This document shows, in pieces, positions 1-64,000 of a DNA stretch of 64,000 nucleotides (positions are counted from its first letter, which is position 1; each line of letters begins with the position of its first letter). Below the pieces are notes generated by a model. That model was not told where the DNA came from. It searched no databases and was given only the letters and a program-made list of their open reading frames with translations. This DNA comes from Spirochaetaceae bacterium (GTDB lineage: Bacteria > Spirochaetota > Spirochaetia > Treponematales > Rectinemataceae): positions 1-64,000 of the forward strand of contig JANXYQ010000067.1 of assembly GCA_025355995.1 (NCBI GenBank). The letters are read 5' to 3'. Made by a program: the position numbers and the translations under genes.

Positions 1-919
1 AGCGCTCGTAGCGGTAGACGGTGCCGAGCTCGGCCCACCGCAGGGGCAGCTCGCGGTAGGAGTGCCCCGAGTTGTTGTAGATCATGATATGGAAGGGGCA
101 GTTCATCGGCTTGACGTAGTAGTCGTCCTCGTCGATCTTCATCGGCGCGTACATGCCGGCCTTGTAGAAGCCGAGGTGGCCCGAGGTTTCCCAGAGCCAG
201 CTCTTGCCCATGTGGGGGGTGAAGAGGATCTCGTAGCCGTTCTTGTAATGCTCCTCGCGCCACCAGTTCTCCAGCTCGACGCGGAAACGGCCGCCCTTGG
301 GGTGCCAGTACACCAGGCCGGGACCTGCTTCCTCGTGGGTCGAGAAGAGGTCGAGCTCCTTCCCAAGCTTGCGGTGATCGCGCTTCTCGGCCTCATCGAG
401 CATCTTGAGGTGGGCCTCGAGCTCCGCCTTGCTCGCGAAACAATAGGCGTAGACGCGGGTGAGCATGGGCCGCTTCTCGTCGCCGTGCCAGTAGGCGCCG
501 GCCACCGCCCGGAGCTTGAAGGCGTCGGGCCTGATCTCGCGGGTGGTCGCGACGTGGGGCCCGCGGCAGAGATCGACGAAGCCGTCCTGCTCGTAGGTGG
601 AGATGGTGCCCTCGAGGGCCTCGATCAGCTCGAGCTTGAAAGGCTCGTGGGCGAAGAGCTTGCGCGCCTCGTCCTTCGATATCTCCCTGCGGACGAACTC
701 GGCGCCCGAGGCGATGATGCGGCGCATCTCTTTCTCGATCGCGGGCAGCTCCTCGGGCAGGACGGGCTTGGGAAACTGGAAGTCGTAATAGAACCCGTCG
801 TCTATCGCGGGGCCGATGCCGAGCTTGGTGCCCGGATAGAGCTTGAGCACGGCCTCGGCCATGACGTGCGAGGCCGAGTGGCGGATGGTTTCGACGGGGG
901 AAGGGGCGGACGACGACAT
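1..919 (-). CDS. thrS: threonyl-tRNA synthetase, N-terminal part (runs off left edge)
   Basis: Charges tRNA-Thr with threonine in the cytoplasm. The visible 306 residues show the editing-domain HSASH motif (HxxxH) at about residues 13-17, the second editing motif DLCRGPH, and the start of the class II catalytic domain with KPMNCPFHI, whose Cys is the family's zinc ligand for threonine recognition. The ATG at 917-919 follows a good ribosome site (GGAGGAAAG). From this start the protein has no N-terminal TGS domain and begins straight at the editing domain, as I recall for Borrelia ThrS; this supports a spirochaete origin. The rest of the catalytic domain and the anticodon-binding domain lie beyond base 1. 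A T-box leader precedes the gene, so expression should respond to uncharged tRNA-Thr. Confidence 0.96.
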   Translation of the reverse strand, partial: MSSSAPSPVETIRHSASHVMAEAVLKLYPGTKLGIGPAIDDGFYYDFQFPKPVLPEELPAIEKEMRRIIASGAEFVRREISKDEARKLFAHEPFKLELIEALEGTISTYEQDGFVDLCRGPHVATTREIRPDAFKLRAVAGAYWHGDEKRPMLTRVYAYCFASKAELEAHLKMLDEAEKRDHRKLGKELDLFSTHEEAGPGLVYWHPKGGRFRVELENWWREEHYKNGYEILFTPHMGKSWLWETSGHLGFYKAGMYAPMKIDEDDYYVKPMNCPFHIMIYNNSGHSYRELPLRWAELGTVYRYER

Positions 920-1294
920 AGCTTTCCTCCAAGGCGGAGCGATGGAAAAGGCGAGGCCCCCGACGGACAAGCGCCCGCACGGGAAGCCGCGAGGGCCCGC
1001 ATTCCGGCGGGGTCCCGCGCACCTTCTCGTAAGGACGAATCTCCCGGGGGCCTGACAGGCCGACCAGCGGAAACCCGCGGTACCACCTTACTTCGGCACC
1101 CCATGGCGGGGGCCGCGCTCATCGTCCGTGACGTGGACCCGACGGCCCCGAATACTTGAGTTCCTCGGGACGGCTCGGGAGTGGTTTTCGCGTTCGAATC
1201 CACCGGGGGCATCTCAGCCAAACGGCGCCGCCGCCGTTAGTGCTCCCCTCTCTGTCGGCGACCCTCGATCGCTACTCTTCTCCGTCTATGCCTT
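920..1294 (-). promoter_or_regulatory. T-box leader (tRNA-Thr sensing riboswitch) of thrS
   Basis: Read on the minus strand, the thrS leader contains the T-box family landmarks in the right order: GAGTA at 1277-1273, CAGAGAG at 1254-1248, a specifier ACC (Thr codon) at 1185-1183 followed by A and the usual CTCCCGAG, and the T-box AAGGTGGTACCGCGG at 1089-1075. The bulge TGGT can pair with the ACCA end of an uncharged tRNA. CGTCCTTA at 1037-1030 can pair with TAAGG of the T-box, giving the standard antiterminator. I see no clear U-tract terminator. Instead the thrS ribosome site can be folded into a small hairpin (CTCC/GGAG plus TTTC/GAAA, about 947-922), so control may be translational; that part is inference. 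Confidence 0.88.
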
Positions 1295-1300
1295 CACGGA

Positions 1301-1330
1301 AGTATCGCCAGGAAAGGCCGGAGCTGTCAA
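1301..1330 (-). promoter_or_regulatory. sigma-70 type promoter of the thrS T-box transcript
   Basis: On the minus strand TTGACA (1330-1325) and GATACT (1306-1301) are separated by 18 bases, predicting a start near 1294, just before stem I of the T-box. It sits directly after the stop of the upstream glycosyltransferase gene, so thrS has its own transcription unit. Confidence 0.6.
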
Positions 1331-1344
1331 GGCTGGGGAATGCG

Positions 1345-2574
1345 TCACTCCTCGCAGCTCTCGTCGAAGCGGCCGAAGAGCTCCCTGATCCTGGCGATGG
1401 AGGCGGCCGCGAGGTCGCGCCTGGCGGGGCCGCAGGCCGCGAGGTCCCAGACCCTGTCGACGATGTCGAAGGCCGCCCTCGGCCTGCCGAGGGCCTTGGC
1501 CCCGGCGGCGCGCAGGGCCAGCCGCCCGCCGCCCTTCGCCAGCCAGTGATAGACGATCTCGAGGGCGGCCGCGGGGTCCGCGGCGATCTCCCCCGCCCCG
1601 CCCTTGACCGCGTAGTCGGCGTTGCCGGTCTCCTGGCCGGGGATCATGTCGACGAAGAGCAGGGGCAGGCCCGCCGCGAGCGACTCGGTGACGATGAGCC
1701 CGCCCGCCTTGGCTACGACGAAATCGGAGGCGCGCATAAGCTCGGGCATGTTGTCGACGAAGTTGTAGACCTTGGCGGGCAGGTGCCAGTCGCGGGAGCT
1801 CAGGGAGCCGTAGAGCTCGTCGTCCCCGCCGGCGACCGCGGCGACCTGGAGGGGAAGCCCCGAATGATTGAGCGCGTCGAGGACTCCGGCGAGCCCGCCC
1901 ACCCTCTTCGAGCCGACCGCGAGCAGGGCCGTCAGGTCCTCTCGCCAACCGAGCTTCCTCCGCAGGGCGGCCTTCCCGGCCGCGTCGAGGCCCGCGCCAG
2001 CGGCGATTCGCGGGTGCACGGGAATGCCGATCACCTCGACCCTGTCCGATGGGATCCCGGCTCCAAGCGCGAGGCCGCGCACTATCTCGGTGGGCACGAC
2101 CGTCAGGTCGGCGTCGCCGGTGAACCAGATCTGATGGACGGTCGCGAGGTCGGTTACGACGCAGGCGACGGGAACGAAGCTCCTCCTCAGCGTGAAGAGG
2201 GCGTTCAGCGGGGCCTGATAGAGGGGATAGGTGGAGACTATCGCGTCGGGCTTGAAGGTCAGCACGATGTCGCGCAACGCGCGATAAAGGAGGACGCGCA
2301 TCGCGTTCTCCATCAGCCTGCTCGCCGGCCAGGTATCGCTGATCTCATAGGTAAATTTATAGAGGTCCGCCGCCTCCCGCGCGATGCGGTCGTAGTCGGA
2401 CTGGACGTCGCGCAGCCAGGCGGGCGTCTTCTCGTGGTCGAGGGCGTTGACAACCTCGTAGACGCAGTCGCCCCCATGGCTCTCCTCGAGGGCGGCCGCG
2501 AGGGCCTTGGCCGCCGATCGATGCCCGAAGCCGGCGTCCGCGGTAAGGATCAGTATGCGCTTCTTCTCGGCCAT
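1345..2574 (-). CDS. GT28-family lipid glycosyltransferase (MGDG synthase/UgtP/MurG-like)
   Basis: A 409-residue cytoplasmic or peripheral membrane glycosyltransferase of the GT-B fold. The N-terminus (ILILTADAGFGHRSAAKAL) matches the MGDG-synthase N-terminal domain with its glycine-rich loop and the GxGHxxAA signature. The C-terminal half has the MurG-like nucleotide-sugar site, with KAGGLIVTESLAAGLPLLF and a following PGQETGNADY. Family members transfer glucose or galactose from UDP-sugar to diacylglycerol, or act on other lipids; the substrate cannot be read from sequence. The ATG at 2574 has an AAAGGAG site 6 bases upstream. It is followed by the separately promoted thrS and is divergent from clpS. 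MurG itself is less likely because the N-terminus is of the glycolipid-synthase type. Confidence 0.85.
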   Translation of the reverse strand: MAEKKRILILTADAGFGHRSAAKALAAALEESHGGDCVYEVVNALDHEKTPAWLRDVQSDYDRIAREAADLYKFTYEISDTWPASRLMENAMRVLLYRALRDIVLTFKPDAIVSTYPLYQAPLNALFTLRRSFVPVACVVTDLATVHQIWFTGDADLTVVPTEIVRGLALGAGIPSDRVEVIGIPVHPRIAAGAGLDAAGKAALRRKLGWREDLTALLAVGSKRVGGLAGVLDALNHSGLPLQVAAVAGGDDELYGSLSSRDWHLPAKVYNFVDNMPELMRASDFVVAKAGGLIVTESLAAGLPLLFVDMIPGQETGNADYAVKGGAGEIAADPAAALEIVYHWLAKGGGRLALRAAGAKALGRPRAAFDIVDRVWDLAACGPARRDLAAASIARIRELFGRFDESCEE

Positions 2575-2736
2575 CGCCGCTCCTTTCCCGCGCCGCCCGC
2601 CTAAATTGGCGTCCCCGTCGGCCGACGGGGCCCGTTTCGAGGGGGATTCACCCGAATCCTTATACCGGAAAGGCCCCGGAGCAGCAAGAGTCGCCGGTTA
2701 GCGGGCATTAGCCGCCGTCCATAAACGGCGCAGGGC

Positions 2737-2765
2737 TTGTTTTTAACTAGGCCAATCGCTATTTT
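2737..2765 (+). promoter_or_regulatory. probable promoter of clpS-clpA
   Basis: TTGTTT (2737-2742) and TATTTT (2760-2765) are 17 bases apart, with the clpS ATG at 2782, so the untranslated leader would be only about 10 bases. A 6-bp inverted repeat CGCCGT/ACGGCG lies just upstream (2713-2730) and could bind a regulator; that is speculative. Confidence 0.45.
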
Positions 2766-2781
2766 ATCGATAGAACGAGTC

Positions 2782-3093
2782 ATGCCGATAGATTCAGGGT
2801 TGGAGGGCGAGGTACTCATCAGGACCGATGAGCAACCCAAGGAGCCCGATGAATACAGAGTCCTCCTCCTAAACGACGACTTCACGACGATGGAATTCGT
2901 CGTGACTGTCCTCATGGCCGTTTTCCACAAGTCCCTGCCCGAGTCGACCAGGATCATGCTGGACGTGCATAAAAAGGGAAAAGGGACCGTGGGAGTCTAT
3001 AGTTATGATATTGCCGTGACGAAGATCAATCAGGTGCACCAGCTCGCACGGCAAAACGGTTTCCCGCTCAAATGCACCATGGAGAAGGCGTAG
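2782..3093 (+). CDS. clpS: ATP-dependent Clp protease adaptor ClpS
   Basis: A 103-residue adaptor that binds N-degron substrates (Leu, Phe, Trp, Tyr at the N-terminus) and delivers them to ClpAP. It has the family core YRVLLLNDDFTTMEFVV at residues 25-41, including the NDD residues that contact the N-degron, then the HKKG segment and the terminal KCTMEKA. I chose the ATG at 2782 because it gives the usual ClpS length; an in-frame TTG at 2737 would add 15 unlikely residues and overlap the promoter. There is no strong Shine-Dalgarno and the leader is very short. The TAG stop is immediately followed by the GTG of clpA, so the two are co-translated. aat, which creates such N-degrons, lies 7.5 kb downstream. 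Confidence 0.95.
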   Translation: MPIDSGLEGEVLIRTDEQPKEPDEYRVLLLNDDFTTMEFVVTVLMAVFHKSLPESTRIMLDVHKKGKGTVGVYSYDIAVTKINQVHQLARQNGFPLKCTMEKA

Positions 3094-5415
3094 GTGAAGG
3101 TCAGCCAAGAAGTCCAGGCCATTTTCAATGCCGCGTACAACGAGGCGAAGCTCCGCAATCACGAGTACCTGACTCCGGAGCACATCATTTACGCGTCCCT
3201 CTCCTTCGAGCAGGTTCGCTCCATACTAGAGGCCTGCGAGGCCGACGTGGAGCAGCTGCGAAGGGGCATGGAGGCCTACTTCGAGCAGAAGATACCCCAG
3301 GTCAAGAGCACCGAGCCGGTGCAGACCGCGGGCTTCCAGAGCGTCATCGAGCGCGCCGTGCTCCAATCCCAGGCCGCGGGCAAGGAAGAGGTCGAGGTCG
3401 CCGACGTCCTCGTCTCGCTTTACGACGAGGAACGCAATTATTCCGCGTATTACCTCCGCAAGTCCGGAGTCAAGCGCCTCCAGCTCCTCGAGGTGATCTC
3501 CCACGGGGACGGACCCGAGGGCGAGGCCTTCGAGGACGAGGAGGAGGAGGAGGAAGAGGAGGAGGGCCGCGAGGAGCAACCCGAGCGAAAGCCCAGGGCC
3601 GCAGGCCGCATGAATCCCCTCGAGCGCTTCGCCTCCGACCTCACCAAGTCCGCCCGGGAGGGCAAGCTCGAGCCCGTGATCGGCCGCGAGGCCGAGATCG
3701 AGCGCACCGTGCAGGTCCTCTGCCGGAGGCTCAAGAACAACCCCATCCACGTCGGCGACGCCGGCGTGGGCAAGACGGCCATCACCGAGGGCCTCGCCCA
3801 GCGCATAGTCGCCGGCGAAGTGCCGCCGCGCCTCCGGGATTACACGATCTACGCCCTCGACATGGGCGCCCTCCTCGCCGGCACCAAGTTCCGCGGCGAT
3901 TTCGAGGAAAGGGTGAAGAAGGTCGTCGACGAGCTCCTCAAGAAGGACAAGTCCATACTGTTCATAGACGAGATCCACACTATCGTCGGCGCGGGCGCCG
4001 TCTCCGGCGGCAGCCTGGACGCGTCCAACCTGCTCAAGCCCGCCCTCACCTCGGGCAAGCTGCGCTGCATCGGCTCGACTACCTACGAGGAGTACAACAA
4101 GTTCTTCGAGAAGGACCGGGCCCTCTCGAGGCGCTTCCAGAAGATAGACATAGTTGAGCCAAGCCAGGGCGAGACGGTCGAGATACTCAAGGGCCTGCGG
4201 GTCAAGTACGAGGAGTACCACAAGGTGCGCTACTCCGACGAGGCCCTCGAGCTCGCCGTCCGGCTCTCGGCCCAGTACATCACCGAGCGCCGCCTGCCCG
4301 ACAAGGCCATCGACGTGATAGACGAGGCCGGCGCCTGGGCGCGGATGAACGCCTACAAGACCGGGACCGACGCGATACCCGCGGCGGCTGGCGACGGATC
4401 CTCCCCCGCGCAGACAGAGACCGCCACCCTGGACATAAGCCCCAAGGAGATCGAGGTCGTCGTCGCCAAGATAGCCCGCATCCCCGAGCGCTCGGTGTCC
4501 ATGTCCGAGAAGGACAAGCTCGGCTCCCTCGAGGCGGACCTCAAGTCCGACGTCTTCGGCCAGGACAAGGCGGTCGAGTCGGTGGTCAAGGCGGTCAAGC
4601 GCTCGCGCGCCGGTTTCCGCTCGCCCGACAAGCCCGTCGCCAACTTCATGTTCGTCGGCCCGACGGGCGTGGGCAAGACCGAGCTCGCACGGCAGCTCGC
4701 CCAGCACATGGGCATAAGCCTCCACCGCTTCGACATGTCGGAGTACCAGGAGAAGCACACCGTTTCCCGCCTCATCGGCTCGCCGCCCGGCTATGTGGGC
4801 TACGAGGAGGGCGGCCTCCTCACCGACGCCATCCGCAAGACGCCCCACGCGGTGGTCCTCCTCGACGAGATAGAGAAGGCCCACCCCGACGTCTACAACA
4901 TCCTGCTGCAGATCATGGACTACGCGACCCTCACCGACAACCAGGGCCGCAAGGCGGACTTCCGCAACGTGATCCTCATCATGACGAGCAACGCCGGCGC
5001 CCGCGACATCGGCAAGAGCATGATCGGCTTCGGCGAGCGCGCCATGACCGACAGCGCGCTGTCCGAAGCAGTCGAGCGGGCCTTCACGCCCGAGTTCCGC
5101 AACCGCCTGGACGCCGTCGTGCGCTTCGACAACCTCCCGCCCGAGATAATCGAGAAGATAGTCGTCAAGGCCATAGACGAGTTCCGCGTCCAGCTCGCCG
5201 AGAAGAAGGTCGAGCTCGAGGCCACCCCCGCCCTGATCAAGCACCTGGCCGAGAAGGGCTACTCCCGCGAGTTCGGCGCGCGCAACATCGGCCGCCTCGT
5301 CGAGGACAAGATCAAGACCTTCTTCGTGGACGAGGTGCTTTTCGGCCGCTTGGTGAGCGGCGGCGAGGCCATCGCGGACGTGGTCGACGGAGAAGTCGCC
5401 ATATCCGTGACCTGA
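3094..5415 (+). CDS. clpA: ATP-dependent Clp protease ATPase subunit ClpA
   Basis: A 773-residue double AAA+ unfoldase that feeds substrates into ClpP. Order: Clp N-domain (residues 1-145), an acidic linker of nearly unbroken Glu (about 147-158), first AAA+ module with Walker A GDAGVGKT (221-228) and Walker [10 protein letters not shown], then the second module with GPTGVGKTE (near 521-529) and [11 protein letters not shown]. The ClpP-binding loop carries IGF at about 644-646, so this is a ClpP-linked unfoldase rather than a ClpB disaggregase; there is also no ClpB middle coiled coil. A sensor-2 FGAR motif is near the C-terminus. The start is GTG, abutting the clpS stop. clpP is not in the window. 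The first Walker A reads GDAG where GEPG is common, a conservative change. Confidence 0.96.
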
Positions 5416-6386
5416 GCGCGCATAGGCTCAAGGCCCACGACCTCGTCTGGGCCGCCCTCTCCCTCCTCTTCGCGGCCTTCTCCCTAGCCTGGCCCGGTAC
5501 CGGGACGGCGCGCCTGCTCGGGACGGCCTTCCCCCGCGGCTACCCGATGGCCGCCGCCTACCTCGCCGTCGCCGCCTTGTCCCTGCTCGCGCCACGCCTC
5601 GAGGGTTTCGACGCCAAGGGCAGGCGCTCGGCCGAGGCGCTCCGCGAGCTCCTCCTCTTCGTCAGGACCTACTACCCCCAGGCCTTCATCGCCCTCTTCT
5701 TCACCGACGCGATCCTCCTCTCGGCACAGGCCTTCGGGGGCTACTCCCACGACGCCCTCTTCGCGGCCGCCGACCAGGCCATCTTCGGCTTCCAGCCCGC
5801 GCGCGAATTCTACCGGGCCCTGGGCTCGCATCCCTGGGTGAACGAGATCATGTTCGGCTCCTACTTCCTCTATTTCGGCTTCATGGTGGTCGCGATCTGG
5901 ATTCCCTACGCGAAGGGAGACCGAGCCGAGGGCGAGCGCCAGATGTTCGCCGTCGCCTCGACGGTCGCGGTCGTCTTCGCCTGGTACGTATTCTTCCGGG
6001 TCCAGGGCCCGAAATACTGGCTGCCCGAGCTCAAGGACGCCTGGTACAGCGGGATCCGGGGGGGATTCTTCGTGCACCTCTTCCAGAACTCGCTCGCCAG
6101 GACCACCCTCTCCGGCGCCGCCTTCCCCTCGACCCACGTCATCCTCACCCTGACGACGCTCAGACTGGCGTACCGGAACGATAGGCGCTTCTTCGCCCTC
6201 TATATCCCTGTGGCGATCCTCATCCTCTGCGCAACCGTCTACATCTACGCCCACTGGGCTTCCGACATCCTCGGCGGAGCTCTCGTTGCCCTCACGCTCC
6301 CTCCCCTCTTCTATCGCCTGCACGGCCGCGCGAACCGATTCGCGGGCCGGCTAGGCGCGGGTCAGGGCGTCCGTCGCCAGAAATAG
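5412..6386 (+). CDS. PAP2-family membrane phosphatase
   Basis: An integral membrane protein of about 324 residues with several hydrophobic helices and the PAP2/acid phosphatase signatures AAFPSTHV (PSGH-type, with Thr for Gly) and YAHWASDILGG (the H-x3-D motif). Such enzymes dephosphorylate lipid phosphates, undecaprenyl pyrophosphate or inositol phospholipids. The first ATG is at 5547, but the frame upstream is open and clearly protein-like, including a hydrophobic helix, back to a CTG at 5412 that overlaps the clpA stop (CTGA). No ATG, GTG or TTG lies in that stretch, so a CTG start coupled to clpA is my best guess. The 3' end overlaps the convergent regulator gene by 25 bases. Confidence 0.8.
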   Translation: MSAHRLKAHDLVWAALSLLFAAFSLAWPGTGTARLLGTAFPRGYPMAAAYLAVAALSLLAPRLEGFDAKGRRSAEALRELLLFVRTYYPQAFIALFFTDAILLSAQAFGGYSHDALFAAADQAIFGFQPAREFYRALGSHPWVNEIMFGSYFLYFGFMVVAIWIPYAKGDRAEGERQMFAVASTVAVVFAWYVFFRVQGPKYWLPELKDAWYSGIRGGFFVHLFQNSLARTTLSGAAFPSTHVILTLTTLRLAYRNDRRFFALYIPVAILILCATVYIYAHWASDILGGALVALTLPPLFYRLHGRANRFAGRLGAGQGVRRQK

Positions 6387-6970
6387 ATCGCGAGCTGGGT
6401 CCTATCGCGCAAGCCCAGCTTCTCCAGCACCGAGGAGAGGACGTTGCGGGCGGTGCCTTCGCTGATGAAGAGACGATCCGCGATCTCCTTGTTAGGGCAA
6501 CCCTGGGCCACCAGCTCCATCACCTCGGTCTCGCGCGGGCTCAAGCCCTCCACCGGAATCTTCTCGGGCTCGGCTAGTCGCCGGAACAGCTCGGCGTCCA
6601 TCACGGCGCTCCCCGAGGCCAGGGCGCGCAGCTTCCGGGCGATTCCAGCCACCGGCGCGGATTTCAGCGAATAGCCCTCGGCGCCCGCCTGGAGGGCGAG
6701 GCGGACGCTGCGGTCATCCTCGAAGGTGGTGAGCATCATCACGCGGATCTCGGGCCAGCGCTCCTTGATCCGCCGCGTAGCCTCGATGCCGTCCATGCCC
6801 GGCATGCGGATGTCCATGAGGACCGCGTCGGGCCGGTCGGCATCGCAGGCGGCGAGGGCTCGCTCTCCGTCGCAGGCCAGGCCGACGACCTCGATATCCG
6901 CCTCGGCCGAGAGGAGGACCTTGAGGCTCCGCGCTACGAGGAGGTCGTCCTCGGCGATGAGGACCCTCAT
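6362..6970 (-). CDS. NarL/LuxR-family response regulator
   Basis: A 202-residue two-component regulator. The receiver domain (1-120) has the acidic pair EDD near residues 7-9, the phospho-acceptor Asp in MDIRMPGMDG at about 55, a Thr in MLTTFEDD and a Lys in SLKSAP. A GerE-type DNA-binding helix-turn-helix follows (LSPRETEVMELVAQGCPNKEIA onward, residues about 140-200). The ATG at 6970 overlaps the kinase stop when the kinase is read in its corrected frame (ATGA). In the raw sequence the kinase frame runs straight through into this gene as one 591-codon frame, which I regard as the product of a frameshift. Its likely target is its own operon encoding an ABC-2 exporter. Confidence 0.92.
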   Translation of the reverse strand: MRVLIAEDDLLVARSLKVLLSAEADIEVVGLACDGERALAACDADRPDAVLMDIRMPGMDGIEATRRIKERWPEIRVMMLTTFEDDRSVRLALQAGAEGYSLKSAPVAGIARKLRALASGSAVMDAELFRRLAEPEKIPVEGLSPRETEVMELVAQGCPNKEIADRLFISEGTARNVLSSVLEKLGLRDRTQLAIYFWRRTP

Positions 6971-8137
6971 GTCGACGGCTCCGCCGTCGAGGGCTCCGGA
7001 GGCGGCTCTATGGGCAGCACGCAGACGAGGCGGAAGCCCTGGGAGGCATCGACGCTTACGCTGCCTCCTATCGCGCGCGCGCTGGCGGAGGTTCCGCAGC
7101 CCCAGGCCGCCCTCGCCGGGAACTGCGGAGGGGTGCCCGCCGGCGCGGGTATCGTTGCCGACCGAAAGCCGCGCTATGCCCGGCCCGACGTCCAGGGCCA
7201 CGTCGATCCGCCCGGCCTCGGCGTGGCGCGCGGCGTTGGCCAGCGCCTCCTTCAGGCAGGGCTCGAGGACGCTCCAGACGTGGGCCGGGATCCTCCCTGT
7301 GTCGCCGTGGACCTGGAACCCCACGCTGCGGACCGTGAAGCGCCTGCAGATATCCTCCAGGGCCTCGAGCCCGACGGCCCGATTGGGCGCAAGGCCGTGA
7401 ACCGTGCGCCGGAGGAGCTCGAGGCCCTCCGCGACCCGGCCCGTCGCCTGGACGAGCAGCTCCTCCGCCTGGGGATCCCCCGCCTCGCGCAGCCTCGCGT
7501 AGGCCTGGAGGGCGAGGTGGGCGGCGGTCAGCTCGTGGCCCGCGTGGTCGTGGAGATCGCGAGCGATGCGAGAGCGCTCCGCCAGCTCCGCCATGCGCGC
7601 GCAGCGGACGTTCGCGGACAGGAGCTCCCCCTTCAGGCTCTCGAGGTCGTAGCGCTCGCGGCGGTCCCGATCGGCGCCGCGGCGGGCCGAGTCCAGCCCC
7701 AGCGACCAGAGCCGCAAGGCCCAGCCCGAGAGAGCCGCGCACAGGAAGGCGGCAGCGAGAGGCAGCGACCAGGCGCCCAGGGCGAAGACGAGCGCCGGCG
7801 CCGGCAGCGCGAGCCAGGCCGCATCGAGGACGCGGGTGCCCCTGGCGCGGGAGTCTAGGGCGAAGGAGTCGAGGACGGGAAGGCAGAGGGCGTAGATCGC
7901 GTCGGGCAAAAGCAGGGCCGTGGCCGCGTAGGCCGCCTGGTCGAAAAAGAGGGTCCAGGCCGGCAGCAAGGGAAAGCGCCACCGCGCGAGGCTCAGGATC
8001 GAGAGGGATAAAAGTACGACCAAGCCTTCCGCGCCGCCGGGGCCGCGGAGCCAAAGCGCCCCGAGGAGGGAGAGGCAGAGGAGATGCCATGCCAGGGACA
8101 TCGCGGAAGGCGAAATACCAGCGGTCTTTTTCTTCAT
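6967..8137 (-). CDS. membrane histidine kinase (HisKA_3 type), frameshifted near 7072-7082
   Basis: Sensor kinase paired with the following NarL-type regulator. The N-terminal 150 residues form about five hydrophobic helices with little extracellular sequence. Next come the HisKA_3 dimerisation helix IARDLHDHAGHELTA (phospho-His near residue 200), an N-box LKEALANAARHA and the G-box GGLGLRNLRQRA. In the raw frame the residues after RQRA are basic nonsense that run into the regulator. Restoring one CG unit to the (CG)n tract at 7072-7082 gives RAIGGSVSVDASQGF and a stop overlapping the regulator ATG, the normal end of this family. Either the tract has contracted or there is a sequencing error. 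The ATG at 8137 overlaps the permease stop (ATGA). Confidence 0.85.
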
Positions 8138-8820
8138 GCCAGGCGGCGCCTGCTCCCGACCAACAGGAAAGCGATAGCGAACAATAGCATGACCGCCAGC
8201 GATAGGACAAACTGCCCGCCGGGCCCGCCTCGCTGGAGCGTCTCCATCGCGTGGACCAGCCAGTAGCAGGGCGTGGCCATGGCGGCGCGCCTCAGCGCGG
8301 GAGACAGGATCTCGAGGGGCCAGAAAAAGCCCCCTATCATCGCCATGACCATGAGCAGCGTGCTAAGCGCTTGATAGGCGGTGTCGCGGTTGCGCAAGAG
8401 GGCGCCGCCGGCCAGGGAAATGGAGAGGGAGGTGAGCGAGAAGGCGGCGAAGGCGACGAAGAGGAGGAGGGGCGATCGGAGGCGTTCGCCGTGCACGAGG
8501 ACCCCTAGGCCGACCATTATGGCGTTCTGGGCGACGAGGACGAGGGCGTAGGCGAGGAAGGTCTCCCAGATATACCGGAATTGGGTGACCGGCGCCGCGC
8601 CGATCCGCTGGAAGAGGCCGCTCGCGCCGTCGTCCACGACCGAGCGGAGCATCAGGAAGGCCCCGAAGAGGAGGAGGGCTCCGTACATCTGGAAGCCTAT
8701 GGGCACGACCCAGCCCGGCGCCGCGGGCAGGAAGGCGGCGGCCAGGGGCAGGCCGCAGATCAGGAGGAGGTTGAGCGGTCGGCGGAAGGCGCGGATCAGG
8801 GCGAAGCGGAAGATCGTCAT
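8134..8820 (-). CDS. ABC-2 type transporter permease (second subunit)
   Basis: A 228-residue integral membrane protein with six hydrophobic helices, of the ABC-2 exporter class (GGFFWPLEILSPALRRAAMATPCYWLVHAM is the typical C-terminal segment; only its character, not a substrate, can be read). The ATG at 8820 overlaps the stop of the first permease by 4 bases; its own TGA overlaps the kinase ATG. With the ATPase and first permease it should make a heteromeric exporter, of the kind that moves drugs, antimicrobial peptides or lipids, and it is controlled by the linked two-component genes. Confidence 0.86.
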   Translation of the reverse strand: MTIFRFALIRAFRRPLNLLLICGLPLAAAFLPAAPGWVVPIGFQMYGALLLFGAFLMLRSVVDDGASGLFQRIGAAPVTQFRYIWETFLAYALVLVAQNAIMVGLGVLVHGERLRSPLLLFVAFAAFSLTSLSISLAGGALLRNRDTAYQALSTLLMVMAMIGGFFWPLEILSPALRRAAMATPCYWLVHAMETLQRGGPGGQFVLSLAVMLLFAIAFLLVGSRRRLA

Positions 8821-9572
8821 GAGAGCCTCCGCCTCGCGAGATAGGCTGCGAGGGCCGCGAAGAGAGCCGCGGCGATGAACAGTGCCGCGATGCACGCGAA
8901 CGCCGCGGCGGAGGAGCCGCCGGGAGCCGCCTGCCGCAAGGCGGTCTGCGCCAGGGAGTAGGGGCCGCCGTAGGAGACCAGGAAACCGAAGAAGGGCTTC
9001 TCCACGGGAAGGGGAAGAATCAGTCCCCCGAGCACCGTACTCCCGTAGGCGTAGACCCAGCCGAGCCCGACCGCCGCCGATTGGTCGCGGAGACCGAGGA
9101 GGAGGCTGAGGTACACCAGCTGGGACAGGAGGTTGACGCCGAGGAGGACGAGGAGGAGGACCGCCAGGTTGCCCCAGCGAACGCCGAAGGCTAGTCCCGA
9201 GACGGCCACCACGAGGCAGCCCTGGCAGAGGCTGACCAGGGCCCCGGCTCCGACCACGCCCAGCACGACGGCGCCCGGGCCTATGGGGAGGCCGCGGATG
9301 CGCCACCCCATGGGCGACAGGAGGGCCCCCTTCACATAGGCGAGGCTGTAGTTGCCCCCGAAGAGCTGGAACATGACGAGGAAGCCGGAGGCGAAGAAGG
9401 CCATGGGACTGGAAACGCCGCGCAGGTAGGGGATATCGGCGGGTATCCAGGAGAAGGCCGAGCCGAGGATGGGGATGAGCAGCAGGGGGACCAGGAGGAG
9501 CATGATCATGCTGGGAAGGTCGCGGACCATGCGCAGGAACATGAATCGTCCCGCGACGAGGCTGCCCCTCAC
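8817..9572 (-). CDS. ABC-2 type transporter permease (first subunit)
   Basis: A 251-residue membrane protein with six predicted helices. It shows the family pattern: an N-terminal cytoplasmic stretch with Arg, a helix at 20-42, a large loop, then a five-helix block, and a basic C-terminus (ARRRLS). It starts at an ATG overlapping the ATPase stop (ATGA) and ends overlapping the second permease. The two permeases are similar in topology but not close in sequence, so the exporter is probably a heterodimer. Confidence 0.85.
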   Translation of the reverse strand: MRGSLVAGRFMFLRMVRDLPSMIMLLLVPLLLIPILGSAFSWIPADIPYLRGVSSPMAFFASGFLVMFQLFGGNYSLAYVKGALLSPMGWRIRGLPIGPGAVVLGVVGAGALVSLCQGCLVVAVSGLAFGVRWGNLAVLLLVLLGVNLLSQLVYLSLLLGLRDQSAAVGLGWVYAYGSTVLGGLILPLPVEKPFFGFLVSYGGPYSLAQTALRQAAPGGSSAAAFACIAALFIAAALFAALAAYLARRRLS

Positions 9573-10513
9573 GACTCGCCCCCGTCCCTGAGGCTCTTGC
9601 CGGTGAGGGTGAGGAACACGTCCTCCAGGCTGGGCTTGTCGGCCTGCACCGAGCGTACGCCGCCGCCGCCCTGCGCGGCCTGGAGTATCCGATCCAGGTT
9701 AGCCGATCCCGCCTCGGAGACGACGGTCAGGGAGGCGCCCTCCCTCTCGACCTGCTTGACCCCGGGGAGGGCGCGGATCCTCGCGACGAGCTCCTCGGTC
9801 GGGCTACCCAGCTCCAGGCGGACCCTTTCCTCGTACTGGATGCGCTCGACCAGCTCGTCCACCGTCCCTTGGGCTATCGCGTGCCCCTGGTCCATGATCA
9901 CCACGCGCGTGGCTATGGCCTGCACTTCCTCCATGTAATGCGAGGTGTAGAGGATGGTAGTTCCCCTGTCCCGGAGGCTCTTCACCGATTCGAGGATGTG
10001 ATTGCGCGACTGCGGGTCGATGCCCACGGTCGGCTCGTCCATGATGAGGAACTCGGGCCGGTGGGTCAGGGCGCAGGCGATATTCAGGCGGCGCTTCATG
10101 CCGCCGGAGTACTTCTTGGGCCGCGCGTCGGCGTGCTCCGCGAGGCAGACGAAGTCGAGGGTCTCCGCGATGCGCCGCCGCAGCTCGGCCCCTTTGAGGC
10201 CGTAGAGGCCGCCGAAGAACTCGAGGTTCTCGCGTGCGCTCAGGTCCTCGAATACCGTGATCTCCTGGGTTACCAGGCCTAAGCGGCGCCTCAAGCCCAT
10301 CGCCCCGGGTACTTGAGCCTCGCCGAAAAGCTCGATCGAGCCGGAGTCGACCGGGAGTAGGCCGGCCAGGGCCCGTATCGCCGTGGTCTTCCCCGCCCCG
10401 TTGGGCCCTAGGAGGCCGAGGATCTCGCCCTGGGCGATCTCGAAGTCCACGTGGTCCAGGGCCAGGAGGGAGTCGTAGCGCTTTACTACGTCATTTACCA
10501 TCGCAATGTTCAT
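9569..10513 (-). CDS. ABC exporter ATP-binding protein (DrrA/CcmA-like)
   Basis: A 314-residue ATPase. Walker A is GPNGAGKTT near residue 37, the Q-loop is LVTQE, the signature is YSGGMKRRLNIA, Walker B is FLIMDEPTVGID and the H-loop is TILYTSHYMEE. The C-terminal 80 residues are the extension typical of ABC-2 exporters. It is the first gene of a five-gene minus-strand operon with the two permeases, histidine kinase and regulator. I kept the ATG at 10513; a second Met is four codons on. A TATAAA hexamer at 10527-10522 sits 8 bases before the ATG, and there is no Shine-Dalgarno, so the transcript may be leaderless. Confidence 0.93.
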   Translation of the reverse strand: MNIAMVNDVVKRYDSLLALDHVDFEIAQGEILGLLGPNGAGKTTAIRALAGLLPVDSGSIELFGEAQVPGAMGLRRRLGLVTQEITVFEDLSARENLEFFGGLYGLKGAELRRRIAETLDFVCLAEHADARPKKYSGGMKRRLNIACALTHRPEFLIMDEPTVGIDPQSRNHILESVKSLRDRGTTILYTSHYMEEVQAIATRVVIMDQGHAIAQGTVDELVERIQYEERVRLELGSPTEELVARIRALPGVKQVEREGASLTVVSEAGSANLDRILQAAQGGGGVRSVQADKPSLEDVFLTLTGKSLRDGGES

Positions 10514-10521
10514 GGCTCGAA

Positions 10522-10527
10522 TTTATA
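10522..10527 (-). promoter_or_regulatory. -10 element of the exporter operon
   Basis: TATAAA on the minus strand, 8 bases from the ATPase ATG, which puts the transcription start at or within a base or two of the start codon. No good -35 hexamer is visible at 16-18 bases. Confidence 0.45.
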
Positions 10528-10570
10528 CCGTTCCGTCCCCGCCAGGTAGTGACGAATGTAACGAAATGGG

Positions 10571-10576
10571 TATATT
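10571..10576 (+). promoter_or_regulatory. -10 element of aat
   Basis: TATATT ends 6 bases before the aat ATG at 10583, so the predicted start point coincides with the start codon. The upstream match to a -35 (GTGACG near 10549) is weak. It is divergent from the exporter operon promoter within a 69-bp gap. Confidence 0.45.
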
Positions 10577-10582
10577 CGCCCT

Positions 10583-11368
10583 ATGCCGCGCCGACCCGCG
10601 ACCCGAAAAGACGAAAGCTTCCCCTATCTGGCAGAGGACCTGGACTTCCCCTTCCCCGACCCCGCGTCGGCGGACGAGAGCGGCATCGTCTGCATCGGGG
10701 GAAACCACTCCCCTGGGCTCCTCCTCTCGGCCTACAGGAGGGGGATCTTCCCCTGGTATTCCGATGGCGAGCCCGTCCTCTGGCACAGCCCCGACCCGCG
10801 CTTCGTCCTGTTCCCCGAGGAGCTCCACGTATCGGGGACGATGCGCAAGCTGATACGGAGGCGGCAGGGCGAGGAGGGCTACGGCCTCGCGCTCGACCGG
10901 GACTTCCCCTCCGTCATCCGCGCCTGCTCGGACTCGCCCAGGCCCGGCCAGGACGGCACCTGGATCACCGAGGCCATGATCGAGGGATACGTCGAGCTCC
11001 ATCGGCTGGGCTACGCGCACTCCGTCGAGGCCAGGCGGCACGGGGAGCTCGTCGGGGGCCTGTACGGCGTGTCCCTCGGCTCGGTCTTCTTCGGCGAGTC
11101 CATGTTCAGCCGGGAGGACGGCGCCTCGAAGGCCGCCTTCATCCCCCTCGTCTGGCGCCTGAGGGAAGAGGGCTTCACCCTCGTCGACAGCCAAGTGTAT
11201 ACTGACCATCTCGCCGGACTCGGCGCTCGGGAGATACCACGGATTGAATACTTGCGCCTCCTGTCCGATGGCCTTTCCGCGACTAGGAAGGGCAATTGGG
11301 CCGAGCTCTTCCCCGGCTTTCCCGATTCCTCGCAATATCGCCGCATCGCGCTCAAAGAGAACGGCTGA
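10583..11368 (+). CDS. aat: leucyl/phenylalanyl-tRNA-protein transferase
   Basis: A 261-residue cytoplasmic enzyme that transfers Leu or Phe from aminoacyl-tRNA to proteins with N-terminal Arg or Lys, making N-degrons for ClpS/ClpAP. It contains the family's signatures: GNHSPGLLLSAYRRGIFPWY (residues about 39-58), LWHSPDPRFVLFPEELHVS, and GVSLGSVFFGESMFS followed by ASKAAF. Length is slightly above the E. coli protein because of a longer N-terminus. There is no Shine-Dalgarno before the ATG, and a -10 hexamer lies 6 bases away, which fits leaderless expression. The next gene starts 3 bases after the stop. Confidence 0.96.
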   Translation: MPRRPATRKDESFPYLAEDLDFPFPDPASADESGIVCIGGNHSPGLLLSAYRRGIFPWYSDGEPVLWHSPDPRFVLFPEELHVSGTMRKLIRRRQGEEGYGLALDRDFPSVIRACSDSPRPGQDGTWITEAMIEGYVELHRLGYAHSVEARRHGELVGGLYGVSLGSVFFGESMFSREDGASKAAFIPLVWRLREEGFTLVDSQVYTDHLAGLGAREIPRIEYLRLLSDGLSATRKGNWAELFPGFPDSSQYRRIALKENG

Positions 11369-11371
11369 AGC

Positions 11372-13204
11372 ATGAAAATACTCTTCGTCCAGCTGCCCCT
11401 CCAGGATCCCAACGGCGAGAGCGCCCAGGCCAACATCCCCCTCGCCGCCGGCTACCTCGCCTCCTACGCCGAGTCGCGCGGCCTCCTCGCCCGCGGGGAC
11501 TGGGCCATCCTCGATCGCGCGGTCTGCGACCAGGGCTCCGACACCGCAATCGTCGAGGCGATCGCGGCCTCGGGCGCCGACCTCCTCGCCTTCACCCTCT
11601 ACGCCTGGAATCTCGAGCGCAGCCTGCACGTCGCCGAGCGCTGCCTTCTCTCGGCCCCCCGCGCCCGCCTCGTCGCCGGCGGCCCCGAGGTCGTGGCCGG
11701 CATGAAGATCTTCGCCGGCGTGAGCGCCGGCCGCTCGCCCTTCCACAGCCTGGTCGAGGGCGAGGGCGAGGAGGCCTTCTGCGAGCTCCTCGACGACGCC
11801 CGCAGGTCGAAGCCCCTCGCCAAGCGATACTCGGCCTCGCGCCCCCTCGACCTGTCGAAGCTGCCCAATCCCTATTTGACGGGCGCCCTCCCCTTCGAGG
11901 CCGACCGGCCCGTCCACCTCGAGACCATGCGCGGCTGCCCCATGCACTGCGGCTATTGCTACTACGGCAAGAACTCCGGCGAGCTGCGGCGCTTCCCTGC
12001 AGCGCAGGCCCTCGAGGTCGTCGAGGCGGCGGGCAAGGCGGGCGTGCGCGAGCTCTACCTCATGGACCCCTCCTTCCACGCCAGCGAGAACCTGTCCGGC
12101 AGGCTGGTCGACCTCGCCCGCGCCAACGCGGCAGGCATATCCCTGCACGCGGAGATACGCCTCGAGTCCGTCACCGAGGAGATCGGCCGGCTCTACGCGG
12201 CCGCCAGCCTCTCCTCCGCCGAGGTGGGCCTGCAGAGCGTCAATCCCAAGGCCCTCGAGGCGGTCGGGCGGACCTGGGACAGGCCCGCCTTCGAGCGCGG
12301 CGCCGGGATCCTGGCCAAGAACCGCGTCGCCGTGAAGACCGGCGTCATCCTCGGCCTGCCCTTCGACGGCTACGAGCAGGTCATAGAGACCTTCGACTTC
12401 CTCGGCATGCACGGCCTCGGGCAGGAGGCGGAGCTCTATCCGCTCTCGCTGCTGCCGGGCACCCTCGTGCGCGAGAAGGCCGACGATTGGGGCATGTCGC
12501 GCATGGAGCGGCCTCCCTACTGGGTCACCTCCACCGACTGGATCTCCGGCGACGACATGGCCGATGCGGTCGCCTCCTTCGAGGACGGCTTCGACGTCGA
12601 GTGGGCCTTCCCCCCGGCCCCCCACTTCCGCGAGGAGGAGTCGGGCTTCCGCGCCTTCCTCAACGCGCGCCGCGGCGACGCCATCGACTGGGCCCGGCTC
12701 AACCCCGGGAGGCTCAGCTCCTCCGTCACCATCCTCGCCGACGCCGACGACCCCGAAGGCGTCTCGCGCCTCGTGCGCGCGGCCCGCGATCTCAAGCGCG
12801 ACAACCCCTTCGCCCTCTACCAGATCGTGCTCCGCTCCGACAGCCGCTTCCCCTCCGAGAAGCTCGCCGCCCGAGTGCGCGACGCCTTCTCGAAAGAGGA
12901 CCACTACTACGAGCTCTCCCGCTATTTCTCCCTCGACCCCCAGCCCAGCTACCAGGCCCGCCTCTTCTTCGCGACCCGCAACCCCTCCCTCGCCTACCGC
13001 GCGATGGAGGAGGCCCAGGACATGGAGACCATGCTCGTCATCGGCGGCAAGGGCGGCTTCAACGCCGACCGCCTGGCCGAGCAGCTTCCCTTCGTGGCCT
13101 TCGACCGCGAGGCCCTGCCCTTCGACAGGTTGTACGAACTCATGAGCGTGTACGCGGAGTTCCGCCACATGCTGGTCGAGGCGCCGGAGGAGCTCTTCGT
13201 ATAG
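11372..13204 (+). CDS. B12-binding domain radical SAM protein
   Basis: A 610-residue protein of the cobalamin-binding radical SAM class. Residues 1-140 resemble the B12-binding Rossmann domain (MKILFVQLPLQDP..., then a strand-turn pattern ending VAGGPEVV). The radical SAM cluster motif CPMHCGYCYYG (CxxxCxxC) is near residue 190, followed by a TIM-barrel-like section with GLQSVNPKALEAVGR and GVILGLPFDGYEQVIETFDFL. The last 170 residues (after about 440) are a domain I cannot assign. Family members do methylations or rearrangements; the substrate is unknown. It starts 3 bases after aat, so they share a transcript, but there is no known functional link. Confidence 0.85.
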   Translation: MKILFVQLPLQDPNGESAQANIPLAAGYLASYAESRGLLARGDWAILDRAVCDQGSDTAIVEAIAASGADLLAFTLYAWNLERSLHVAERCLLSAPRARLVAGGPEVVAGMKIFAGVSAGRSPFHSLVEGEGEEAFCELLDDARRSKPLAKRYSASRPLDLSKLPNPYLTGALPFEADRPVHLETMRGCPMHCGYCYYGKNSGELRRFPAAQALEVVEAAGKAGVRELYLMDPSFHASENLSGRLVDLARANAAGISLHAEIRLESVTEEIGRLYAAASLSSAEVGLQSVNPKALEAVGRTWDRPAFERGAGILAKNRVAVKTGVILGLPFDGYEQVIETFDFLGMHGLGQEAELYPLSLLPGTLVREKADDWGMSRMERPPYWVTSTDWISGDDMADAVASFEDGFDVEWAFPPAPHFREEESGFRAFLNARRGDAIDWARLNPGRLSSSVTILADADDPEGVSRLVRAARDLKRDNPFALYQIVLRSDSRFPSEKLAARVRDAFSKEDHYYELSRYFSLDPQPSYQARLFFATRNPSLAYRAMEEAQDMETMLVIGGKGGFNADRLAEQLPFVAFDREALPFDRLYELMSVYAEFRHMLVEAPEELFV

Positions 13205-13229
13205 AGGGGGAGCGCAATCCCTTCCATAC

Positions 13230-13267
13230 GATTCCGCCCCGCATACAGTCGAATGCGGGGCGGAATC
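13230..13267. repeat. 15-bp perfect inverted repeat after the radical SAM gene
   Basis: The arms 13230-13244 and 13253-13267 are perfect reverse complements with an 8-base loop, 26 bases after the stop. There is no T-run on either side, so it is not a classic intrinsic terminator; it may be a 3'-end stabilising hairpin or a dispersed palindromic element. Confidence 0.7.
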
Positions 13268-13391
13268 CCAACATTGTTATCCGCGGCTCCCCCGCGCTGC
13301 GAAGTCCTCGGCTGCCTCGTTAGTCGCCATCATCTTCTATAGACTCGTCAGCGGCACCCTCCGGTCTTCTCCGCTCCCCCCACTCCGATCC

Positions 13392-13560
13392 TTGCGCGGC
13401 GCGGATTCCTGCGATAAAATACTAGCAACTGATGACGCGGCTCGGGACCTCGTTCCCGGGGCCGCGGGTCGACGACCTGTGATCCCCGGCCGGGCGCCTT
13501 AAGCGCTCGGCCCAGGATCGACGCTCAACCGCCGGACCTGAGGGCTGGCTGAGTGGACTA
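13392..13560 (+). ncRNA. candidate structured RNA with its own promoter (class unknown)
   Basis: TTGCGC (13392-13397) and TAAAAT (13415-13420) are 17 bases apart, predicting a start near 13427. The transcript then forms two strong hairpins: one at 13436-13468 (GCGGC-type stem with a bulged G), and one at 13481-13519, in which a 5-bp GATCC/GGATC stem and a 10-bp GC-rich stem are separated by a 2x2 internal loop and capped by CTTAA. No protein reading frame accounts for this stretch. I do not recognise a known riboswitch or ribozyme family. It could be a leader of the short remnant ORF or of the ChrB-like gene further on, or an independent small RNA. Confidence 0.35.
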
Positions 13561-13575
13561 GCTCCGGAGCGCGCC

Positions 13576-13757
13576 ATGGAAACCCACCCCCCCTCCTCGA
13601 CATCTACGGCGAAACGGTGAACCGCGCCGCCTCCGTCATGCGGGAGCGCAGGGCCGGCGCCTTCGCCCCCTCGCCCGAGGCCTTCCGCTCGCTGAAGAGC
13701 GAGACTCGGAAGCTCTTCCGCATGCAGACCCCGGCGATCATCTATCTGGCGCGTTAG
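13576..13757 (+). pseudogene. short ORF broken at a C7 tract
   Basis: An ATG at 13576 opens a frame (METHPP...) that shifts at a run of seven C at 13587-13593. In the neighbouring frame a protein-like segment follows (LLDIYGETVNRAASVM... through LFRMQTPAIIYLAR) and ends at TAG 13755-13757. Adding one C joins the two into about 60 residues. From a GTG at 13617 a 46-residue product is still possible. I do not recognise the family. It lies between the candidate structured RNA and the ChrB-like gene, in a stretch showing other signs of decay. The remainder of 13205-13843 holds no gene that I can support. Confidence 0.3.
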
Positions 13758-13843
13758 CCGATCCATTCCCTCGTGCTCGGGAAGGTGGTACAGTAGACTG
13801 GCGTTCTCGTTCGAGGCGTATTCCGCCGAGGCAGGAGGAAGGG

Positions 13844-14275
13844 ATGAAATGGATCACTCGCTCCCATGTGCACGTCGATAGGGTGGCCTGTCCCTGGCTC
13901 ATCAGGCGCTTCGTGGACAGCGAGGCGGAATTCCTCTTCGTCCCAGCGGGACGAATCGCGAAGGCGGTCGAGGAGACGGGGGCAATTCCCTTCGACGCAC
14001 CGGGGGCGGAGCTCGGCCACCGCGACGGCGACTGCTCCTTCCAGACTATCGTGAAAGCCTACGGCCTCGAGGATCCGGCACTGCTCAGGCTCGCCGATAT
14101 CGTCGGCTGCGCGGATACGGACAGGCTGTCCGACGATCCGATCGCGGCGGGCCTCGAGGCGCTGGCCGTCGGGTACTCGCTTCGCTACCCGGACGACGCG
14201 GCTAACGTGCAGCGCCAGTTCGAAGTCTACGACTCGCTCTACGCCTGGTGCAGGCTCGAAGTCGCGAAGGCCTGA
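13844..14275 (+). CDS. ChrB C-terminal domain protein (Chrome_Resist family)
   Basis: A 143-residue soluble protein that matches the C-terminal domain of ChrB (WITRSHVHVDRVACPWLIRRFVDSEAEF at residues 3-30 is the family signature; later comes HRDGDCSFQTIV and ADIVGCADTD). Full ChrB proteins have an extra N-terminal regulatory domain, absent here; stand-alone versions occur in many bacteria without chromate resistance. Conserved His, Asp and Cys suggest metal binding. Start: ATG 13844 with a strong AGGAGGAAGGG site. There is no chrA transporter nearby, so a chromate role should not be assumed. Confidence 0.8.
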   Translation: MKWITRSHVHVDRVACPWLIRRFVDSEAEFLFVPAGRIAKAVEETGAIPFDAPGAELGHRDGDCSFQTIVKAYGLEDPALLRLADIVGCADTDRLSDDPIAAGLEALAVGYSLRYPDDAANVQRQFEVYDSLYAWCRLEVAKA

Positions 14276-14352
14276 GGGCTCCGCGCGGCATGGCAGCCTT
14301 GACTTCCCGTACGCCGCGGATACGACAGGCGATATCCTATTGCTGGAGAGTC

Positions 14353-14889
14353 ATGATGAAAAAAATCCGCCTCGCCGCCCTGCTCGCGCTCATCCCCCTC
14401 GTAGCCCTCTCGGCCATCGTCCCCATCACCGTATCCATTATGGAGGAGGTCGTGGGCACGCGCGCCTATGTCGTCCTGGACCGGGCCTACATCGAGCAGG
14501 GGCTCAAGGAGCAGGAGTTCGACGTATCCAGCGTGGTCAGCGACACGCAGGTCGCCAAGGCCGGGCAGTACGTCGGCGCGGACTACGTAGTAACCGGCAA
14601 GGTGCAATTGCTCGACGACTCCTTTGTCCTCGTGGCCAAGATGATCGAGGTGCGGACGGGCAGTATCGTCTCGCAGTCCTCGACCCAGGGCGCCGGCAAG
14701 CTGACCGCCCTCCTCGAGATGGCCCATTCCATCGGCAAGAAGTTCGTCGCCGGGGGACCGATATCGCCCCTTGGGCCGACAGTGGACGGCACGACGAAGC
14801 GGCCAGCCGCGTCCTCGACGCCCTCGCCGCGTCGACCCAGGCGGGCAAGCGGGCGCTCACGCTCACGGGCAATTCACCGTACAAGTTGA
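14353..14889 (+). CDS. CsgG-like secreted protein, shortened and with a shifted C-terminus
   Basis: From ATG 14353 (GGAGAG site) there is a signal peptide (MMKKIRLAALLALIPLVALSA) and then a CsgG-family core: YVVLDRAYIEQGLKEQEFD, DTQVAKAGQYVGADYVVTGKVQLLDDSF and MIEVRTGSIVSQSS. The first strand-helix of the family (the usual AVLDF... segment of about 25 residues) is missing between signal peptide and core. After about residue 140 the frame turns into Arg/Pro/Ser-rich sequence, while a neighbouring frame becomes protein-like, so the tail is probably a frameshift artefact. It may be a dying gene. In spirochaetes such CsgG domains occur in periplasmic or outer-membrane lipoproteins of unknown role. 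Confidence 0.5.
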   Translation: MMKKIRLAALLALIPLVALSAIVPITVSIMEEVVGTRAYVVLDRAYIEQGLKEQEFDVSSVVSDTQVAKAGQYVGADYVVTGKVQLLDDSFVLVAKMIEVRTGSIVSQSSTQGAGKLTALLEMAHSIGKKFVAGGPISPLGPTVDGTTKRPAASSTPSPRRPRRASGRSRSRAIHRTS

Positions 14890-15283
14890 GTCCGAACGTC
14901 GTGGTCTCGGGCCCGCTACAGGACATCTCGCTCCTCTGCGAGAAGTCCCTCCTCGCCGTCAGGGATGGGGCCTGGAAGGCCGAGGGCTAGTATCCCCTTG
15001 AGGCCATGCGGTTCGGCGGCGCGGGCGAGCCCTTCAACCCCGCCTTCCTGGGCGAGCTGCGCGCGAAGAAAGTCAAGACGCCCGATCTCGGCGAGCTCCC
15101 CCTCCTCGAGTTCCTCGTCAAGAGGGCTACACAGATCCTGTCGGGCGAGTACGAGCCATTTACCGGCCCCATCAAGGACCAGAAGGGCAAGCTGCGCCTG
15201 CCCGCGGGAGTGCGGGCGACGGAAAATTCATGGAGGGCATCGACTGGCTCCCCGACAACGTGAAGGTGATCGCGGTCAAGTGA
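14790..15283 (+). pseudogene. remnant of a BMP-family substrate-binding protein
   Basis: In frame with position 14790 the sequence reads as a C-terminal part of a basic-membrane-protein/sugar-binding family: a segment ending LQDISLLCEKSLLAVRDGAW, an in-frame TAG at 14988-14990, then RFGGAGEPFNPAFLGELRAK..., LSGEYEPFTGPIKDQKGKLR and LPAGVRATE. The motif PFTGPIKDQ-G is typical near the C-terminus of this family. Around 15225 the frame changes and the end (FMEGIDWLPDNVKVIAVK, stop at 15281-15283) continues in another frame. With one stop, at least one frameshift and no start or signal peptide, it is a fragment. Family call is by motif recognition, not search. Confidence 0.55.
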
Positions 15284-15298
15284 TGCCCCGGCCCCTGT

Positions 15299-15327
15299 TT
15301 GCCGAATTATGATCGATAGCCTATACT
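15299..15327 (+). promoter_or_regulatory. promoter of the binding protein/histidine kinase operon
   Basis: TTGCCG (15299-15304), 17-base spacer, TATACT (15322-15327). The predicted start is near 15334. This lies after the ATG at 15328, so the ATG at 15337 is the more likely translation start, with only a few bases of leader. Confidence 0.6.
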
Positions 15328-15336
15328 ATGGTTATC

Positions 15337-16413
15337 ATGAGGAAGGGCATCTGGGGCTCCGGGGATACTGCGAGGAGAATCGCCTTCTCGCTCGCCGTTT
15401 CCGTCGCTCTCGCGGGGCAGGCCTCCGCCCTCGACAAGAAGGAATACAAGGTCTTCGTCGTCGTCGACGTCCTCAAGCCCAAATTCCAAGAGGTGATCGA
15501 CGGGTTTCGCGAGACGCTCGACCGGCTGCTGTCGGCCTCGAGCGCGACCGCCGTCTACAGTATTTTCGATACCAAGACGGAGCCCTCGACTGTCCCGGCC
15601 ATCCTCGAGGCCATACGGGCGGACCGCCCCGACCTCATTTGCGCGATCAACAGCCCGGACGCCTTCGCCGACAGGAACATCAGCCTCAGGCTGAGCAACC
15701 CGGCCTTCCGCATCGTGTCGATGAACTGCATCCCGATTCAGTCCGGGGTAGCGAGGGAGTGGGAGAAGCCGGGCGGAAATATCTCAGGAGTCGGCGTCTT
15801 CGTCCAGATGAGTTCGCTGCTCAAGATGGCGAAGATGATCGACCCGAAGGCGAAGAAGCTGATCTTCTTCAGCTGGGACAAAATGATCGAGATCAACGAT
15901 TGGTTCGCGACTGAGCTCAAGGCGGCCTGCAAGCAGGAGGGCATCGAGCTCTCGGAGCTGAAATACCTTTCCTCGGCCGAGGACGAGTTCGATTTTCTCC
16001 TCAAGTGCGATCGGAGGGGCGAGGGCTACATCGGGATCGGAGGCATCTCCGCGTGGGTGCACCGCGACGGCAGCTACGCAGACATGATCGTCGAGGAAGC
16101 CCCATTGATCAGGAACAGGATAAAGCATTTCCCCCTCTACACCTACGACGAGGCGGCGGTTCAATTGGGCTATCCGGCAGGCACCTGCGTCGTCTGGCAC
16201 GACCTCGGCGCGCAGCTGGGAGAGAAGGGCATGAAAATCCTCCAGGGGGCGAAGCCGGGCGACCTCGCCTGGGACTATCCGCGAAAATACAACATCATGC
16301 TGAACCTCGCCGCGGCGAAGTCCATCGGGATGGTCTTCCCCAAGACCCTCGTCAGCGCTGCCTACCGCATCTATACCGATTACGAGGGCGATTTTATAGG
16401 GAACAAGGATTGA
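15337..16413 (+). CDS. ABC-type substrate-binding protein (PF04392-like), sensor partner
   Basis: A 358-residue periplasmic protein. The N-terminus MRKGIWGSGDTARRIAFSLAVSVALAGQASA is a signal peptide with an AxA cleavage site. The rest resembles the two-lobed ABC_sub_bind family (EVIDGFRETLDRLL, an I-C-A-I-N-S-P-D strand end, WEKPGGNISGVGVFV, MAKMIDPKAKKL). I chose ATG 15337 rather than 15328 because the -10 element ends at 15327. No permease or ATPase genes are nearby; instead the stop overlaps the start of a histidine kinase (TTGA). This suggests a ligand-sensing subunit that signals to the kinase rather than an importer component. The ligand is unknown. Confidence 0.8.
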   Translation: MRKGIWGSGDTARRIAFSLAVSVALAGQASALDKKEYKVFVVVDVLKPKFQEVIDGFRETLDRLLSASSATAVYSIFDTKTEPSTVPAILEAIRADRPDLICAINSPDAFADRNISLRLSNPAFRIVSMNCIPIQSGVAREWEKPGGNISGVGVFVQMSSLLKMAKMIDPKAKKLIFFSWDKMIEINDWFATELKAACKQEGIELSELKYLSSAEDEFDFLLKCDRRGEGYIGIGGISAWVHRDGSYADMIVEEAPLIRNRIKHFPLYTYDEAAVQLGYPAGTCVVWHDLGAQLGEKGMKILQGAKPGDLAWDYPRKYNIMLNLAAAKSIGMVFPKTLVSAAYRIYTDYEGDFIGNKD

Positions 16414-18488
16414 CGGTTCCCGGACGGAGACGCTTCGGCATTTCGAGGAAGCTTTCGCTCGCCTTCGCGGCCGTCGCACTCATCCCCCTCGCGGCGGCCC
16501 TTGTCGCCTCCCTCTCCGTCCTCCTCTCCCAGGCCCGCATCGTCGAGTCGGAAGTGCTATGGGGCAAGGCTAGGCTCGCCCAGCTGGCCTACCAGGGTCG
16601 TCGAGACGGGCTGTCCCGCGCCCTCGAGGCCGCGTCCCGCGACAACGCCATCCTCGTCAATCTCGAGCTCGGCTTGGACCTCGCGCTCTCCGGGACTCTC
16701 GCCGAATTCGTCCGAGGCCAGAATCTCGACGGCGCGTGGCTAATCGGCCCGGACGGCTCGGCCCTCGCCTCGGCGGTCGGAGAATGGCCCCGCGACCCCT
16801 CGGCCATCGTTCTCCCTGAGGACAGCTCGATCGCCTTCTCCATCGCCGAGCAGGCCGATGGGATCGCGTTCCTCGCCGGCACGCGAAGGCTCCTTTCCGG
16901 CTCGGGACGGACGGTCGGCTACCTCGGCGCCTCCGTCCGCCTCGATAAGCTCTGCGCCGAGGCTTCGGAGGCCTCCAAGACCCTGGCCTTCTTCATGCTC
17001 GGCTCGGGCGCCTGGGTCCTTTCGCCGGGGCTGCCCGCGGCCGAGCGCGGGACGCCGGCCATCCTTGAATACCGGGAGCGGGAAGGGGGCGATGGGGAAT
17101 TCCAGCGGGCGGTAGGCTCGATCGCGGGAGCTGGCTACCTCCTGAGCATGGTGAGCGTCCGAGAGGGCGGCAGGGCGGCGAAGTTCGGCATCGCCTATCC
17201 CGAATCGACGCTGAGGGGATCCCGCGACCGCGGCATCGCCGCGATCCTCCTGTCCGGCCTCCTCGCCTGCGCCCTCGCGGGCCTGGGCGGAAGGTATTTC
17301 AAGAACAGGATCACCCTGCCCGTGCTGTCCCTCGCGAAGGCCGCGCGGGAGATAGCCGACGGCATCTACGGCGAGACGGTCGATCCGGGCGCCTCCGACG
17401 AATTGGGCGATCTCGCCCGGGACTTCAATCGGATGTCGGAGCGCCTGCTCGAGCAGGAGGGGGAGAGGAAGGAGGCAGAGAGTGCGCTCCGGGCGAGCGA
17501 GCTCCAGTTCCGATCGATCTTCGACGGCGTCGGCGACGCGATCTTCGTGCACGACCTGGGAACGGGGGCCATCGTCGACGCGAACCAGGCCCTGACCGAT
17601 ATGTACGGGATCTCCCGCGAGGAGGCGATCCTCTCGGGCGTTTCAGGCCTAAGCGAGGGGAAGCCGCCCTACGACGAGGCCCACGCCCTCGAGCTTATCA
17701 AGCGCGCGGCGGGGGGCGAGAACCCGGTAGCCGAGTGGAGGGCGCGCCGAAAGGACGGCTCGCTGTTCTGGGTGGAGGTGGCCCTCAAGCGAGCTTCCAT
17801 CGGCGGCGCGGACCGGATCCTCGTCGCTTGCCGCGATATCACCGCGCGCGTGGAGGCGGATCGGACCATAGTGGAATCGCTGTGCGAGAAGGAGACCCTG
17901 CTCAAGGAGATCCATCACCGGGTCAAAAACAACTTCCAGATCATCAACAGCCTCTTCGACCTCCAGCTCATGAATACGGAGGACCCCGACATACGGGAGG
18001 GCATCAGGGAGCCGAAGGCGCGGATCCATGCGATGGCCCTCATACACGAGAGGCTCTACCAAAGCAGGGATTTCTCGTCCATCGATTTCGCGGACTACCT
18101 CGGCGAGCTGGCGCGGGAGCTCTTCTTCACGTACAACGCCGACCCCGAGCGGATCAGCCTCGAGATAGGCGCCGAATCGGTCTCCCTCGACATGGACCGC
18201 GCCATTCCCTGCGGCCTCATCCTGAACGAGCTCATGACCAATTCCCTGAAGTACGCCTTCCCCGACAAGGACAGGAGCGGCAGGATCGCCGTCTCGCTCG
18301 AGAGGCGCCGCGACTCCATCGTCCTTCGCGTCGAGGACGACGGGGTCGGCTTCGACTCGGTGGCGATGGGGAGGTCCCCCTCCTCCCTGGGCCTCACCCT
18401 CGCCCGGATGCTATCGGAACAGCTCAAGGGATCCTTCGAGCTCGAGAGCGGCGCGGGAACCAAGGCGACCGTCGCCTTCCCCGCCTGA
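16410..18488 (+). CDS. membrane histidine kinase with extracellular sensor, HAMP, PAS and HisKA_2
   Basis: A 692-residue sensor kinase. The start is TTG 16410, overlapping the stop of the binding-protein gene (TTGA), with AAGGA just upstream. Order: transmembrane helix at about 15-38, a periplasmic domain of about 230 residues (cache-like, inferred), a second helix at about 268-290, a HAMP segment, a PAS domain (LQFRSIFDGVGDAIFVHDL at about 365), then HisKA_2 with HHRVKNNFQIINSLFDLQ (phospho-His about 502) and an HATPase domain with LNELMTNSLKYAF, EDDGVGFD and SLGLTLARML. HisKA_2 kinases often signal through orphan or distant regulators; none is adjacent. The preceding binding protein probably presents the ligand. 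Confidence 0.9.
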   Translation: MTVPGRRRFGISRKLSLAFAAVALIPLAAALVASLSVLLSQARIVESEVLWGKARLAQLAYQGRRDGLSRALEAASRDNAILVNLELGLDLALSGTLAEFVRGQNLDGAWLIGPDGSALASAVGEWPRDPSAIVLPEDSSIAFSIAEQADGIAFLAGTRRLLSGSGRTVGYLGASVRLDKLCAEASEASKTLAFFMLGSGAWVLSPGLPAAERGTPAILEYREREGGDGEFQRAVGSIAGAGYLLSMVSVREGGRAAKFGIAYPESTLRGSRDRGIAAILLSGLLACALAGLGGRYFKNRITLPVLSLAKAAREIADGIYGETVDPGASDELGDLARDFNRMSERLLEQEGERKEAESALRASELQFRSIFDGVGDAIFVHDLGTGAIVDANQALTDMYGISREEAILSGVSGLSEGKPPYDEAHALELIKRAAGGENPVAEWRARRKDGSLFWVEVALKRASIGGADRILVACRDITARVEADRTIVESLCEKETLLKEIHHRVKNNFQIINSLFDLQLMNTEDPDIREGIREPKARIHAMALIHERLYQSRDFSSIDFADYLGELARELFFTYNADPERISLEIGAESVSLDMDRAIPCGLILNELMTNSLKYAFPDKDRSGRIAVSLERRRDSIVLRVEDDGVGFDSVAMGRSPSSLGLTLARMLSEQLKGSFELESGAGTKATVAFPA

Positions 18489-18518
18489 GGGGGGGCGCCC
18501 GCCCGCGGCGCGGCGTCG

Positions 18519-19535
18519 CTAGCCCAGCCGAACCGCCGCGCCGCTGGCCGCCGACTCGTTGGCCGCCAGGGTTACGCGAAGGGTCCGCAGGGCGTCCGCG
18601 TAGGACGAGGGGAAGAGCTCGGGCCTATTCTCCGCGGCGGCGCGCAGGAAAAGCCGGTCCTCCACCTCGAAGATGTCCCCCTCGCTCTCGATGGCCTCCG
18701 CGTCCCCCGTGGCGGACTCGGCGAAAAGGGACATGCCCCAGCCCGATAGCCTGCATCGCATAACGCGGGAGCCGAACTCCAGGCCTATGCCCTCGTCGTC
18801 ACTGGGGCCGGGGCGGGGGAAGCAGCCGGTGGAGAACTGGCCCAACGCGCCCGAGGCGAAGCGGGCGCTCACGACCATCGCGTCGTCGGTGGCGAAGCCC
18901 GGGGCGTCGTCGATGAAGCCCTTTGCCGCGTAGGCGGACACCTCGACTATCTCGCCGGCCACGTAGCGGGCGATGTCGACCAGGTGGGTGCACTGCTCGA
19001 CGAACTGGCCGCCGGAGAGGGACTTGTCCCGCCACCAGGCCGGGGGAGGGAGGGGCGTGACCCAGCGGCCCTCGACCAGAACTGGCGCGTTGCCCGGTGC
19101 GGAGAACAGCTCCCTCGCGCGCGCGACCGAGCGCCTGCAGCGGTTCATGTAGGCGGCGGCCGCGAAGGTGCCGGCCGCCTCGAAGGCGGCCAGTGCGCGC
19201 TCGGCGGTCCCGAGGTCGCGGGCCAGGGGCTTCTCGACGAGGACGGCCGGCGCGCATCGCGCGCAGGCGGCCTCGACCTCGCCGTGGAGCTGGGGAGGGA
19301 GGAGGACGAAGACGGCGTCCAGAACCTCCTTGGCCAGCATCTCCGCCCAGTCGGCGTAGACTCTCGGCCCGGCGGCCGCGGCCCTGGCGGCGGCGACCTT
19401 GCCGGCGAGTTCCTCCGCCCGCGCCGTATTCCGGCCCGCGATCGCCGCTATGCGCGCATGGGGTATCTTTAATAGCGCGTCTACGTGCTTGCCCGCCACC
19501 CAACCGGTCCCGATTATCCCGATCGTCTGCACCAT
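18519..19535 (-). CDS. Gfo/Idh/MocA-family NAD(P)-dependent oxidoreductase
   Basis: A 338-residue soluble dehydrogenase. The N-terminal Rossmann fold has GIIGTGWVAGKHVDALL (GxGxxA-type) and the C-terminal Gfo/Idh domain includes LVEKPLARDL (the EKP motif), SGGQFVEQCTHLVDIARY with the His typical of the active site, and a long beta-sheet region. Family members oxidise or reduce sugars and inositols; the substrate cannot be told. I took the Met at 19535, because the upstream 26 codons of the longest frame are not family-like. It is convergent with the kinase gene (30-bp gap) and divergent from the barrel gene. Confidence 0.88.
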   Translation of the reverse strand: MVQTIGIIGTGWVAGKHVDALLKIPHARIAAIAGRNTARAEELAGKVAAARAAAAGPRVYADWAEMLAKEVLDAVFVLLPPQLHGEVEAACARCAPAVLVEKPLARDLGTAERALAAFEAAGTFAAAAYMNRCRRSVARARELFSAPGNAPVLVEGRWVTPLPPPAWWRDKSLSGGQFVEQCTHLVDIARYVAGEIVEVSAYAAKGFIDDAPGFATDDAMVVSARFASGALGQFSTGCFPRPGPSDDEGIGLEFGSRVMRCRLSGWGMSLFAESATGDAEAIESEGDIFEVEDRLFLRAAAENRPELFPSSYADALRTLRVTLAANESAASGAAVRLG

Positions 19536-19585
19536 GAGGATGAGTCTAGCCCGCCCCGCCGGGCGCTGCAAGCTCGGCGCCGTCA

Positions 19586-19614
19586 TTGACAGGGCCATGG
19601 ACCTAAAATACAAT
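19586..19614 (+). promoter_or_regulatory. consensus-like promoter of the barrel/lipoprotein pair
   Basis: TTGACA (19586-19591), exactly 17 bases, TACAAT (19609-19614). The 5' leader then contains a small CCGCC/GGCGG hairpin near 19618-19633 and an AAGGA ribosome site before ATG 19668. Confidence 0.75.
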
Positions 19615-19667
19615 CCACCGCCTAGACGGCGGGGCTCGAAAGGGCCCTTCCCGAAAAAGGATCACAA

Positions 19668-20789
19668 ATGACTCGTCTCCTCCTACGCCTCATCCTCGTC
19701 CCGACCCTCGCCCTCGCCTTAGCCCCGAGCCTCCTCGCCTATGACCGCGACCTCGAGCGCGTCTTCGATTGCATGGAGCGCGAGCAGATCGCGCAGGAGG
19801 AGCTCGCGAGCTCGAAGTACCTCCTCTTCGCCGGCGGCGACGCCTTTTACGGCACATTCGGCGACGCGGGCTATTTTTCCATGAGCGGCTACGACGATTT
19901 CCGGGACAAATTCCACCTCGGCTTCAGCCTCGCCAATGCCTCGGAAGACGGAGCGGCCAGCTTCGGCCAGGGGTCTACGGAAAAATCCATAACGCGCAGC
20001 CTCGCCTATTTCAGCTTGAAGAAGCCGTTTCGCCTGCCGTTCTCCGTCCTCGCCGGCCTCAGCGGGATCTCCAAGGCCAATATGGGCTTCGACGGACCGG
20101 GAACTTTTACCAGCATCGAATGGCGGCCCGACGGCGGGTACACGCTCAACTACTTCGATCCCTTCTTCAAGCTGGGACTGGAACTCGGGTCCCTGAGCCT
20201 CGACGGCTATTACGCGGGGACCCTCAACGCCTTCAAGCCCCTATATTCCTATCTGACGCCCGGCATCCACGCCTTCAAGGATGCCCTCAACCTAGCGGTG
20301 ATCGCCGAATCCTACCAATCGCCTACGGGCGGCGGCAAGATCGACGCCTATCTCGGGGCGCGAGCCCGCTTCGGGAAGCAGGGCAAGCCGCCGGCCGGCG
20401 AGGACGAGAAGGGCTGGTCGCGGCTGAGCCTCGACCTAAGATTTTATAACATCGAACCGATAGACGCGAAGGACGTCGTCGGCTTCCTCAAGACCAGCGC
20501 CATCGACCCCGCGAACTACGTCGCGCGGGGAACGGCCAAGCTCGCCGCCGCCACTCGCAAGGGCGCCCTCGATCCCGCCGAGCTCTACGCGACCGCCGGC
20601 GCCTGGTACGGGCTCGACAGGGGCTTCGGCTACGAGCTGGCCCTGACCCTCGACGCTCCTTTTTCCATGAGCCTCTCCGGCTTCGCGCGGATGAACGATT
20701 ACCTCTCGGTTCCGGTTCGCGGAGGAAGTCCCGATTACTCCTTGGGCGTCATGTTCAATTTCGGCTTCGGCTTCGGGAGGGGGAAATGA
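19668..20789 (+). CDS. probable outer-membrane beta-barrel protein, unknown function
   Basis: A 373-residue protein with a clean signal peptide (MTRLLLRLILVPTLALALAPSLLAYD). Beyond it the sequence alternates hydrophobic and polar residues, is rich in Gly, Phe, Tyr and Ser, and repeatedly shows amphipathic strands (FHLGFSLANAS, SLAYFSLKKPF, LGLELGSLSLDGYY, YELALTLDAPFSMSLSGFARM), ending in a Phe/Gly-rich strand (GVMFNFGFGFGRGK). This fits an outer-membrane barrel. I do not recognise the family. It is followed with a 4-base overlap by a lipoprotein gene, so the two likely act together at the outer membrane. Confidence 0.7.
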   Translation: MTRLLLRLILVPTLALALAPSLLAYDRDLERVFDCMEREQIAQEELASSKYLLFAGGDAFYGTFGDAGYFSMSGYDDFRDKFHLGFSLANASEDGAASFGQGSTEKSITRSLAYFSLKKPFRLPFSVLAGLSGISKANMGFDGPGTFTSIEWRPDGGYTLNYFDPFFKLGLELGSLSLDGYYAGTLNAFKPLYSYLTPGIHAFKDALNLAVIAESYQSPTGGGKIDAYLGARARFGKQGKPPAGEDEKGWSRLSLDLRFYNIEPIDAKDVVGFLKTSAIDPANYVARGTAKLAAATRKGALDPAELYATAGAWYGLDRGFGYELALTLDAPFSMSLSGFARMNDYLSVPVRGGSPDYSLGVMFNFGFGFGRGK

Positions 20790-22114
20790 CCGCGCGACGC
20801 TCGCTCGCGGCCGCGGCCCTCGCCCTCTCGATCTCCCTCTCCCTCTCTTCCTGCAAGCTGGCTCCGGAGCCCGACGCGGCCTCCGGCTGGTCCGGGATCG
20901 ACGCGCCAATATCCGATAGCCCGACCGCCTGCCACGATTTCGCCGTCGCCCCCGACGGGAGCATCTATGCCGCCTTCGCGGCCTATCAGGACGGCCAGAG
21001 ACTGACGGTGATCCGCCGCGATGGCGGCCGCGACGCCGCGGGCGATTCCGTGCTCGGCTCGCGGGGCTTCTCCGAGCGCTTGGTTTCGCAGGTGAAGATT
21101 GCCCTGGACGGCCTGGTACCCTGCGTAGCCTGGCTCGAGGCGGACGCCCTGACGATATCGGCCGACGCCGCGGGCGAGCGCCCCGAGCCCGACCGGCTCG
21201 TCTACGAGCGCTTCGAAGCCGGGGCCTGGAGAAAGGCGGCGGTAGTCGAACGGGGCGCCAGCCTCCACTTCCGCGGCTACGACATCATCGGCGGCGAGGT
21301 CTACGTAGGCCTCCTCTCCGACGTGGAACTGCCCGCCCGCAGCGTCTACGATCGTTTCGCCGTAAAAGAGGCATCTGCGGACGGGACCGTCCGCGACCTC
21401 GGCGCCCTTGTCCCCGATGTCGCCGCCCACCCGGAACACCTGATCGACGGCAGTACGAGATTCTGCCGCTTTTTCGCCCCCGGAACCCAGCTCTTCGTAT
21501 TCTGGTACGGCCCGGATTCCTCGGTCCTCTATAACGAGACCATCCTCGTCGCCTGCCAGGCCTGCGCGGACCCCTCCGTCGCCGCGCCGGCCTGGCATTC
21601 GCCCCTGTTCGCCCAGGAGGGCTATCTCAACAATTACGTCCCCGTTTTCTTCGACGGGTCGAAGGCGGTCTCCTTCGGGATCGACAGGTCGAGCGAGAGC
21701 CTGGAATTCCCGACCAGGAGCTACATCGCCCCCGATTTCTCCGCTAGCGATTCGAGCAGGCCCCGGATGCGGATGGACGGGGGCTCGATGGATGGCTTCG
21801 AATTCTTCGCCGCGGCCTCGGACGGCGGCCGCGGCTTCGTCGCCGCGTCGGACGGCACCTGCCCCAATCCCTACCTGCCTGGCCTCTTCGGGGGCTCGCA
21901 GGATCCCAGGTACGACCTCGATCACCACTACAATACCGGTAGGGTGAGCGTCTTCGAGTCGGTGGGCGGTGGTCTCGAAGCCCTCGGGACGAGGGGCTTC
22001 TCGGGGGGCGGCGCGCGGGACTGCTCGCTCAAGATCGCGAACGGCGCGATCTACGCGAGCTACGTCGACGCGGCCTATAAGTACGGCCTCGTCGTCGCCC
22101 ATCGCGGCTTGTAG
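20786..22114 (+). CDS. lipoprotein of unknown function
   Basis: A 442-residue secreted protein with a lipoprotein signal (SLSLSLSSC, lipid-modified Cys at about 23). It starts with ATG overlapping the preceding stop (ATGA). The body is rich in short beta-strand motifs with repeated DG turns (VAPDGSIYAAFAAYQDG, VKIALDGLVPCVAWLEAD), reminiscent of a beta-propeller, but I cannot assign a family. Several extra Cys pairs (CAD, CPNP, ACQAC) may form disulfides. Co-expression with the barrel protein suggests a surface or periplasmic partner. It ends 14 bases before the convergent oppF. Confidence 0.7.
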   Translation: MTARRSLAAAALALSISLSLSSCKLAPEPDAASGWSGIDAPISDSPTACHDFAVAPDGSIYAAFAAYQDGQRLTVIRRDGGRDAAGDSVLGSRGFSERLVSQVKIALDGLVPCVAWLEADALTISADAAGERPEPDRLVYERFEAGAWRKAAVVERGASLHFRGYDIIGGEVYVGLLSDVELPARSVYDRFAVKEASADGTVRDLGALVPDVAAHPEHLIDGSTRFCRFFAPGTQLFVFWYGPDSSVLYNETILVACQACADPSVAAPAWHSPLFAQEGYLNNYVPVFFDGSKAVSFGIDRSSESLEFPTRSYIAPDFSASDSSRPRMRMDGGSMDGFEFFAAASDGGRGFVAASDGTCPNPYLPGLFGGSQDPRYDLDHHYNTGRVSVFESVGGGLEALGTRGFSGGGARDCSLKIANGAIYASYVDAAYKYGLVVAHRGL

Positions 22115-22127
22115 GGACCGGGGTCCC

Positions 22128-23156
22128 CTAGCCGTCGACGAGCCAGCAGGCGGCGCGGCAGCCGCCGCCCGAATCGAGGAGACCCGGCTCCTCTTCCGCG
22201 CAACGCGGCATGGCGCAAGGACAGCGCGGCGCGAAGCGGCAGCCCCGCGGCAGGGATACCGGGTCGGGCGGCTCGCCCCGGATGGCGGGCTTGGGCGAGC
22301 CGCCGAGCAAGGCTCGACGTGGGTCTGGCGCGGCGGCCATCAGGGCCCGAGTGTAGGGATGGCGGGCGTTCGAGAACAGCTCCTCCGCCCGGCCCTCCTC
22401 GACTATGCGGCCCAGGTACATCACCGACACCCGATCGGCGACGTGCTCGATGACGCGCAGGTCGTGCGAGATGAGGAGCATCGCGAGGCCGCGCCTCTCA
22501 CGCAGCGCCGCGAGCAGGTTGAGGATCTGCGCCTGGACCGAGAGGTCGAGGGAGGATAGGGGCTCGTCGGCGACGAGGAGGCGGGGGCGCACCAGGAGGG
22601 CCCGCGCCAGCCCCACGCGCTGGAGCTGCCCGCCGGAGAGCTCGCGAGGGAAACGGGAGAGGGCGTCGCGCGGCAGGGCGACCTCGTCCAGCGCCGTCTC
22701 GACGCGTCGCGCGATATCGGATCTCGAGGCGTTCGAGGCGCGCCGCCCGCCCTCGATCCGCCGCTCCCTGACCCGCAGCGCTTCCCTGAGCGTGGACCCG
22801 ACCGTAAGCCTCGGGTTGAGCGAGGAAAAGGGGTTCTGGAAAACGATCTGCATGCCCGAGCGCAGCGCTCCCGGGTCCTCCCGCTCGAGCGCGTCTATGT
22901 CTCGGCCCATGAAGGCGACGTGCCCTGAGTCCCGCCGGACGAGGCCCAGGAGGAGGCGGCCCAGTGTGGACTTGCCGCAGCCCGACTCCCCCACGAGCCC
23001 GTGGACCTCGCCCTCCCTCACGCTTATGTCGACCCCGTCCACGGCCCGGAGGCTCGCCCTGCGCCTGCCGAGGAAGTTCGCCCTCCCGGCGGGAAAGGCC
23101 TTCCTCAGGCCCGTCGCCGCGAGCAAGCTGGCGGCGTCCTCGAGAAACTCGCTCAC
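22128..23156 (-). CDS. oppF: oligopeptide/dipeptide importer ATPase, OppF type
   Basis: A 342-residue ABC ATPase that powers peptide import with OppD. Walker A is GESGCGKST, the Q-loop is IVFQNPFSSLNP, the signature is LSGGQLQRVGLARAL, Walker B is LLVADEPLSSLD and the H-loop is LISHDL. The C-terminus carries the Cys-rich Opp/Dpp extension (CRFAPRCPCAMPRC), which in related proteins binds an iron-sulfur cluster. An insertion of basic residues (ERRIEGGRRASNAS) precedes the signature. ATG overlaps the oppD stop (ATGA). Last gene of the operon. Confidence 0.93.
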   Translation of the reverse strand: MSEFLEDAASLLAATGLRKAFPAGRANFLGRRRASLRAVDGVDISVREGEVHGLVGESGCGKSTLGRLLLGLVRRDSGHVAFMGRDIDALEREDPGALRSGMQIVFQNPFSSLNPRLTVGSTLREALRVRERRIEGGRRASNASRSDIARRVETALDEVALPRDALSRFPRELSGGQLQRVGLARALLVRPRLLVADEPLSSLDLSVQAQILNLLAALRERRGLAMLLISHDLRVIEHVADRVSVMYLGRIVEEGRAEELFSNARHPYTRALMAAAPDPRRALLGGSPKPAIRGEPPDPVSLPRGCRFAPRCPCAMPRCAEEEPGLLDSGGGCRAACWLVDG

Positions 23157-24181
23157 GCCAGGCCCCTGAGCTCGAGCTCGGCCCAGCGATGGCAGGCGAC
23201 CTGGCGCCCGGCGAGACCGGGGGCTAGGGCCGGCGCCTCGCTCGAGCAGCGCGCCTGGGCGTAGCGGCAGCGCGGCGCGAAGGGGCAGGCCTCGGTCGCG
23301 TCGAAGACGCTCGGCGGCGAGCCCTCGATGGTGCGCAGCCTCTCCTTCCTCCCGCCCCGCCGCGGGAGGGCGTCCAGGAGGCCCTCGGCGTAGGGGTGGA
23401 GCGGGCGAGCGAGGAGCTCGAGCGTCCTCCCCGACTCGACTATCCGCCCCGCGTACATGACGGCCGCGCGCTCGGTCCGCTCCGCCACGACGCCCATATC
23501 GTGGGTCACGAGGAGGAGGGCCGTGCCGAGCTCGGCGCCGAGCTCCCTCCGCTCGGTCTCGATGAGGTCGAGCACCTGGGCCTGCACGGTCACGTCGAGC
23601 GCGGTCGTCGGTTCGTCCGCGATGAGGAGCCTCGGCGAGGCGGCTAGGGCGATGAGGATCATCGCGCGCTGGAGCATGCCGCCCGAGAACTCGTGGGGGT
23701 AGCGCCGGAAGAGCGCGTCGGGGCTGGGGATGCCGGCCTTGCCGAAGAGGGAGAGGGCCACCGCTCTCGCCTCGCGCCGCGGCAGTCCCCTCGACGCGGA
23801 GATGGCCTCCGCGACCTGGTCGCCGACGCGGAAGACGGGGTTCAGGGAAGTCATCGGGTCCTGGAAGACCATGGAGACCGCCTTGCCCCTGACGCCTTCC
23901 ATCTCCCTCTCGCTCAGGCGCGCTATGTCCCTGCCCTCGAGGAATATCCTGCCCGAGACCCGCGTCGCGCGCGGGTCGTGGAGGCGCATGATCGCCTTGG
24001 CCGCGGCGGTCTTGCCCGAGCCCGACTCGCCGACGAGGGCGAGGGATTCGTTCGGGCCGAGCGAAAGGTCTATGCCCCGCACGGCCCGGGCGATGGGGCC
24101 GCCGCGGCGGGCGGGGTCGAAGAAGCCCACCTCCAGGCCCTCGATGCGCAGGAGCTCGCTCGGGCGTTCCGATTCGCTCAC
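23153..24181 (-). CDS. oppD: oligopeptide/dipeptide importer ATPase, OppD type
   Basis: A 342-residue ABC ATPase. Walker A is [10 protein letters not shown]-loop [17 protein letters not shown], signature [11 protein letters not shown], Walker [19 protein letters not shown] and H-loop LVTHDMGV. The Opp/Dpp C-terminal extension is present ([27 protein letters not shown]). It is read after oppC with an ATGA overlap and overlaps oppF the same way. The pair OppD/OppF would form the ATPase heterodimer on the cytoplasmic face. Confidence 0.93.
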
Positions 24182-25008
24182 GACTCTTGCCTCGCCTCGC
24201 GCGGGCGCCGCTCGAGGCGTTCCTTGAGCGAGTCGCCCAGGAGGTTGAAGGACACTACGACGATCATAATGGCCAGGCCGGGGGCGAGGGCGAGCCTAGG
24301 GGCGACGAGGAGGGAGTCGCGGGCGTCGGCGAGCATCGCGCCCCAGTCGGAGGCGGGAGGCTGGACGCCGAGGCCGAGGAAGCTCATAGCCGCTAGGTCC
24401 AATATCGAGTAGCCGAAGTCTATCGCGACCTGCACGAGGAGGAGGGGAAGGACGTTGGGCAGGATGTGGCGAAACATTATCCTGGCGCCGGAATAGCCGA
24501 GGGCCCGCCCCGCCTCGACGTAGGGGAGCTTGCGCTCCACGAGGCAGGCCGAGCGAACCAGCCTCGTGATCATGGGGACGTAGACGACGCTCAATGCGCC
24601 TATCGCGTTCCCTATGCCCCGCCCGAAGGCGGCGGCCACGACGAGGGCCAGGAGGAGGGCGGGAAAGGCCAGGAGGACGTCGAAGGCGCGCGACAGCAGC
24701 GAATCTACCCAGCCTCCCAGGTAGCCGGCGACGAGGCCCAGGGCCGTGCCTATCGCGGTCGATATCCCCACTACCAGCAGCGCCGACAGGAGGGTGGACC
24801 TCCCCCCGTAAGCCAGACGCGTCGCGAGGTCGCGCCCGAGACGGTCCCTGCCCAGGGGGTGGGCGGCCGAGGGGCCGGCGAGCGAGGCCGACAGCTCCTG
24901 CTTTTCGGGATCGTAGGCGGCGAGAGGGGCGAATATCGCCGCCAAGGCTATCGCGGATATCAGGATGCCGGAGACCAGGGCGGCGAGGCCGCGAGAAGGC
25001 GCGCTCAC
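24178..25008 (-). CDS. oppC: oligopeptide/dipeptide importer permease, OppC type
   Basis: A 276-residue inner-membrane permease with about six helices. It has the OppC N-terminal segment ahead of HPLGRDRLGRDLATRLAYG, which is a hallmark of this subunit, and the EAA-loop region YVEAGRALGYSGARIMFRHILPNVLP that docks on the ATPase. The start overlaps the oppB stop by 4 bases. Confidence 0.93.
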   Translation of the reverse strand: MSAPSRGLAALVSGILISAIALAAIFAPLAAYDPEKQELSASLAGPSAAHPLGRDRLGRDLATRLAYGGRSTLLSALLVVGISTAIGTALGLVAGYLGGWVDSLLSRAFDVLLAFPALLLALVVAAAFGRGIGNAIGALSVVYVPMITRLVRSACLVERKLPYVEAGRALGYSGARIMFRHILPNVLPLLLVQVAIDFGYSILDLAAMSFLGLGVQPPASDWGAMLADARDSLLVAPRLALAPGLAIMIVVVSFNLLGDSLKERLERRPREARQES

Positions 25009-25943
25009 GAGTAGCGGATCCTCGGGTCTATCGCGGCGTACAGGAGGTCCACCGCCAGGTTGACGAGGAGGAAGGCGGCGACGACGAAGAGGGTCGCACC
25101 CTGGATCACGGGATAGTCGGAGCTCTGGATCCCGTTGACGAGGAGGCTCCCTATCCCGCCGATGCCGAAGGTGTACTCGACGAGGACGGTCCCCGTGAGG
25201 AGGAAGCCTATCTGAAGGCCCGTCACGGTCGAGAGAGGGATCAAGGCGTTGCGCAGGGCATGCTTGAGGAGGACGACGCGCCGCGGCAGGCCCTTGGCTA
25301 CGGCGGTCTGCACGTAGTTCGAGGCGAGCGCCTCGATCATCCCGTTTCGCGTAACGCGGAGCGACAGGGCCAGCATGTTGAGGGCCAGGGCTATCGAAGG
25401 CATGAGGAGGTAGCGCAGGTTCTCGGCGAGGCCCGAGCCGGAGCCGAAGGCAGGCAGCCAGCCCAGGTAGTAGGCGAAGACCAGGATGCCGAGGATGCCC
25501 GTCAGGAAAACCGGCGAGGAGAGGGCGACGAGGGCGAAGCCGGTTATGATCCGGTCGAGGGCCCTGCTCCTGTTGGCGGCTGCCGCCACGCCAAGCGGCA
25601 CCGCCGCGGCGAGGGAGAGGATCATGCTCATGGCTATCAGCTGGAGGGTGACGGGCAGTCGCTGGCGGATCATCGCGGACACCGACTGCTTGAGCCTGAA
25701 GCTCTCGCCGAGGTCGCCGCGCAGGGCCCCCGCGGCCCAGGCCAGGTACTGGCGCGGGAGGGGATCCGCCAGGCGGTACTTGACGCGGATGGCGGCGAGG
25801 GTCTCAGGCGAGCTCTGCCGCCCTCCCGCGAGGAGGATGGCGGGGTCGCTGGGCGAGAGCCTGACAATCGCGAAAACGGCGATCGAGGCGAGGAAGAGGA
25901 CGGGTATCAACTGCAGCAGGCGCCGAATAAGATAATTCCGCAA
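25005..25943 (-). CDS. oppB: oligopeptide/dipeptide importer permease, OppB type
   Basis: A 312-residue inner-membrane permease. It begins with the usual RNYLIRRLLQLIPVLFLAS helix, has the EAA loop YVQTAVAKGLPRRVVLLKHALRNALIPL and ends with the conserved DLLYAAIDPRIRYS. The longest frame starts at a TTG at 25994, but I prefer the TTG at 25943, which has GGAGA 7-8 bases upstream and gives the family N-terminus; no ATG or GTG fits. A 150-base gap with a strong stem-loop separates it from oppA. Confidence 0.92.
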   Translation of the reverse strand: MRNYLIRRLLQLIPVLFLASIAVFAIVRLSPSDPAILLAGGRQSSPETLAAIRVKYRLADPLPRQYLAWAAGALRGDLGESFRLKQSVSAMIRQRLPVTLQLIAMSMILSLAAAVPLGVAAAANRSRALDRIITGFALVALSSPVFLTGILGILVFAYYLGWLPAFGSGSGLAENLRYLLMPSIALALNMLALSLRVTRNGMIEALASNYVQTAVAKGLPRRVVLLKHALRNALIPLSTVTGLQIGFLLTGTVLVEYTFGIGGIGSLLVNGIQSSDYPVIQGATLFVVAAFLLVNLAVDLLYAAIDPRIRYS

Positions 25944-26002
25944 GCGTATCTCCGAGAGAATTTTCCTTGGCAAGAATAACGACTCCAGCCGCAAAAGAAA
26001 AC

Positions 26003-26062
26003 CGCGAAGTCGCGCGAAGGACGCCGAATGGGATAGCGAATTCCCTTTCGCGTCGCTTCGCG
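26003..26062 (-). promoter_or_regulatory. intercistronic stem-loop between oppA and oppB
   Basis: The arms 26003-26020 and 26044-26062 pair over 15 Watson-Crick pairs and two wobbles, with a 1-base bulge and a 3x3 weak segment, around a 23-base loop. It lacks a U-run, so it is more likely an mRNA 3'-end stabiliser or partial attenuator that leaves oppA mRNA in excess over the permease genes. Confidence 0.65.
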
Positions 26063-26096
26063 TGCCCTAGCGGTCGCCTCCCGCCTTAGGTCGCCC

Positions 26097-27683
26097 TCAT
26101 TTCCCCTTCGTCACGCCGCGGAGCAGGTCGTCCCAGTACCAGATGGGGGACAGGACATAGCCCTTCACCTTCTTGGACGAGGCGTAGAAGATCTTCGGAT
26201 GGTCGATGAAGATGTAGGGCGCGTCGGCGTTGGACAGGGAGAGCGCCTGGATTAGGAGCTCGGCGCGCTTGGAATCGTCGGAGAGGACGGCCTGCTGGTC
26301 CAGGAGGGCGTCCACCTTCTTGTTCTTGTAGACCGCGAAATTGGACCCTCCGTCGCCCGCGAGGCCGGAGCTCAGGAAGGGTTGCACGTTGGCTGCCGGG
26401 TCGGGATAGTCGGAGCCCCAGCCGCCCAGGATGAGGTCGTAGTCGCGCTTGCCCGAGAATTGGCGGGACGTGAGCTCCTCGTTCGACAGCTTCTCGATCT
26501 CGAGCTCGACTCCGATGGACTTGGCGCCCGCCTGTATGGCCTGCGCCGCGTTGATGCGCAGGCTGTCACCATCGGTCAGGATCTTGCCCTTCGCCCCTTT
26601 CGGATGCTTGCTCGCGGCGAGGGCGGCCTTGGCCTTGGCGGGGTCGTAGGCGTATTTCTCGGCGCCGTCCAGGTAGGCCTTCCACGCGTCGGCGGCATAG
26701 GTCCAGAGGGCGGGTCCAACGGGCATGTTGAGCGCGCTCACGCCGGCGTCCTTGACGATCGCGTCCAGGAGAGCCTTGGAGTCGAAGGAGTAGATGACCG
26801 CCTTGCGGAGCTGCGGATCGTCGAAGGGGGCTCGCGCGGTGTTGAAGGCCACCCAGTCGTCGGAGAAGCCCTCGACGCCTTGGAGCTCGACGTCGGCCAG
26901 CTGCCTGGCGACTGGGAGGAGGTCGATCGGGAATGGCGCAGTCGCGTCGATCTCCCCGGTCTTGAGGCCGGCGACTCGGGTCGCGCCCTCGGGCACGATC
27001 TTGAAAACGGCCTTGCCGAAGTCTGGCAGGGCGGCCTTGTTCCAATAGCCGTCGAAGCGCTCGAGGACGATCTCGCTGCCCGCCTTCCAACTGACGTACT
27101 TGAAGGGACCGGTGCCGAGGAGGCCACCGTCCGGCTTGCCGAAATTGGCCTTGTGGGCCTCGTAGTAGGCCTTGCTAATGACGTGGCCCGCGGTAGTCGC
27201 GAGGGCGTAGCGGAATTGGGCGTCGGGCTGGCTCAAGCTGATCTTGATCGTCGAGTCGTCGACCTTGGCGATGTCCTTGACCGAGCCGAGCATCCAGGCC
27301 AATGGCGAAGCGGTCGCTTTGTCGCGCACGCGGTTCAGGGAGAAGATGGCGTCCTCGACGGTCATGGGAGAGCCGTCCTGGAATTTGACGCCTTTACGGA
27401 TCGTATAGACGTACGTGGTCGGGTCGGGGCTCGCCCACTTTTCGGCGAGGTTGGGCAGGAGCTCTCCCTTGGGGCTGAAGCGGAGCAGCCCCTCGGTTAT
27501 GCTGTTGACCACGGGATTGGTGGTGAAATCGTAGGCTTGGGCGGGGTCGAGGGCCGCGATGTCGCCCGTCAGGGCGAAGACGAGGCTGCCTCCGGCCGCG
27601 GCGTCCTTCTTAACGCAGGACAGCGAGGCGAAGGCCGCGACGATGACGAGGGACAGCCCGATGGAATAGACCGCTTTTCTCAT
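26097..27683 (-). CDS. oppA: peptide/solute-binding lipoprotein, OppA/DppA type (SBP_bac_5)
   Basis: A 528-residue extracytoplasmic binding lipoprotein. The signal peptide ends in a lipobox (FASLSC, Cys at about 24). The family 5 pattern is clear: LDPAQAYDFTTNPVVNSITEGLL, LAEKWASPDPTTYVYTIRKGVKFQDGSPMTVEDAIFS and GTGPFKYVSWKAGSEIVLERF. The chosen ATG at 27683 has AAGGAGATGAT just upstream; the longer frame adds 19 residues not typical of a signal peptide. It is the first gene of the opp operon and 67 bases after the stop of a histidine kinase on the same strand. The ligand may be a peptide, but family 5 also binds nickel, haem or sugars. Confidence 0.9.
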   Translation of the reverse strand: MRKAVYSIGLSLVIVAAFASLSCVKKDAAAGGSLVFALTGDIAALDPAQAYDFTTNPVVNSITEGLLRFSPKGELLPNLAEKWASPDPTTYVYTIRKGVKFQDGSPMTVEDAIFSLNRVRDKATASPLAWMLGSVKDIAKVDDSTIKISLSQPDAQFRYALATTAGHVISKAYYEAHKANFGKPDGGLLGTGPFKYVSWKAGSEIVLERFDGYWNKAALPDFGKAVFKIVPEGATRVAGLKTGEIDATAPFPIDLLPVARQLADVELQGVEGFSDDWVAFNTARAPFDDPQLRKAVIYSFDSKALLDAIVKDAGVSALNMPVGPALWTYAADAWKAYLDGAEKYAYDPAKAKAALAASKHPKGAKGKILTDGDSLRINAAQAIQAGAKSIGVELEIEKLSNEELTSRQFSGKRDYDLILGGWGSDYPDPAANVQPFLSSGLAGDGGSNFAVYKNKKVDALLDQQAVLSDDSKRAELLIQALSLSNADAPYIFIDHPKIFYASSKKVKGYVLSPIWYWDDLLRGVTKGK

Positions 27684-27723
27684 ATCATCTCCTTGATTTC
27701 GGACCGTTATACACTTATTTGTT

Positions 27724-27735
27724 TCTAGCGCTAGA
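27724..27735. promoter_or_regulatory. 12-bp perfect palindrome, possible operator of opp
   Basis: TCTAGCGCTAGA is a perfect palindrome with a CG centre, the form of LacI-family operators. On the minus strand it lies about 41 bases before oppA, overlapping a TTGACT and just upstream of a TATAAC (27704-27699 region). The spacing TTGACT to TATAAC is too long (23) for a normal promoter, so the exact promoter is unclear. Confidence 0.4.
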
Positions 27736-27750
27736 GTCAAGAAAAATCGA

Positions 27751-29715
27751 TCAGCGCGAGATCCCCATGGTACAGGTTAGGACGGCGTGGGGCCCCTTCG
27801 AGACGGATATCTCGCCGTCCCGCCTCTTGAGGAGGGACTGGACGATCTTGAAGCCGAGAGAGTCGATCTTGTCGGGATCGAAGCCGTCGGGGAAGCCAGG
27901 TCCCTCGTCGCCCACCTCGAATCGCACCGCGGAGCCCTCCTGGCGGATCCTCACGACCACCGTCCCGCCTCCCAGCGGCAGGATGGCGTGCTTGATAGCG
28001 TTCATGACGAGCTCCGTCAGGATGAGCCCGAAATCGATGCCGGCCGCGGACTCCGCCTCGACCCTGGCCCCCTCGACCGAGCCTTCGATGCGACAGCCCT
28101 CGGCGTCGTAGCTCGATACTGCGAGCCTCACGATGTCCCTCGCGTACTCGCAGAGGTCTATCTTGTCGCCCGACTCCAGGTCGTAGAGCCGCTCGTTGGC
28201 GAGCGATATGACGCGGATGCGCTCCTTGATCGAGCGGGACATCGCCTCCACCTCGGGATCGCTCGAGCGGTTGGCCTGGAGAGAGGCTATGCTCGACACG
28301 ATCTGGAGGCTGTTCTTCACCCGGTGGTGCACCTCCTTGAGGAGCACCTCCTTCTCGGCGAGGGACTCCTCGAGGCGCGCGCTGGCGGCCATCTCGCTCT
28401 GGATGCGGTCCTTCAGCATCGCGTTCGACTCCCCCAGCTCCTCCGATAGCAGCTCGACCTCGTCGAAGGCGCTCGTGAAGCGCTGGGCGAGGACGACGGA
28501 TTGGAGGAACACGAAGAAGGCCAACGAGGGCGCCAGCGCGTTTCCGGTCTGGATGACGTGCGAGGAGTAGAGGATGTCGTTGATCCCGCAGAGGGCGACC
28601 AGGACGCCTCCGACGAACATGGCCCGCCCCCCCGGCGCGCTGGCGTAGGCAGCGCGCGCGAGCACGACGACGATGGCGACTACCATGACGGCGATCGCGA
28701 CGCCGTAGAAGGCGAAGATGCTCCAGGTCAGCCAGTAGAGCGGCAAAATGAGCTCGAAGAGGGCGAAGGGCGCGAAGGGCAGGATGAGGGCGAGCGTCCA
28801 GAACCGCCTGCGCCTGGTCGGGAAGAAATTGAGAAAGAAGACTATGGCCGCGGGCACGGCGAACATCGCCGTCATGTACTCGATCCTGATGAGGAGATCG
28901 AAGGGAATCCCCGGGAATATCCGGGTCAGGGCGTACTCGCCCGTGACGAGGGGGCGGATCGCGATGACGAAGCCGAAGACGGCGAAGGAAAGGAAGCTTT
29001 TCTCCTTCCTGCGGAAGGAGAAAAGGATAAGCGAGTTGACCGAAAGCGTGGCCACGACGACGGTGAGGGCTATGGACGCGTAGATCGCCGCCTGCTGGAC
29101 CGAGGTCAAGCTCGACCGCTCCCCCAGCACGAAGGCGCGCCAGATGCCCCCGCCGCGGTACTCGTAGTTGGAGACCCTGACGAGGATGTCCAGGGTCGGC
29201 TCCTGCGAGTCTATGGAGGCGACGCCAGGGCTGTAGCTCGACACCGCCTCTGCCCGCGACAGTGAGGGCTTGCCGGCGCTGGCCACCGTCTCGCCGTTCA
29301 CCTCGAGCTCGAAGGCGTTCATGCCCGTGCGGTTCCTGATAGCCAGCCTGGGCGCGCCCGCGGGGAGGAGGACGCGGAGGCGGTAGGTTCCAGCCCCGGT
29401 GCCGCGCCTCGCGCCCGGCTCCTCGCGCTCCCCCGTTTCCGGGCTCGTCCAGAAGTCGGGCACGACGCGTTTCTGCCAGGGGCCGAATTTCGCCGCCCCC
29501 GAGACGTCGAGGAGGGCTCCAGAGGCGAATTCCCATTCGCCGGTGAGCGCGAGATCGCCGTCCGCAGCGAAATCCCAGGCGCGGAGGTCGAGAAGGCCGC
29601 CGACGGCCTGGGGACCGCGGGGCGCCGTCCGGCCGGGCTCGAACCTGCCACAGCCGGCGAGCGCCAAGGAGCAGCCGAGCGCAAGCAGGACGGTGGCGCG
29701 TAACGCGTGGCCCAT
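27751..29715 (-). CDS. lipobox-bearing 7TM histidine kinase (7TMR-DISM, HisKA_2)
   Basis: A 654-residue kinase. I start at ATG 29715: the first residues (MGHALRATVLLALGCSLALAGC) form a lipoprotein signal with lipobox LAGC at 19-22. An extracytoplasmic beta-rich domain (about 40-200) resembles the 7TMR-DISM extracellular jelly-roll (GEWEFASGALLD, GAGTYRLRVLLP). Seven hydrophobic helices follow (about 220-415), then a coiled-coil linker, HisKA_2 with EVHHRVKNSLQIVSSIASLQ (His about 462) and an HATPase domain (LTELVMNAIKHAI, DEGPGFPDGF, LGFKIVQSLL). A TATAAT lies 6 bases before the ATG. Its position ahead of opp suggests it senses or controls the same nutrient, but no regulator gene is linked. 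Confidence 0.88.
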   Translation of the reverse strand: MGHALRATVLLALGCSLALAGCGRFEPGRTAPRGPQAVGGLLDLRAWDFAADGDLALTGEWEFASGALLDVSGAAKFGPWQKRVVPDFWTSPETGEREEPGARRGTGAGTYRLRVLLPAGAPRLAIRNRTGMNAFELEVNGETVASAGKPSLSRAEAVSSYSPGVASIDSQEPTLDILVRVSNYEYRGGGIWRAFVLGERSSLTSVQQAAIYASIALTVVVATLSVNSLILFSFRRKEKSFLSFAVFGFVIAIRPLVTGEYALTRIFPGIPFDLLIRIEYMTAMFAVPAAIVFFLNFFPTRRRRFWTLALILPFAPFALFELILPLYWLTWSIFAFYGVAIAVMVVAIVVVLARAAYASAPGGRAMFVGGVLVALCGINDILYSSHVIQTGNALAPSLAFFVFLQSVVLAQRFTSAFDEVELLSEELGESNAMLKDRIQSEMAASARLEESLAEKEVLLKEVHHRVKNSLQIVSSIASLQANRSSDPEVEAMSRSIKERIRVISLANERLYDLESGDKIDLCEYARDIVRLAVSSYDAEGCRIEGSVEGARVEAESAAGIDFGLILTELVMNAIKHAILPLGGGTVVVRIRQEGSAVRFEVGDEGPGFPDGFDPDKIDSLGFKIVQSLLKRRDGEISVSKGPHAVLTCTMGISR

Positions 29716-29721
29716 TCTCGA

Positions 29722-29727
29722 ATTATA
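29722..29727 (-). promoter_or_regulatory. -10 element of the 7TM kinase gene
   Basis: A perfect TATAAT on the minus strand, 6 bases from the ATG at 29715. The start point would coincide with the start codon (leaderless). No convincing -35. Confidence 0.5.
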
Positions 29728-29791
29728 CTCCGATATGATATTCGGCGCGATAGCGAATATCCCTCCAGGAGAACTTCCTTTTTTGTTTCTA

Positions 29792-29820
29792 TTGACAGAT
29801 ACTCGCCATCTCGGTAAACT
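29792..29820 (+). promoter_or_regulatory. trp operon promoter
   Basis: TTGACA (29792-29797), 17 bases, TAAACT (29815-29820): a near-consensus sigma-70 promoter, predicted start near 29827. It is divergent from the kinase promoter in a shared 149-bp gap. Confidence 0.8.
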
Positions 29821-29827
29821 GCCGTCC

Positions 29828-29851
29828 AATGTTACTACTTATAGTAACATT
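29828..29851. promoter_or_regulatory. 10-bp perfect inverted repeat at the trp start site (probable operator)
   Basis: AATGTTACTA and TAGTAACATT are separated by CTTA. It begins one base after the predicted transcription start and ends 13 bases before the trpE GTG. There is no room for a leader peptide and attenuator, so repression at this site is the likeliest control. The half-site contains the TACTA/TAGTA core seen in E. coli TrpR operators (GTACTAGTTAACTAGTAC), but the spacing differs. No trpR gene is in the window. Confidence 0.6.
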
Positions 29852-29864
29852 GCAAGGGGAAGCA

Positions 29865-31319
29865 GTGATTCGACCATCTAGAGTGGACTTCATCAAATCG
29901 GCCAAGCGGGGCCACGTACTTCCGGTAGTAAAGGACGTCGCGGCCGACAGGCTCACGCCTATAGACGCGTTCTACGCCCTCGGCGCCTCCTACCTCCTCG
30001 AGTCGGCGGGGGGAGGGGCCTTCGGCCGCTACTCCTTCCTCGGCGTCGAGACGGTGGCCAGCCTCGTAATCCGGGGGGAGGAGGTCCAGTGGCGCGATGA
30101 GGAAGGCGCGCGATCCTTCCGCGCCCGCGATCCCGTGCGCGCTATCGGCGACCTCATGCGCTCCCGCCCCTGGGACGGAGAGGGGGACCTCTCGCCCTTC
30201 CCCGGCGGGGCGGTGGGCTATCTCGGCTACGACGCGGCCAGGCTCTGGGAGAGGCTGGCCGACGTGTCCGGCAAGAGCGGCCCCGATACGCCCGACGGCA
30301 TGTTCATGATAGCACGCTACACCCTGGTCTTCGACAACCTGATGCATTCGCTGCGGATCGTCTGCAACCAGCGGGTCGGCGAGGACGGCGACGAGGACTA
30401 CGTCGAGGCTATCCGCGGCATCGAGGCGATCGAAGCCAAGCTCGAGCGGGCCGACTCGGGGCGCGACACCTCGAGGCGCCCTCCGCTCATCGGGGCCCTG
30501 GCCTCCAACATGAGCCAGGCCGACTTCGAGGCGGGGGTGCTCAGGGCGAAGGCCCTCATCGAGGAGGGCGAGGCGATACAGGTGGTGCTGTCGAGGAGTT
30601 TCGACGCCGATTTCGACGGCTCCCCCTTCGACGTGTATCGCGCGCTGCGCTCGATCAACCCTTCCCCGTACATGTTCTACCTCGACTTCGGGGACTTCGT
30701 CCTCCTCGGCGCCTCGCCCGAGGTCATGGTCAGGGTGGAGGACGGCAAGGCGACGCTGCGGCCCATCGCGGGCACCCGGAAGCGCGGGGCGGACGCCGCG
30801 GAGGACGCGGCCTTGAGCGCCGAACTCCTCGCCGACGAGAAGGAGAGGGCCGAGCACACGATGCTCATAGACCTCGCGCGCAACGACCTGGGCCGCGTGG
30901 CGAAGGCCGGGACTGTCTCGGTGGACCGCATGATGGAGATCGAGTACTACTCGCACGTCATGCACATCGTCTCGGAGGTGTCCTGCCGCCTCGCCCAGGG
31001 GGTGGACCTCTACGACGTCATCCGGGCCACCTTCCCCGCGGGCACGGTCTCGGGCGCGCCGAAGATCAGGGCGATGCAGATCATAGACGAGATCGAGAAG
31101 GAGAGGCGCGGCCCCTACGCGGGCCTCGTCGGCTACTTCAGCTACCGCGGCGGCTTCGACTCCTGCATCGCGATCAGGTCTGCCCTGGTCAAGGACGGCA
31201 GGATCCGCGTCCAGGCCGGGGCGGGCATCGTGTACGACTCGGTACCCGAGCGCGAATTCGAGGAGACGGCGGCAAAGGCCGCCGCGGTGCTCGCGGCGGC
31301 CGGAAAGGCGAGGGGCTGA
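29865..31319 (+). CDS. trpE: anthranilate synthase component I
   Basis: A 484-residue chorismate-using enzyme that makes anthranilate with the glutamine amidotransferase encoded next. The C-terminal chorismate-binding domain has RSINPSPYMFYLDFGDFVLLGASPEVMV, RPIAGTRKRG, ADEKERAEHTMLIDLARNDLGRVA, TFPAGTVSGAPKIRAMQIIDEIE and the terminal IQAGAGIV-like VQAGAGIVYDSVPEREFEET. The N-terminal domain has LLESAGGG (the LLES motif for tryptophan feedback binding). I chose GTG 29865 with AGGGGA upstream; the longer frame from ATG 29829 would be translated from the operator repeat. First gene of the trp operon. Confidence 0.96.
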   Translation: MIRPSRVDFIKSAKRGHVLPVVKDVAADRLTPIDAFYALGASYLLESAGGGAFGRYSFLGVETVASLVIRGEEVQWRDEEGARSFRARDPVRAIGDLMRSRPWDGEGDLSPFPGGAVGYLGYDAARLWERLADVSGKSGPDTPDGMFMIARYTLVFDNLMHSLRIVCNQRVGEDGDEDYVEAIRGIEAIEAKLERADSGRDTSRRPPLIGALASNMSQADFEAGVLRAKALIEEGEAIQVVLSRSFDADFDGSPFDVYRALRSINPSPYMFYLDFGDFVLLGASPEVMVRVEDGKATLRPIAGTRKRGADAAEDAALSAELLADEKERAEHTMLIDLARNDLGRVAKAGTVSVDRMMEIEYYSHVMHIVSEVSCRLAQGVDLYDVIRATFPAGTVSGAPKIRAMQIIDEIEKERRGPYAGLVGYFSYRGGFDSCIAIRSALVKDGRIRVQAGAGIVYDSVPEREFEETAAKAAAVLAAAGKARG

Positions 31320-31323
31320 TACG

Positions 31324-32910
31324 ATGGTATTGCTGATCGACAACTACGATTCCTTCACCTACAACCTCGCCCAGCTCCTGATGCGCCTCGGCGAGGAAGT
31401 CCAGGTGGTGCGCAACGACGAGATCACGATCGACGAGGCCGAGGCCCTCGACTTCGACCGGCTCGTGATATCGCCGGGACCGGGCAGGCCCGAGGGCGCG
31501 GGGCGCTCGATCGACCTCGTCCGCCGCTTCGCGGGCCGCAAGCCCATCCTCGGCGTCTGCCTCGGCCACCAGGCCATAGCGGCGGCCTTCGGGGCGCGCA
31601 TCGTCAAGGCCAAGCGGATCATGCACGGCAAGTCGGACACCATCTCGCACGACGGCAAGACCCTCTTCTCCGAGGCGCCCAACCCGCTCCGCGTCATTCG
31701 CTACCATTCCCTCGCCGTGGAAAGGGACAGCCTGCCCGCGGGCTTCGAGGTCAGCGCGACCTCCTCGGACGGGGAGATCATGGCCATCCGCCACCTCGAG
31801 TACAGGATCGAGGGACTGCAGTTCCACCCCGAGTCCATCGGCACCGAGGAGGGAGAGCGCCTCGTGCGCAATTTCCTCTCCGGCGTCAGAGAGGTCCCCT
31901 CCGTGAAGCACATGCTCAAGCGCCTGTCGACGCGAGAGGAGCTCACGCGGGCGGAGGCCCGCAGCTTCATGGACCAGATCGCGGACGGCGCTGTGTCCCA
32001 GGCCCAGGTCGGCGCCTTCCTGGCGGCGCTCACGCTCAAGGGACCCTCGATCGAGGAGATGACGGGCTTCGCGTCATCGCTCTACGAGCGCGCGGTCAGG
32101 GTTCCCCTTCCCGAGGGGCTCGCGACGGTCGACACCTGCGGGACCGGCGGCGACTCCTCCGGCACCTTCAATATCTCGACGGCCGCGGCCTTTGTGGCGG
32201 CGGGCGCGGGAGCCAAGGTCGCCAAGCACGGCAACCGCTCCATCACCTCGCGCTCGGGCTCCGCCGACGTCCTCGACGCCCTGGGCGTCTCGACCACGAT
32301 GGGGCCCGCGGCGGCCTCGGCGGCGATCCAGGAGGCGGGCATGGCATTCCTCTTCGCCCCGGCATATCACCCGGCCTTCAAGAATATCATGGGCCCGCGC
32401 CGCGAGCTGGGCTTTCGGACAGTCTTCAATATGATGGGGCCCATGCTCAACCCGGCGCGCGCAAAGGCCCAGGTGATCGGGGTCTACGCGCCGGAGCTGA
32501 CGGAGGTGGTCGCGCGCGTGCTCGCGAACCTCGGAGTAGAGCGCGCCCTCGCGGTGCACGGCCTGGACGGCATCGACGAGATCAGCCTCGTCGGCCCGAC
32601 CAAGGTCACCGAGCTCGACGGGGGCTGGACCCGGACCTACCTGATCGAGCCCGGGGACTACGGCTTCGAGCCCTGCGCGCCGGCCGACCTCAAGGGAGGG
32701 GACGCCGCGGAGAACGCGAGCATCGCCCTGCGGGTCCTGTCCGGCGATCCCGGCCCCAAGCGAGACGTCGTCGTCCTCAACGCGGCAGCCGCTATCCTGG
32801 CCGCGGGCATCGCGCCGGGCTTCGCCGAGGCGGTGGAGGCGGCCCGCGCCTCGATCGACACGGGCGCGGCGATGCGAGTCTTGAGTAGGCTCCGCGAGCT
32901 GTCGGCATAA
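31324..32910 (+). CDS. trpGD: anthranilate synthase amidotransferase fused to anthranilate phosphoribosyltransferase
   Basis: A 528-residue fusion. Residues 1-190 are the class I glutamine amidotransferase TrpG: IDNYDSFTYNL, nucleophile Cys in GVCLGHQAIA (about residue 79), and the His/Glu pair in LQFHPES (about 166-170). Residues about 200-528 are TrpD: DTCGTGGDSSGTFNIST binds PRPP, followed by KHGNRSITSRSGSADVLDALG and FNMMGPMLNPA. It provides ammonia for TrpE and converts anthranilate to phosphoribosyl-anthranilate. TrpG-TrpD fusions are known in enterics and some other bacteria. Starts 4 bases after the trpE stop. Confidence 0.97.
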   Translation: MVLLIDNYDSFTYNLAQLLMRLGEEVQVVRNDEITIDEAEALDFDRLVISPGPGRPEGAGRSIDLVRRFAGRKPILGVCLGHQAIAAAFGARIVKAKRIMHGKSDTISHDGKTLFSEAPNPLRVIRYHSLAVERDSLPAGFEVSATSSDGEIMAIRHLEYRIEGLQFHPESIGTEEGERLVRNFLSGVREVPSVKHMLKRLSTREELTRAEARSFMDQIADGAVSQAQVGAFLAALTLKGPSIEEMTGFASSLYERAVRVPLPEGLATVDTCGTGGDSSGTFNISTAAAFVAAGAGAKVAKHGNRSITSRSGSADVLDALGVSTTMGPAAASAAIQEAGMAFLFAPAYHPAFKNIMGPRRELGFRTVFNMMGPMLNPARAKAQVIGVYAPELTEVVARVLANLGVERALAVHGLDGIDEISLVGPTKVTELDGGWTRTYLIEPGDYGFEPCAPADLKGGDAAENASIALRVLSGDPGPKRDVVVLNAAAAILAAGIAPGFAEAVEAARASIDTGAAMRVLSRLRELSA

Positions 32911-32911
32911 C

Positions 32912-33718
32912 ATGGGTATACTCGAGACGATTTGCGCCGAGAGGAAGGCGGACGCGTCGCGCCTGAGGCGCGAGAGGCCCCCCTCCTCCCTCGCCCGCGC
33001 GGCGGCCCCGCCGCGCGCCTCCTTCGCGCCCGGGCGCGCGGCGCCGGATGGCGCGCCGGGCCTCCTCATCGCCGAGTGCAAGCGGGCCTCGCCCTCGCGG
33101 GGGCTCCTGATAGAGCTCTACGAGCCCGCCTCCCTCGCCGCAGCCTACGAGAGGGGAGGCGCGGGGATGATCTCGGTGCTCACCGAGCCGCGGCGCTTCC
33201 TCGGGTCGGACGCCGACCTTGCCGCCGCGAGGGCCGCCGTTTCGCTGCCCGTGCTCCGCAAGGACTTCATCGTCGATTCCTACCAGGTCCTCGAGGCCTG
33301 GTCGATCGGCGCAGACGCGATCCTCCTAATCGCCGCCGCCCTCGATGAGGCGCAGATCCTCGAGCTCGCCGCCGCCGCGGGCGAGCTGGGCCTGGGGGTC
33401 CTCGTCGAGCTGCACGAGGAATCCGAGCTGGAGCGAGCCTTGGCGGCGGGCTCCGCGGCCATAGGCGTGAACGCCCGCGACCTGCGGGACTTCTCTGTGG
33501 ATTTGGGAAGGGCGAAAGCCATGGCGGCCCACCTCCCGCGAGGCGTACTCCGCGTGGCCGAATCCGGCCTGCGCTCGCCCGGCGACGCGGCCGCCCTCAG
33601 GGCCGCCGGCTACGGAGGCTTCCTCGTGGGCGAGGCCTTGGCGACCGCCGCCGACCCCGAGGCGAGGGCCAGGGAATTCGCCGCCGCGATTTCGGGAATG
33701 CCAGGAGATCGATCGTGA
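32912..33718 (+). CDS. trpC: indole-3-glycerol phosphate synthase
   Basis: A 268-residue TIM-barrel enzyme that closes the indole ring. Motifs: LIAECKRASPSRG (the catalytic Lys region), ISVLTEPRRFLGS, LPVLRKDFIVDSYQVLEAWSIGADAILLI, GVLVELHEESELERAL, IGVNARDLRDF and VAESGLRSPGDAAALRAAGYGGFLVGEAL. It begins at ATG just after the trpGD stop and overlaps trpF by 4 bases (GTGA). Confidence 0.96.
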   Translation: MGILETICAERKADASRLRRERPPSSLARAAAPPRASFAPGRAAPDGAPGLLIAECKRASPSRGLLIELYEPASLAAAYERGGAGMISVLTEPRRFLGSDADLAAARAAVSLPVLRKDFIVDSYQVLEAWSIGADAILLIAAALDEAQILELAAAAGELGLGVLVELHEESELERALAAGSAAIGVNARDLRDFSVDLGRAKAMAAHLPRGVLRVAESGLRSPGDAAALRAAGYGGFLVGEALATAADPEARAREFAAAISGMPGDRS

Positions 33719-34386
33719 GAATCAAGGTGAAGATCTGCGGGATAACGAACGTCGAGGACGCGGAGCTGGCCCTCTCCCTCGGGGCCGACGAGCTCGGCTT
33801 CGTGCTGGCCCCCTCGCCGCGTCGAATCGAGCCCGAGACGGCTCGCGCGATAGTATCGGCGCTGAAGGGCGTGGGACGGATGGCCCCCTTCCGCGCGATC
33901 GGCGTCTTCGTCAACGAAGATTTGGACGCGATGCGCGACATAGTCTCTTTCGCGGGCCTCGACGCGGCCCAGATCCACGGCGACGAGGCGCCGGCCGACT
34001 GCGCCGCCTTCGATTTCGGCTGGTACCGGGCGCTCCGCATAGGCTCGGTCTACGACGCGGTCGCCAAGGTCGGCGAGCCCTGGGAGTGCCCGCGCCTCCT
34101 GGTCGACGCGGCCTCGCGGGCCGCCTACGGAGGCACGGGGAGCACTATCGGCACCTGGGCGGCCATCGCGGCCGGGGCGATCGCGCGCGATCGCGGCAAG
34201 GAATACTTCCTCGCCGGCGGGATCTCGCCGCGAAACGTCGCGAGCTTCATCCACTCGATCGGGCCGGACGGCCTCGACGTGTCCAGCGGCGTCGAGGAGG
34301 CCCCGGGGAAGAAGTCGCGCGAGAAGCTCGAGGCGCTGTTCCGCGCCATAGGCCAGGCGAAGGAGGCCATCCATGCGGCGCGATGA
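33715..34386 (+). CDS. trpF: phosphoribosylanthranilate isomerase
   Basis: A 223-residue TIM barrel. The N-terminal VKICGITNVEDAELALSLGADELGFVLAPSPRRI contains the catalytic Cys (ICG) and the phosphate-side PSPRR; AAQIHGDE, LLVDAA, FLAGGISPRNV and DGLDVSSGVEEAPGKKS complete the signature, including the acidic catalytic Asp in LLVDA. Start GTG 33715 overlaps the trpC stop. Its 3' end overlaps the trpB start by 14 bases. Confidence 0.95.
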   Translation: MRIKVKICGITNVEDAELALSLGADELGFVLAPSPRRIEPETARAIVSALKGVGRMAPFRAIGVFVNEDLDAMRDIVSFAGLDAAQIHGDEAPADCAAFDFGWYRALRIGSVYDAVAKVGEPWECPRLLVDAASRAAYGGTGSTIGTWAAIAAGAIARDRGKEYFLAGGISPRNVASFIHSIGPDGLDVSSGVEEAPGKKSREKLEALFRAIGQAKEAIHAAR

Positions 34387-35608
34387 GCGATACTACGGCC
34401 GCTTCGGCGGCCGCTACGTGCCCGAGGTCTTGCGACCCGCCTTCGAGGAGCTCGAGGCCGCCTGGGCGGCGGCCCGTGAGGACGGCGCGTATTGGGAACT
34501 CCTCGAGCGGCTCGGCCGCGATTTCATAGGGCGTCCCACGCCGCTCTGCCCCGCCGAGCGGCTCTCGGACGAGCTGGGAATCAAGCTCTACCTGAAGCTC
34601 GAGGGCCAGGCCCAGACGGGGGCCCACAAGATCAACAACGCCCTCGGCCAGGCCGTCCTCGCCAAGCGCATGGGCAAGGCCCGGGTCATCGCCGAGACGG
34701 GGGCAGGCCAGCACGGCCTGGCCACCGCGGCCGCGGCGGCAAAACTCGGCCTCGAGTGCGAGGTCTTCATGGGCGAGGTCGACATGGCGCGCCAGCACCC
34801 GAACGTCTTCGGGATGCGCATGTTCGGCGCGAAGGTGACCCCGGTCCGCGAGGGCTCCCGCACCCTGACCGACGCGGTCAACGCGGCGATGAAGAACTGG
34901 ACCGAGCGCGTCTCCGACACGCACTACGTGCTGGGCTCGGCCCTGGGCGCCCACCCCTACCCCGCCATGGTCCGCGAGCTGCAATCGGTGATCGGCAGGG
35001 AGATCAAGGCCCAGGTCATGGAGAGCGAGGGCAGGCTGCCCGACCGTATCTACGCCTGCGTAGGAGGCGGCTCCAACTCCATCGGGGCCTTCGCGCCCTT
35101 CCTGGACGAGAGGGTCGAGCTCGTCGGAGCAGAAGCCGGCGGCAGGGGCTCGAGGCCCGGCGAGCACGCATCCCGCATGGGCGGGCGCGGGAGCGTGGGC
35201 ATCGTCCAAGCCTACAAGTCCCTCTTCCTCCAGGACGGCGACGGATCGCTCCTCGCGACGCATTCCGTGAGCGCGGGCCTCGACTACGCGGGCATCGGCC
35301 CCCAGCTCGCCCACCTGGGCGAGACGGGCCGCGTCCGCTTCGACTCCGCCTCGGACGACGAGGCCCTCGCCGCCGTCGCCCGCACCGCGAGGGCGGAGGG
35401 CATCCTGCCGGCGCTCGAGTCGGCCCATGCCCTCGCCCTCGCATATAGAGAAGCGGGAACGATGAAGCCCGGTTCGGTAGTGGTGGTCAACGTCTCGGGC
35501 AGGGGCGACAAGGACCTCTTCATCACCGCGCCTATCTTCGACCGCGCCGACTGGATCTCGTTCCTGGAATCGGAAATCGCCGGGATGAGGGCGGAGGACG
35601 CGATATGA
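34373..35608 (+). CDS. trpB: tryptophan synthase beta chain
   Basis: A 411-residue PLP enzyme that joins indole and serine. The N-terminus has YYGRFGGRYVPEVL; the PLP lysine lies in TGAHKINNALGQ (Lys near 87), the catalytic Glu in IAETGAGQHGLATA, the ammonia/phosphate loop in CVGGGSNSIGAF, and later HSVSAGLDYAGIGPQ and VNVSGRGDKDLF. The segment just before the PLP lysine reads LEGQAQTGAHK where most TrpB have REDLNHTGAHK, an unusual substitution of a near-invariant stretch. Everything catalytic remains, so activity is expected. Overlaps trpA by 4 bases (ATGA). Confidence 0.95.
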   Translation: MRRDERYYGRFGGRYVPEVLRPAFEELEAAWAAAREDGAYWELLERLGRDFIGRPTPLCPAERLSDELGIKLYLKLEGQAQTGAHKINNALGQAVLAKRMGKARVIAETGAGQHGLATAAAAAKLGLECEVFMGEVDMARQHPNVFGMRMFGAKVTPVREGSRTLTDAVNAAMKNWTERVSDTHYVLGSALGAHPYPAMVRELQSVIGREIKAQVMESEGRLPDRIYACVGGGSNSIGAFAPFLDERVELVGAEAGGRGSRPGEHASRMGGRGSVGIVQAYKSLFLQDGDGSLLATHSVSAGLDYAGIGPQLAHLGETGRVRFDSASDDEALAAVARTARAEGILPALESAHALALAYREAGTMKPGSVVVVNVSGRGDKDLFITAPIFDRADWISFLESEIAGMRAEDAI

Positions 35609-36399
35609 ACGGCATAGATCGGATCCGACGGGCCTTCGCGGCCCGGGAGGGCGTGAAGGTGATGGCCCACTCGGTCTGCGGCTATCCGGACATGGCGGCC
35701 TCGCTCCGGATACTAGAGGCCCTCGCCTCCTCGGGCGCCGACCTCATAGAGGCCCAGCTCCCCTTCTCGGACCCCTCGGCCGACGGGCCGTCCATCGTCG
35801 CGGCCAACGGCGCAGCCCTGCGCGCGCGCTCGAGCACCGCGGCCTGTCTCGAGACCCTCGAGGGCCTGCGCTCGAAGACGGCGGTCCCGATCCTCGTGAT
35901 GAGCTATATCAATCCCCTGCTCGCCTACGGGATAGACAAGTTAGTCGAACGAGCCGCTCGGTCCGGCCTGGACGGCCTCATCGTCCCGGACTATCCCGAC
36001 GACGAGCCGGAGCTCGCGCTGGGGGAGAAGTGCGCCGCCGCCGGCCTCGCCCTGGTGCCGCTCGTCGCGCCCTCGACGAGCCTCGAGCGTGCGGCCGCCC
36101 TCGCGGCCGGCAGCGCCTCGCCCTTCCTGTACGTGGTGCTGCGCCTCGGCGTGACGGGACGGAGGACCGAGCTCGACGAGGCCTCCCTCGAGCGCCTCGC
36201 GGCGCTCAAGGAAAGGACGGGCAAGTTCATCGCCGCCGGCTTCGGTATTCTGGATAGGGCCCAGATCCGGGCCTTGGGCGGAGCCGCCGACTGCGCCATC
36301 GTCGGGTCGGCCTTCGTGGACGCGGCGAGGGTGGCGATCGAGGCGGGCCGGGATCCCGCGGAGGCGGTCGGCCGGCTGGTCCGCTCCCTGACGCCCTGA
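35605..36399 (+). CDS. trpA: tryptophan synthase alpha chain
   Basis: A 264-residue TIM barrel that releases indole from indole-3-glycerol phosphate. The catalytic Glu (in LIEAQLPFSD, about residue 50) and Asp (FSDPSADGP, about 60) are kept, as are MSYINPLLAYG, GLIVPDYPDDE and GVTGRR. The region before the Glu is divergent: VKVMAHSVCGYPD replaces the usual pattern ending in I-T-A-G-D/Y-P, and EAQLPF replaces ELGIPF. This parallels the changed motif in TrpB. Last gene of the operon; a 7-bp GC hairpin without T-run follows. Confidence 0.92.
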   Translation: MNGIDRIRRAFAAREGVKVMAHSVCGYPDMAASLRILEALASSGADLIEAQLPFSDPSADGPSIVAANGAALRARSSTAACLETLEGLRSKTAVPILVMSYINPLLAYGIDKLVERAARSGLDGLIVPDYPDDEPELALGEKCAAAGLALVPLVAPSTSLERAAALAAGSASPFLYVVLRLGVTGRRTELDEASLERLAALKERTGKFIAAGFGILDRAQIRALGGAADCAIVGSAFVDAARVAIEAGRDPAEAVGRLVRSLTP

Positions 36400-36437
36400 A
36401 TCGGAGCGTTACCCGGGGAGCCTCTCGTCGTGCCGCG

Positions 36438-36455
36438 GGCGGCCAAGCGGCCGCC
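36438..36455 (+). terminator. GC-rich hairpin after the trp operon
   Basis: GGCGGCC and GGCCGCC with loop AAGC, 39 bases after the trpA stop. No U-tract follows, so intrinsic termination is uncertain; it may mark the 3' end or a Rho-dependent stop. Confidence 0.35.
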
Positions 36456-36511
36456 TCAAGCGCAATAGTGCGAAATTCCCGCTAACAGAGCGACTAAAAT
36501 CCTTCGATCAT

Positions 36512-36517
36512 TATAAT
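36512..36517 (+). promoter_or_regulatory. -10 element for the ankyrin lipoprotein gene
   Basis: Perfect TATAAT; predicted start near 36524, giving a 40-base leader with AAGGAG before ATG 36565. No recognisable -35 hexamer at 17 bases. Confidence 0.5.
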
Positions 36518-36564
36518 GCCGGATTACCGCGCGCGGAGCCGCCACGCGGCCGCAAGGAGAAACC

Positions 36565-39459
36565 ATGATCGAGCGAGCACGACGAGGGAGAGGGGAATCG
36601 CGCAGGCGCGACGCAGGCGCCCGCGACATTGTAGCCCGCGACTTAGTCGCCCGCGAATTATTCGCGGCCCTCCTCTTCGCGACCGCCCTGGCCTCGCTCC
36701 TCTACTCCTGCGCGGGAACGCCCAAGAGCGAGCCGGCGCCGGTCGTCGCGGCGCCCGCGCCCGAGACGCCGAAACCCAACCTAGCGGATCTCATCGCCTC
36801 CGACGACCAGAACGGCATCACGACCTTCTTCGCCAGCCAGGACCAGCTCAATACGCCGGACGCCCAGGGCTCCTATCCCCTCCACCGCGCCATCGAGAAG
36901 GGCTCGGCTAAGACCGTGGAGCTCCTCCTCGCCCTGGGCTCCAAGACCGAGGTGAAGGATCAATCGGGCCGCAGTCCCTTGAGGCTCGCCATAGACAAGG
37001 CGGCGATCGACTGCGTGGGTATCCTCGTGGGGAAGGGAGCCGACCTCCTCAGCGCCGATCCGGCGGGCGTCAGCGCCTTGGAGGCGGCCCTCGCCAAGGG
37101 AGGGGACACCCTCTCCGCGGCCTTCAGCGCCAAGAACGCCAACATCAAGACCGCCGACGGCAAAACCGCCCTCCACATCGCCGCCGACAGGCTCCTCGAG
37201 GACCAAGTTTCGCGGCTCCTGGCCGCCGGCGCCGATCCCAACCTCCGCGACGCCCAGGGCAGGACGGCCCTCGACTTGACCCTCCTCCACCCCGACAGGG
37301 TCGAGGCCGCCCGCGTGGCCGAGATCCTGGTCCTCAAGGGAGGGAGCACGGCCTTCCCCGATTTCGCCTGGTTCTCCCAGGCGGCCCATGCCCTCGACTA
37401 CGGCTCCCTTCGCTACGAGGACGGGGGCACTCCCCTCCATCAGGCGGTCTCGCACCGACAGAAGGGCTTCGTCGAGTTCCTGCTATCGCGCAAGGTGAAC
37501 CCCAACGTGCGCAACGGCGCGGGGGCCGCTCCCCTGCACGAGGCGGTGCGCTCGGGCTGGCTCGAAGGGGCCGAGATGCTCCTGAAGGGCGGCGCCGACC
37601 CGAACGTGCGGGACGGCTTCGACAACGGGCCCCTCCACATCGTCCTGCCCGAGGAGGGAAGGAGCGGGGGCGTCGCCCTCCTGCTGAAGTACGGGGCCGA
37701 CCCCTCGCTCAAGGACCGCACCGGCAATACGCCGCTCCACGTCGCCATCCAGGTCGGCTATCCGCTCGACATGATCAAGGCGCTGCTCGCCGCCAATGCC
37801 CCGGTCAACGCGCAGAACGCGGCCGGCGACGCTCCGCTCCACGCCGCTCTCCGGGCGAGGCGCTTCGACTACGCCAAGACCCTCCTCGAGGCCGGAGCCG
37901 ACATCTTCCTGGTGAACGGCAGGAGCGAGAGCCCGCTGTCGGTCGCCATTGCCCTGGGCTCCGACGCCCTCGACGCCGTCATCACCGCGGCCAACGTGCG
38001 CGCCAGGGACAACTACGGCAACGCGCCCCTAGCCATCGCGGTCGGGCTCAAGGCCGCCCCGGACGCGGTCGCCATGATAATCGCGAAGGGCTCCGACGTT
38101 AACGCGCGCAACAACGCCGGCGACGCCGCCCTCCACATCGCCGTGAGGCAGTCCTTGAGGCCCCAGGGCGAGGCCCTGCTGCTCGCAAAGGCGGACATCT
38201 TCGCGACCAACGTCCGCGGGGACTCGCCCCTCTCCCTCGCCCTCACGGCCCCCGGCGGCCCGGTCGAATGGCTCTTCACACCGGCCTCGATAGCGGCCAA
38301 GGACGCGAACGGCGATACACCCCTCCACCACGCGGCCAAGCGGAACCTCGCCTCGGCCCTCGAGTTCCTCGTGCAGAAGGGCGCCGGTCTCGAGGCCGCC
38401 AACGCCGCCGGCGAGACCGCCCTGCACCAGGCCGTCAAGGCCGATTCCGCGGACGCCGCCCGCTCCCTGCTCTCCCTCGGCGCGTCCCTGTCGGCCCGCG
38501 ACGCGATGGGCGACACCCCCCTGCACGCCGCCGTGCTCTGGGCCGCCAGGAAGAGCCTCCCGGTCCTCGCCCTCGCCGGCGCCGACCTCGACGCCCACGA
38601 CTTCGCCGGCGAGACGCCGATGCACCAGGCGGTGCGCAAGCGCGACCGCGACTCGCTCAAGTTCCTGCTCCAAAAGGGGGCCGATCCCGACGCCCGGGAC
38701 AATCGCGGGGCGACGCCTCTCTCCGTGGCGGTCAAGTCGGCGGCCTACGACCTCGAGCGCGACATCCTCGCCGCCGATGCGGAGATCGACGCGCGGGACC
38801 AGGCGGGGAGGACTCCTCTCCTCGAGGCGATCAACATGGCCGACTCCGAATCGTCGAGGATACTCGTGGCCGCCGGGGCGGACATCCTCGCCAAGGACGG
38901 CGACGGGGACTCGCCCCTGGCCGCGGCGGTCAAGCGGAGCCCGGCCGTGATCAGGGTCATCCTCACCCAGGCCAACGTCAATCGGGCAGACCCCGACGGC
39001 AAGACCGCCTTCCGCCTCATCGTCGAGGCGAAGCCCTCCGCAGAGGTCCTGGACCTGGCCGTCGCGACGGGAGCGAGGCTGGATGGCAGGGACCGATTCT
39101 CGGTCACCGCCCTGCACGCCGCCCTCCGCGCGGGCGACAGGGATACGGCCGCGCGCCTGGCCAAGGCCGGGGCGGACGTCTTCTCCCGGGACAAGGACGG
39201 CGAGAGCCCATCCTCCCTCGCGATATCGGCCGGCGTCGATACGCTGCGCGCCCTCGTGACCGCCGCCGGCGTCGGCGCCAAGGACAAGCTCGGCAACGGC
39301 TGGCTCCACTACGCCGCCATCGCCGCGAACGCGGACGCGATCTCCTGGCTCCTGACGGCCGGCGCCGATCGGGCCGCGAAGAACATCTCGGGCGAGACCG
39401 CCTACGATGTGGCCCTGAAGCGCGGCAAGGCGGACCTGGCGGGAATTCTCAAGCCGTAA
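36565..39459 (+). CDS. secreted lipoprotein made of about 26 ankyrin repeats
   Basis: A 964-residue protein. After a long basic n-region (Arg/Asp-rich, 1-33) comes a hydrophobic helix ending in a lipobox-like LLYSC (Cys about 49), then a Pro/Ala linker. From about residue 95 to the end the sequence is a continuous array of ankyrin repeats with the G-x-T/A-P-L-H-x-A turn and A-G-A-D-x-x-x-x-D ends. Five repeats (numbers 3, 11, 14, 21 and 24 in my count) are two residues short and follow a repeat ending in AD-I/V/L-F/L. Ankyrin arrays mediate protein contacts; in spirochaetes such lipoproteins are periplasmic or surface exposed. It is a single-gene unit flanked by hairpins downstream. The partner is unknown. 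Confidence 0.88.
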   Translation: MIERARRGRGESRRRDAGARDIVARDLVARELFAALLFATALASLLYSCAGTPKSEPAPVVAAPAPETPKPNLADLIASDDQNGITTFFASQDQLNTPDAQGSYPLHRAIEKGSAKTVELLLALGSKTEVKDQSGRSPLRLAIDKAAIDCVGILVGKGADLLSADPAGVSALEAALAKGGDTLSAAFSAKNANIKTADGKTALHIAADRLLEDQVSRLLAAGADPNLRDAQGRTALDLTLLHPDRVEAARVAEILVLKGGSTAFPDFAWFSQAAHALDYGSLRYEDGGTPLHQAVSHRQKGFVEFLLSRKVNPNVRNGAGAAPLHEAVRSGWLEGAEMLLKGGADPNVRDGFDNGPLHIVLPEEGRSGGVALLLKYGADPSLKDRTGNTPLHVAIQVGYPLDMIKALLAANAPVNAQNAAGDAPLHAALRARRFDYAKTLLEAGADIFLVNGRSESPLSVAIALGSDALDAVITAANVRARDNYGNAPLAIAVGLKAAPDAVAMIIAKGSDVNARNNAGDAALHIAVRQSLRPQGEALLLAKADIFATNVRGDSPLSLALTAPGGPVEWLFTPASIAAKDANGDTPLHHAAKRNLASALEFLVQKGAGLEAANAAGETALHQAVKADSADAARSLLSLGASLSARDAMGDTPLHAAVLWAARKSLPVLALAGADLDAHDFAGETPMHQAVRKRDRDSLKFLLQKGADPDARDNRGATPLSVAVKSAAYDLERDILAADAEIDARDQAGRTPLLEAINMADSESSRILVAAGADILAKDGDGDSPLAAAVKRSPAVIRVILTQANVNRADPDGKTAFRLIVEAKPSAEVLDLAVATGARLDGRDRFSVTALHAALRAGDRDTAARLAKAGADVFSRDKDGESPSSLAISAGVDTLRALVTAAGVGAKDKLGNGWLHYAAIAANADAISWLLTAGADRAAKNISGETAYDVALKRGKADLAGILKP

Positions 39460-39545
39460 CGGCTCCACCCATACATACCGCCGTTGACGGGCCAGTCACG
39501 GAAAAACCCCCCAGGTCCTCGGGACCGGACCCGGTACTTTTTCTG

Positions 39546-39589
39546 TGACACCCGCCGCCTCGCGGACCGATGTAGCGCGGGGGGTGTCA
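39546..39589. repeat. hairpin between ankyrin and sigma genes
   Basis: TGACACCC (39546-39553) and GGGTGTCA (39582-39589) form an 8-bp stem, with a short CGC/GCG inner pairing. It lies between the ankyrin stop and the main terminator. A smaller GGTCC/GGACC and ACCG/CGGT pair followed by ACTTTTT at 39513-39543 precedes it. Nothing in 39460-39720 looks like a gene. Confidence 0.5.
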
Positions 39590-39593
39590 TATT

Positions 39594-39637
39594 AAAACAC
39601 GGGGACCCGGTCTGAACTGAGGGCCCCCGTGTTTTTT
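39594..39637. terminator. bidirectional intrinsic terminator
   Basis: AAAACACGGGG (39594-39604) pairs with CCCCGTGTTTT (39625-39635), with an inner CCC/GGG after a 1x1 mismatch, and is followed by T6 on the plus strand and TTTTAAT on the minus strand. It would stop transcripts from the ankyrin gene (plus) and from the sigma-factor operon (minus). Confidence 0.85.
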
Positions 39638-39720
39638 ATGACAGGACCCCCCAACGGCAGTCCGGAGAAATGCTCTTTGTCTTGCCGATAAAAGCGCGCA
39701 TTACACCAGGACTCGAATCC

Positions 39721-40698
39721 TTAAAAGTTGCCGCGGTACTCCGACAGCTCTTGAAGCTCCTTGAGCTTCTGGATCGCCTTCTCCTGGATCTGTCGTACCC
39801 GCTCGCGGGTGATCCCCAGGAGCTTGCCCGTCTCCTCGAGTGTGCGGGGACCCTCGCCGTTCAGGCCGAAGCGCAGCTTGATGATCGTGATCTCGCGCTG
39901 GCTGAGGTTCTTGAGCACGTCCGACAGAGTGTCCTGGAGGGTCATCGAGAAGACTTCCTCGAAGGGCTCGACGATGGTGTCGTCCTTGATGAGGTCAGAG
40001 AGATGCGTGACGTTGTCCTCGTCCACCGTCGTGTCGAGGCTGGCGGTCTCCTGGGAGAGCTTCATGATCTCCTTGACCTTCTTCGCCTCCATCCCGAGCT
40101 TCTCCGCGAGCTCCTCGGGACGGGGGTCGCGGCCCAGCTCCTGGGTGAGCTGCTTGGCCACGAAGTAGCACTTCTTGATCGTATTGAGCATGTGGATCGG
40201 GATGCGTATGACACGGCCCTTGTCGGCGAGACTCTTGATGATGGCCTGCCTGATCCACCAGGTGCCGTAGGTCGAGAAGCGGCAGCCCCGGGTGTAGTCG
40301 AAGCGCTCGACCGCCTCTATGAGGCCGATGTTGCCCTCGTCGATCAGGTCGAGGAGGGAAAGCCCGCGGTGCTGGTAGTTCTTGGCTATGGATACGACGA
40401 GGCGGAGGTTCGAGGATATCATCCGGTTCTTGACGTCGATGAGCTTTTTTTGGACTTTCTCGCGATCGGGCCCGCCTGCTTCAAGCTCGGCGACCCGGGC
40501 GCGCAGGGCCTGTATGCTCTCGCCGATCGCCATCTCGTTCTCGGCCGTCAACAAGGCATATCGGGAGATCTGCTTGAGATAGAGCGCGAGGGGATCGGTT
40601 TCCTTGGGGTGCTTCGGCTTTTTTTTCCGTGCCATAGGAAGTGTCAGCTTGGCTTTCTTCCTGGGTTGAGCAGGCCTCGGCGAGGTCCCGTCAGTCAT
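39721..40698 (-). CDS. group 2 RNA polymerase sigma factor (RpoS/SigA-like)
   Basis: A 325-residue sigma-70 family protein. After a basic N-terminal tail it has region 1.2 ([28 protein letters not shown]), region 2 ([57 protein letters not shown]), region 3 and region 4 with a helix-turn-helix ([22 protein letters not shown]). It lacks the long region 1.1 and the large non-conserved insertion of housekeeping RpoD, so it is an alternative group 2 factor. I chose ATG 40698, which has AAGGTGGG upstream, over ATG 40716. Last gene of a minus-strand cluster with envelope proteins; its target regulon is unknown. Confidence 0.9.
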
Positions 40699-40870
40699 CG
40701 ATCCCACCTTTCGCATTGATCATCTATCGTCCTGCGCATAATGATATGCCCAAGCGCGAAAAAGCCGGCTAGGAGGCACCGAGTTAAGCTTACTCAAATC
40801 CCTCTCCACTGCAAATGAATTTGCCACAAAATCCCCATTATCATAAAAACGTGCAGTGTACATGGCACAC

Positions 40871-41761
40871 TCAATCTCGCGGAGCCGTAGCTGGGTCGAT
40901 AGCCGAGCCGTTCTTGAATACGAGGAAATAGGCCGTAGGGCCGCCCTGCTTCGAGTCCATGCCTATCTTGCCGAGTTCCTGTCCCTTCTTGACCTGGTCT
41001 CCGGCCCGGACGGAAAGGCCCTCATTGCCGCCGTACACATAGATAAAGCCATGGGAGAGCACGAAGACGACATTTCCGTAGCCTCTGTATGGCCCGGCCG
41101 AGGAGACGGTCCCGTCCGCGATCGCCCTCTGGACCTCGCCGAGCTTGGCCTTGATCACGACGCCATAAGCTTTTCCGTCGAGATAGAGGATGTCGCCCGG
41201 ACAGGGCCAGGACAGAGCGGCGCTCGTGGCCTTGGCGGAGGTTTTGACGGCGTCAGGCATAGCCGGCGCGGCGCTCTGTCCGGCCGCGGTCGTCGAAACC
41301 GCCGTCGCGCGAGGCTTCCCTCCCGAGGGTATCATTAGCGTATCCCCGGCCTTGATCACCGAAGCGGCGGCCAGTTTATTGGCTGCCATCAGGGCGTCGA
41401 GGCCCACGCCGAAGGTCTTGGCTATGGAATAGAGGGTTTCTCCCTTTACGACCTTGTGCGTGGTTTTTTTAGCAGCCGCCGCGCCGCCGCCCGCCGTATC
41501 GTCCGCGGCAGTGGCCGCGTCGCCGGGGATTATCAGCTTCTTGCCCGCGCGCAGCTTGGAGGGATCGTCTATCGAATTGGCCGCGGCTATGAGCTCGGGC
41601 TTGACGCCGTAGGCGCGGGCGACCGAGTACAGAGTCTCGCCTTTCTCGAGGATGTGGTATTGGGCTTGGGCCGCGGCGAGGCGCGGCAGGGAGGAGAGGA
41701 GGAAAAAAGCCACGACCGCGAGTCGCGATATCCGGCATCGATGCGAAAAGAGTATGCTCAT
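40871..41761 (-). CDS. LysM protein with degenerate M23 (EnvC/NlpD-like) domain
   Basis: A 296-residue exported protein with a signal peptide (SRLAVVAFFLLSSLPRLAAAQA). Two LysM repeats follow (YHILEKGETLYSVARAYGV and HKVVKGETLYSIAKTFGV), which bind peptidoglycan. The last 110 residues fit an M23 endopeptidase fold (WPCPGDILY..., LSHGFIYVYGGN, VRAGDQVKKGQELGKIG), but the zinc ligands are missing: there is no HxxxD, the usual YAH is YGG, and the HxH strand is TAYFLVF. This is the state of amidase activators such as EnvC and NlpD, so a role in controlling a cell-wall amidase is likely. Gap to the upstream barrel gene is 45 bases. Confidence 0.85.
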   Translation of the reverse strand: MSILFSHRCRISRLAVVAFFLLSSLPRLAAAQAQYHILEKGETLYSVARAYGVKPELIAAANSIDDPSKLRAGKKLIIPGDAATAADDTAGGGAAAAKKTTHKVVKGETLYSIAKTFGVGLDALMAANKLAAASVIKAGDTLMIPSGGKPRATAVSTTAAGQSAAPAMPDAVKTSAKATSAALSWPCPGDILYLDGKAYGVVIKAKLGEVQRAIADGTVSSAGPYRGYGNVVFVLSHGFIYVYGGNEGLSVRAGDQVKKGQELGKIGMDSKQGGPTAYFLVFKNGSAIDPATAPRD

Positions 41762-41806
41762 CCATTCCGAGTATCGGAAGGACGCCGGGTATTGTTAACG
41801 AAAGCC

Positions 41807-43612
41807 TTAGATCGAGTACTGCACGAAGAACCTGAAGCGGCCTCCCACGAAGGCCTCGATGCCGCCGAGTTTGCCGTCGGCCTGCATGGGCCGCACCAGG
41901 GCTCCGTAGTACTCGGCTCCGAAGGCGAAGGGAGGGGGGACCCTCAGGCCGAGGCCGATCGCCCAATCGAGAAGGGAGGCATAGCTGGCATCGGTCAGCT
42001 CATCGAGGCGCTGGGCGACGGAGGCTTCGAGCAGGGCGATGTTGCCGAGGCGGAATTGCGCGTCGAGCCCGATATTGACGACGTTCCAGGTCTTGAAATC
42101 GGGCATAGAATAGGGCAGCTCATAGCTCAGGGAGATCAGCCAATCGGCGCGGCGGAATTTTTCCTCGGAGGCGGCGTGCTCGTACACGCCCCCCAGGCCG
42201 AGCTTGACGGCGCCTTTCTTCGGGAAGGACTCGGCGTCGACGTGCCTGAGCCAATCCCAGGTATAGCCCGCGAAGAAGAGGGACTTGCCGCCGAACCCGA
42301 GGTCGAAGGACTGGGTCAGGGCCAATTCGTCGCCGCTCGCGTCCGCCGGCTTGAGGTCGGTCGTCTCCAGCTTCGCCTGGCTTCGCACCCAGACGCCGCC
42401 CGAGCCCATCGGGAAGGCGCCCTCGAGGCCGAGCGAGGCGTCGAGGGGCGCGGACGATATGCCGCCCTCGCCCGCGGCGAGCTTGAACGGGAGATAGGCT
42501 CGCAGGGACAGGTATTCGCGGGGCACATGGAGGAAGGTCCAGCGAAGGGCCCTGGCGCGGGCGGCGCGCCGGGCAGCGGGGTCTCGGATCTCCCTGTCCA
42601 CCGAGCGGTAGGCCGAGGCCAGGGACGCGTCGGCCGTGGCGAGTCGGCGCTTCGCGAAATCCAGCTTATCGCTCGCGAAGGTCGGACCCTTCGCGGCGTA
42701 GCCGGCCGTATCCTTGGGAAGGGAGGCGATCGCCCGCTGGAGGGCCGCCGCGGAGTCGGAGAGCTTCCGCCGCTGGAGCGATATGCGGTCGCGCAGGGGC
42801 GAGAGCCGCTCCTCGCCGTAGGCCGAGAGGTCGCTCAGTACGGGCTTCGCCTCGTCGAGGAGGCCTTGAGCCTCTTCGGCGGCGGCGAGGGCGGCTTCGG
42901 CGACGTCGCCGGCCGCGGCGCTCGAGGCGTCGGCGGCCAGGGCGTCCTCGGCCTTCTTCACTCGCTCGATGCCGGCCTGGGAGTCGGCGAGGATCGAAGC
43001 CAGGCCCTTCTTGAGCTCGGGGGCGGTGCGCTTGCCCTTTGAGGAGAAAACGCTGGGGTCTTCCACCGGATCGATGAGCTGGAGGGCCGAGCGGCAGGCG
43101 TCCACCGCCATGCCGTATTGCCCGAGCGCGGCGCCGAGATCCGCCTCCGCCTCGGCGGCGGATGCGCTGGCCCTGCGCGCCTGGGCTTCGTCCGACGAGG
43201 CCTCGGCCTTGTCGAGGATGCCGAGGGCGGCCGCGAGGTAGGGTCCCCGCTCGACGATGCGGATGGACTCGTCGTCCACTTTTAGCTGGACGACCGCCTT
43301 GTATCCCGAGCCTTCTTTGCTCGAGTCGATGAGGACGAAATCGAGGCCGATCGGCGGCGAGGCGGCGAAGACCTCGGCGAAGAGGCCGTCCTTCCCGAGG
43401 CCGGAGAGGAGGCCGTGCAGGGCTGCCCCGCGCGCGCTCGCCTCGGCGGCCTGGGCGCTGTCGCCCTTGCCCGTCGCCGTCGAGACGTAGGCGGAGCCCT
43501 CGGCGCGGAAACCGTCGCGGGCCGCGGCTGGCGGATCGGCGGCGAAGGCGCCCGCGCAGGCCAGGAATGCGCAGAGGGCGAGGACGGAACCGCGGCGCCT
43601 ACCGGCCATCAT
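41807..43612 (-). CDS. exported protein: LPP20-like domain, coiled coil, C-terminal barrel; unknown function
   Basis: A 602-residue protein. A signal peptide (LALCAFLACAGAFA) is followed by an LPP20/SIMPL-like segment (EGSAYVSTATGKGDSAQAAEASARGAALHGLL, then VQLKVDDESIRIVERGPYLAAALG). Residues about 130-320 are Ala/Glu/Lys-rich helix, predicted coiled coil. The last 250 residues alternate like outer-membrane strands (LSLRAYLPFKLA, LGLEGAFPMGSGGVWVRSQAKLE, FFAGYTWDWL) and end in RFRFFVQYSI, a plausible barrel C-terminus. Start ATG 43612 overlaps the previous stop (ATGA). No family is recognised for the whole protein. Confidence 0.7.
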   Translation of the reverse strand: MMAGRRRGSVLALCAFLACAGAFAADPPAAARDGFRAEGSAYVSTATGKGDSAQAAEASARGAALHGLLSGLGKDGLFAEVFAASPPIGLDFVLIDSSKEGSGYKAVVQLKVDDESIRIVERGPYLAAALGILDKAEASSDEAQARRASASAAEAEADLGAALGQYGMAVDACRSALQLIDPVEDPSVFSSKGKRTAPELKKGLASILADSQAGIERVKKAEDALAADASSAAAGDVAEAALAAAEEAQGLLDEAKPVLSDLSAYGEERLSPLRDRISLQRRKLSDSAAALQRAIASLPKDTAGYAAKGPTFASDKLDFAKRRLATADASLASAYRSVDREIRDPAARRAARARALRWTFLHVPREYLSLRAYLPFKLAAGEGGISSAPLDASLGLEGAFPMGSGGVWVRSQAKLETTDLKPADASGDELALTQSFDLGFGGKSLFFAGYTWDWLRHVDAESFPKKGAVKLGLGGVYEHAASEEKFRRADWLISLSYELPYSMPDFKTWNVVNIGLDAQFRLGNIALLEASVAQRLDELTDASYASLLDWAIGLGLRVPPPFAFGAEYYGALVRPMQADGKLGGIEAFVGGRFRFFVQYSI

Positions 43613-44439
43613 GCCCCCTCGGCGGCGTAGAGCCAGCGGCCGGCATCGTCGATCAGCCGGGAGAGTATGACGATATGCACTTCGCTTTTGGCGCGATCGA
43701 CTTCCTTGCTCCACCTTGAGCTGGGGTAGCGCTTGCGCAGGCGCCCGCGCGCGGCCTCGGCCTTGGCGGCGAGGGCGGATTTCTCCGCCTCGTCCTTGGC
43801 GGAGGCGGCGCCCACCGAGCCGAGGAGATAGGCGGCGAGCAAGCGGAGCACGGGATCTCGGGCGCTCGCGCCCTCCTCGAGGAAGGGCAGGGCTTCGGCC
43901 GGCCGCTTCTGGAGGACGAGGCTGAAGCCGTAGTCGAAGCGGAGCCAGGGCCTCGAGTCGACGTCCTTGGAATCGAGGTAGGAGGCGAAGAAGGCTTCGG
44001 CCTCCTCGCTCTTGTTGCGCAGGAGCCGCGTGACCCCGAAAAGCAGGGCGTTCTTGCGCAGGAGACCGGGCTTCTTCGACGAAAGCTCCTTTTCGAGGCG
44101 CTCGATTCCCTCGATATCGGACTGGAGAAGGTAGGCGTTGACCAGGAGCCGGACCCGCGCGGAGCCGAATCGTCCCTTGGGGAACATGAGGCTCACCAGA
44201 TGGGCGGAGAGCTCGCCCCATGCTTCGCGCTCGACGAGGACGAAGGTTTTACTGTTCAGGAGGAAAAACGCGTTTAGGCCGCCTAATAACGCCAGGAATA
44301 GGACGGCGAGGTACCAGTTATCCTTCCAGAAGGCGGCGGAACTGCCGGCGCCGAGGAGAATTATCGGCAGGAGGAAGACAAAAAGGAAGGAAGTGAGTAT
44401 AACGACGTTGAAAAGTATGAAAATAGTTCTAAATTTCAT
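43609..44439 (-). CDS. membrane-anchored TPR-like protein, unknown function
   Basis: A 276-residue protein with two N-terminal hydrophobic helices (about 5-32 and 42-62) and a helical region built of TPR-like pairs (LVNAYLLQSDIEGIERLEKEL, FFASYLDSKDVDSRPWLRFDYGFSLVLQKRPAEALPFLEEGA). No enzyme motif is visible. It is the first gene of the minus-strand cluster leading to the barrel protein, LysM protein and sigma factor, and overlaps the next start by 4 bases, so a scaffold role for that envelope system is plausible. Confidence 0.7.
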   Translation of the reverse strand: MKFRTIFILFNVVILTSFLFVFLLPIILLGAGSSAAFWKDNWYLAVLFLALLGGLNAFFLLNSKTFVLVEREAWGELSAHLVSLMFPKGRFGSARVRLLVNAYLLQSDIEGIERLEKELSSKKPGLLRKNALLFGVTRLLRNKSEEAEAFFASYLDSKDVDSRPWLRFDYGFSLVLQKRPAEALPFLEEGASARDPVLRLLAAYLLGSVGAASAKDEAEKSALAAKAEAARGRLRKRYPSSRWSKEVDRAKSEVHIVILSRLIDDAGRWLYAAEGA

Positions 44440-44545
44440 CCAACGCCGCTCCTATAATAGAAGGGACGCGAGATCGAGAAGCCAGGCCCCGCGGCACCCT
44501 CGATTTAGCTTAGCGTTGGGGTTATGCGGGGTCAATGGGTAGGCT

Positions 44546-45703
44546 ATGAACAGTATCGCTCTAAAAGACTTGAAGCCGAAGCTTTTCTTCTCCAAGCCCC
44601 TCTTCCTCGACGAAGGCTTCGTGCTCCTGGCGCCCGAGACGCCGGTCGACGAGGGCCTGATCAAGCGCCTGACCCAGTGGGAATTCCGCGAGACGAGGAC
44701 ACTCGGGCTCCCGCTCGAGGAGGCCGCCGCCGAGGATGCGCCCGCGAACCCGGGAGAGGACGCCGCAGCCCAGACCATGCTGCCCGACGGGGCGGGCGAC
44801 AAGGAGCGCGTCGAGCGCATCCTGACCTTCTACAACGACTTCGCCGCCTATATGGAATCCCTCTATACCCGCTTCGTCACCAAGACCGAGCTGGACTACA
44901 AAGAGCTCAGCGAGCGGATGAAGGGCCTCTGCCAGGTCATCGCCGAGAACAAGCGCTTCCTGCTGCGCGCCCAGTCCATCGCCCCGCAGCACAAGAACTA
45001 CCTCGTCTCCCACGCGGTCCGGACCTCGGTGTACTCCATAGTGATCGGGACCGCGATAAAGCTGCCCATCTTCAAGCTCATCGAGCTCGGCACCGCCGCC
45101 GCCCTCCACGAGATAGGCATGGTTAGGCTGCCCCCGCAGCTCTACATGGCCGGCCGCCTCCTCTCGCCCCAGGAAAAGAAATCCATCACCGCCCATCCGG
45201 TGCTCGGCTACAACCTCCTCAAGGAGAGGCTCGTGCCCCTGTCGGTCTGCCTCGCCGCCCTCGAGCACCATGAGCGCATGAACGGCTCGGGCTACCCCCG
45301 GTCCCTCACCGGGGAGAAGATCTCCCTGTACTCGAAGATCATCATGGTAGCCTGCTCCTTCGACGCCGTGACCGCGAACCGCCCGTTTAAAGAGGCCAAG
45401 GACGGCTACTCCGGCATGGTCGACATCATCAAGAACGAGGGGAAGCAGTACGACGACCTCGTCATCCGGGCCCTCGTCTACAGCTTCTCGATCTATCCCA
45501 TCGGGACTCACGTGATGCTTACGAACGGCAAGAGCGCCGTGGTCGTCGACGTGAACCCGGACAACCCCCGCTACCCCGTCGTGCAGATCCTGGGCTCGCG
45601 CAGCCCCGACGGCAAGGACCTCCTCCTGCGCACGAGCGAGGCGAGCGTGCGCGTGCAGAGGCCCCTTAGCCGCGAGGAGACCGAGGCCTCCTCGAAGGGC
45701 TGA
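44546..45703 (+). CDS. HD-GYP domain protein with altered metal ligands
   Basis: A 385-residue cytoplasmic protein. The N-terminal 130 residues (IALKDLKPKLFFSKPLFLDEGFVLL...) are the domain often found ahead of HD-GYP in spirochaetes. The HD-GYP domain spans about 150-330: SHAVRTS, ALHEIGMVRLP, ITAHPVLGYNLL, EHHERMNGSGYP and VACSFDAVTANRPF. HD-GYP enzymes hydrolyse cyclic di-GMP, but here the HD pair is HE and the Asp of the usual VAD-x-FDA is Cys, so activity may be reduced or lost. GYP and the other His residues are present. A short C-terminal beta domain follows (HVMLTNGKSAVVVDVNPDNPRYPVVQIL). It is divergent from the TPR protein gene. Confidence 0.88.
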   Translation: MNSIALKDLKPKLFFSKPLFLDEGFVLLAPETPVDEGLIKRLTQWEFRETRTLGLPLEEAAAEDAPANPGEDAAAQTMLPDGAGDKERVERILTFYNDFAAYMESLYTRFVTKTELDYKELSERMKGLCQVIAENKRFLLRAQSIAPQHKNYLVSHAVRTSVYSIVIGTAIKLPIFKLIELGTAAALHEIGMVRLPPQLYMAGRLLSPQEKKSITAHPVLGYNLLKERLVPLSVCLAALEHHERMNGSGYPRSLTGEKISLYSKIIMVACSFDAVTANRPFKEAKDGYSGMVDIIKNEGKQYDDLVIRALVYSFSIYPIGTHVMLTNGKSAVVVDVNPDNPRYPVVQILGSRSPDGKDLLLRTSEASVRVQRPLSREETEASSKG

Positions 45704-45807
45704 CGCTTCGCTAGGCCTTCGGCTGACGCTTCCGCCCACCGCCCTCTTCCTCCGCAGCCGCGATTCTGGTTAGAATCCCCCCGTACCACCACCTCAAGGA
45801 GCTAACG

Positions 45808-47481
45808 ATGGACTTTTCGCCCCTCCAGAGCGCGCGTTTCGCCTATGCGCCCAAGCTGCCCGCGATCCTTCGCGGAAGCATTGATAAAGTGACGGCGGTC
45901 AAGGGATCGGCGGCCGAGCCCGAGGAGGACAGGGACCGCCTCAGGTCGACCTTTCCCCGCACCTACGGCCTCCCTGCCGTGACCCTGTCGGCGGGTGACA
46001 ATCCCGGCATCCGCAAGGCCATGAAGATCGGCGTCATCCTGTCGGGAGGCCCCGCTCCAGGCGGCCACAACGTGATAGCCGGCATCTTCGACGGCCTCAA
46101 ATCCGCCAATCCCGCCTCTACCCTCTACGGCTTCCGCGGGGGCCCGGGGGGCCTGGTCGATGACAAGTTCATGGACATAGACGCCTCCCTCGTCGACCGT
46201 TACCGCAACACCGGAGGCTTCGACCTCATCGGCTCGGGGCGCACGAAGATCGAGACGCCGGAGCAGTTCGAGGCCGCCCTCGAGACGGCCAAGCGCCGCA
46301 AGCTCGACGCGGTGGTAGTGGTCGGCGGCGACGATTCGAACACGAACGCGGCGCTCCTCGCCGAGTTCTTCGCGGCCAAGGGAGCGCCCATCGCGGTGGT
46401 CGGCGTGCCCAAGACCATCGACGGCGACCTCAAGAACGAGGCCATCGAGACCTCCTTCGGCTTCGACACCGCCACCAAGGTCTATTCCGAGCTGATCGGC
46501 AACATCGCCCGCGACGCGGCGTCGAGCCGCAAGTACTGGCACTTCATCAAGCTCATGGGCCGCTCGGCGTCGCACATCGCGCTCGAGTGCGCCTTCCAGA
46601 CCCGCCCCAACGTCTGCCTGATATCCGAGGAGATCGAGGCCCAGAAGATGAGCCTCGGCCAGGTGATCGACCAGGTGGTGAGGTCCGTGGTCATCCGCGC
46701 AGAGAAGGGCGAGAACTTCGGCGTCGTGCTCATCCCCGAGGGCCTGATCGAATTCGTGCCCGAGGTCAAGTTCCTCATCGGCGAGATCAACGACATCCTC
46801 TCCGCCAAGGAGCACGAGTTCAAGGCGCTCTCCAGCTTCGTCGACCACAAGGCCTTCATCCTCGAGCGCTTGACCGAGCCCTCGGCCGCCCTCTTCGAGA
46901 GCCTGCCCCAGGGCATCCAGGAGCAGCTGCTCTGGGACCGCGACCCCCACGGCAACGTCCAGGTCTCGCGCATCGAGACCGAGAAGCTGGTAGTCGAGAT
47001 GACGAAGCTCCGGCTCAAGGACCTCGGCCTGGCCGGCGCCTACCGCGGCAAATTCGATTACCAGACCCACTTCTTCGGCTACGAGGGCAGGTGCGGCTTC
47101 CCCTCCAACTTCGACGCCGACTACTGCTACTCTCTGGGCTATACGGCCTTCGCCCTCGCCGCATCGGGACTGACCGGCTACCTCTCCTCGGTGCGCAACC
47201 TGACCGCCCCCGCGGAGGCCTGGATAGCCGGTGGAGTGCCCCTGGTCTCCATGATGAACATGGAGAGGCGCCACGGATCGGACAAGCCGGTCATCAAGAA
47301 GGCCCTCGTCGAGCTGGACGGGGCGCCCTTCAAGGAATTCGCCTCCATGCGGGCGTCCTGGGCCGAGAGCTCCGACTACAGGCTGCCGGGCGGCATCCAA
47401 TACTTCGGTCCGCCCGAGCTGACCGATAAGCCCACGGCGACCCTGCTGCTCGAGCGCGCCGCGGCTAGAAAGCAAGGATAA
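45808..47481 (+). CDS. pfp: diphosphate-fructose-6-phosphate 1-phosphotransferase (long form)
   Basis: A 557-residue PPi-dependent phosphofructokinase that reversibly makes fructose 1,6-bisphosphate using pyrophosphate. The long form (PFP beta type, as in Borrelia and plants) is indicated by length and by [37 protein letters not shown] (Asp in GGDD is diagnostic of PPi use), [10 protein letters not shown] with the Lys that contacts PPi, and [18 protein letters not shown] 45808 has AAGGAG upstream; a TAGAAT lies at 45771-45776 as a possible -10. It points to PPi-based glycolysis, as in many anaerobic spirochaetes. Confidence 0.95.
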
Positions 47482-47496
47482 GGTTTGGCAGCCAGC

Positions 47497-50115
47497 ATGC
47501 TCGAGGGCCTCAGGCGCCTCTTCGGACGGGGCAGGGCGGCGCCCGAGCCGGGCTCCCTGGTCGAGGAGCTTTGGATCGCCGAGCTCGCCCGGGCCGAGGA
47601 GGGGCGCTTCCTTGAGATGGACGAGCCGGGCTACTCGGCCCGCTACCTGCCGCCCTCCGAGAAGGAGGGCGGGCAGGGCATCGAGCTTTCCCTGAAGCGC
47701 CACGACTTTTTCGCCTGGACCGAGGCGCCGCTGTACCGCCAAGCGGATTTCGTCCTTGAGGGCGAATTCTCCTTACCGCCGGAGAGCCCCTACTCGGCCT
47801 GCGGCTTCCTGTTCCGCTATCAGGACGAGGGCAACTTCTACGCCGTCCTGGTCTCCAACAGGGGCTTTTTCCGCCTCGACGTCGTCTTCAACGGCTCGCC
47901 CCGGGCCCTCGTGGCGTGGACGGAGCTGCCCGGGCGCTCCGCCCCTGCCGACTCGCTTTCGCTCCGCGTGATCGCGCGCGGCGAGCGATTCACCCTAGTG
48001 ATCGACGACGAGTGGGCGGCCGAGGCCGCCGACGAGAGCTTCGACAGGGGACACATCGCCTTCGCCGCCCAGAACTACGGGCCCGAGGGCGGACCCTCGC
48101 CGGCTCGCTTCGTCCTGCGCTCCTGCATGGTCGACTCGAGGCCCGTCGAGCTGGAAACCTGGTACTATCGCTGGAACTACCTGATAGCGCCCGACCCGGC
48201 GGCCAGGCGACGCCTCGCCCAGACCCTTTTCGCCATGGGCGAGAGCCTCGCCGCCTCCGTGCAGCTTCGCAAGATCGAGAAGCGCAGGCCCCTGGACGCC
48301 GACGAGCAATTCTTGAAGGCCGAGGCCGCGCTGCGGCTGGGCCTCGAGGAGGACGCCGACGCCGCCCTCGACGCCTGCCTGGCCCTCGACCCGGGCAGGA
48401 ACGACGCGGCCGAGGAGAAGGCCAACCTCCTCTACCTGCGCGGCCGATACCTTGAGCTTCGCGATTGCCTGGCCGCCCTCCTCCCCCGGCGGCGCGACAA
48501 CGCGCGCCTGCTCTGCCTCTCCGGGCACGCCCTCTTCGGCCTCGGGGACTACGCGGGGGCCGCCGCGGAGTACCGCGCCGCCGCCGACCTCGCCCTCGGC
48601 TCCGGAGGCGGGTCCGCCGATGGACCCGGGGAACCCGCGGCCGGAGCGGCCCTCTTCCGGATGAACGAGGCGAGGGCCTGGGATCAGGCCCGCAGGAAGC
48701 CGGAGGCCGCCGAAGCCTACCTCGCCGCCGCCAGGCTCTTCTCGGCCCAGGAAGCCGACGACGATCTCGCCCTCGCCCTGCACCGCCTCGGCGCGCTCAA
48801 GGCGAAGGGCGCGGAGGTCAAGGAAATCAAGGCCAAAGCCCTCTACAGGGCGGGGAAGAAGGAAGCGGCGGCCAAGCTCCTCGCGGAGCTCGTCGAGGAC
48901 GGCAGCTCCGACTCGGGGACGCACTACACCCTCGGCCTCATCCTTGCCGAGCGGGGCCAGGGCGAAGGCGCGCTCGAGCGCTTCGAGGCCGCGGCGCGCC
49001 TCGAGCCGGGCTACCCGCTCTATGCCTTCCGCTACGCCGAGCGGCTCTTCCTCCTCGGCAGGGATGCCGGCGCGGCAATCCAGCGGGCCCTGGAGCTCTA
49101 CGGGAAGGCCCCGTCGGCCGACGGCCCGCCGAGAGGCCCCGAGAGAGGCTGGGCCCTCAATCTGGCCGGCCAGGAAGCCCTCGCCCGCGGGGACCTCGCC
49201 CTGGCGCGAGGCTACCTCGAGGCCGCGCGGCAGTCCCTGCCGGGAGCCCAGGAGCCGGCCATAAACCTCGCCGACCTCGAATCCCGCGAGGGCCGGATCG
49301 AGGAGGCCCTCGCCGCCCTGGCGCCCTTCCCCGAGAGCGCCGCCTGCCGCAACCAGGCGGGCAACGCCTATGCGCGCGCCGCGGGAACGGCCAAGGACTC
49401 GCTCGAAGTCGAACAGGCCGAGGCGCTGCTGGAATCGGCGGCCCGGGAATATCTTCGGGCGGCCGCCCTCGATCCCTCCTCGCCCGAGTACCAGACCAAT
49501 CTGGCCGCAGCCTACATCGAGCTCGAGCGCTATTCCGACGCCGAGGAGCGGCTTCGAAAGGCTCTCGACCTAGGGGGCGGGAGCCGGACCCTCCTGATCA
49601 CCGGCAATCTCGCCTCGGTCTACGGCGATCTCCCTCGAGCCGAGGCGGCCTACCGCCTCGGGCTCGAGTCCGCGCGCGAGGACCCGAGCCTGCTCGCCGC
49701 GCTCGGCCGCTGCTACCTGGCCCTCAGGAACGTCCCCAAGGCCGAGGCGATCGCGCTCCGCCTCGACGCGGCCTCCCCGGAGCGGGCCGCCCGGCTTCGC
49801 TCCGAGATCCAGGAAGCCACTACCGAGCCCCTTGCCTGCTCCGCCTGCGGGCGGAAGTGGCGCGTTCCCCGCGACCTGCCCGCTCAAAGCGCCGGCGCGA
49901 TCAGGGCCATGCCTCCCGACGAGTCGCCCGCGGGCTCTTGTCCCCGCTGCGGCAAGGTGTTCTGCATAGCCTGCCGCAAGGCCGAGCTCGCAGACAGCCG
50001 CTTCACCTGCCCCGACTGCGGCGAGGCGCTCAAGCTCTCGGACAATAGGCTGATTTACCTGGTCCGCGAGCACGTGCGCCGCGCGGCGACCGGGGGAAGG
50101 TTCATCCCGGAGTAG
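47497..50115 (+). CDS. large TPR protein with N-terminal lectin-like domain and C-terminal zinc ribbon
   Basis: An 872-residue protein without a signal peptide. Residues about 25-230 have a concanavalin/jelly-roll character (FVLEGEFSLPPESPYSACGFLFRYQDEGNFYAVLV, RGHIAFAAQNYG), like the DUF1080/LamG fold. From 240 to 770 there are about a dozen TPR units. The last 90 residues hold CSACGRKW, CPRCGKVFCIACRK and FTCPDCGE: seven or eight Cys arranged as a double zinc ribbon. It may be a scaffold that binds several partners. ATG 47497 is used; TTG 47485, nearer the AAGGATAAGG site, would add four residues. It begins 15 bases after pfp and may be co-transcribed. Confidence 0.8.
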   Translation: MLEGLRRLFGRGRAAPEPGSLVEELWIAELARAEEGRFLEMDEPGYSARYLPPSEKEGGQGIELSLKRHDFFAWTEAPLYRQADFVLEGEFSLPPESPYSACGFLFRYQDEGNFYAVLVSNRGFFRLDVVFNGSPRALVAWTELPGRSAPADSLSLRVIARGERFTLVIDDEWAAEAADESFDRGHIAFAAQNYGPEGGPSPARFVLRSCMVDSRPVELETWYYRWNYLIAPDPAARRRLAQTLFAMGESLAASVQLRKIEKRRPLDADEQFLKAEAALRLGLEEDADAALDACLALDPGRNDAAEEKANLLYLRGRYLELRDCLAALLPRRRDNARLLCLSGHALFGLGDYAGAAAEYRAAADLALGSGGGSADGPGEPAAGAALFRMNEARAWDQARRKPEAAEAYLAAARLFSAQEADDDLALALHRLGALKAKGAEVKEIKAKALYRAGKKEAAAKLLAELVEDGSSDSGTHYTLGLILAERGQGEGALERFEAAARLEPGYPLYAFRYAERLFLLGRDAGAAIQRALELYGKAPSADGPPRGPERGWALNLAGQEALARGDLALARGYLEAARQSLPGAQEPAINLADLESREGRIEEALAALAPFPESAACRNQAGNAYARAAGTAKDSLEVEQAEALLESAAREYLRAAALDPSSPEYQTNLAAAYIELERYSDAEERLRKALDLGGGSRTLLITGNLASVYGDLPRAEAAYRLGLESAREDPSLLAALGRCYLALRNVPKAEAIALRLDAASPERAARLRSEIQEATTEPLACSACGRKWRVPRDLPAQSAGAIRAMPPDESPAGSCPRCGKVFCIACRKAELADSRFTCPDCGEALKLSDNRLIYLVREHVRRAATGGRFIPE

Positions 50116-50123
50116 CGGCGGGA

Positions 50124-50152
50124 TTGTTTTTTTCCGATGGAGGCGCTACAAT
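50124..50152 (+). promoter_or_regulatory. promoter of the lolA-rodZ-rimO cluster
   Basis: TTGTTT (50124-50129), 17 bases, TACAAT (50147-50152). The predicted start is near 50159, leaving a 35-base leader with AGGAAG before the GTG at 50194. Confidence 0.65.
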
Positions 50153-50193
50153 TCCCTCGAATTTAGCCAACCCTCTGAAATAGGAAGAGCCTC

Positions 50194-50880
50194 GTGAAAT
50201 ACCTTCCCATGTTCGTCCTCCTCGCGGCCTCCTCCATGATGGCGGCGCCCGCGGCGGCCCAGGAAATAGTCACGGCGGCGCAGTACTTCGGCCAAGTCGC
50301 GGATCGCTACGCCCAGGTCACGGACTACGAGGGCAAGATCGCGATATCGACCGGCAAGGAGGTCATGAAGGGCGACATCTACTTCAAGGCTCCTTCCCTC
50401 CTCCGCATCGATTTCACCAGCCCCCCGGACCAGGTCATCGCCTTCGACGGGCAGACCCTCACCGTGTATATACCGAGCTACAACGCCATCCTCTCGCAGT
50501 CCGCGGCCGACAAGCCCGGCGCGGGCGCGGCCACCCTGGCCACGCGGGAGGGCCTCAAGATGCTCAAGCGCAACTACTCGGTGGCCTTCGAGTCCAGTCC
50601 CGCGCCGGCCCCCCTGGAGGGCGCGCCGGGCGAGCAGGCCGTGCGCCTAGTGCTAGGGCGCACCTCCGCGGCCGAGGGCTTCAAGACGCTCAAGCTCTAC
50701 GTGGCTCCCGATACGAAGCTCATCCGGAGGATCGAGGGTTGGACGATCTCCGGGGACAAGCTTACCTTCGACCTGTCCGGAATCAAGACCAACGTGGGCA
50801 TCCCGGCGGCGCGATTCGTCTACGACTCGCCCGCCTCAGCCAACGTATACAATAATTTCCTGTTCAAATCCGACAACTGA
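50194..50880 (+). CDS. lolA: outer-membrane lipoprotein carrier protein LolA
   Basis: A 228-residue periplasmic chaperone with a cleavable signal peptide (PMFVLLAASSMMAAPAAAQE). The LolA core is visible: YFGQVADRYAQVTDYEGKIAIS, MKGDIYFKAPSLLRIDFTSPPDQVIAFDGQTLTVYIPSYN, and the C-terminal TFDLSGIKTNVGIPAARFVYDSPASANVYNNFLF. It carries lipoproteins from the LolCDE complex to the outer membrane, which fits the many lipoproteins in this window. The start is GTG 50194 with AGGAAG upstream. It leads a five-gene cluster. Confidence 0.92.
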   Translation: MKYLPMFVLLAASSMMAAPAAAQEIVTAAQYFGQVADRYAQVTDYEGKIAISTGKEVMKGDIYFKAPSLLRIDFTSPPDQVIAFDGQTLTVYIPSYNAILSQSAADKPGAGAATLATREGLKMLKRNYSVAFESSPAPAPLEGAPGEQAVRLVLGRTSAAEGFKTLKLYVAPDTKLIRRIEGWTISGDKLTFDLSGIKTNVGIPAARFVYDSPASANVYNNFLFKSDN

Positions 50881-50899
50881 CGGAAAGGAAAAAGGCGCA

Positions 50900-52090
50900 A
50901 TGACCCCCATCGGCGAACAGCTGCGCGCGGCGCGAGAGCGCAAGGGCCTCACCCTCGATCGCGTGGCGGACGAGACCAATATCGCGAAACGCTACCTGAC
51001 GGGCCTCGAGGCGGAGGACTTCTCGGTCTTCCCCGGCGACCCCTACGTAATCGGCTTCCTCCGCAACTACGCCGAGTACCTCGGCCTGCCTTCGGACGAG
51101 TACGTGTCCACCTACAAGAACATGAAGATCCAAGAGCAGCCGGTGCCCATCCTGGAGCTCATCCCGAGGCGCGGCCCTTCTCCCCTCGTCCTCGCCGCCG
51201 CGATAGGCGGCGCCGTCCTCGTCGTCATCATAGCCCTCGTCGCGACCCTGGGCCGGAAGGGCGCGGGTGCCTCCGAGACGGCGACGTCCCGCCGCTCGCC
51301 GGTGGAATACCGCGTCGAGGGCAGCGCCTTCGAGAAGCGCCTATACGTCGGGGACTCCCTCCTCGTGGCCTACGGCAACGAGAAGTACAAGCTCCTCGTC
51401 TCGCGCATCGACGACGCGGTGACACTCGAGACGCCGGTGGGGGCCTCCCGCCTCATGCTCGGCGAGGAGGGGACGATCGACCTCGACCGCAACAACCAGC
51501 CCGAGCTCAAGGTGCTCGTCAGCGACCTCTCCAAGAAGGACCCCACCAAGGGGGCCATCCTCCGCATGGAGTACAGCTCCGCCGACGCGGCGCTCAAGGC
51601 GGCCACCCAGGCGCCCAGCGCCCTGCCGGGCGCCTCCGATTCCGGCGACCAGGGTACCGCCTCCCCTACCGCTCCCGCGCCCGTTCCGGCTCCCGCGGCC
51701 GCCGTTCCCGCCGCGAGCGCCGCGGCCCCGACGGCCGCGCTCGCCGCCATCCCGGGCAAGCCCATCGTCCTCTTCGAGTCGCCGAAGACCACCTACCCCT
51801 TCGTCGTCTCGGTGACCTTCCGCAGCTCCTGCATGTTCCGCTACGAGGTGGACAAGCGCGATCGCGACGAGCGCTACTACCGCAAGGGCGAGACGGTGAC
51901 AGTCAACGCCAACAACAGCCTCCGGCTCTGGGCCTCGAACGCCCAGGCGGTCAAGATGACCGTCCAGGCCTCGGGCGGCAAGAGCGCCGACCTCGAGCTG
52001 GGCGGAGCCGGGGAAGTCGCCGTCAAGCGCATCGCATGGACGCAGGGAGACTCCGGCGGCTGGGTCCTCGGCGCCGCCGAAGTGGATTAA
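50900..52090 (+). CDS. RodZ-like helix-turn-helix membrane protein
   Basis: A 396-residue bitopic protein. The N-terminal HTH_25 domain (IGEQLRAARERKGLTLDRVADETNIAKRYLTGLEAEDFSVFPGDPYVIGFLRNYAEYLGL) is that of RodZ, the MreB anchor for cell-shape control. One transmembrane helix lies at about 98-115 (LVLAAAIGGAVLVVIIALVATL). The extracytoplasmic part has a first beta domain, an Ala/Pro-rich linker (about 245-285) and a DUF4115-type C-terminal domain (SSCMFRYEVDKRDRDERYYRKGETVTV...WASNAQAVKMTV). It is longer than E. coli RodZ by the extra domain. Start ATG 50900 with GGAAAGG; 19 bases after lolA. Confidence 0.85.
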   Translation: MTPIGEQLRAARERKGLTLDRVADETNIAKRYLTGLEAEDFSVFPGDPYVIGFLRNYAEYLGLPSDEYVSTYKNMKIQEQPVPILELIPRRGPSPLVLAAAIGGAVLVVIIALVATLGRKGAGASETATSRRSPVEYRVEGSAFEKRLYVGDSLLVAYGNEKYKLLVSRIDDAVTLETPVGASRLMLGEEGTIDLDRNNQPELKVLVSDLSKKDPTKGAILRMEYSSADAALKAATQAPSALPGASDSGDQGTASPTAPAPVPAPAAAVPAASAAAPTAALAAIPGKPIVLFESPKTTYPFVVSVTFRSSCMFRYEVDKRDRDERYYRKGETVTVNANNSLRLWASNAQAVKMTVQASGGKSADLELGGAGEVAVKRIAWTQGDSGGWVLGAAEVD

Positions 52091-52099
52091 AAGGGATAG

Positions 52100-53476
52100 A
52101 TGCGGTTCTGGATAGACCGGCACGGCTGCGCCAAGAACGACGTCGACGGCGAGGAGATATCCGCGCGCCTGGAGGCGGCGGGCCACTCCTGCGCCGATGG
52201 CCCCGAGGGCGCCGACCTCGTCATCGTCAACACCTGCGGCTTCATCGAGGACGCCAAGAAGGAGTCCATCGAGGCGGTCGTCGCCATCAAGGCAGCCTAC
52301 CCCGGGAAGCGCGTCCTCGTCGCCGGCTGCCTCGCCCAGCGCTACGCAGAAACGCTCGCCGCCGACCTGAGCGAGGCCGACGGCATCGTCGGCAACGCGG
52401 ACTTGAGCGCGGTGCTCGCGGCCGCCGAGGCCACCCTCGCCGGCGAGCGGCCGGTGCTCGTTCCCGAAGCCGCCCCCTCCATCGGGACCGTCCGACGCGT
52501 CAGGCGCTTCGATTTCCCGGGCACCGCGCACGTCAAGGCCACGGAGGGCTGCTCCAATTTCTGCGCCTTCTGCGCGATCCCCCTCATCCGCGGGAACCTG
52601 CGCTCGCGCCCCCCGGGCGAGGTCGTCGCCGAGTGCCTCGACCTCGTGGCCCAGGGCGTACGGGAGCTCGTCCTTATAGGCCAGGACCTGGGCTCCTACG
52701 GCCGCGATTTCGCGGATGCCTCGGGAGGCGGCGGCCCCTCGCGACTGCCCGAGCTCCTCGCCGCGCTCTCGGCCGCGGAGGGCGACTTCAGGGTTCGCAC
52801 GCTCTACATTCACCCCGACAACTTCCCAGAGGGCATGCTGCCGCTCATGGCGGCCGACCCCCGGCTCGTCCCCTATTTCGACCTGCCCTTCCAGCACGGC
52901 TCCGCGCGCATACTCAAGGCCATGAACCGGCGCGGCTCGAGCGAGCTCTACCTCGAGCTCCTCTCGCGCATACGCGGGGCGCTTCCCGACGCCGCGATCC
53001 GCTCCACCTTCCTCGTGGGCTTCCCCGGCGAGACGGACGAGGACTTCGACCACCTGCGCGAGTTCCAGGAGTCCGCCCGCCTCGACTGGGTCGGCAGCTT
53101 CGCCTATTCCCGCGAGGAGGGCACTGCAGCCTACGGGATGAAGGGCCGGGTAAACGACAAGACCGTCGCGACCCGGCGCGCCGCCCTCGAGGAGGCCCAG
53201 GAGCGCATAACGGGCGAGCGGCTGGCGCGCTTCGTCGGCCGCGAGCTCGACATCCTCGTAGAGGAGAGGGTCGAGACGGCTCCAGGCGACGCTAGCGGAG
53301 CCGAAGACGAGGCGAGCGGCCAGGAGGAGCTGTCCATCGGCAGGGCCTGGAACCAGGCCCCCGAGGTCGACGGCCTCACCGTCCTGCGCGGCAGCCACCT
53401 GCCGGGCTCCGTCCTGCGCGCGAGGATCCTCGCCGTGAACGGCGTCGATTTCGACGCCGCGCCCGTGGGCGCGTAG
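52100..53476 (+). CDS. rimO: ribosomal protein uS12 methylthiotransferase RimO
   Basis: A 458-residue radical SAM methylthiotransferase that modifies Asp of ribosomal protein S12. The N-terminal UPF0004 domain carries the three Cys of the auxiliary cluster (HGCAKN, NTCGFI, AGCLAQRY) and the radical SAM motif is EGCSNFCAFCAIP (CxxxCxxC). HGCAKN with Asp next (NDVDGE) and the presence of DLPFQHGSARILKAMNRRG and FLVGFPGETDEDF distinguish it as RimO-like rather than MiaB. A TRAM domain is at the C-terminus, with an acidic insertion before EVDGLTVL. Starts 9 bases after the RodZ-like gene and is followed 3 bases later by the helicase gene. Confidence 0.93.
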   Translation: MRFWIDRHGCAKNDVDGEEISARLEAAGHSCADGPEGADLVIVNTCGFIEDAKKESIEAVVAIKAAYPGKRVLVAGCLAQRYAETLAADLSEADGIVGNADLSAVLAAAEATLAGERPVLVPEAAPSIGTVRRVRRFDFPGTAHVKATEGCSNFCAFCAIPLIRGNLRSRPPGEVVAECLDLVAQGVRELVLIGQDLGSYGRDFADASGGGGPSRLPELLAALSAAEGDFRVRTLYIHPDNFPEGMLPLMAADPRLVPYFDLPFQHGSARILKAMNRRGSSELYLELLSRIRGALPDAAIRSTFLVGFPGETDEDFDHLREFQESARLDWVGSFAYSREEGTAAYGMKGRVNDKTVATRRAALEEAQERITGERLARFVGRELDILVEERVETAPGDASGAEDEASGQEELSIGRAWNQAPEVDGLTVLRGSHLPGSVLRARILAVNGVDFDAAPVGA

Positions 53477-53479
53477 CGG

Positions 53480-55720
53480 ATGGGCAACGCCCTCCCGCCC
53501 TACCTCGCGTCCCTCAACCCAGAGCAGCTCGAGGCGGTGCGCCACCAGGGCAGGAGCCTCCTCATTCTCGCGGGCGCCGGATCCGGCAAGACGCGCGTCA
53601 TCACGACCAAGATCGCCTATCTCGTCCGCGAGCGCGGCGTGGAGCCGGAGTCGGTGCTCGCCGTGACCTTCACGAACAAGGCCGCGAAGGAGATGCGCGA
53701 CCGCGCGGCCTCGATAGAGTCGACCTGTTCCCGCGCGGTGATGCGCACCTTCCACTCCTTCGGCGCCTGGTTCCTGCGCCGGAACGCCGCGGCGGCCGGG
53801 CTCGACCCGAACTTCACCATCTACGACGACGACGACCAGGCTACCCTCCTCCACGGGCTCCTGCCGCAGAACACCCGGAGCGAGTGCAAGGCCATGGTCC
53901 AGGCGATCTCCCGCGCCAAGGACCTGGGCCTCGAGCCGGATTCGCCGGATCTCTCCTCGGCTTTCTCGGACCCCGGCATGCGCAGGATCTACGACATGTA
54001 CGACAGGAAGCTCCGCAAGACCGGCAACGTGGACTTCGGCGACCTGATCGGCCTGCCCGCGCGGCTCCTGCGTGAGGACGAGGCGGTCAGGCGGCGCACG
54101 CGCCAGCGCTTCCGGGTCATCCTCGTCGACGAGTACCAGGACTCCAACGTCGCCCAGTTCGAGCTGCTGCGCCTCCTGGCGGGGACGGGCGACGCCGACG
54201 GGAGCGCCGGCGCCTACCTCTGCGTCGTCGGCGACGACGACCAATCCATCTACCGCTTCCGCGGCGCGGAGGTGCGCAACATCCTCCGCTTCCCCGAGAT
54301 CTTCCCGGGCACCGACATCATCAAGCTGGAGCGCAACTACCGGTCCTTCCAAAGCATCCTCGACGTCGCGGGCGACGTGGTATCGCATAACGCGGGTCGG
54401 ATCGGCAAGAAGCTGGTCGCCGAGAGGCTCGGCGGCGCCAAGCCCGCGCTGTCCCTCCTCGACGACCAGGACTCCGAGGCCGCCTACTGCGTCAAGGTCT
54501 GCAGGGAGCGCGTCAAGGCCGGCGGGCGATGGAGCGACGTGGCCATCCTCTACCGCACGAACGCGCAGTCCCTCACCTTCGAGAAGGAGTTCCCCCGCCT
54601 CGGGATTCCCTACCGGATAGTCGGCGCCTCGCGCTTCTACGACCGCGAGGAGGTCAAGGACGCCCTCGCCTACCTCGCCCTGCTGTGCAACCCCCGCGAC
54701 GAGGTGGCCTTCAAGCGCGTCGTCAACAAGCCTACCCGGGGGATAGGCGAGACGAGCGTCGACATCCTCCTCGAGGCGGCCGGGGGCGGAGCTTTCGCCG
54801 GCGGAGCTTTCGCCGGCGACCTGCTCTCGGCCTCCGCGGAGGCGGGCGAGTCCCTCAAGGGCAAGGCGCGCGCCGGGATCAAGGATTTCCTCGGCCTCGT
54901 CTCCGGCCTCGCCGGCCTCCTCGACGCGCCGGCCGCGGACGGGGAAACCCTCGCCCTCCTCGTCCAACGGCTGATCAAGGCTTCCGGCCTGGTCGAGTAC
55001 CACCGCGCGCAGGACGAGGTGGCGGGCACGCAGAAAGTGGCCAACCTCGACGAGATCGCGAACGCGGCGTCCCTCTATCCGCGCAGCCGCGAGGGCCTCT
55101 CCACCTTCCTCGAGACGATAGACCTCGACCGGTCCCTCGCCTCCGAGGAGGCGGCCGCGACCGACGCCGTGACGCTGATCACCATGCACAATACGAAGGG
55201 CCTCGAGTTCCCCGTCGTCATCGCGACCGGCCTCGAGCAGGGGCTCTTCCCCAGGGACGACGAAGAGGGCGAGGAGCTGGAGGAGCAGCGGCGGCTGTTC
55301 TACGTCGCCGTCACCCGCGCCAAGGACGAGCTCCACCTCACCTCCTGCCGCTGGCGCCGCCTGCACGGCAGGCTGTTCGAGACCGGGCCCTCCCGCTTCC
55401 TCTCCGAGATCCGAGGCGACCTCATCCAGGCGACGGCGGCGCGGCGCGCGGATGCGCGGCCCGTCGGGGCAGTCCCCTCGCCCTACGGCGCCCGCCCGCA
55501 GCCGGGCGTGCCCGGGCCGAGGCCCGGCGCGGGCCCCAGGGAGGCGAGCCCCTGGCGGGCGGGCCAGGCCGTCTACCACGACGACTACGGGTCTGGCGTG
55601 ATCCTCAAGGTGAGCCCCACCCCCAGCTCCGGCCCCCTCGTCGTCGTCCGCTTCGAGACGGGCAGGCAGGCGCAATTCTTCCCGAAATTCACCACGAAGC
55701 TCGAAATCCAAAAAGGCTGA
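53480..55720 (+). CDS. ATP-dependent DNA helicase of the UvrD/PcrA/Rep family
   Basis: A 746-residue superfamily 1A helicase used in DNA repair and replication restart. Motifs in order: Q-motif LNPEQLEAVRHQGRSLLILAGAGSGKTRVI (Walker A), TFTNKAAKEMRDR (Ia), FGDLI, VILVDEYQDSN (II), VVGDDDQSIYRFRGAEV (III), LERNYRSF (IV), TIHNTKG-like MHNTKGLEFPVVI (V) and RRLFYVAVTRAKDELHL (VI). The C-terminus has the Tudor-like segment (VYHDDYGSGVILKVS) that binds RNA polymerase in PcrA. Starts at ATG 53480, 3 bases after rimO. Confidence 0.93.
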   Translation: MGNALPPYLASLNPEQLEAVRHQGRSLLILAGAGSGKTRVITTKIAYLVRERGVEPESVLAVTFTNKAAKEMRDRAASIESTCSRAVMRTFHSFGAWFLRRNAAAAGLDPNFTIYDDDDQATLLHGLLPQNTRSECKAMVQAISRAKDLGLEPDSPDLSSAFSDPGMRRIYDMYDRKLRKTGNVDFGDLIGLPARLLREDEAVRRRTRQRFRVILVDEYQDSNVAQFELLRLLAGTGDADGSAGAYLCVVGDDDQSIYRFRGAEVRNILRFPEIFPGTDIIKLERNYRSFQSILDVAGDVVSHNAGRIGKKLVAERLGGAKPALSLLDDQDSEAAYCVKVCRERVKAGGRWSDVAILYRTNAQSLTFEKEFPRLGIPYRIVGASRFYDREEVKDALAYLALLCNPRDEVAFKRVVNKPTRGIGETSVDILLEAAGGGAFAGGAFAGDLLSASAEAGESLKGKARAGIKDFLGLVSGLAGLLDAPAADGETLALLVQRLIKASGLVEYHRAQDEVAGTQKVANLDEIANAASLYPRSREGLSTFLETIDLDRSLASEEAAATDAVTLITMHNTKGLEFPVVIATGLEQGLFPRDDEEGEELEEQRRLFYVAVTRAKDELHLTSCRWRRLHGRLFETGPSRFLSEIRGDLIQATAARRADARPVGAVPSPYGARPQPGVPGPRPGAGPREASPWRAGQAVYHDDYGSGVILKVSPTPSSGPLVVVRFETGRQAQFFPKFTTKLEIQKG

Positions 55721-55722
55721 CC

Positions 55723-56523
55723 ATGACAGAAGAAAGCGTTGTGCGAAATAGGTTGAGGCTGCTTCCCCCCATCCGCCGCAGCCGGCTGTGGCGGCTCTAC
55801 GCCGAGGACGGAAGGCGCTTCCTGGATTTCTGGATGGACGGCGGGCGCTCCCTGCTCGGCGCCAAGGGCACGGGCATAGGCACGATCGCCAAGGCGGCGG
55901 TGGACACGGGCCTCACGAGGCCCTTCCCCTCGGTGCGCGAGGCCCGGCTCGAGCGCGAGCTGCTCGCGCGACATCCCGGTTTCGCGGCCGTCCGCCTCTT
56001 CCTCGACGAGGGCCGCGCCGTCGCGGCCGCCTCGCGCCTCCTCGCGGCCGGAGAGAGCCTTCGGGTCATCATGCCCTTCGAGTCCTTTTATAGGACGCCC
56101 GTCCCCGCGGCCGGAGGCCTCGCCATGCCCCTGTTATGCTGCCCCGCGGTCCTCTCCCCGGCCGCCCTCCTGTTCGAGGACGCGAAAGCCGCGGAGGCGG
56201 TTCCGGGCGACCTGGTGCCGCCGCTCGCCCTCGCCTGCGCGCACCGCGCCCTCTGCGAGCTCGAACGCTTCGCCGTCGACTATAAGGAAAGCCTCTGGAG
56301 GAGGGTCGATCGCCGCCTCGGTCCATTCTTTGCTCGGAGCGGCCCCTACCTCTACACGCGCTCGGGCGCCGAGGCCTACGAGCGTCTATTCGCGGCGGCC
56401 CTAAGCGCGGGAGCCCTCCTCTCTCCCGATCCCGAACTGCCCTCGATTATCCCCGGCGACTTCGACGACGGGGAGCTGGCTAAATTAGCGGCTGCCCTCG
56501 CGGTCGCGCTCGAAAATGCATAA
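55723..56523 (+). CDS. half-length aminotransferase-like protein, unknown function
   Basis: A 266-residue protein that starts 2 bases after the helicase stop. The N-terminal part, RLWRLYAEDGRRFLDFWMDGGRSLLGAKGTGIGTIAKAA, recalls the start of class III aminotransferases (the G-x-x-x-D-x-x-x-G-x-x-x-x-G region), and LACAHRALCELER could match the helix following. However, the protein is about 60% of the usual length and I see no PLP-lysine motif, so it is either a degenerate member or a different family. Cytoplasmic, no signal peptide. Translation is likely coupled to the helicase. Confidence 0.55.
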   Translation: MTEESVVRNRLRLLPPIRRSRLWRLYAEDGRRFLDFWMDGGRSLLGAKGTGIGTIAKAAVDTGLTRPFPSVREARLERELLARHPGFAAVRLFLDEGRAVAAASRLLAAGESLRVIMPFESFYRTPVPAAGGLAMPLLCCPAVLSPAALLFEDAKAAEAVPGDLVPPLALACAHRALCELERFAVDYKESLWRRVDRRLGPFFARSGPYLYTRSGAEAYERLFAAALSAGALLSPDPELPSIIPGDFDDGELAKLAAALAVALENA

Positions 56524-56532
56524 CCGCCTTCC

Positions 56533-56562
56533 TTGACTCGGCTTCCTCGATCCCCATACTTA
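56533..56562 (+). promoter_or_regulatory. probable chemoreceptor gene promoter
   Basis: TTGACT (56533-56538) and TACTTA (56557-56562) with an 18-base spacer, or ATACTT with 17. The start codon at 56624 is preceded by AGGTGGGGG. Confidence 0.4.
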
Positions 56563-56623
56563 AGGTCGAATGAGCCAACCCGGGGGGACCCGCGAGCCGG
56601 CCCGGGACTAGGTGGGGGTTACA

Positions 56624-58213
56624 ATGAAACTGACCGTCGGGAGGAAGCTCGTCGCGGGATTCGGCCTCGTGCTGATCCTCATGATCGCCATCGCGGCGCT
56701 TGGTCTGAGCTCGCTCACCAGGTTGAAAACCTTGCAAGATAGCGGATTCGCGCGCTCGGTCGACGCGGTCCAGGCTGACCAGGCCACCGATATCCCCGAG
56801 AGACTGTACAAAATCATCGCCGATGCCGAGATCAATCGCGACCTCGCCGCGAGCGAAAAGCTCTTCGTCGAGCAGAAGGCCGCGGAGGCAAAGCTGCTCG
56901 ACAGCCTGTTCAAATCAGCCGACACCGACGTCGAGAAGGAAAGCGGCGCCGAAGCCAAGGCCCAGTTTGAAAAGATAACCGCCCTCTTCGAGGGCAGCAT
57001 GATGCCCCTCCTGAGGTCGACTACAGGCATGACGCCCGAGATCCAGGCCCTCGACGCGGAATTCGACAAGCTGAACGACGCGATGAAGCTGCCCATCCAA
57101 GCTATCGCCAAGTCGATCACCGACGAGATGACCGCCGGGGATCGGACTTTCGACTCGATCTTCCTCTCGACCCGCCTCGCCACCGCATTGATCAGCGTTG
57201 CTGCCCTGATTGCCGGGCTGCTTCTCGCGCTGGCAATCGGACGGGGGATCAGCCTTCCCCTTAACGCGATAGCGAGCCTGGCCGGCCTCGTGGCGAAGGG
57301 CGACCTCAGCTCGACCGCGGACGCGAAGCTGCTAAATTCGAAGGACGAGATCGGCGACCTCGCGCGCGCCTTCGACTCGATGGCCTCCCGGCTCAAGGAG
57401 GTGGTGGCCGAGGTCCGCTCTGTGAGCTCCGGGGTGGCTTCCGGCTCCCAGGCCATCAGCTCTTCCGCTCAGCAGATGTCCCAGGGCGCCACCGAGCAGG
57501 CCTCCTCGGCCGAGGAGGTCTCCGCCTCCATGGAGGAGATGGGCGCGACCATCAAGCAGAACGCGGACAATTCCCGGACCACCGACCAGATCGCGCGAAA
57601 GGCGGCCCTCGACGCCGAGTCGGGGGGGAAGGCGGTCGACGGCACCGTCTCGGCGATGAAGGAAATAGCCGGCAAGATCGGCATCATCGAGGAGATCGCG
57701 CGGCAGACCAACCTCCTGGCGCTCAACGCGGCCATCGAGGCCGCCAGGGCGGGCGAGACCGGCAAGGGATTCGCGGTGGTCGCCAGCGAGGTGCGCAAGC
57801 TAGCCGAGCGCAGCCAGCTCGCCGCGGGCGAGATCATGAGCCTCTCGAGGAAGAGCGTCTCCGTGGCGGGGGAGGCGGGGGGCCTGCTGTCCAAGATCGT
57901 GCCCGACATCAAGAGGACCTCGGAGCTCGTGCAGGAGATAGCCGCCTCGAGCGCGGAGCAGGGCTCGGGAGCGGAGCAGATCACCAAGGCGATCACCCAG
58001 CTCGACTCGGTTATCCAGCAAAACGCCTCCGCGTCGGAGGAGATGGCGGCGATGGCCGAGGAGCGGCCCCGGCCCTCCGCCAAGGAACCCGCCCGCGCCG
58101 CGATAGGGCCCGGCCGAGCCAAGCCGTCAGCCACCGCTCGCCAGGCGACCGCCATCGCGCCCGCGCGCGGCGGGGCCGTTAATTTCGAGGACGGCGAATT
58201 CGAGGAGTTCTAG
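56624..58213 (+). CDS. methyl-accepting chemotaxis protein
   Basis: A 529-residue transmembrane chemoreceptor. A first helix at about 10-30 and a second at 185-205 bracket a helical periplasmic domain of about 150 residues (four-helix-bundle type). A HAMP domain follows, then the signalling hairpin, whose tip reads [44 protein letters not shown], which binds CheA and CheW. After [11 protein letters not shown] the usual LxxQAxxL helix is missing and replaced by a Pro/Ala/Arg-rich linker, ending in FEDGEFEEF, an acidic F-x-x-F tail that could tether CheR or CheB. ATG 56624 is chosen over GTG 56612 because of the Shine-Dalgarno. The ligand is unknown. Confidence 0.92.
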
Positions 58214-58221
58214 GCCCCGGC

Positions 58222-59766
58222 TCAGCTCGCCGGCGCATCCGAGTCGAAAGCGACGCCGCCTAACGCGTAGGCGGACTCGTCGACGCCGGCTCGAGCCTTG
58301 GCCGCCTCGTGCCTGCCTCGCGCTATCTCCGCGAAATCGAAGGAGCCGTCCGCCTTGGGTTCTGCGCCCGACCAGGCGGCGAGCTCCGAGAGGGCCTTGG
58401 CGGCCGCGCCGCCGTCCTTCGGCCTGGCGGCGTCGTCGACCGCGGAGATCGCCTCGGGCCTCACCGGGATGGGGGAATCCAGCACCGTCCGGTAGGCGAC
58501 GCGCCGCAGGTTCTCCGTCCGCGCGAGCTCGTTGCGGGAAGCCAGGCGCCTCGACCTGATGGCGGGAATCGCGAAGAAGAAGAGCGAGAAGGCGACCGGC
58601 ACGATTCCGAGGGCGATGCCCAGGAGGGCGGTCGGATCGGCCACCCCGGCGAACTTGCCGAAGAGCTGATGCGTGATGTAATAGAAGCCGTCCCAGCCGC
58701 GGACCGGGACCAGCCTGCCCGCGAACTCGCCGTAGATGCGCTGCATCAGCGGGTGGGCTGCGAGGGATTGGGTCAGGAAATAGGCCCCGAAGAGGAGATT
58801 CGCCCCGTTGAAGGCGCAGAAGGTGGCGTTGGCCTTCTTCGCGTTGGAGCTGAAGGGCGCGATGCGCCGCATAGGGACCGAGGAGCCATGCGTATGGTCG
58901 GCCCTATCCTTCCTCCGCAGCAGCGAGGGGAAGAAGTAGTAGATCGTCCCGCCCTCGGTCACCTCGGGGCTGCCCTCGAACTCGTAGAGGAAGCGGTTGA
59001 TCCGCTCCTCGGCCTGGAGCGGCCGGAGGCCCGTGAGCGTCATGAATTCGGGCATCGTGACGATGCCCTTGTTGGCCTGGGCGAAGGCTATGAAGGCCTT
59101 CTTCTCGACCGCGTCCCAGCCCGCGTCGGGATCGCCGTCGCCGAAGATGAAGGAATAGATGGCCTTGTATAGGGGCCGGCGCTCGGCCCTGCGGCCCGAC
59201 CTATTCGCCCGCTGCTCCGGCGTCATGAAGAGCTCGGAGTAGAACCAGATCCTGAAGATCGTGTCGAGGAGCCGGCCGGTGAGGAAGAGCCCGCCGAGGC
59301 CGCCGCCGCGATCGCTGCGGCTCGAGCGGCTGTCGCTGGAGTTGCCCGAGGCCGAGATGGCCACGGAGGCCAGGAGGGCGACTATCGCGAGGCCGATGAA
59401 GAGCACGAAGTAACCCACGAGCATCACGACGATCCAGGCCTTGAAGACGAGGGCCGCGACCTTGCCGGCCGCCTTCTTGAAGGCTTTCCAGGCCCGGGCC
59501 GCCGAGGGCCCGAGGCCCCGGTAGCGGCTTCGCATCCCGGAGGGAAAGGAATAGAGGATCTCCCCGGACTCGGTCACGCGCAGGCGCGCGCCGTACTCGT
59601 CGGAGACCGCCTTGACCTCGGCCTCGACCTGGGCCTTCGGCAGGCCCGTGAGCGCGACGAGATCCGTCGCGGTAGCCTCGCCCCTGCGTTTCCTGAAGAC
59701 GTCGACGAGCCTGTCGCGAACCTTGACCTCGTCGTAATCGTAGACTTTCTTAGCCGTGGCGCTCAT
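58222..59766 (-). CDS. membrane protein with two related winged-helix-like modules
   Basis: A 514-residue protein. Residues about 15-80 (VRDRLVDVFRKRRGEATATDLVALTGLPKAQVEAEVKAV, then LRVTESGEILYSFPSGM) and about 225-290 (KKAFIAFAQANKGIVTMPEFMTLTGLRPLQAEERINRFL, then PEVTEGGTIYYFFPSLL) share the same plan: a helix-turn-helix with TGL then a short hairpin with G-x-I-x-Y-x-FPS. Each is followed by hydrophobic helices (about 100-135, and 325-350 plus 385-410). The modules look like winged helices facing the cytoplasm. I know no function. ATG 59766 has GGAGGGAAG upstream. Convergent with the chemoreceptor gene (8-bp gap). Confidence 0.75.
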   Translation of the reverse strand: MSATAKKVYDYDEVKVRDRLVDVFRKRRGEATATDLVALTGLPKAQVEAEVKAVSDEYGARLRVTESGEILYSFPSGMRSRYRGLGPSAARAWKAFKKAAGKVAALVFKAWIVVMLVGYFVLFIGLAIVALLASVAISASGNSSDSRSSRSDRGGGLGGLFLTGRLLDTIFRIWFYSELFMTPEQRANRSGRRAERRPLYKAIYSFIFGDGDPDAGWDAVEKKAFIAFAQANKGIVTMPEFMTLTGLRPLQAEERINRFLYEFEGSPEVTEGGTIYYFFPSLLRRKDRADHTHGSSVPMRRIAPFSSNAKKANATFCAFNGANLLFGAYFLTQSLAAHPLMQRIYGEFAGRLVPVRGWDGFYYITHQLFGKFAGVADPTALLGIALGIVPVAFSLFFFAIPAIRSRRLASRNELARTENLRRVAYRTVLDSPIPVRPEAISAVDDAARPKDGGAAAKALSELAAWSGAEPKADGSFDFAEIARGRHEAAKARAGVDESAYALGGVAFDSDAPAS

Positions 59767-59817
59767 CTTCCCTCCGGTTGCGGTACCCGAACAGCGTAGT
59801 GAAAGGCGGCGCCTTGA

Positions 59818-61305
59818 TCAACTCACCGACGGCCGACTCTCGGCCGACAGGGTCAATGCCCGCTCGTAGAGCTTGCCGTACTCCTCTGCCGAGCGGTCCC
59901 AGGAGAAGCGCCTGCCCATGGCCCGCTCGCGCATCGCCAGTATGTGCTCGCGGCGGTTGTACCAGGCCCAGGCGGCCCAGCCGACGGTGTCGTATATCGA
60001 CCTCGGCGTGAGGAGGTCGAACATGAAGCCCGTGCCCGCGCCCGTATCCTGGTTGTAGTTCTCCACGGTGTCGGCGAGCCCGCCCGTCCTGTGGACGATC
60101 GGGAGGGTGCCGTAGCGGAGGCTATACATCTGGTTGAGGCCGCAGGGCTCGTAGCGGCTCGGCATCAGGAAGAAGTCCGAACCCGCCTCGATGAGGTGAG
60201 CGAGCCTTTCGTCGAAACCGATCACGGCCTTGAAATTGGGCAGCCGGCCGGAGAGGGCGCGAAGCTCGTCCTCGCACCACTTCTCGCCCGAGCCGACTAG
60301 GGCGAACTGCAGGTCCATATCCGCGCAGATGCGGTAGGCGCTACCGTAGAGCGGCCCGAAGAGCTCTCCGACTCCCTTCTGGTCGGTGAGCCGAGCGACC
60401 ATCCCGACGATGGGCTTCCCCGGGGCCGAGGGAAGGCCGAATTCCTTCTGCAGCGCGGCCTTGCATTTGTCCTTGCCCGCGATCTTGGAGGCCGAGTAGC
60501 GCGCGGGCAGGAGGAGGTCGGTCTCGGGGTCCCACTCGTCGAGGTCCACGCCGTTGAGTATGCCTACCAGGTCGGAGGATCGGTGGCGGAGCAGGCCGTC
60601 CAGGCCGAAGCCGAAGTCGGGGGTCTGGATCTCGCGCGCGTAGCTGGGCGAGACGGTGGTGAGGCAATCCGCGCAGCGGATGCCCGCCTTGAGGAGGTTG
60701 ACCTTGTCGTAGAACTCGAAACCCGCGCCGTGGAAAAGGTCCCAGGGAAGGCCGAAGGAGGAGAAGGACTCCTTCGGGTAGACGCCCTGGTAGCCGAGGT
60801 TGTGGATGGAGAGCACGGAGGCCGTCTTCGCGAATTGCCCCAGCCTCTCCTCGTGGCCGAGGAAGACGGGCGCGAGGGCGCTGGGCCAGTCGTGGGCGTG
60901 CAAGATGTCGGGGAACCAGCCGAGCTTGCGGCAGAGGGGGAAGACGGCTCGGCAGAGGAAGGCGAAGCGCTCGGGGTTGTCGGCGAAATCGGGCTCGGCC
61001 TTGGTGCCGTAGATCCCGTCGCGGCCGAAGTACCGCTCGTGGTCCAGGAAGTAGGTCTCGACCGTGGAGCCGGGGAGATAGGCCTTGTAGACGGCGGCCC
61101 AGAGCTCGGCCTCGCCCGATTTCACGCGGATCGGCCCCTTCACGATCTCGAGCTTCGAGGCGTCGATGGAGTAATAGCGGGGGAGCAGGAGCCGGACGTC
61201 GTGCCCGGCCCTCGACAGCGCCCGCGAGAGCGCGGAAACCGCGTCCCCGAGGCCCCCCGCCTTGGCGTAGGGCGCCGCCTCGCTCGCGACCATGAGGATC
61301 TTCAT
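59818..61305 (-). CDS. glgA: glycogen (starch) synthase GlgA
   Basis: A 495-residue GT5 glycosyltransferase that adds glucose from ADP-glucose to glycogen. The N-terminus has MVASEAAPYAKAGGLGDAVSALS, with the KxGGLGD motif that binds ADP-glucose; DILHAHDWPSALAPVFL and SIHNLGYQGVYP follow; the C-terminal domain has PIVGMVARLTDQKGV, MPSRYEPCGLNQMYSLRYGTLPIVHRTGGLADTV (catalytic E-x7-E region). Length is normal. ATG 61305 follows a strong AGGAGG site. An intrinsic terminator lies upstream, so it is transcribed separately from the surface-protein gene. Confidence 0.96.
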   Translation of the reverse strand: MKILMVASEAAPYAKAGGLGDAVSALSRALSRAGHDVRLLLPRYYSIDASKLEIVKGPIRVKSGEAELWAAVYKAYLPGSTVETYFLDHERYFGRDGIYGTKAEPDFADNPERFAFLCRAVFPLCRKLGWFPDILHAHDWPSALAPVFLGHEERLGQFAKTASVLSIHNLGYQGVYPKESFSSFGLPWDLFHGAGFEFYDKVNLLKAGIRCADCLTTVSPSYAREIQTPDFGFGLDGLLRHRSSDLVGILNGVDLDEWDPETDLLLPARYSASKIAGKDKCKAALQKEFGLPSAPGKPIVGMVARLTDQKGVGELFGPLYGSAYRICADMDLQFALVGSGEKWCEDELRALSGRLPNFKAVIGFDERLAHLIEAGSDFFLMPSRYEPCGLNQMYSLRYGTLPIVHRTGGLADTVENYNQDTGAGTGFMFDLLTPRSIYDTVGWAAWAWYNRREHILAMRERAMGRRFSWDRSAEEYGKLYERALTLSAESRPSVS

Positions 61306-61362
61306 GAAGCTTTTCCTCCTCGTAGGGAAGGCCCGGGGGGCCTAGAGGTAACAGGCCGGGTC

Positions 61363-61408
61363 AAAAAAAGGCGCGATGCCACTATTCCAGTATAATGGCG
61401 CCGCGCCT
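61363..61408 (-). terminator. intrinsic terminator of the surface-protein gene
   Basis: On the minus strand AGGCGCG (61408-61402) pairs with CGCGCCT (61375-61369), and inside it GCCATTAT pairs with ATAGTGGC, separated by a symmetrical 2x2 loop and capped by a 6-base loop. T7 follows directly. It begins 28 bases after the stop of the gene ending at 61436. Confidence 0.88.
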
Positions 61409-61435
61409 CGATTTGAAGGCTCGAACTCGGGTCTT

Positions 61436-64000
61436 TTACTGCTTCCGAACCACCAGTACCTTGCGTATCTCGTCCATCTTCGGGGCGACGATGCGCACGA
61501 AGTAAAGGCCCCGAGCCACGGCGCGGCCGGACAGGTTCTTGCCGTCCCAGCTCGCGACGTAGTCCCCCGCCGCCTGCGAGCCCGTATTGACCAGCCTGGC
61601 CACGACGTCGCCGTCGAGGGTGAAGACTGTCACCGTCACGGCGCCGGCCTGGGTCAGCTGGTAGGAGAGCCTCGCGGTCTCGCCCTTGGTCGGGTCGATG
61701 ACGTTATTCAACACGGTGGCCCCGCCCTTCTGCAGGGTGACGTCGTGAATCGAGAAGCTGAAGGGTTTCAGGTTGCGGTACCACTGCCAGGAGGCGGTGT
61801 CCGCCGGCACGGCCCCCGTCGGCGCGCCCGCCGGCAGGTCCAGCCTGAGGGCGTAGAGCGGCTGGCCCGCCGGGTCCGGTTGGAGGGTGAAGAAGAAGTC
61901 CAGCTTGGAGACCGAGACCACCCTCGGGTCGTCCTTGGAGATCGCGAAGTTGAACAGGTTGTTCCCCTGCCCGACCCCGACCGATTGGGTCGCGCCCCTG
62001 CCCCAGGATAGCGCGTTCGGGAAGGGTACGAGGCCCGAGAAGCCCGTCTCGGCGAAGCCGGGGAGCCATAGGCCATAGGCGCTCGTGAGCTCCGCGGGAA
62101 CGTTCGAGTCGTACCAGAGCGTCGCGCCGCTGATCCCCGGGAGCGAGGGCTGCAGCCGCGCCTGGACGACGATGTCCTGGTCGCGAAGCCACTGAGTCCC
62201 GTCGAAGGCCCGGATGAGGCCTATGCCCTGAGCGGCCGTCTGGGCCGCGGTCAGAGCCTCGATGGCCGAATCGCTCAGCGCCAACTTGACCGAGTCCTTC
62301 GCGTAGATCGGCCAGATGAAGTAGCTCGGGTCCGTCGCCGCCGCGATCGGCACGTCGACGAGGACGTCGGAGACGCGGTGGGTGATCCTCGCCGCGCTCG
62401 GCCCGTAGGGAGGCGCGACGCCGTTGCCGGGGAAGGGGGGATTGAGGATGCTGATGAAGGCCGAAGTCGTGTCGTAGGCCGAGTAATCGCCGGATGCCGT
62501 CGGATAGGTCGGATTGTCGACGCTGCCCCAGCCGGGCAAGTTGCCTATCGGCGTCGCGGGCACGGCGCCGTCTCGAATTCCGGCTACGTTGACGTTGTTC
62601 CCCTGGAATAGATAGCTCGTATCCGCGGGCGAGCTCAGGTCGATCGAGTATTCCTGGGCGTACGTCCCCGAGGGCGCGAGAGGAGCGATCGCGGAGATGG
62701 ACTTGGATGCGAAGGAAATATCGCCGCTCGCCGCGGTAATCGCCGCTCCCCCCGCGCCATGAACGGGCTCGGAGAAGTGGAGGAAGGCCTTTGTCGTGCC
62801 GGGGACGGCGGCGCTGTAGGCGAGCACCGGAGAGGCGGTGTCCGTCGGGACGCCTATGGCGGTCGGGTCCAGGGCGACGAAGACCGGGAAGGCCTGCCCA
62901 AGAGTCGTATTGGCGGTTATATTCCACTGAGGCGTCGTGTTCGTGTCGTTGTAGGGCTTTTCCTTGAGCAGGACGTAGAAGTCCTTGGGCGCCCCGGGAA
63001 CCAGGGCGTAGCCTGCGACCTCGTAGCCGGCCACGTTCACCTTGAGGCCCGAGAAATCCGGGCTGAGATTGACCGGCGACTGGATCCTGATCCGGTCGAT
63101 TTTCCCGTTGCCGTCAGAATCCTCGGTGTAGCTGTAGAGGACAGGCAGTCCCGGAATCCAACGCCAGCAGAACTGCGGGCTGTTGATCGTCGCGGTCACG
63201 TTGGCCGGCGTGACGATCGGGGCGAGTTCGGCGCTCGAGTAGAAGACGTTCAAGTACACGAGATTGATGGGTACGGTCGATTGCACGTCGATGTACCAGA
63301 AATAATCGGCTCCTCCCGAGCGGGGCGACTTGACTATCGCCGGCGGGAGATAGAGGTCGGGAATGTGCGGCGGATCTCCGGCCGCGGAAATCCTCGTCAG
63401 CGTGATTCGATGCGTCGAGTCGAGGCCCTTCAAGGTCAGAAGGTGCATGAAGGTCTGCACTTTCGCGTTCGGTGCTGGCTGGTTCTCGAACTGGATCGTG
63501 AGCGTCGTCGGCCCCGAAAGCACCGCCCTGAAATCATAGAAAGTGTTATCGCCCCAAATACTGAGGGTACCCGTTTGCCTCGTGACGGTCACGAGACCGC
63601 TGCGCGCGTTGAACGCGGCGTCGCTCCCGTGATTGTGCCAATCGGTCGCCAGGTTTATCGGGAAGTTGGCGGCGGATACGTCCAGGCTGCCCCCGCTGAG
63701 GATTTCCAGACTCGTGTCCGGGGTATTGATCGGGTTGCCTGCGAGAGTGAGGCTCGATTGGAGAGTGACGTTGCGGGTAGCGTCGATCCGGAGGAATCCG
63801 ATAGAGGGAATTGCGTCGAGGTTCGCCGGTCCCGAGGTCCCGCCCGTCAGGAAAATCGTGGAGTTGGTCGGTGTAGCAAAGCCGGCGGCGTTCAGGAGCG
63901 TGACGTCTCCGGTAGCGGCGATCGTGTTCGCGCCGGCATTGGCGATGCTATACGAGGCGTCGGCCGTGAAGCCGCCGCATGACAGCTGGGTGCCGGCCTG
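61436..64000 (-). CDS. large surface/secreted protein, C-terminal part (5' end beyond right edge)
   Basis: The frame is open from the window edge (64000) to the stop at 61436, about 854 residues; the GTG at 63592 is internal, since the frame upstream continues as similar protein. The right-hand part is rich in Ser, Thr, Gly, Asn and short beta-strand repeats (SIANAGANTIAATGDVTLLNAAG, LTLAGNPIN, LEILSGGSLDVSAAN), like a beta-helix or adhesin. The middle has Ig-like strands. The last 80 residues (AVTVTVFTLDGDVVARLVNTGSQAAGDYVASWDGKNLSGRAVARGLYFVRIVA) are a FlgD-type Ig domain, often a C-terminal module in secreted proteins. An intrinsic terminator follows. Confidence 0.8.
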   Translation of the reverse strand, partial: QAGTQLSCGGFTADASYSIANAGANTIAATGDVTLLNAAGFATPTNSTIFLTGGTSGPANLDAIPSIGFLRIDATRNVTLQSSLTLAGNPINTPDTSLEILSGGSLDVSAANFPINLATDWHNHGSDAAFNARSGLVTVTRQTGTLSIWGDNTFYDFRAVLSGPTTLTIQFENQPAPNAKVQTFMHLLTLKGLDSTHRITLTRISAAGDPPHIPDLYLPPAIVKSPRSGGADYFWYIDVQSTVPINLVYLNVFYSSAELAPIVTPANVTATINSPQFCWRWIPGLPVLYSYTEDSDGNGKIDRIRIQSPVNLSPDFSGLKVNVAGYEVAGYALVPGAPKDFYVLLKEKPYNDTNTTPQWNITANTTLGQAFPVFVALDPTAIGVPTDTASPVLAYSAAVPGTTKAFLHFSEPVHGAGGAAITAASGDISFASKSISAIAPLAPSGTYAQEYSIDLSSPADTSYLFQGNNVNVAGIRDGAVPATPIGNLPGWGSVDNPTYPTASGDYSAYDTTSAFISILNPPFPGNGVAPPYGPSAARITHRVSDVLVDVPIAAATDPSYFIWPIYAKDSVKLALSDSAIEALTAAQTAAQGIGLIRAFDGTQWLRDQDIVVQARLQPSLPGISGATLWYDSNVPAELTSAYGLWLPGFAETGFSGLVPFPNALSWGRGATQSVGVGQGNNLFNFAISKDDPRVVSVSKLDFFFTLQPDPAGQPLYALRLDLPAGAPTGAVPADTASWQWYRNLKPFSFSIHDVTLQKGGATVLNNVIDPTKGETARLSYQLTQAGAVTVTVFTLDGDVVARLVNTGSQAAGDYVASWDGKNLSGRAVARGLYFVRIVAPKMDEIRKVLVVRKQ

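Follow-up and report, generated by a model that had tools for sequence, protein, structure and literature searches.

The analysed window is a stretch of 64,000 nucleotides at the start of its contig in a Spirochaetota MAG (4.5 Mb, 138 contigs, 95% complete), in keeping with the spirochaete-like genome recognised in the initial annotation. The N-terminal part of thrS lies at its left end on the minus strand and is truncated by the contig end. The encoded ThrS (2-919, minus strand) begins just ahead of the HxxxH editing motif, a short form shared by relatives of the same family, and no TGS domain was matched in it with Pfam. Upstream of the gene is a full-length T-box leader (1297-1030, minus strand) with the specifier ACC. 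The landmarks named in the initial annotation, GAGTA, CAGAGAG, the ACC specifier, the TGGT bulge, a matching antiterminator arm and a separate promoter, were all found on this strand (Table 1).

Table 1. Features of the thrS leader and the adjoining gene in the window
Feature	Position	Strand	Basis
Sigma-70-like promoter, TTGACA 1330-1325 / GATACT 1306-1301, 18-nt spacer	1301..1330	-	consensus scan
Stem I (base GGC/GCC, GGAG/CUCC helix, GAGTA, CAGAGAG, GCTG)	1173..1291	-	RF00230, covarying helices 1-4
GAGTA	1277-1273	-	read from sequence
CAGAGAG	1254-1248	-	read from sequence
Specifier codon ACC (Thr), purine A1182 next	1183..1185	-	invariance; host tRNA-Thr(GGU)
Stem II with AAGTA S-turn-like segment	1141..1172	-	covarying helices 5-7
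Stem III, flanked by purine string GAGCG ... AA	1092..1120	-	comparative fold; (near-)invariant in alignment
Antiterminator: A1 UAAGG/CCUUA, 7-nt bulge UGGUACC, A2 opening with G.U	1030..1090	-	MFE, RNAalifold
T-box sequence TAAGGTGGTACCGCGG	1090-1075	-	bulge TGGTACC at 1085-1079
UGGU tetranucleotide opposite tRNA 3' UCCA, final base opposite U73 (U.U)	1082..1085	-
Antiterminator 3' arm TCGTCCTTA	1038-1030	-	folding
Terminator hairpin, including 3' arm 1038-1030	954..1053	-	-66.3 kcal/mol, covariation
Short U run past the terminator hairpin, CGCCTTTTCC	946..949	-	near-identical in same-genus relative G025 (L022)
Shine-Dalgarno (SD) GGAGGA	925..930	-	read from sequence
thrS N-terminal part, 306 codons, ATG 919, truncated by contig end	2..919	-	Pfam tRNA_SAD, tRNA-synt_2b

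When the search was run with an E-value threshold, RF00230 covered 1297-1053 on the minus strand, from one end of the model to the other, at 69.9 bits (E 3.5e-15), and this was the single T-box found in the host genome. At the gathering cut-off of 93 bits zero matches were returned in the window, so standard annotation overlooks the T-box of the thrS leader. With the same search only two of the five matching control species exceeded 93 bits, and a score below the cut-off is therefore no mark of a false match. The empty result at the gathering cut-off, taken at first for a refutation of the T-box, is explained by a low-scoring match to the full model. An extra hairpin in helix A2 led Infernal to misplace the 3' arm of the antiterminator, whose correct position is given in Table 1. 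The minimum free energy of the whole leader was barely better than that of shuffled sequences (z -1.75), a measure that is uncertain for very GC-rich RNA.

An alignment was constructed from 22 thrS leaders of the host's GTDB family. The invariant or nearly invariant blocks were GGAGA.GAGTA, AGAG/GGAG, GAA.ACC.CTCC, CGAAG.AAGGTGG.ACCGCGG and TTCGTCCTT. RNAalifold, with no structure supplied, returned Stems I, II and III, A1, the 7-nt bulge and A2, and at 24 of the 48 consensus pairs both sides had changed in at least one sequence. The covariation score of Stems I-III and the antiterminator was 0.374 against 0.183 in shuffled alignments, a value reached in none of 500 shuffles, and it fell to 0.05-0.10 when the structure was slid. 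The terminal G.U pair of A2 was retained in all 22 leaders and the purine string GAGxG-Stem III-AA was invariant or nearly so; in known T-box structures both elements take part in reading the 3' end of the tRNA, and the flanks of Stem III match the described RRRxG-Stem III-AA motif (PMC7583486).

The specifier ACC was invariant in 22/22 family leaders while the bases on both flanks varied. The other frames considered (AAA, AAC, CCA and CAC) were ruled out, since ACC alone was invariant with variable flanks. A tRNA-Thr(GGU) is encoded in the host genome, in agreement with the specifier and with the gene. The promoter has 10 of 12 consensus positions (one found against 0.1 expected in shuffles), and a TTGACA/TTGACN hexamer was present at about the same distance 5' of Stem I in nearly all relatives viewed from families f1, f3 and f4, which belong to the window's order. 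The thrS leader is a genuine T-box, as the initial annotation had claimed: the RF00230 match, though under the gathering cut-off, the invariant Thr specifier and the comparative fold all bear this out, and the motifs are conserved in the thrS leaders of the family.

Two mutually exclusive folds were obtained downstream of Stem III, and the 3' arm of the antiterminator is common to both. For RNA ending at this arm, the unconstrained MFE structure (-23.6 kcal/mol) coincided with the antiterminator. Once the full tail was included, the terminator was preferred, at -85.8 kcal/mol vs -71.5 kcal/mol with the antiterminator forced. On this folding model the antiterminator forms first and must then be held, which is the requirement of a switch. 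The terminator itself covaried among the 22 relatives (score 0.492 vs 0.237 shuffled, 0/500 shuffles). An earlier consensus scan had given no terminator on the leader strand because loops of only 3-8 were allowed, and this result was superseded by the comparative folding. The initial annotation had likewise seen no U-tract terminator. That statement holds for the U-tract, which is weak (CGCCTTTTCC), and fails for the hairpin, which is strong (-66 kcal/mol, 1053-954). In the window the U-tract is short and displaced, with 4 U in 10, and the tail in the window and in the same-genus relative reads CGCCTTTT. In that relative (G025), thrS downstream of position 1953 of L022 was found as two matches about 280 bases apart, which represents an insertion or a frameshift. 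Most family members carry U-rich tails (5-8 U in 10) 3' of the hairpin, and such tails were found elsewhere in the class too.

The covariation of the terminator, the U-rich tails of the relatives and the hardly changed accessibility of the Shine-Dalgarno sequence (predicted 0.05 vs 0.03 between the states, by folding calculation only) favor attenuation for the window leader, and we consider it probable that the T-box controls thrS through transcription attenuation. Further points in the same direction are the thrS gene downstream of nearly all family matches and the long Stem I, a feature linked to transcriptional T-boxes (PMC7583486). In the proposed mechanism, the RNA would start a few bases 5' of Stem I and the specifier ACC would pair with the GGU anticodon of tRNA-Thr. 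The 3' end of an uncharged tRNA would enter the UGGU bulge, held by three Watson-Crick pairs, the Stem III purine string and the A2 G.U sensor pair, and the antiterminator (1090-1030) would be stabilised, giving readthrough into thrS. With charged tRNA the antiterminator would lack this stabilisation and its 3' arm would be captured by the far more stable terminator (1053-954). We infer tRNA binding, termination at the weak U-tract and a response to threonine starvation from this model. Several observations were counted against attenuation: the U.U73 mismatch described below, which would weaken the contact with the tRNA end, the short displaced U-tract, the RF00230 score below gathering and the uncertainty of folding GC-rich RNA.

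The initial annotation had suggested that the element may act on translation, since the ribosome site can be hidden in a hairpin. In such a mode the site would be hidden in the off state and exposed by uncharged tRNA-Thr. The weak U-tract of the window agrees with such a mode, and the SD is able to pair with CUUUUCC. However, the window SD was equally closed in both computed states, so that the hiding and freeing of the SD typical of class II was not found by the folding calculation, and the terminator covaries across a family in which most members have a good U-tract. Translational control of the window leader thus appears unlikely. The suggestion fits the f4 relatives better. In the f4 thrS T-boxes L054, L039 and L045 no terminator was found and the 3' arm lies near the SD, whose computed accessibility rose as the antiterminator formed (0.24 to 0.76, 0.28 to 0.87 and 0.38 to 0.78, respectively). 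This suggests that f4 members may use translational control and that the mechanism differs inside one order. The phylum seems to contain both transcriptional and translational T-boxes on one gene, thrS.

The bulge of the leader showed a mismatch to its presumed partner. The tetranucleotide is UGGU and the host tRNA-Thr carries U73, giving U.U73 instead of a fourth bulge pair; pairing of the last bulge base with the discriminator, a usual and not a defining trait of T-boxes, was not found in the thrS leader. No alternative host tRNA-Thr with a matching A73 was found, and all three tRNA-Thr genes detected end in U73. Likewise, tRNA-Thr(GGU) had U73 in 49/49 spirochaete genomes (29 and 20). The 66 spirochaete thrS T-boxes with mapped tails comprised 47 UGGU, 16 UGGA, 2 UGGC and 1 UGGG bulges. 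UGGU was also found in genus g62, whose family f12 otherwise has UGGA or UGGG, and in f18 beside an f20 with UGGA, suggesting a repeated change. The Bacillota thrS T-boxes found (n=15) had UGGA in 14 cases and UGGG in one, and all 28 readings of Bacillota tRNA-Thr gave U73. No p-value was attached to the UGGU/U73 pattern because related genomes are not independent.

The mismatch, together with the low RF00230 score and the weak U-tract, could also be read as the mark of a degraded relic that no longer switches. We regard this as very improbable, since landmarks, helices and promoter are conserved in the 22 relatives with compensatory changes and UGGU is kept in 34 of the 37 thrS T-boxes of f1, f3 and f4. 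According to TBDB (PMC7778990), the discriminator is Watson-Crick paired in the majority of T-boxes, the exceptions being Trp, where the pair is a wobble, and His; the spirochaete U.U belongs to neither. We tentatively propose, at somewhat less than even confidence, that the spirochaete thrS T-boxes are a variant that reads tRNA-Thr without discriminator pairing: U73 may have persisted as the bulge turned into UGGU, seemingly in more than one lineage (the order-level clade f1+f3+f4, g62 and f18), and the acceptor end may be recognised via three pairs and U.U. If so, an unpaired discriminator would tune sensitivity or relax the rule by which tRNA partners are assigned. The consistent U.U73 offers a natural test of the need for the fourth bulge pair, which has long been part of the recognition rule. 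A second T-box was observed in G003, a genome of the same family, upstream of aspS (L011:1501-1751, plus strand), with the specifier GAC and a UGGC bulge that would match G73, the base usual for tRNA-Asp.

RF00230 matches were widespread among the relatives. In the host's GTDB family 25 of 30 genomes matched, including all 16 of good quality. A sample of the class gave matches in 20/40 genomes, 8 of them above the cut-off, and under stricter filters 72 of 393 genomes of the phylum matched, 25 above the cut-off. ThrS was encoded directly downstream at nearly all loci of the family and at most loci phylum-wide. In other phyla most sampled genomes were without a match; Bacillota and Anaerolineae had many. 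Surveys could miss spirochaete T-boxes because GC-rich members fall under the Rfam cut-off.

The initial annotation had left the choice between a transfer and an overlooked lineage. In a quick ThrS tree, in which the deep branches were weak, the T-box-bearing spirochaetes lay apart from Bacillota and were largely grouped by family, with SH-aLRT values of 98 for f1+f3+f4 and 100 for f1+f3. The spread in the class and this tree indicate an overlooked lineage rather than a one-off transfer, and they speak for a T-box present of old in Spirochaetia, with losses. That thrS was recently acquired by horizontal transfer from Bacillota or Chloroflexota, both rich in T-boxes, is hardly credible against the broad presence in the class and the family-wise grouping of ThrS outside Bacillota, even with an RNA that is itself too short for dating.

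Compared with class I T-boxes (RF00230, the Bacillota thrS type), the window leader shares the long Stem I, Thr specifier, Stems II and III, UGGN bulge, A2 G.U, terminator/antiterminator switch and the gene thrS. It differs from the Bacillota thrS T-box in its spirochaete host, the extra A2 hairpin, the short U-tract and the UGGU bulge set against U73, whereas Bacillota combine UGGA or UGGG with U73 tRNAs. An insertion in A2, described for class II T-boxes (PMC7583486) such as actinobacterial ileS, is common to the window leader, and the computed SD switching of the f4 members also resembles class II; what separates the window leader from class II is its long Stem I, its conserved terminator and an SD whose computed accessibility does not switch.

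A survey of 2008 reported no T-boxes in six Spirochaetes genomes (Wels 2008, PMC2494555), and T-boxes were later given as limited to Firmicutes, Actinobacteria, Chloroflexi and Thermus/Deinococcus, plus Geobacter (Sun 2013, PMC3766115). A 2023 paper named the TPP riboswitch as the only one characterised in spirochaetes (PMC10319736). These reports are consistent with the remark in the initial annotation that a T-box is not known to have been described in Spirochaetota. The two surveys consulted list no T-box from the phylum, a result confined to these papers and short of proof that none has been reported. The reach of T-boxes gains a phylum, which bears on their origin in Firmicutes or earlier.

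Other genes were also found downstream of spirochaete matches. Those at L035, L183 and L196 precede fusion genes resembling a helix-turn-helix/cupin regulator and an AMP-forming ligase, and a T-box core was checked in L035 and L196. Further spirochaete T-boxes lie before trpB-like (L179), tryptophanase-like (L031) and acyl-CoA ligase-like (L028, L206) genes, named from their translations alone. Outside the usual phyla, matches over the cut-off were found in Nitrospira defluvii (G440, one) and Poribacteria (G447, two).
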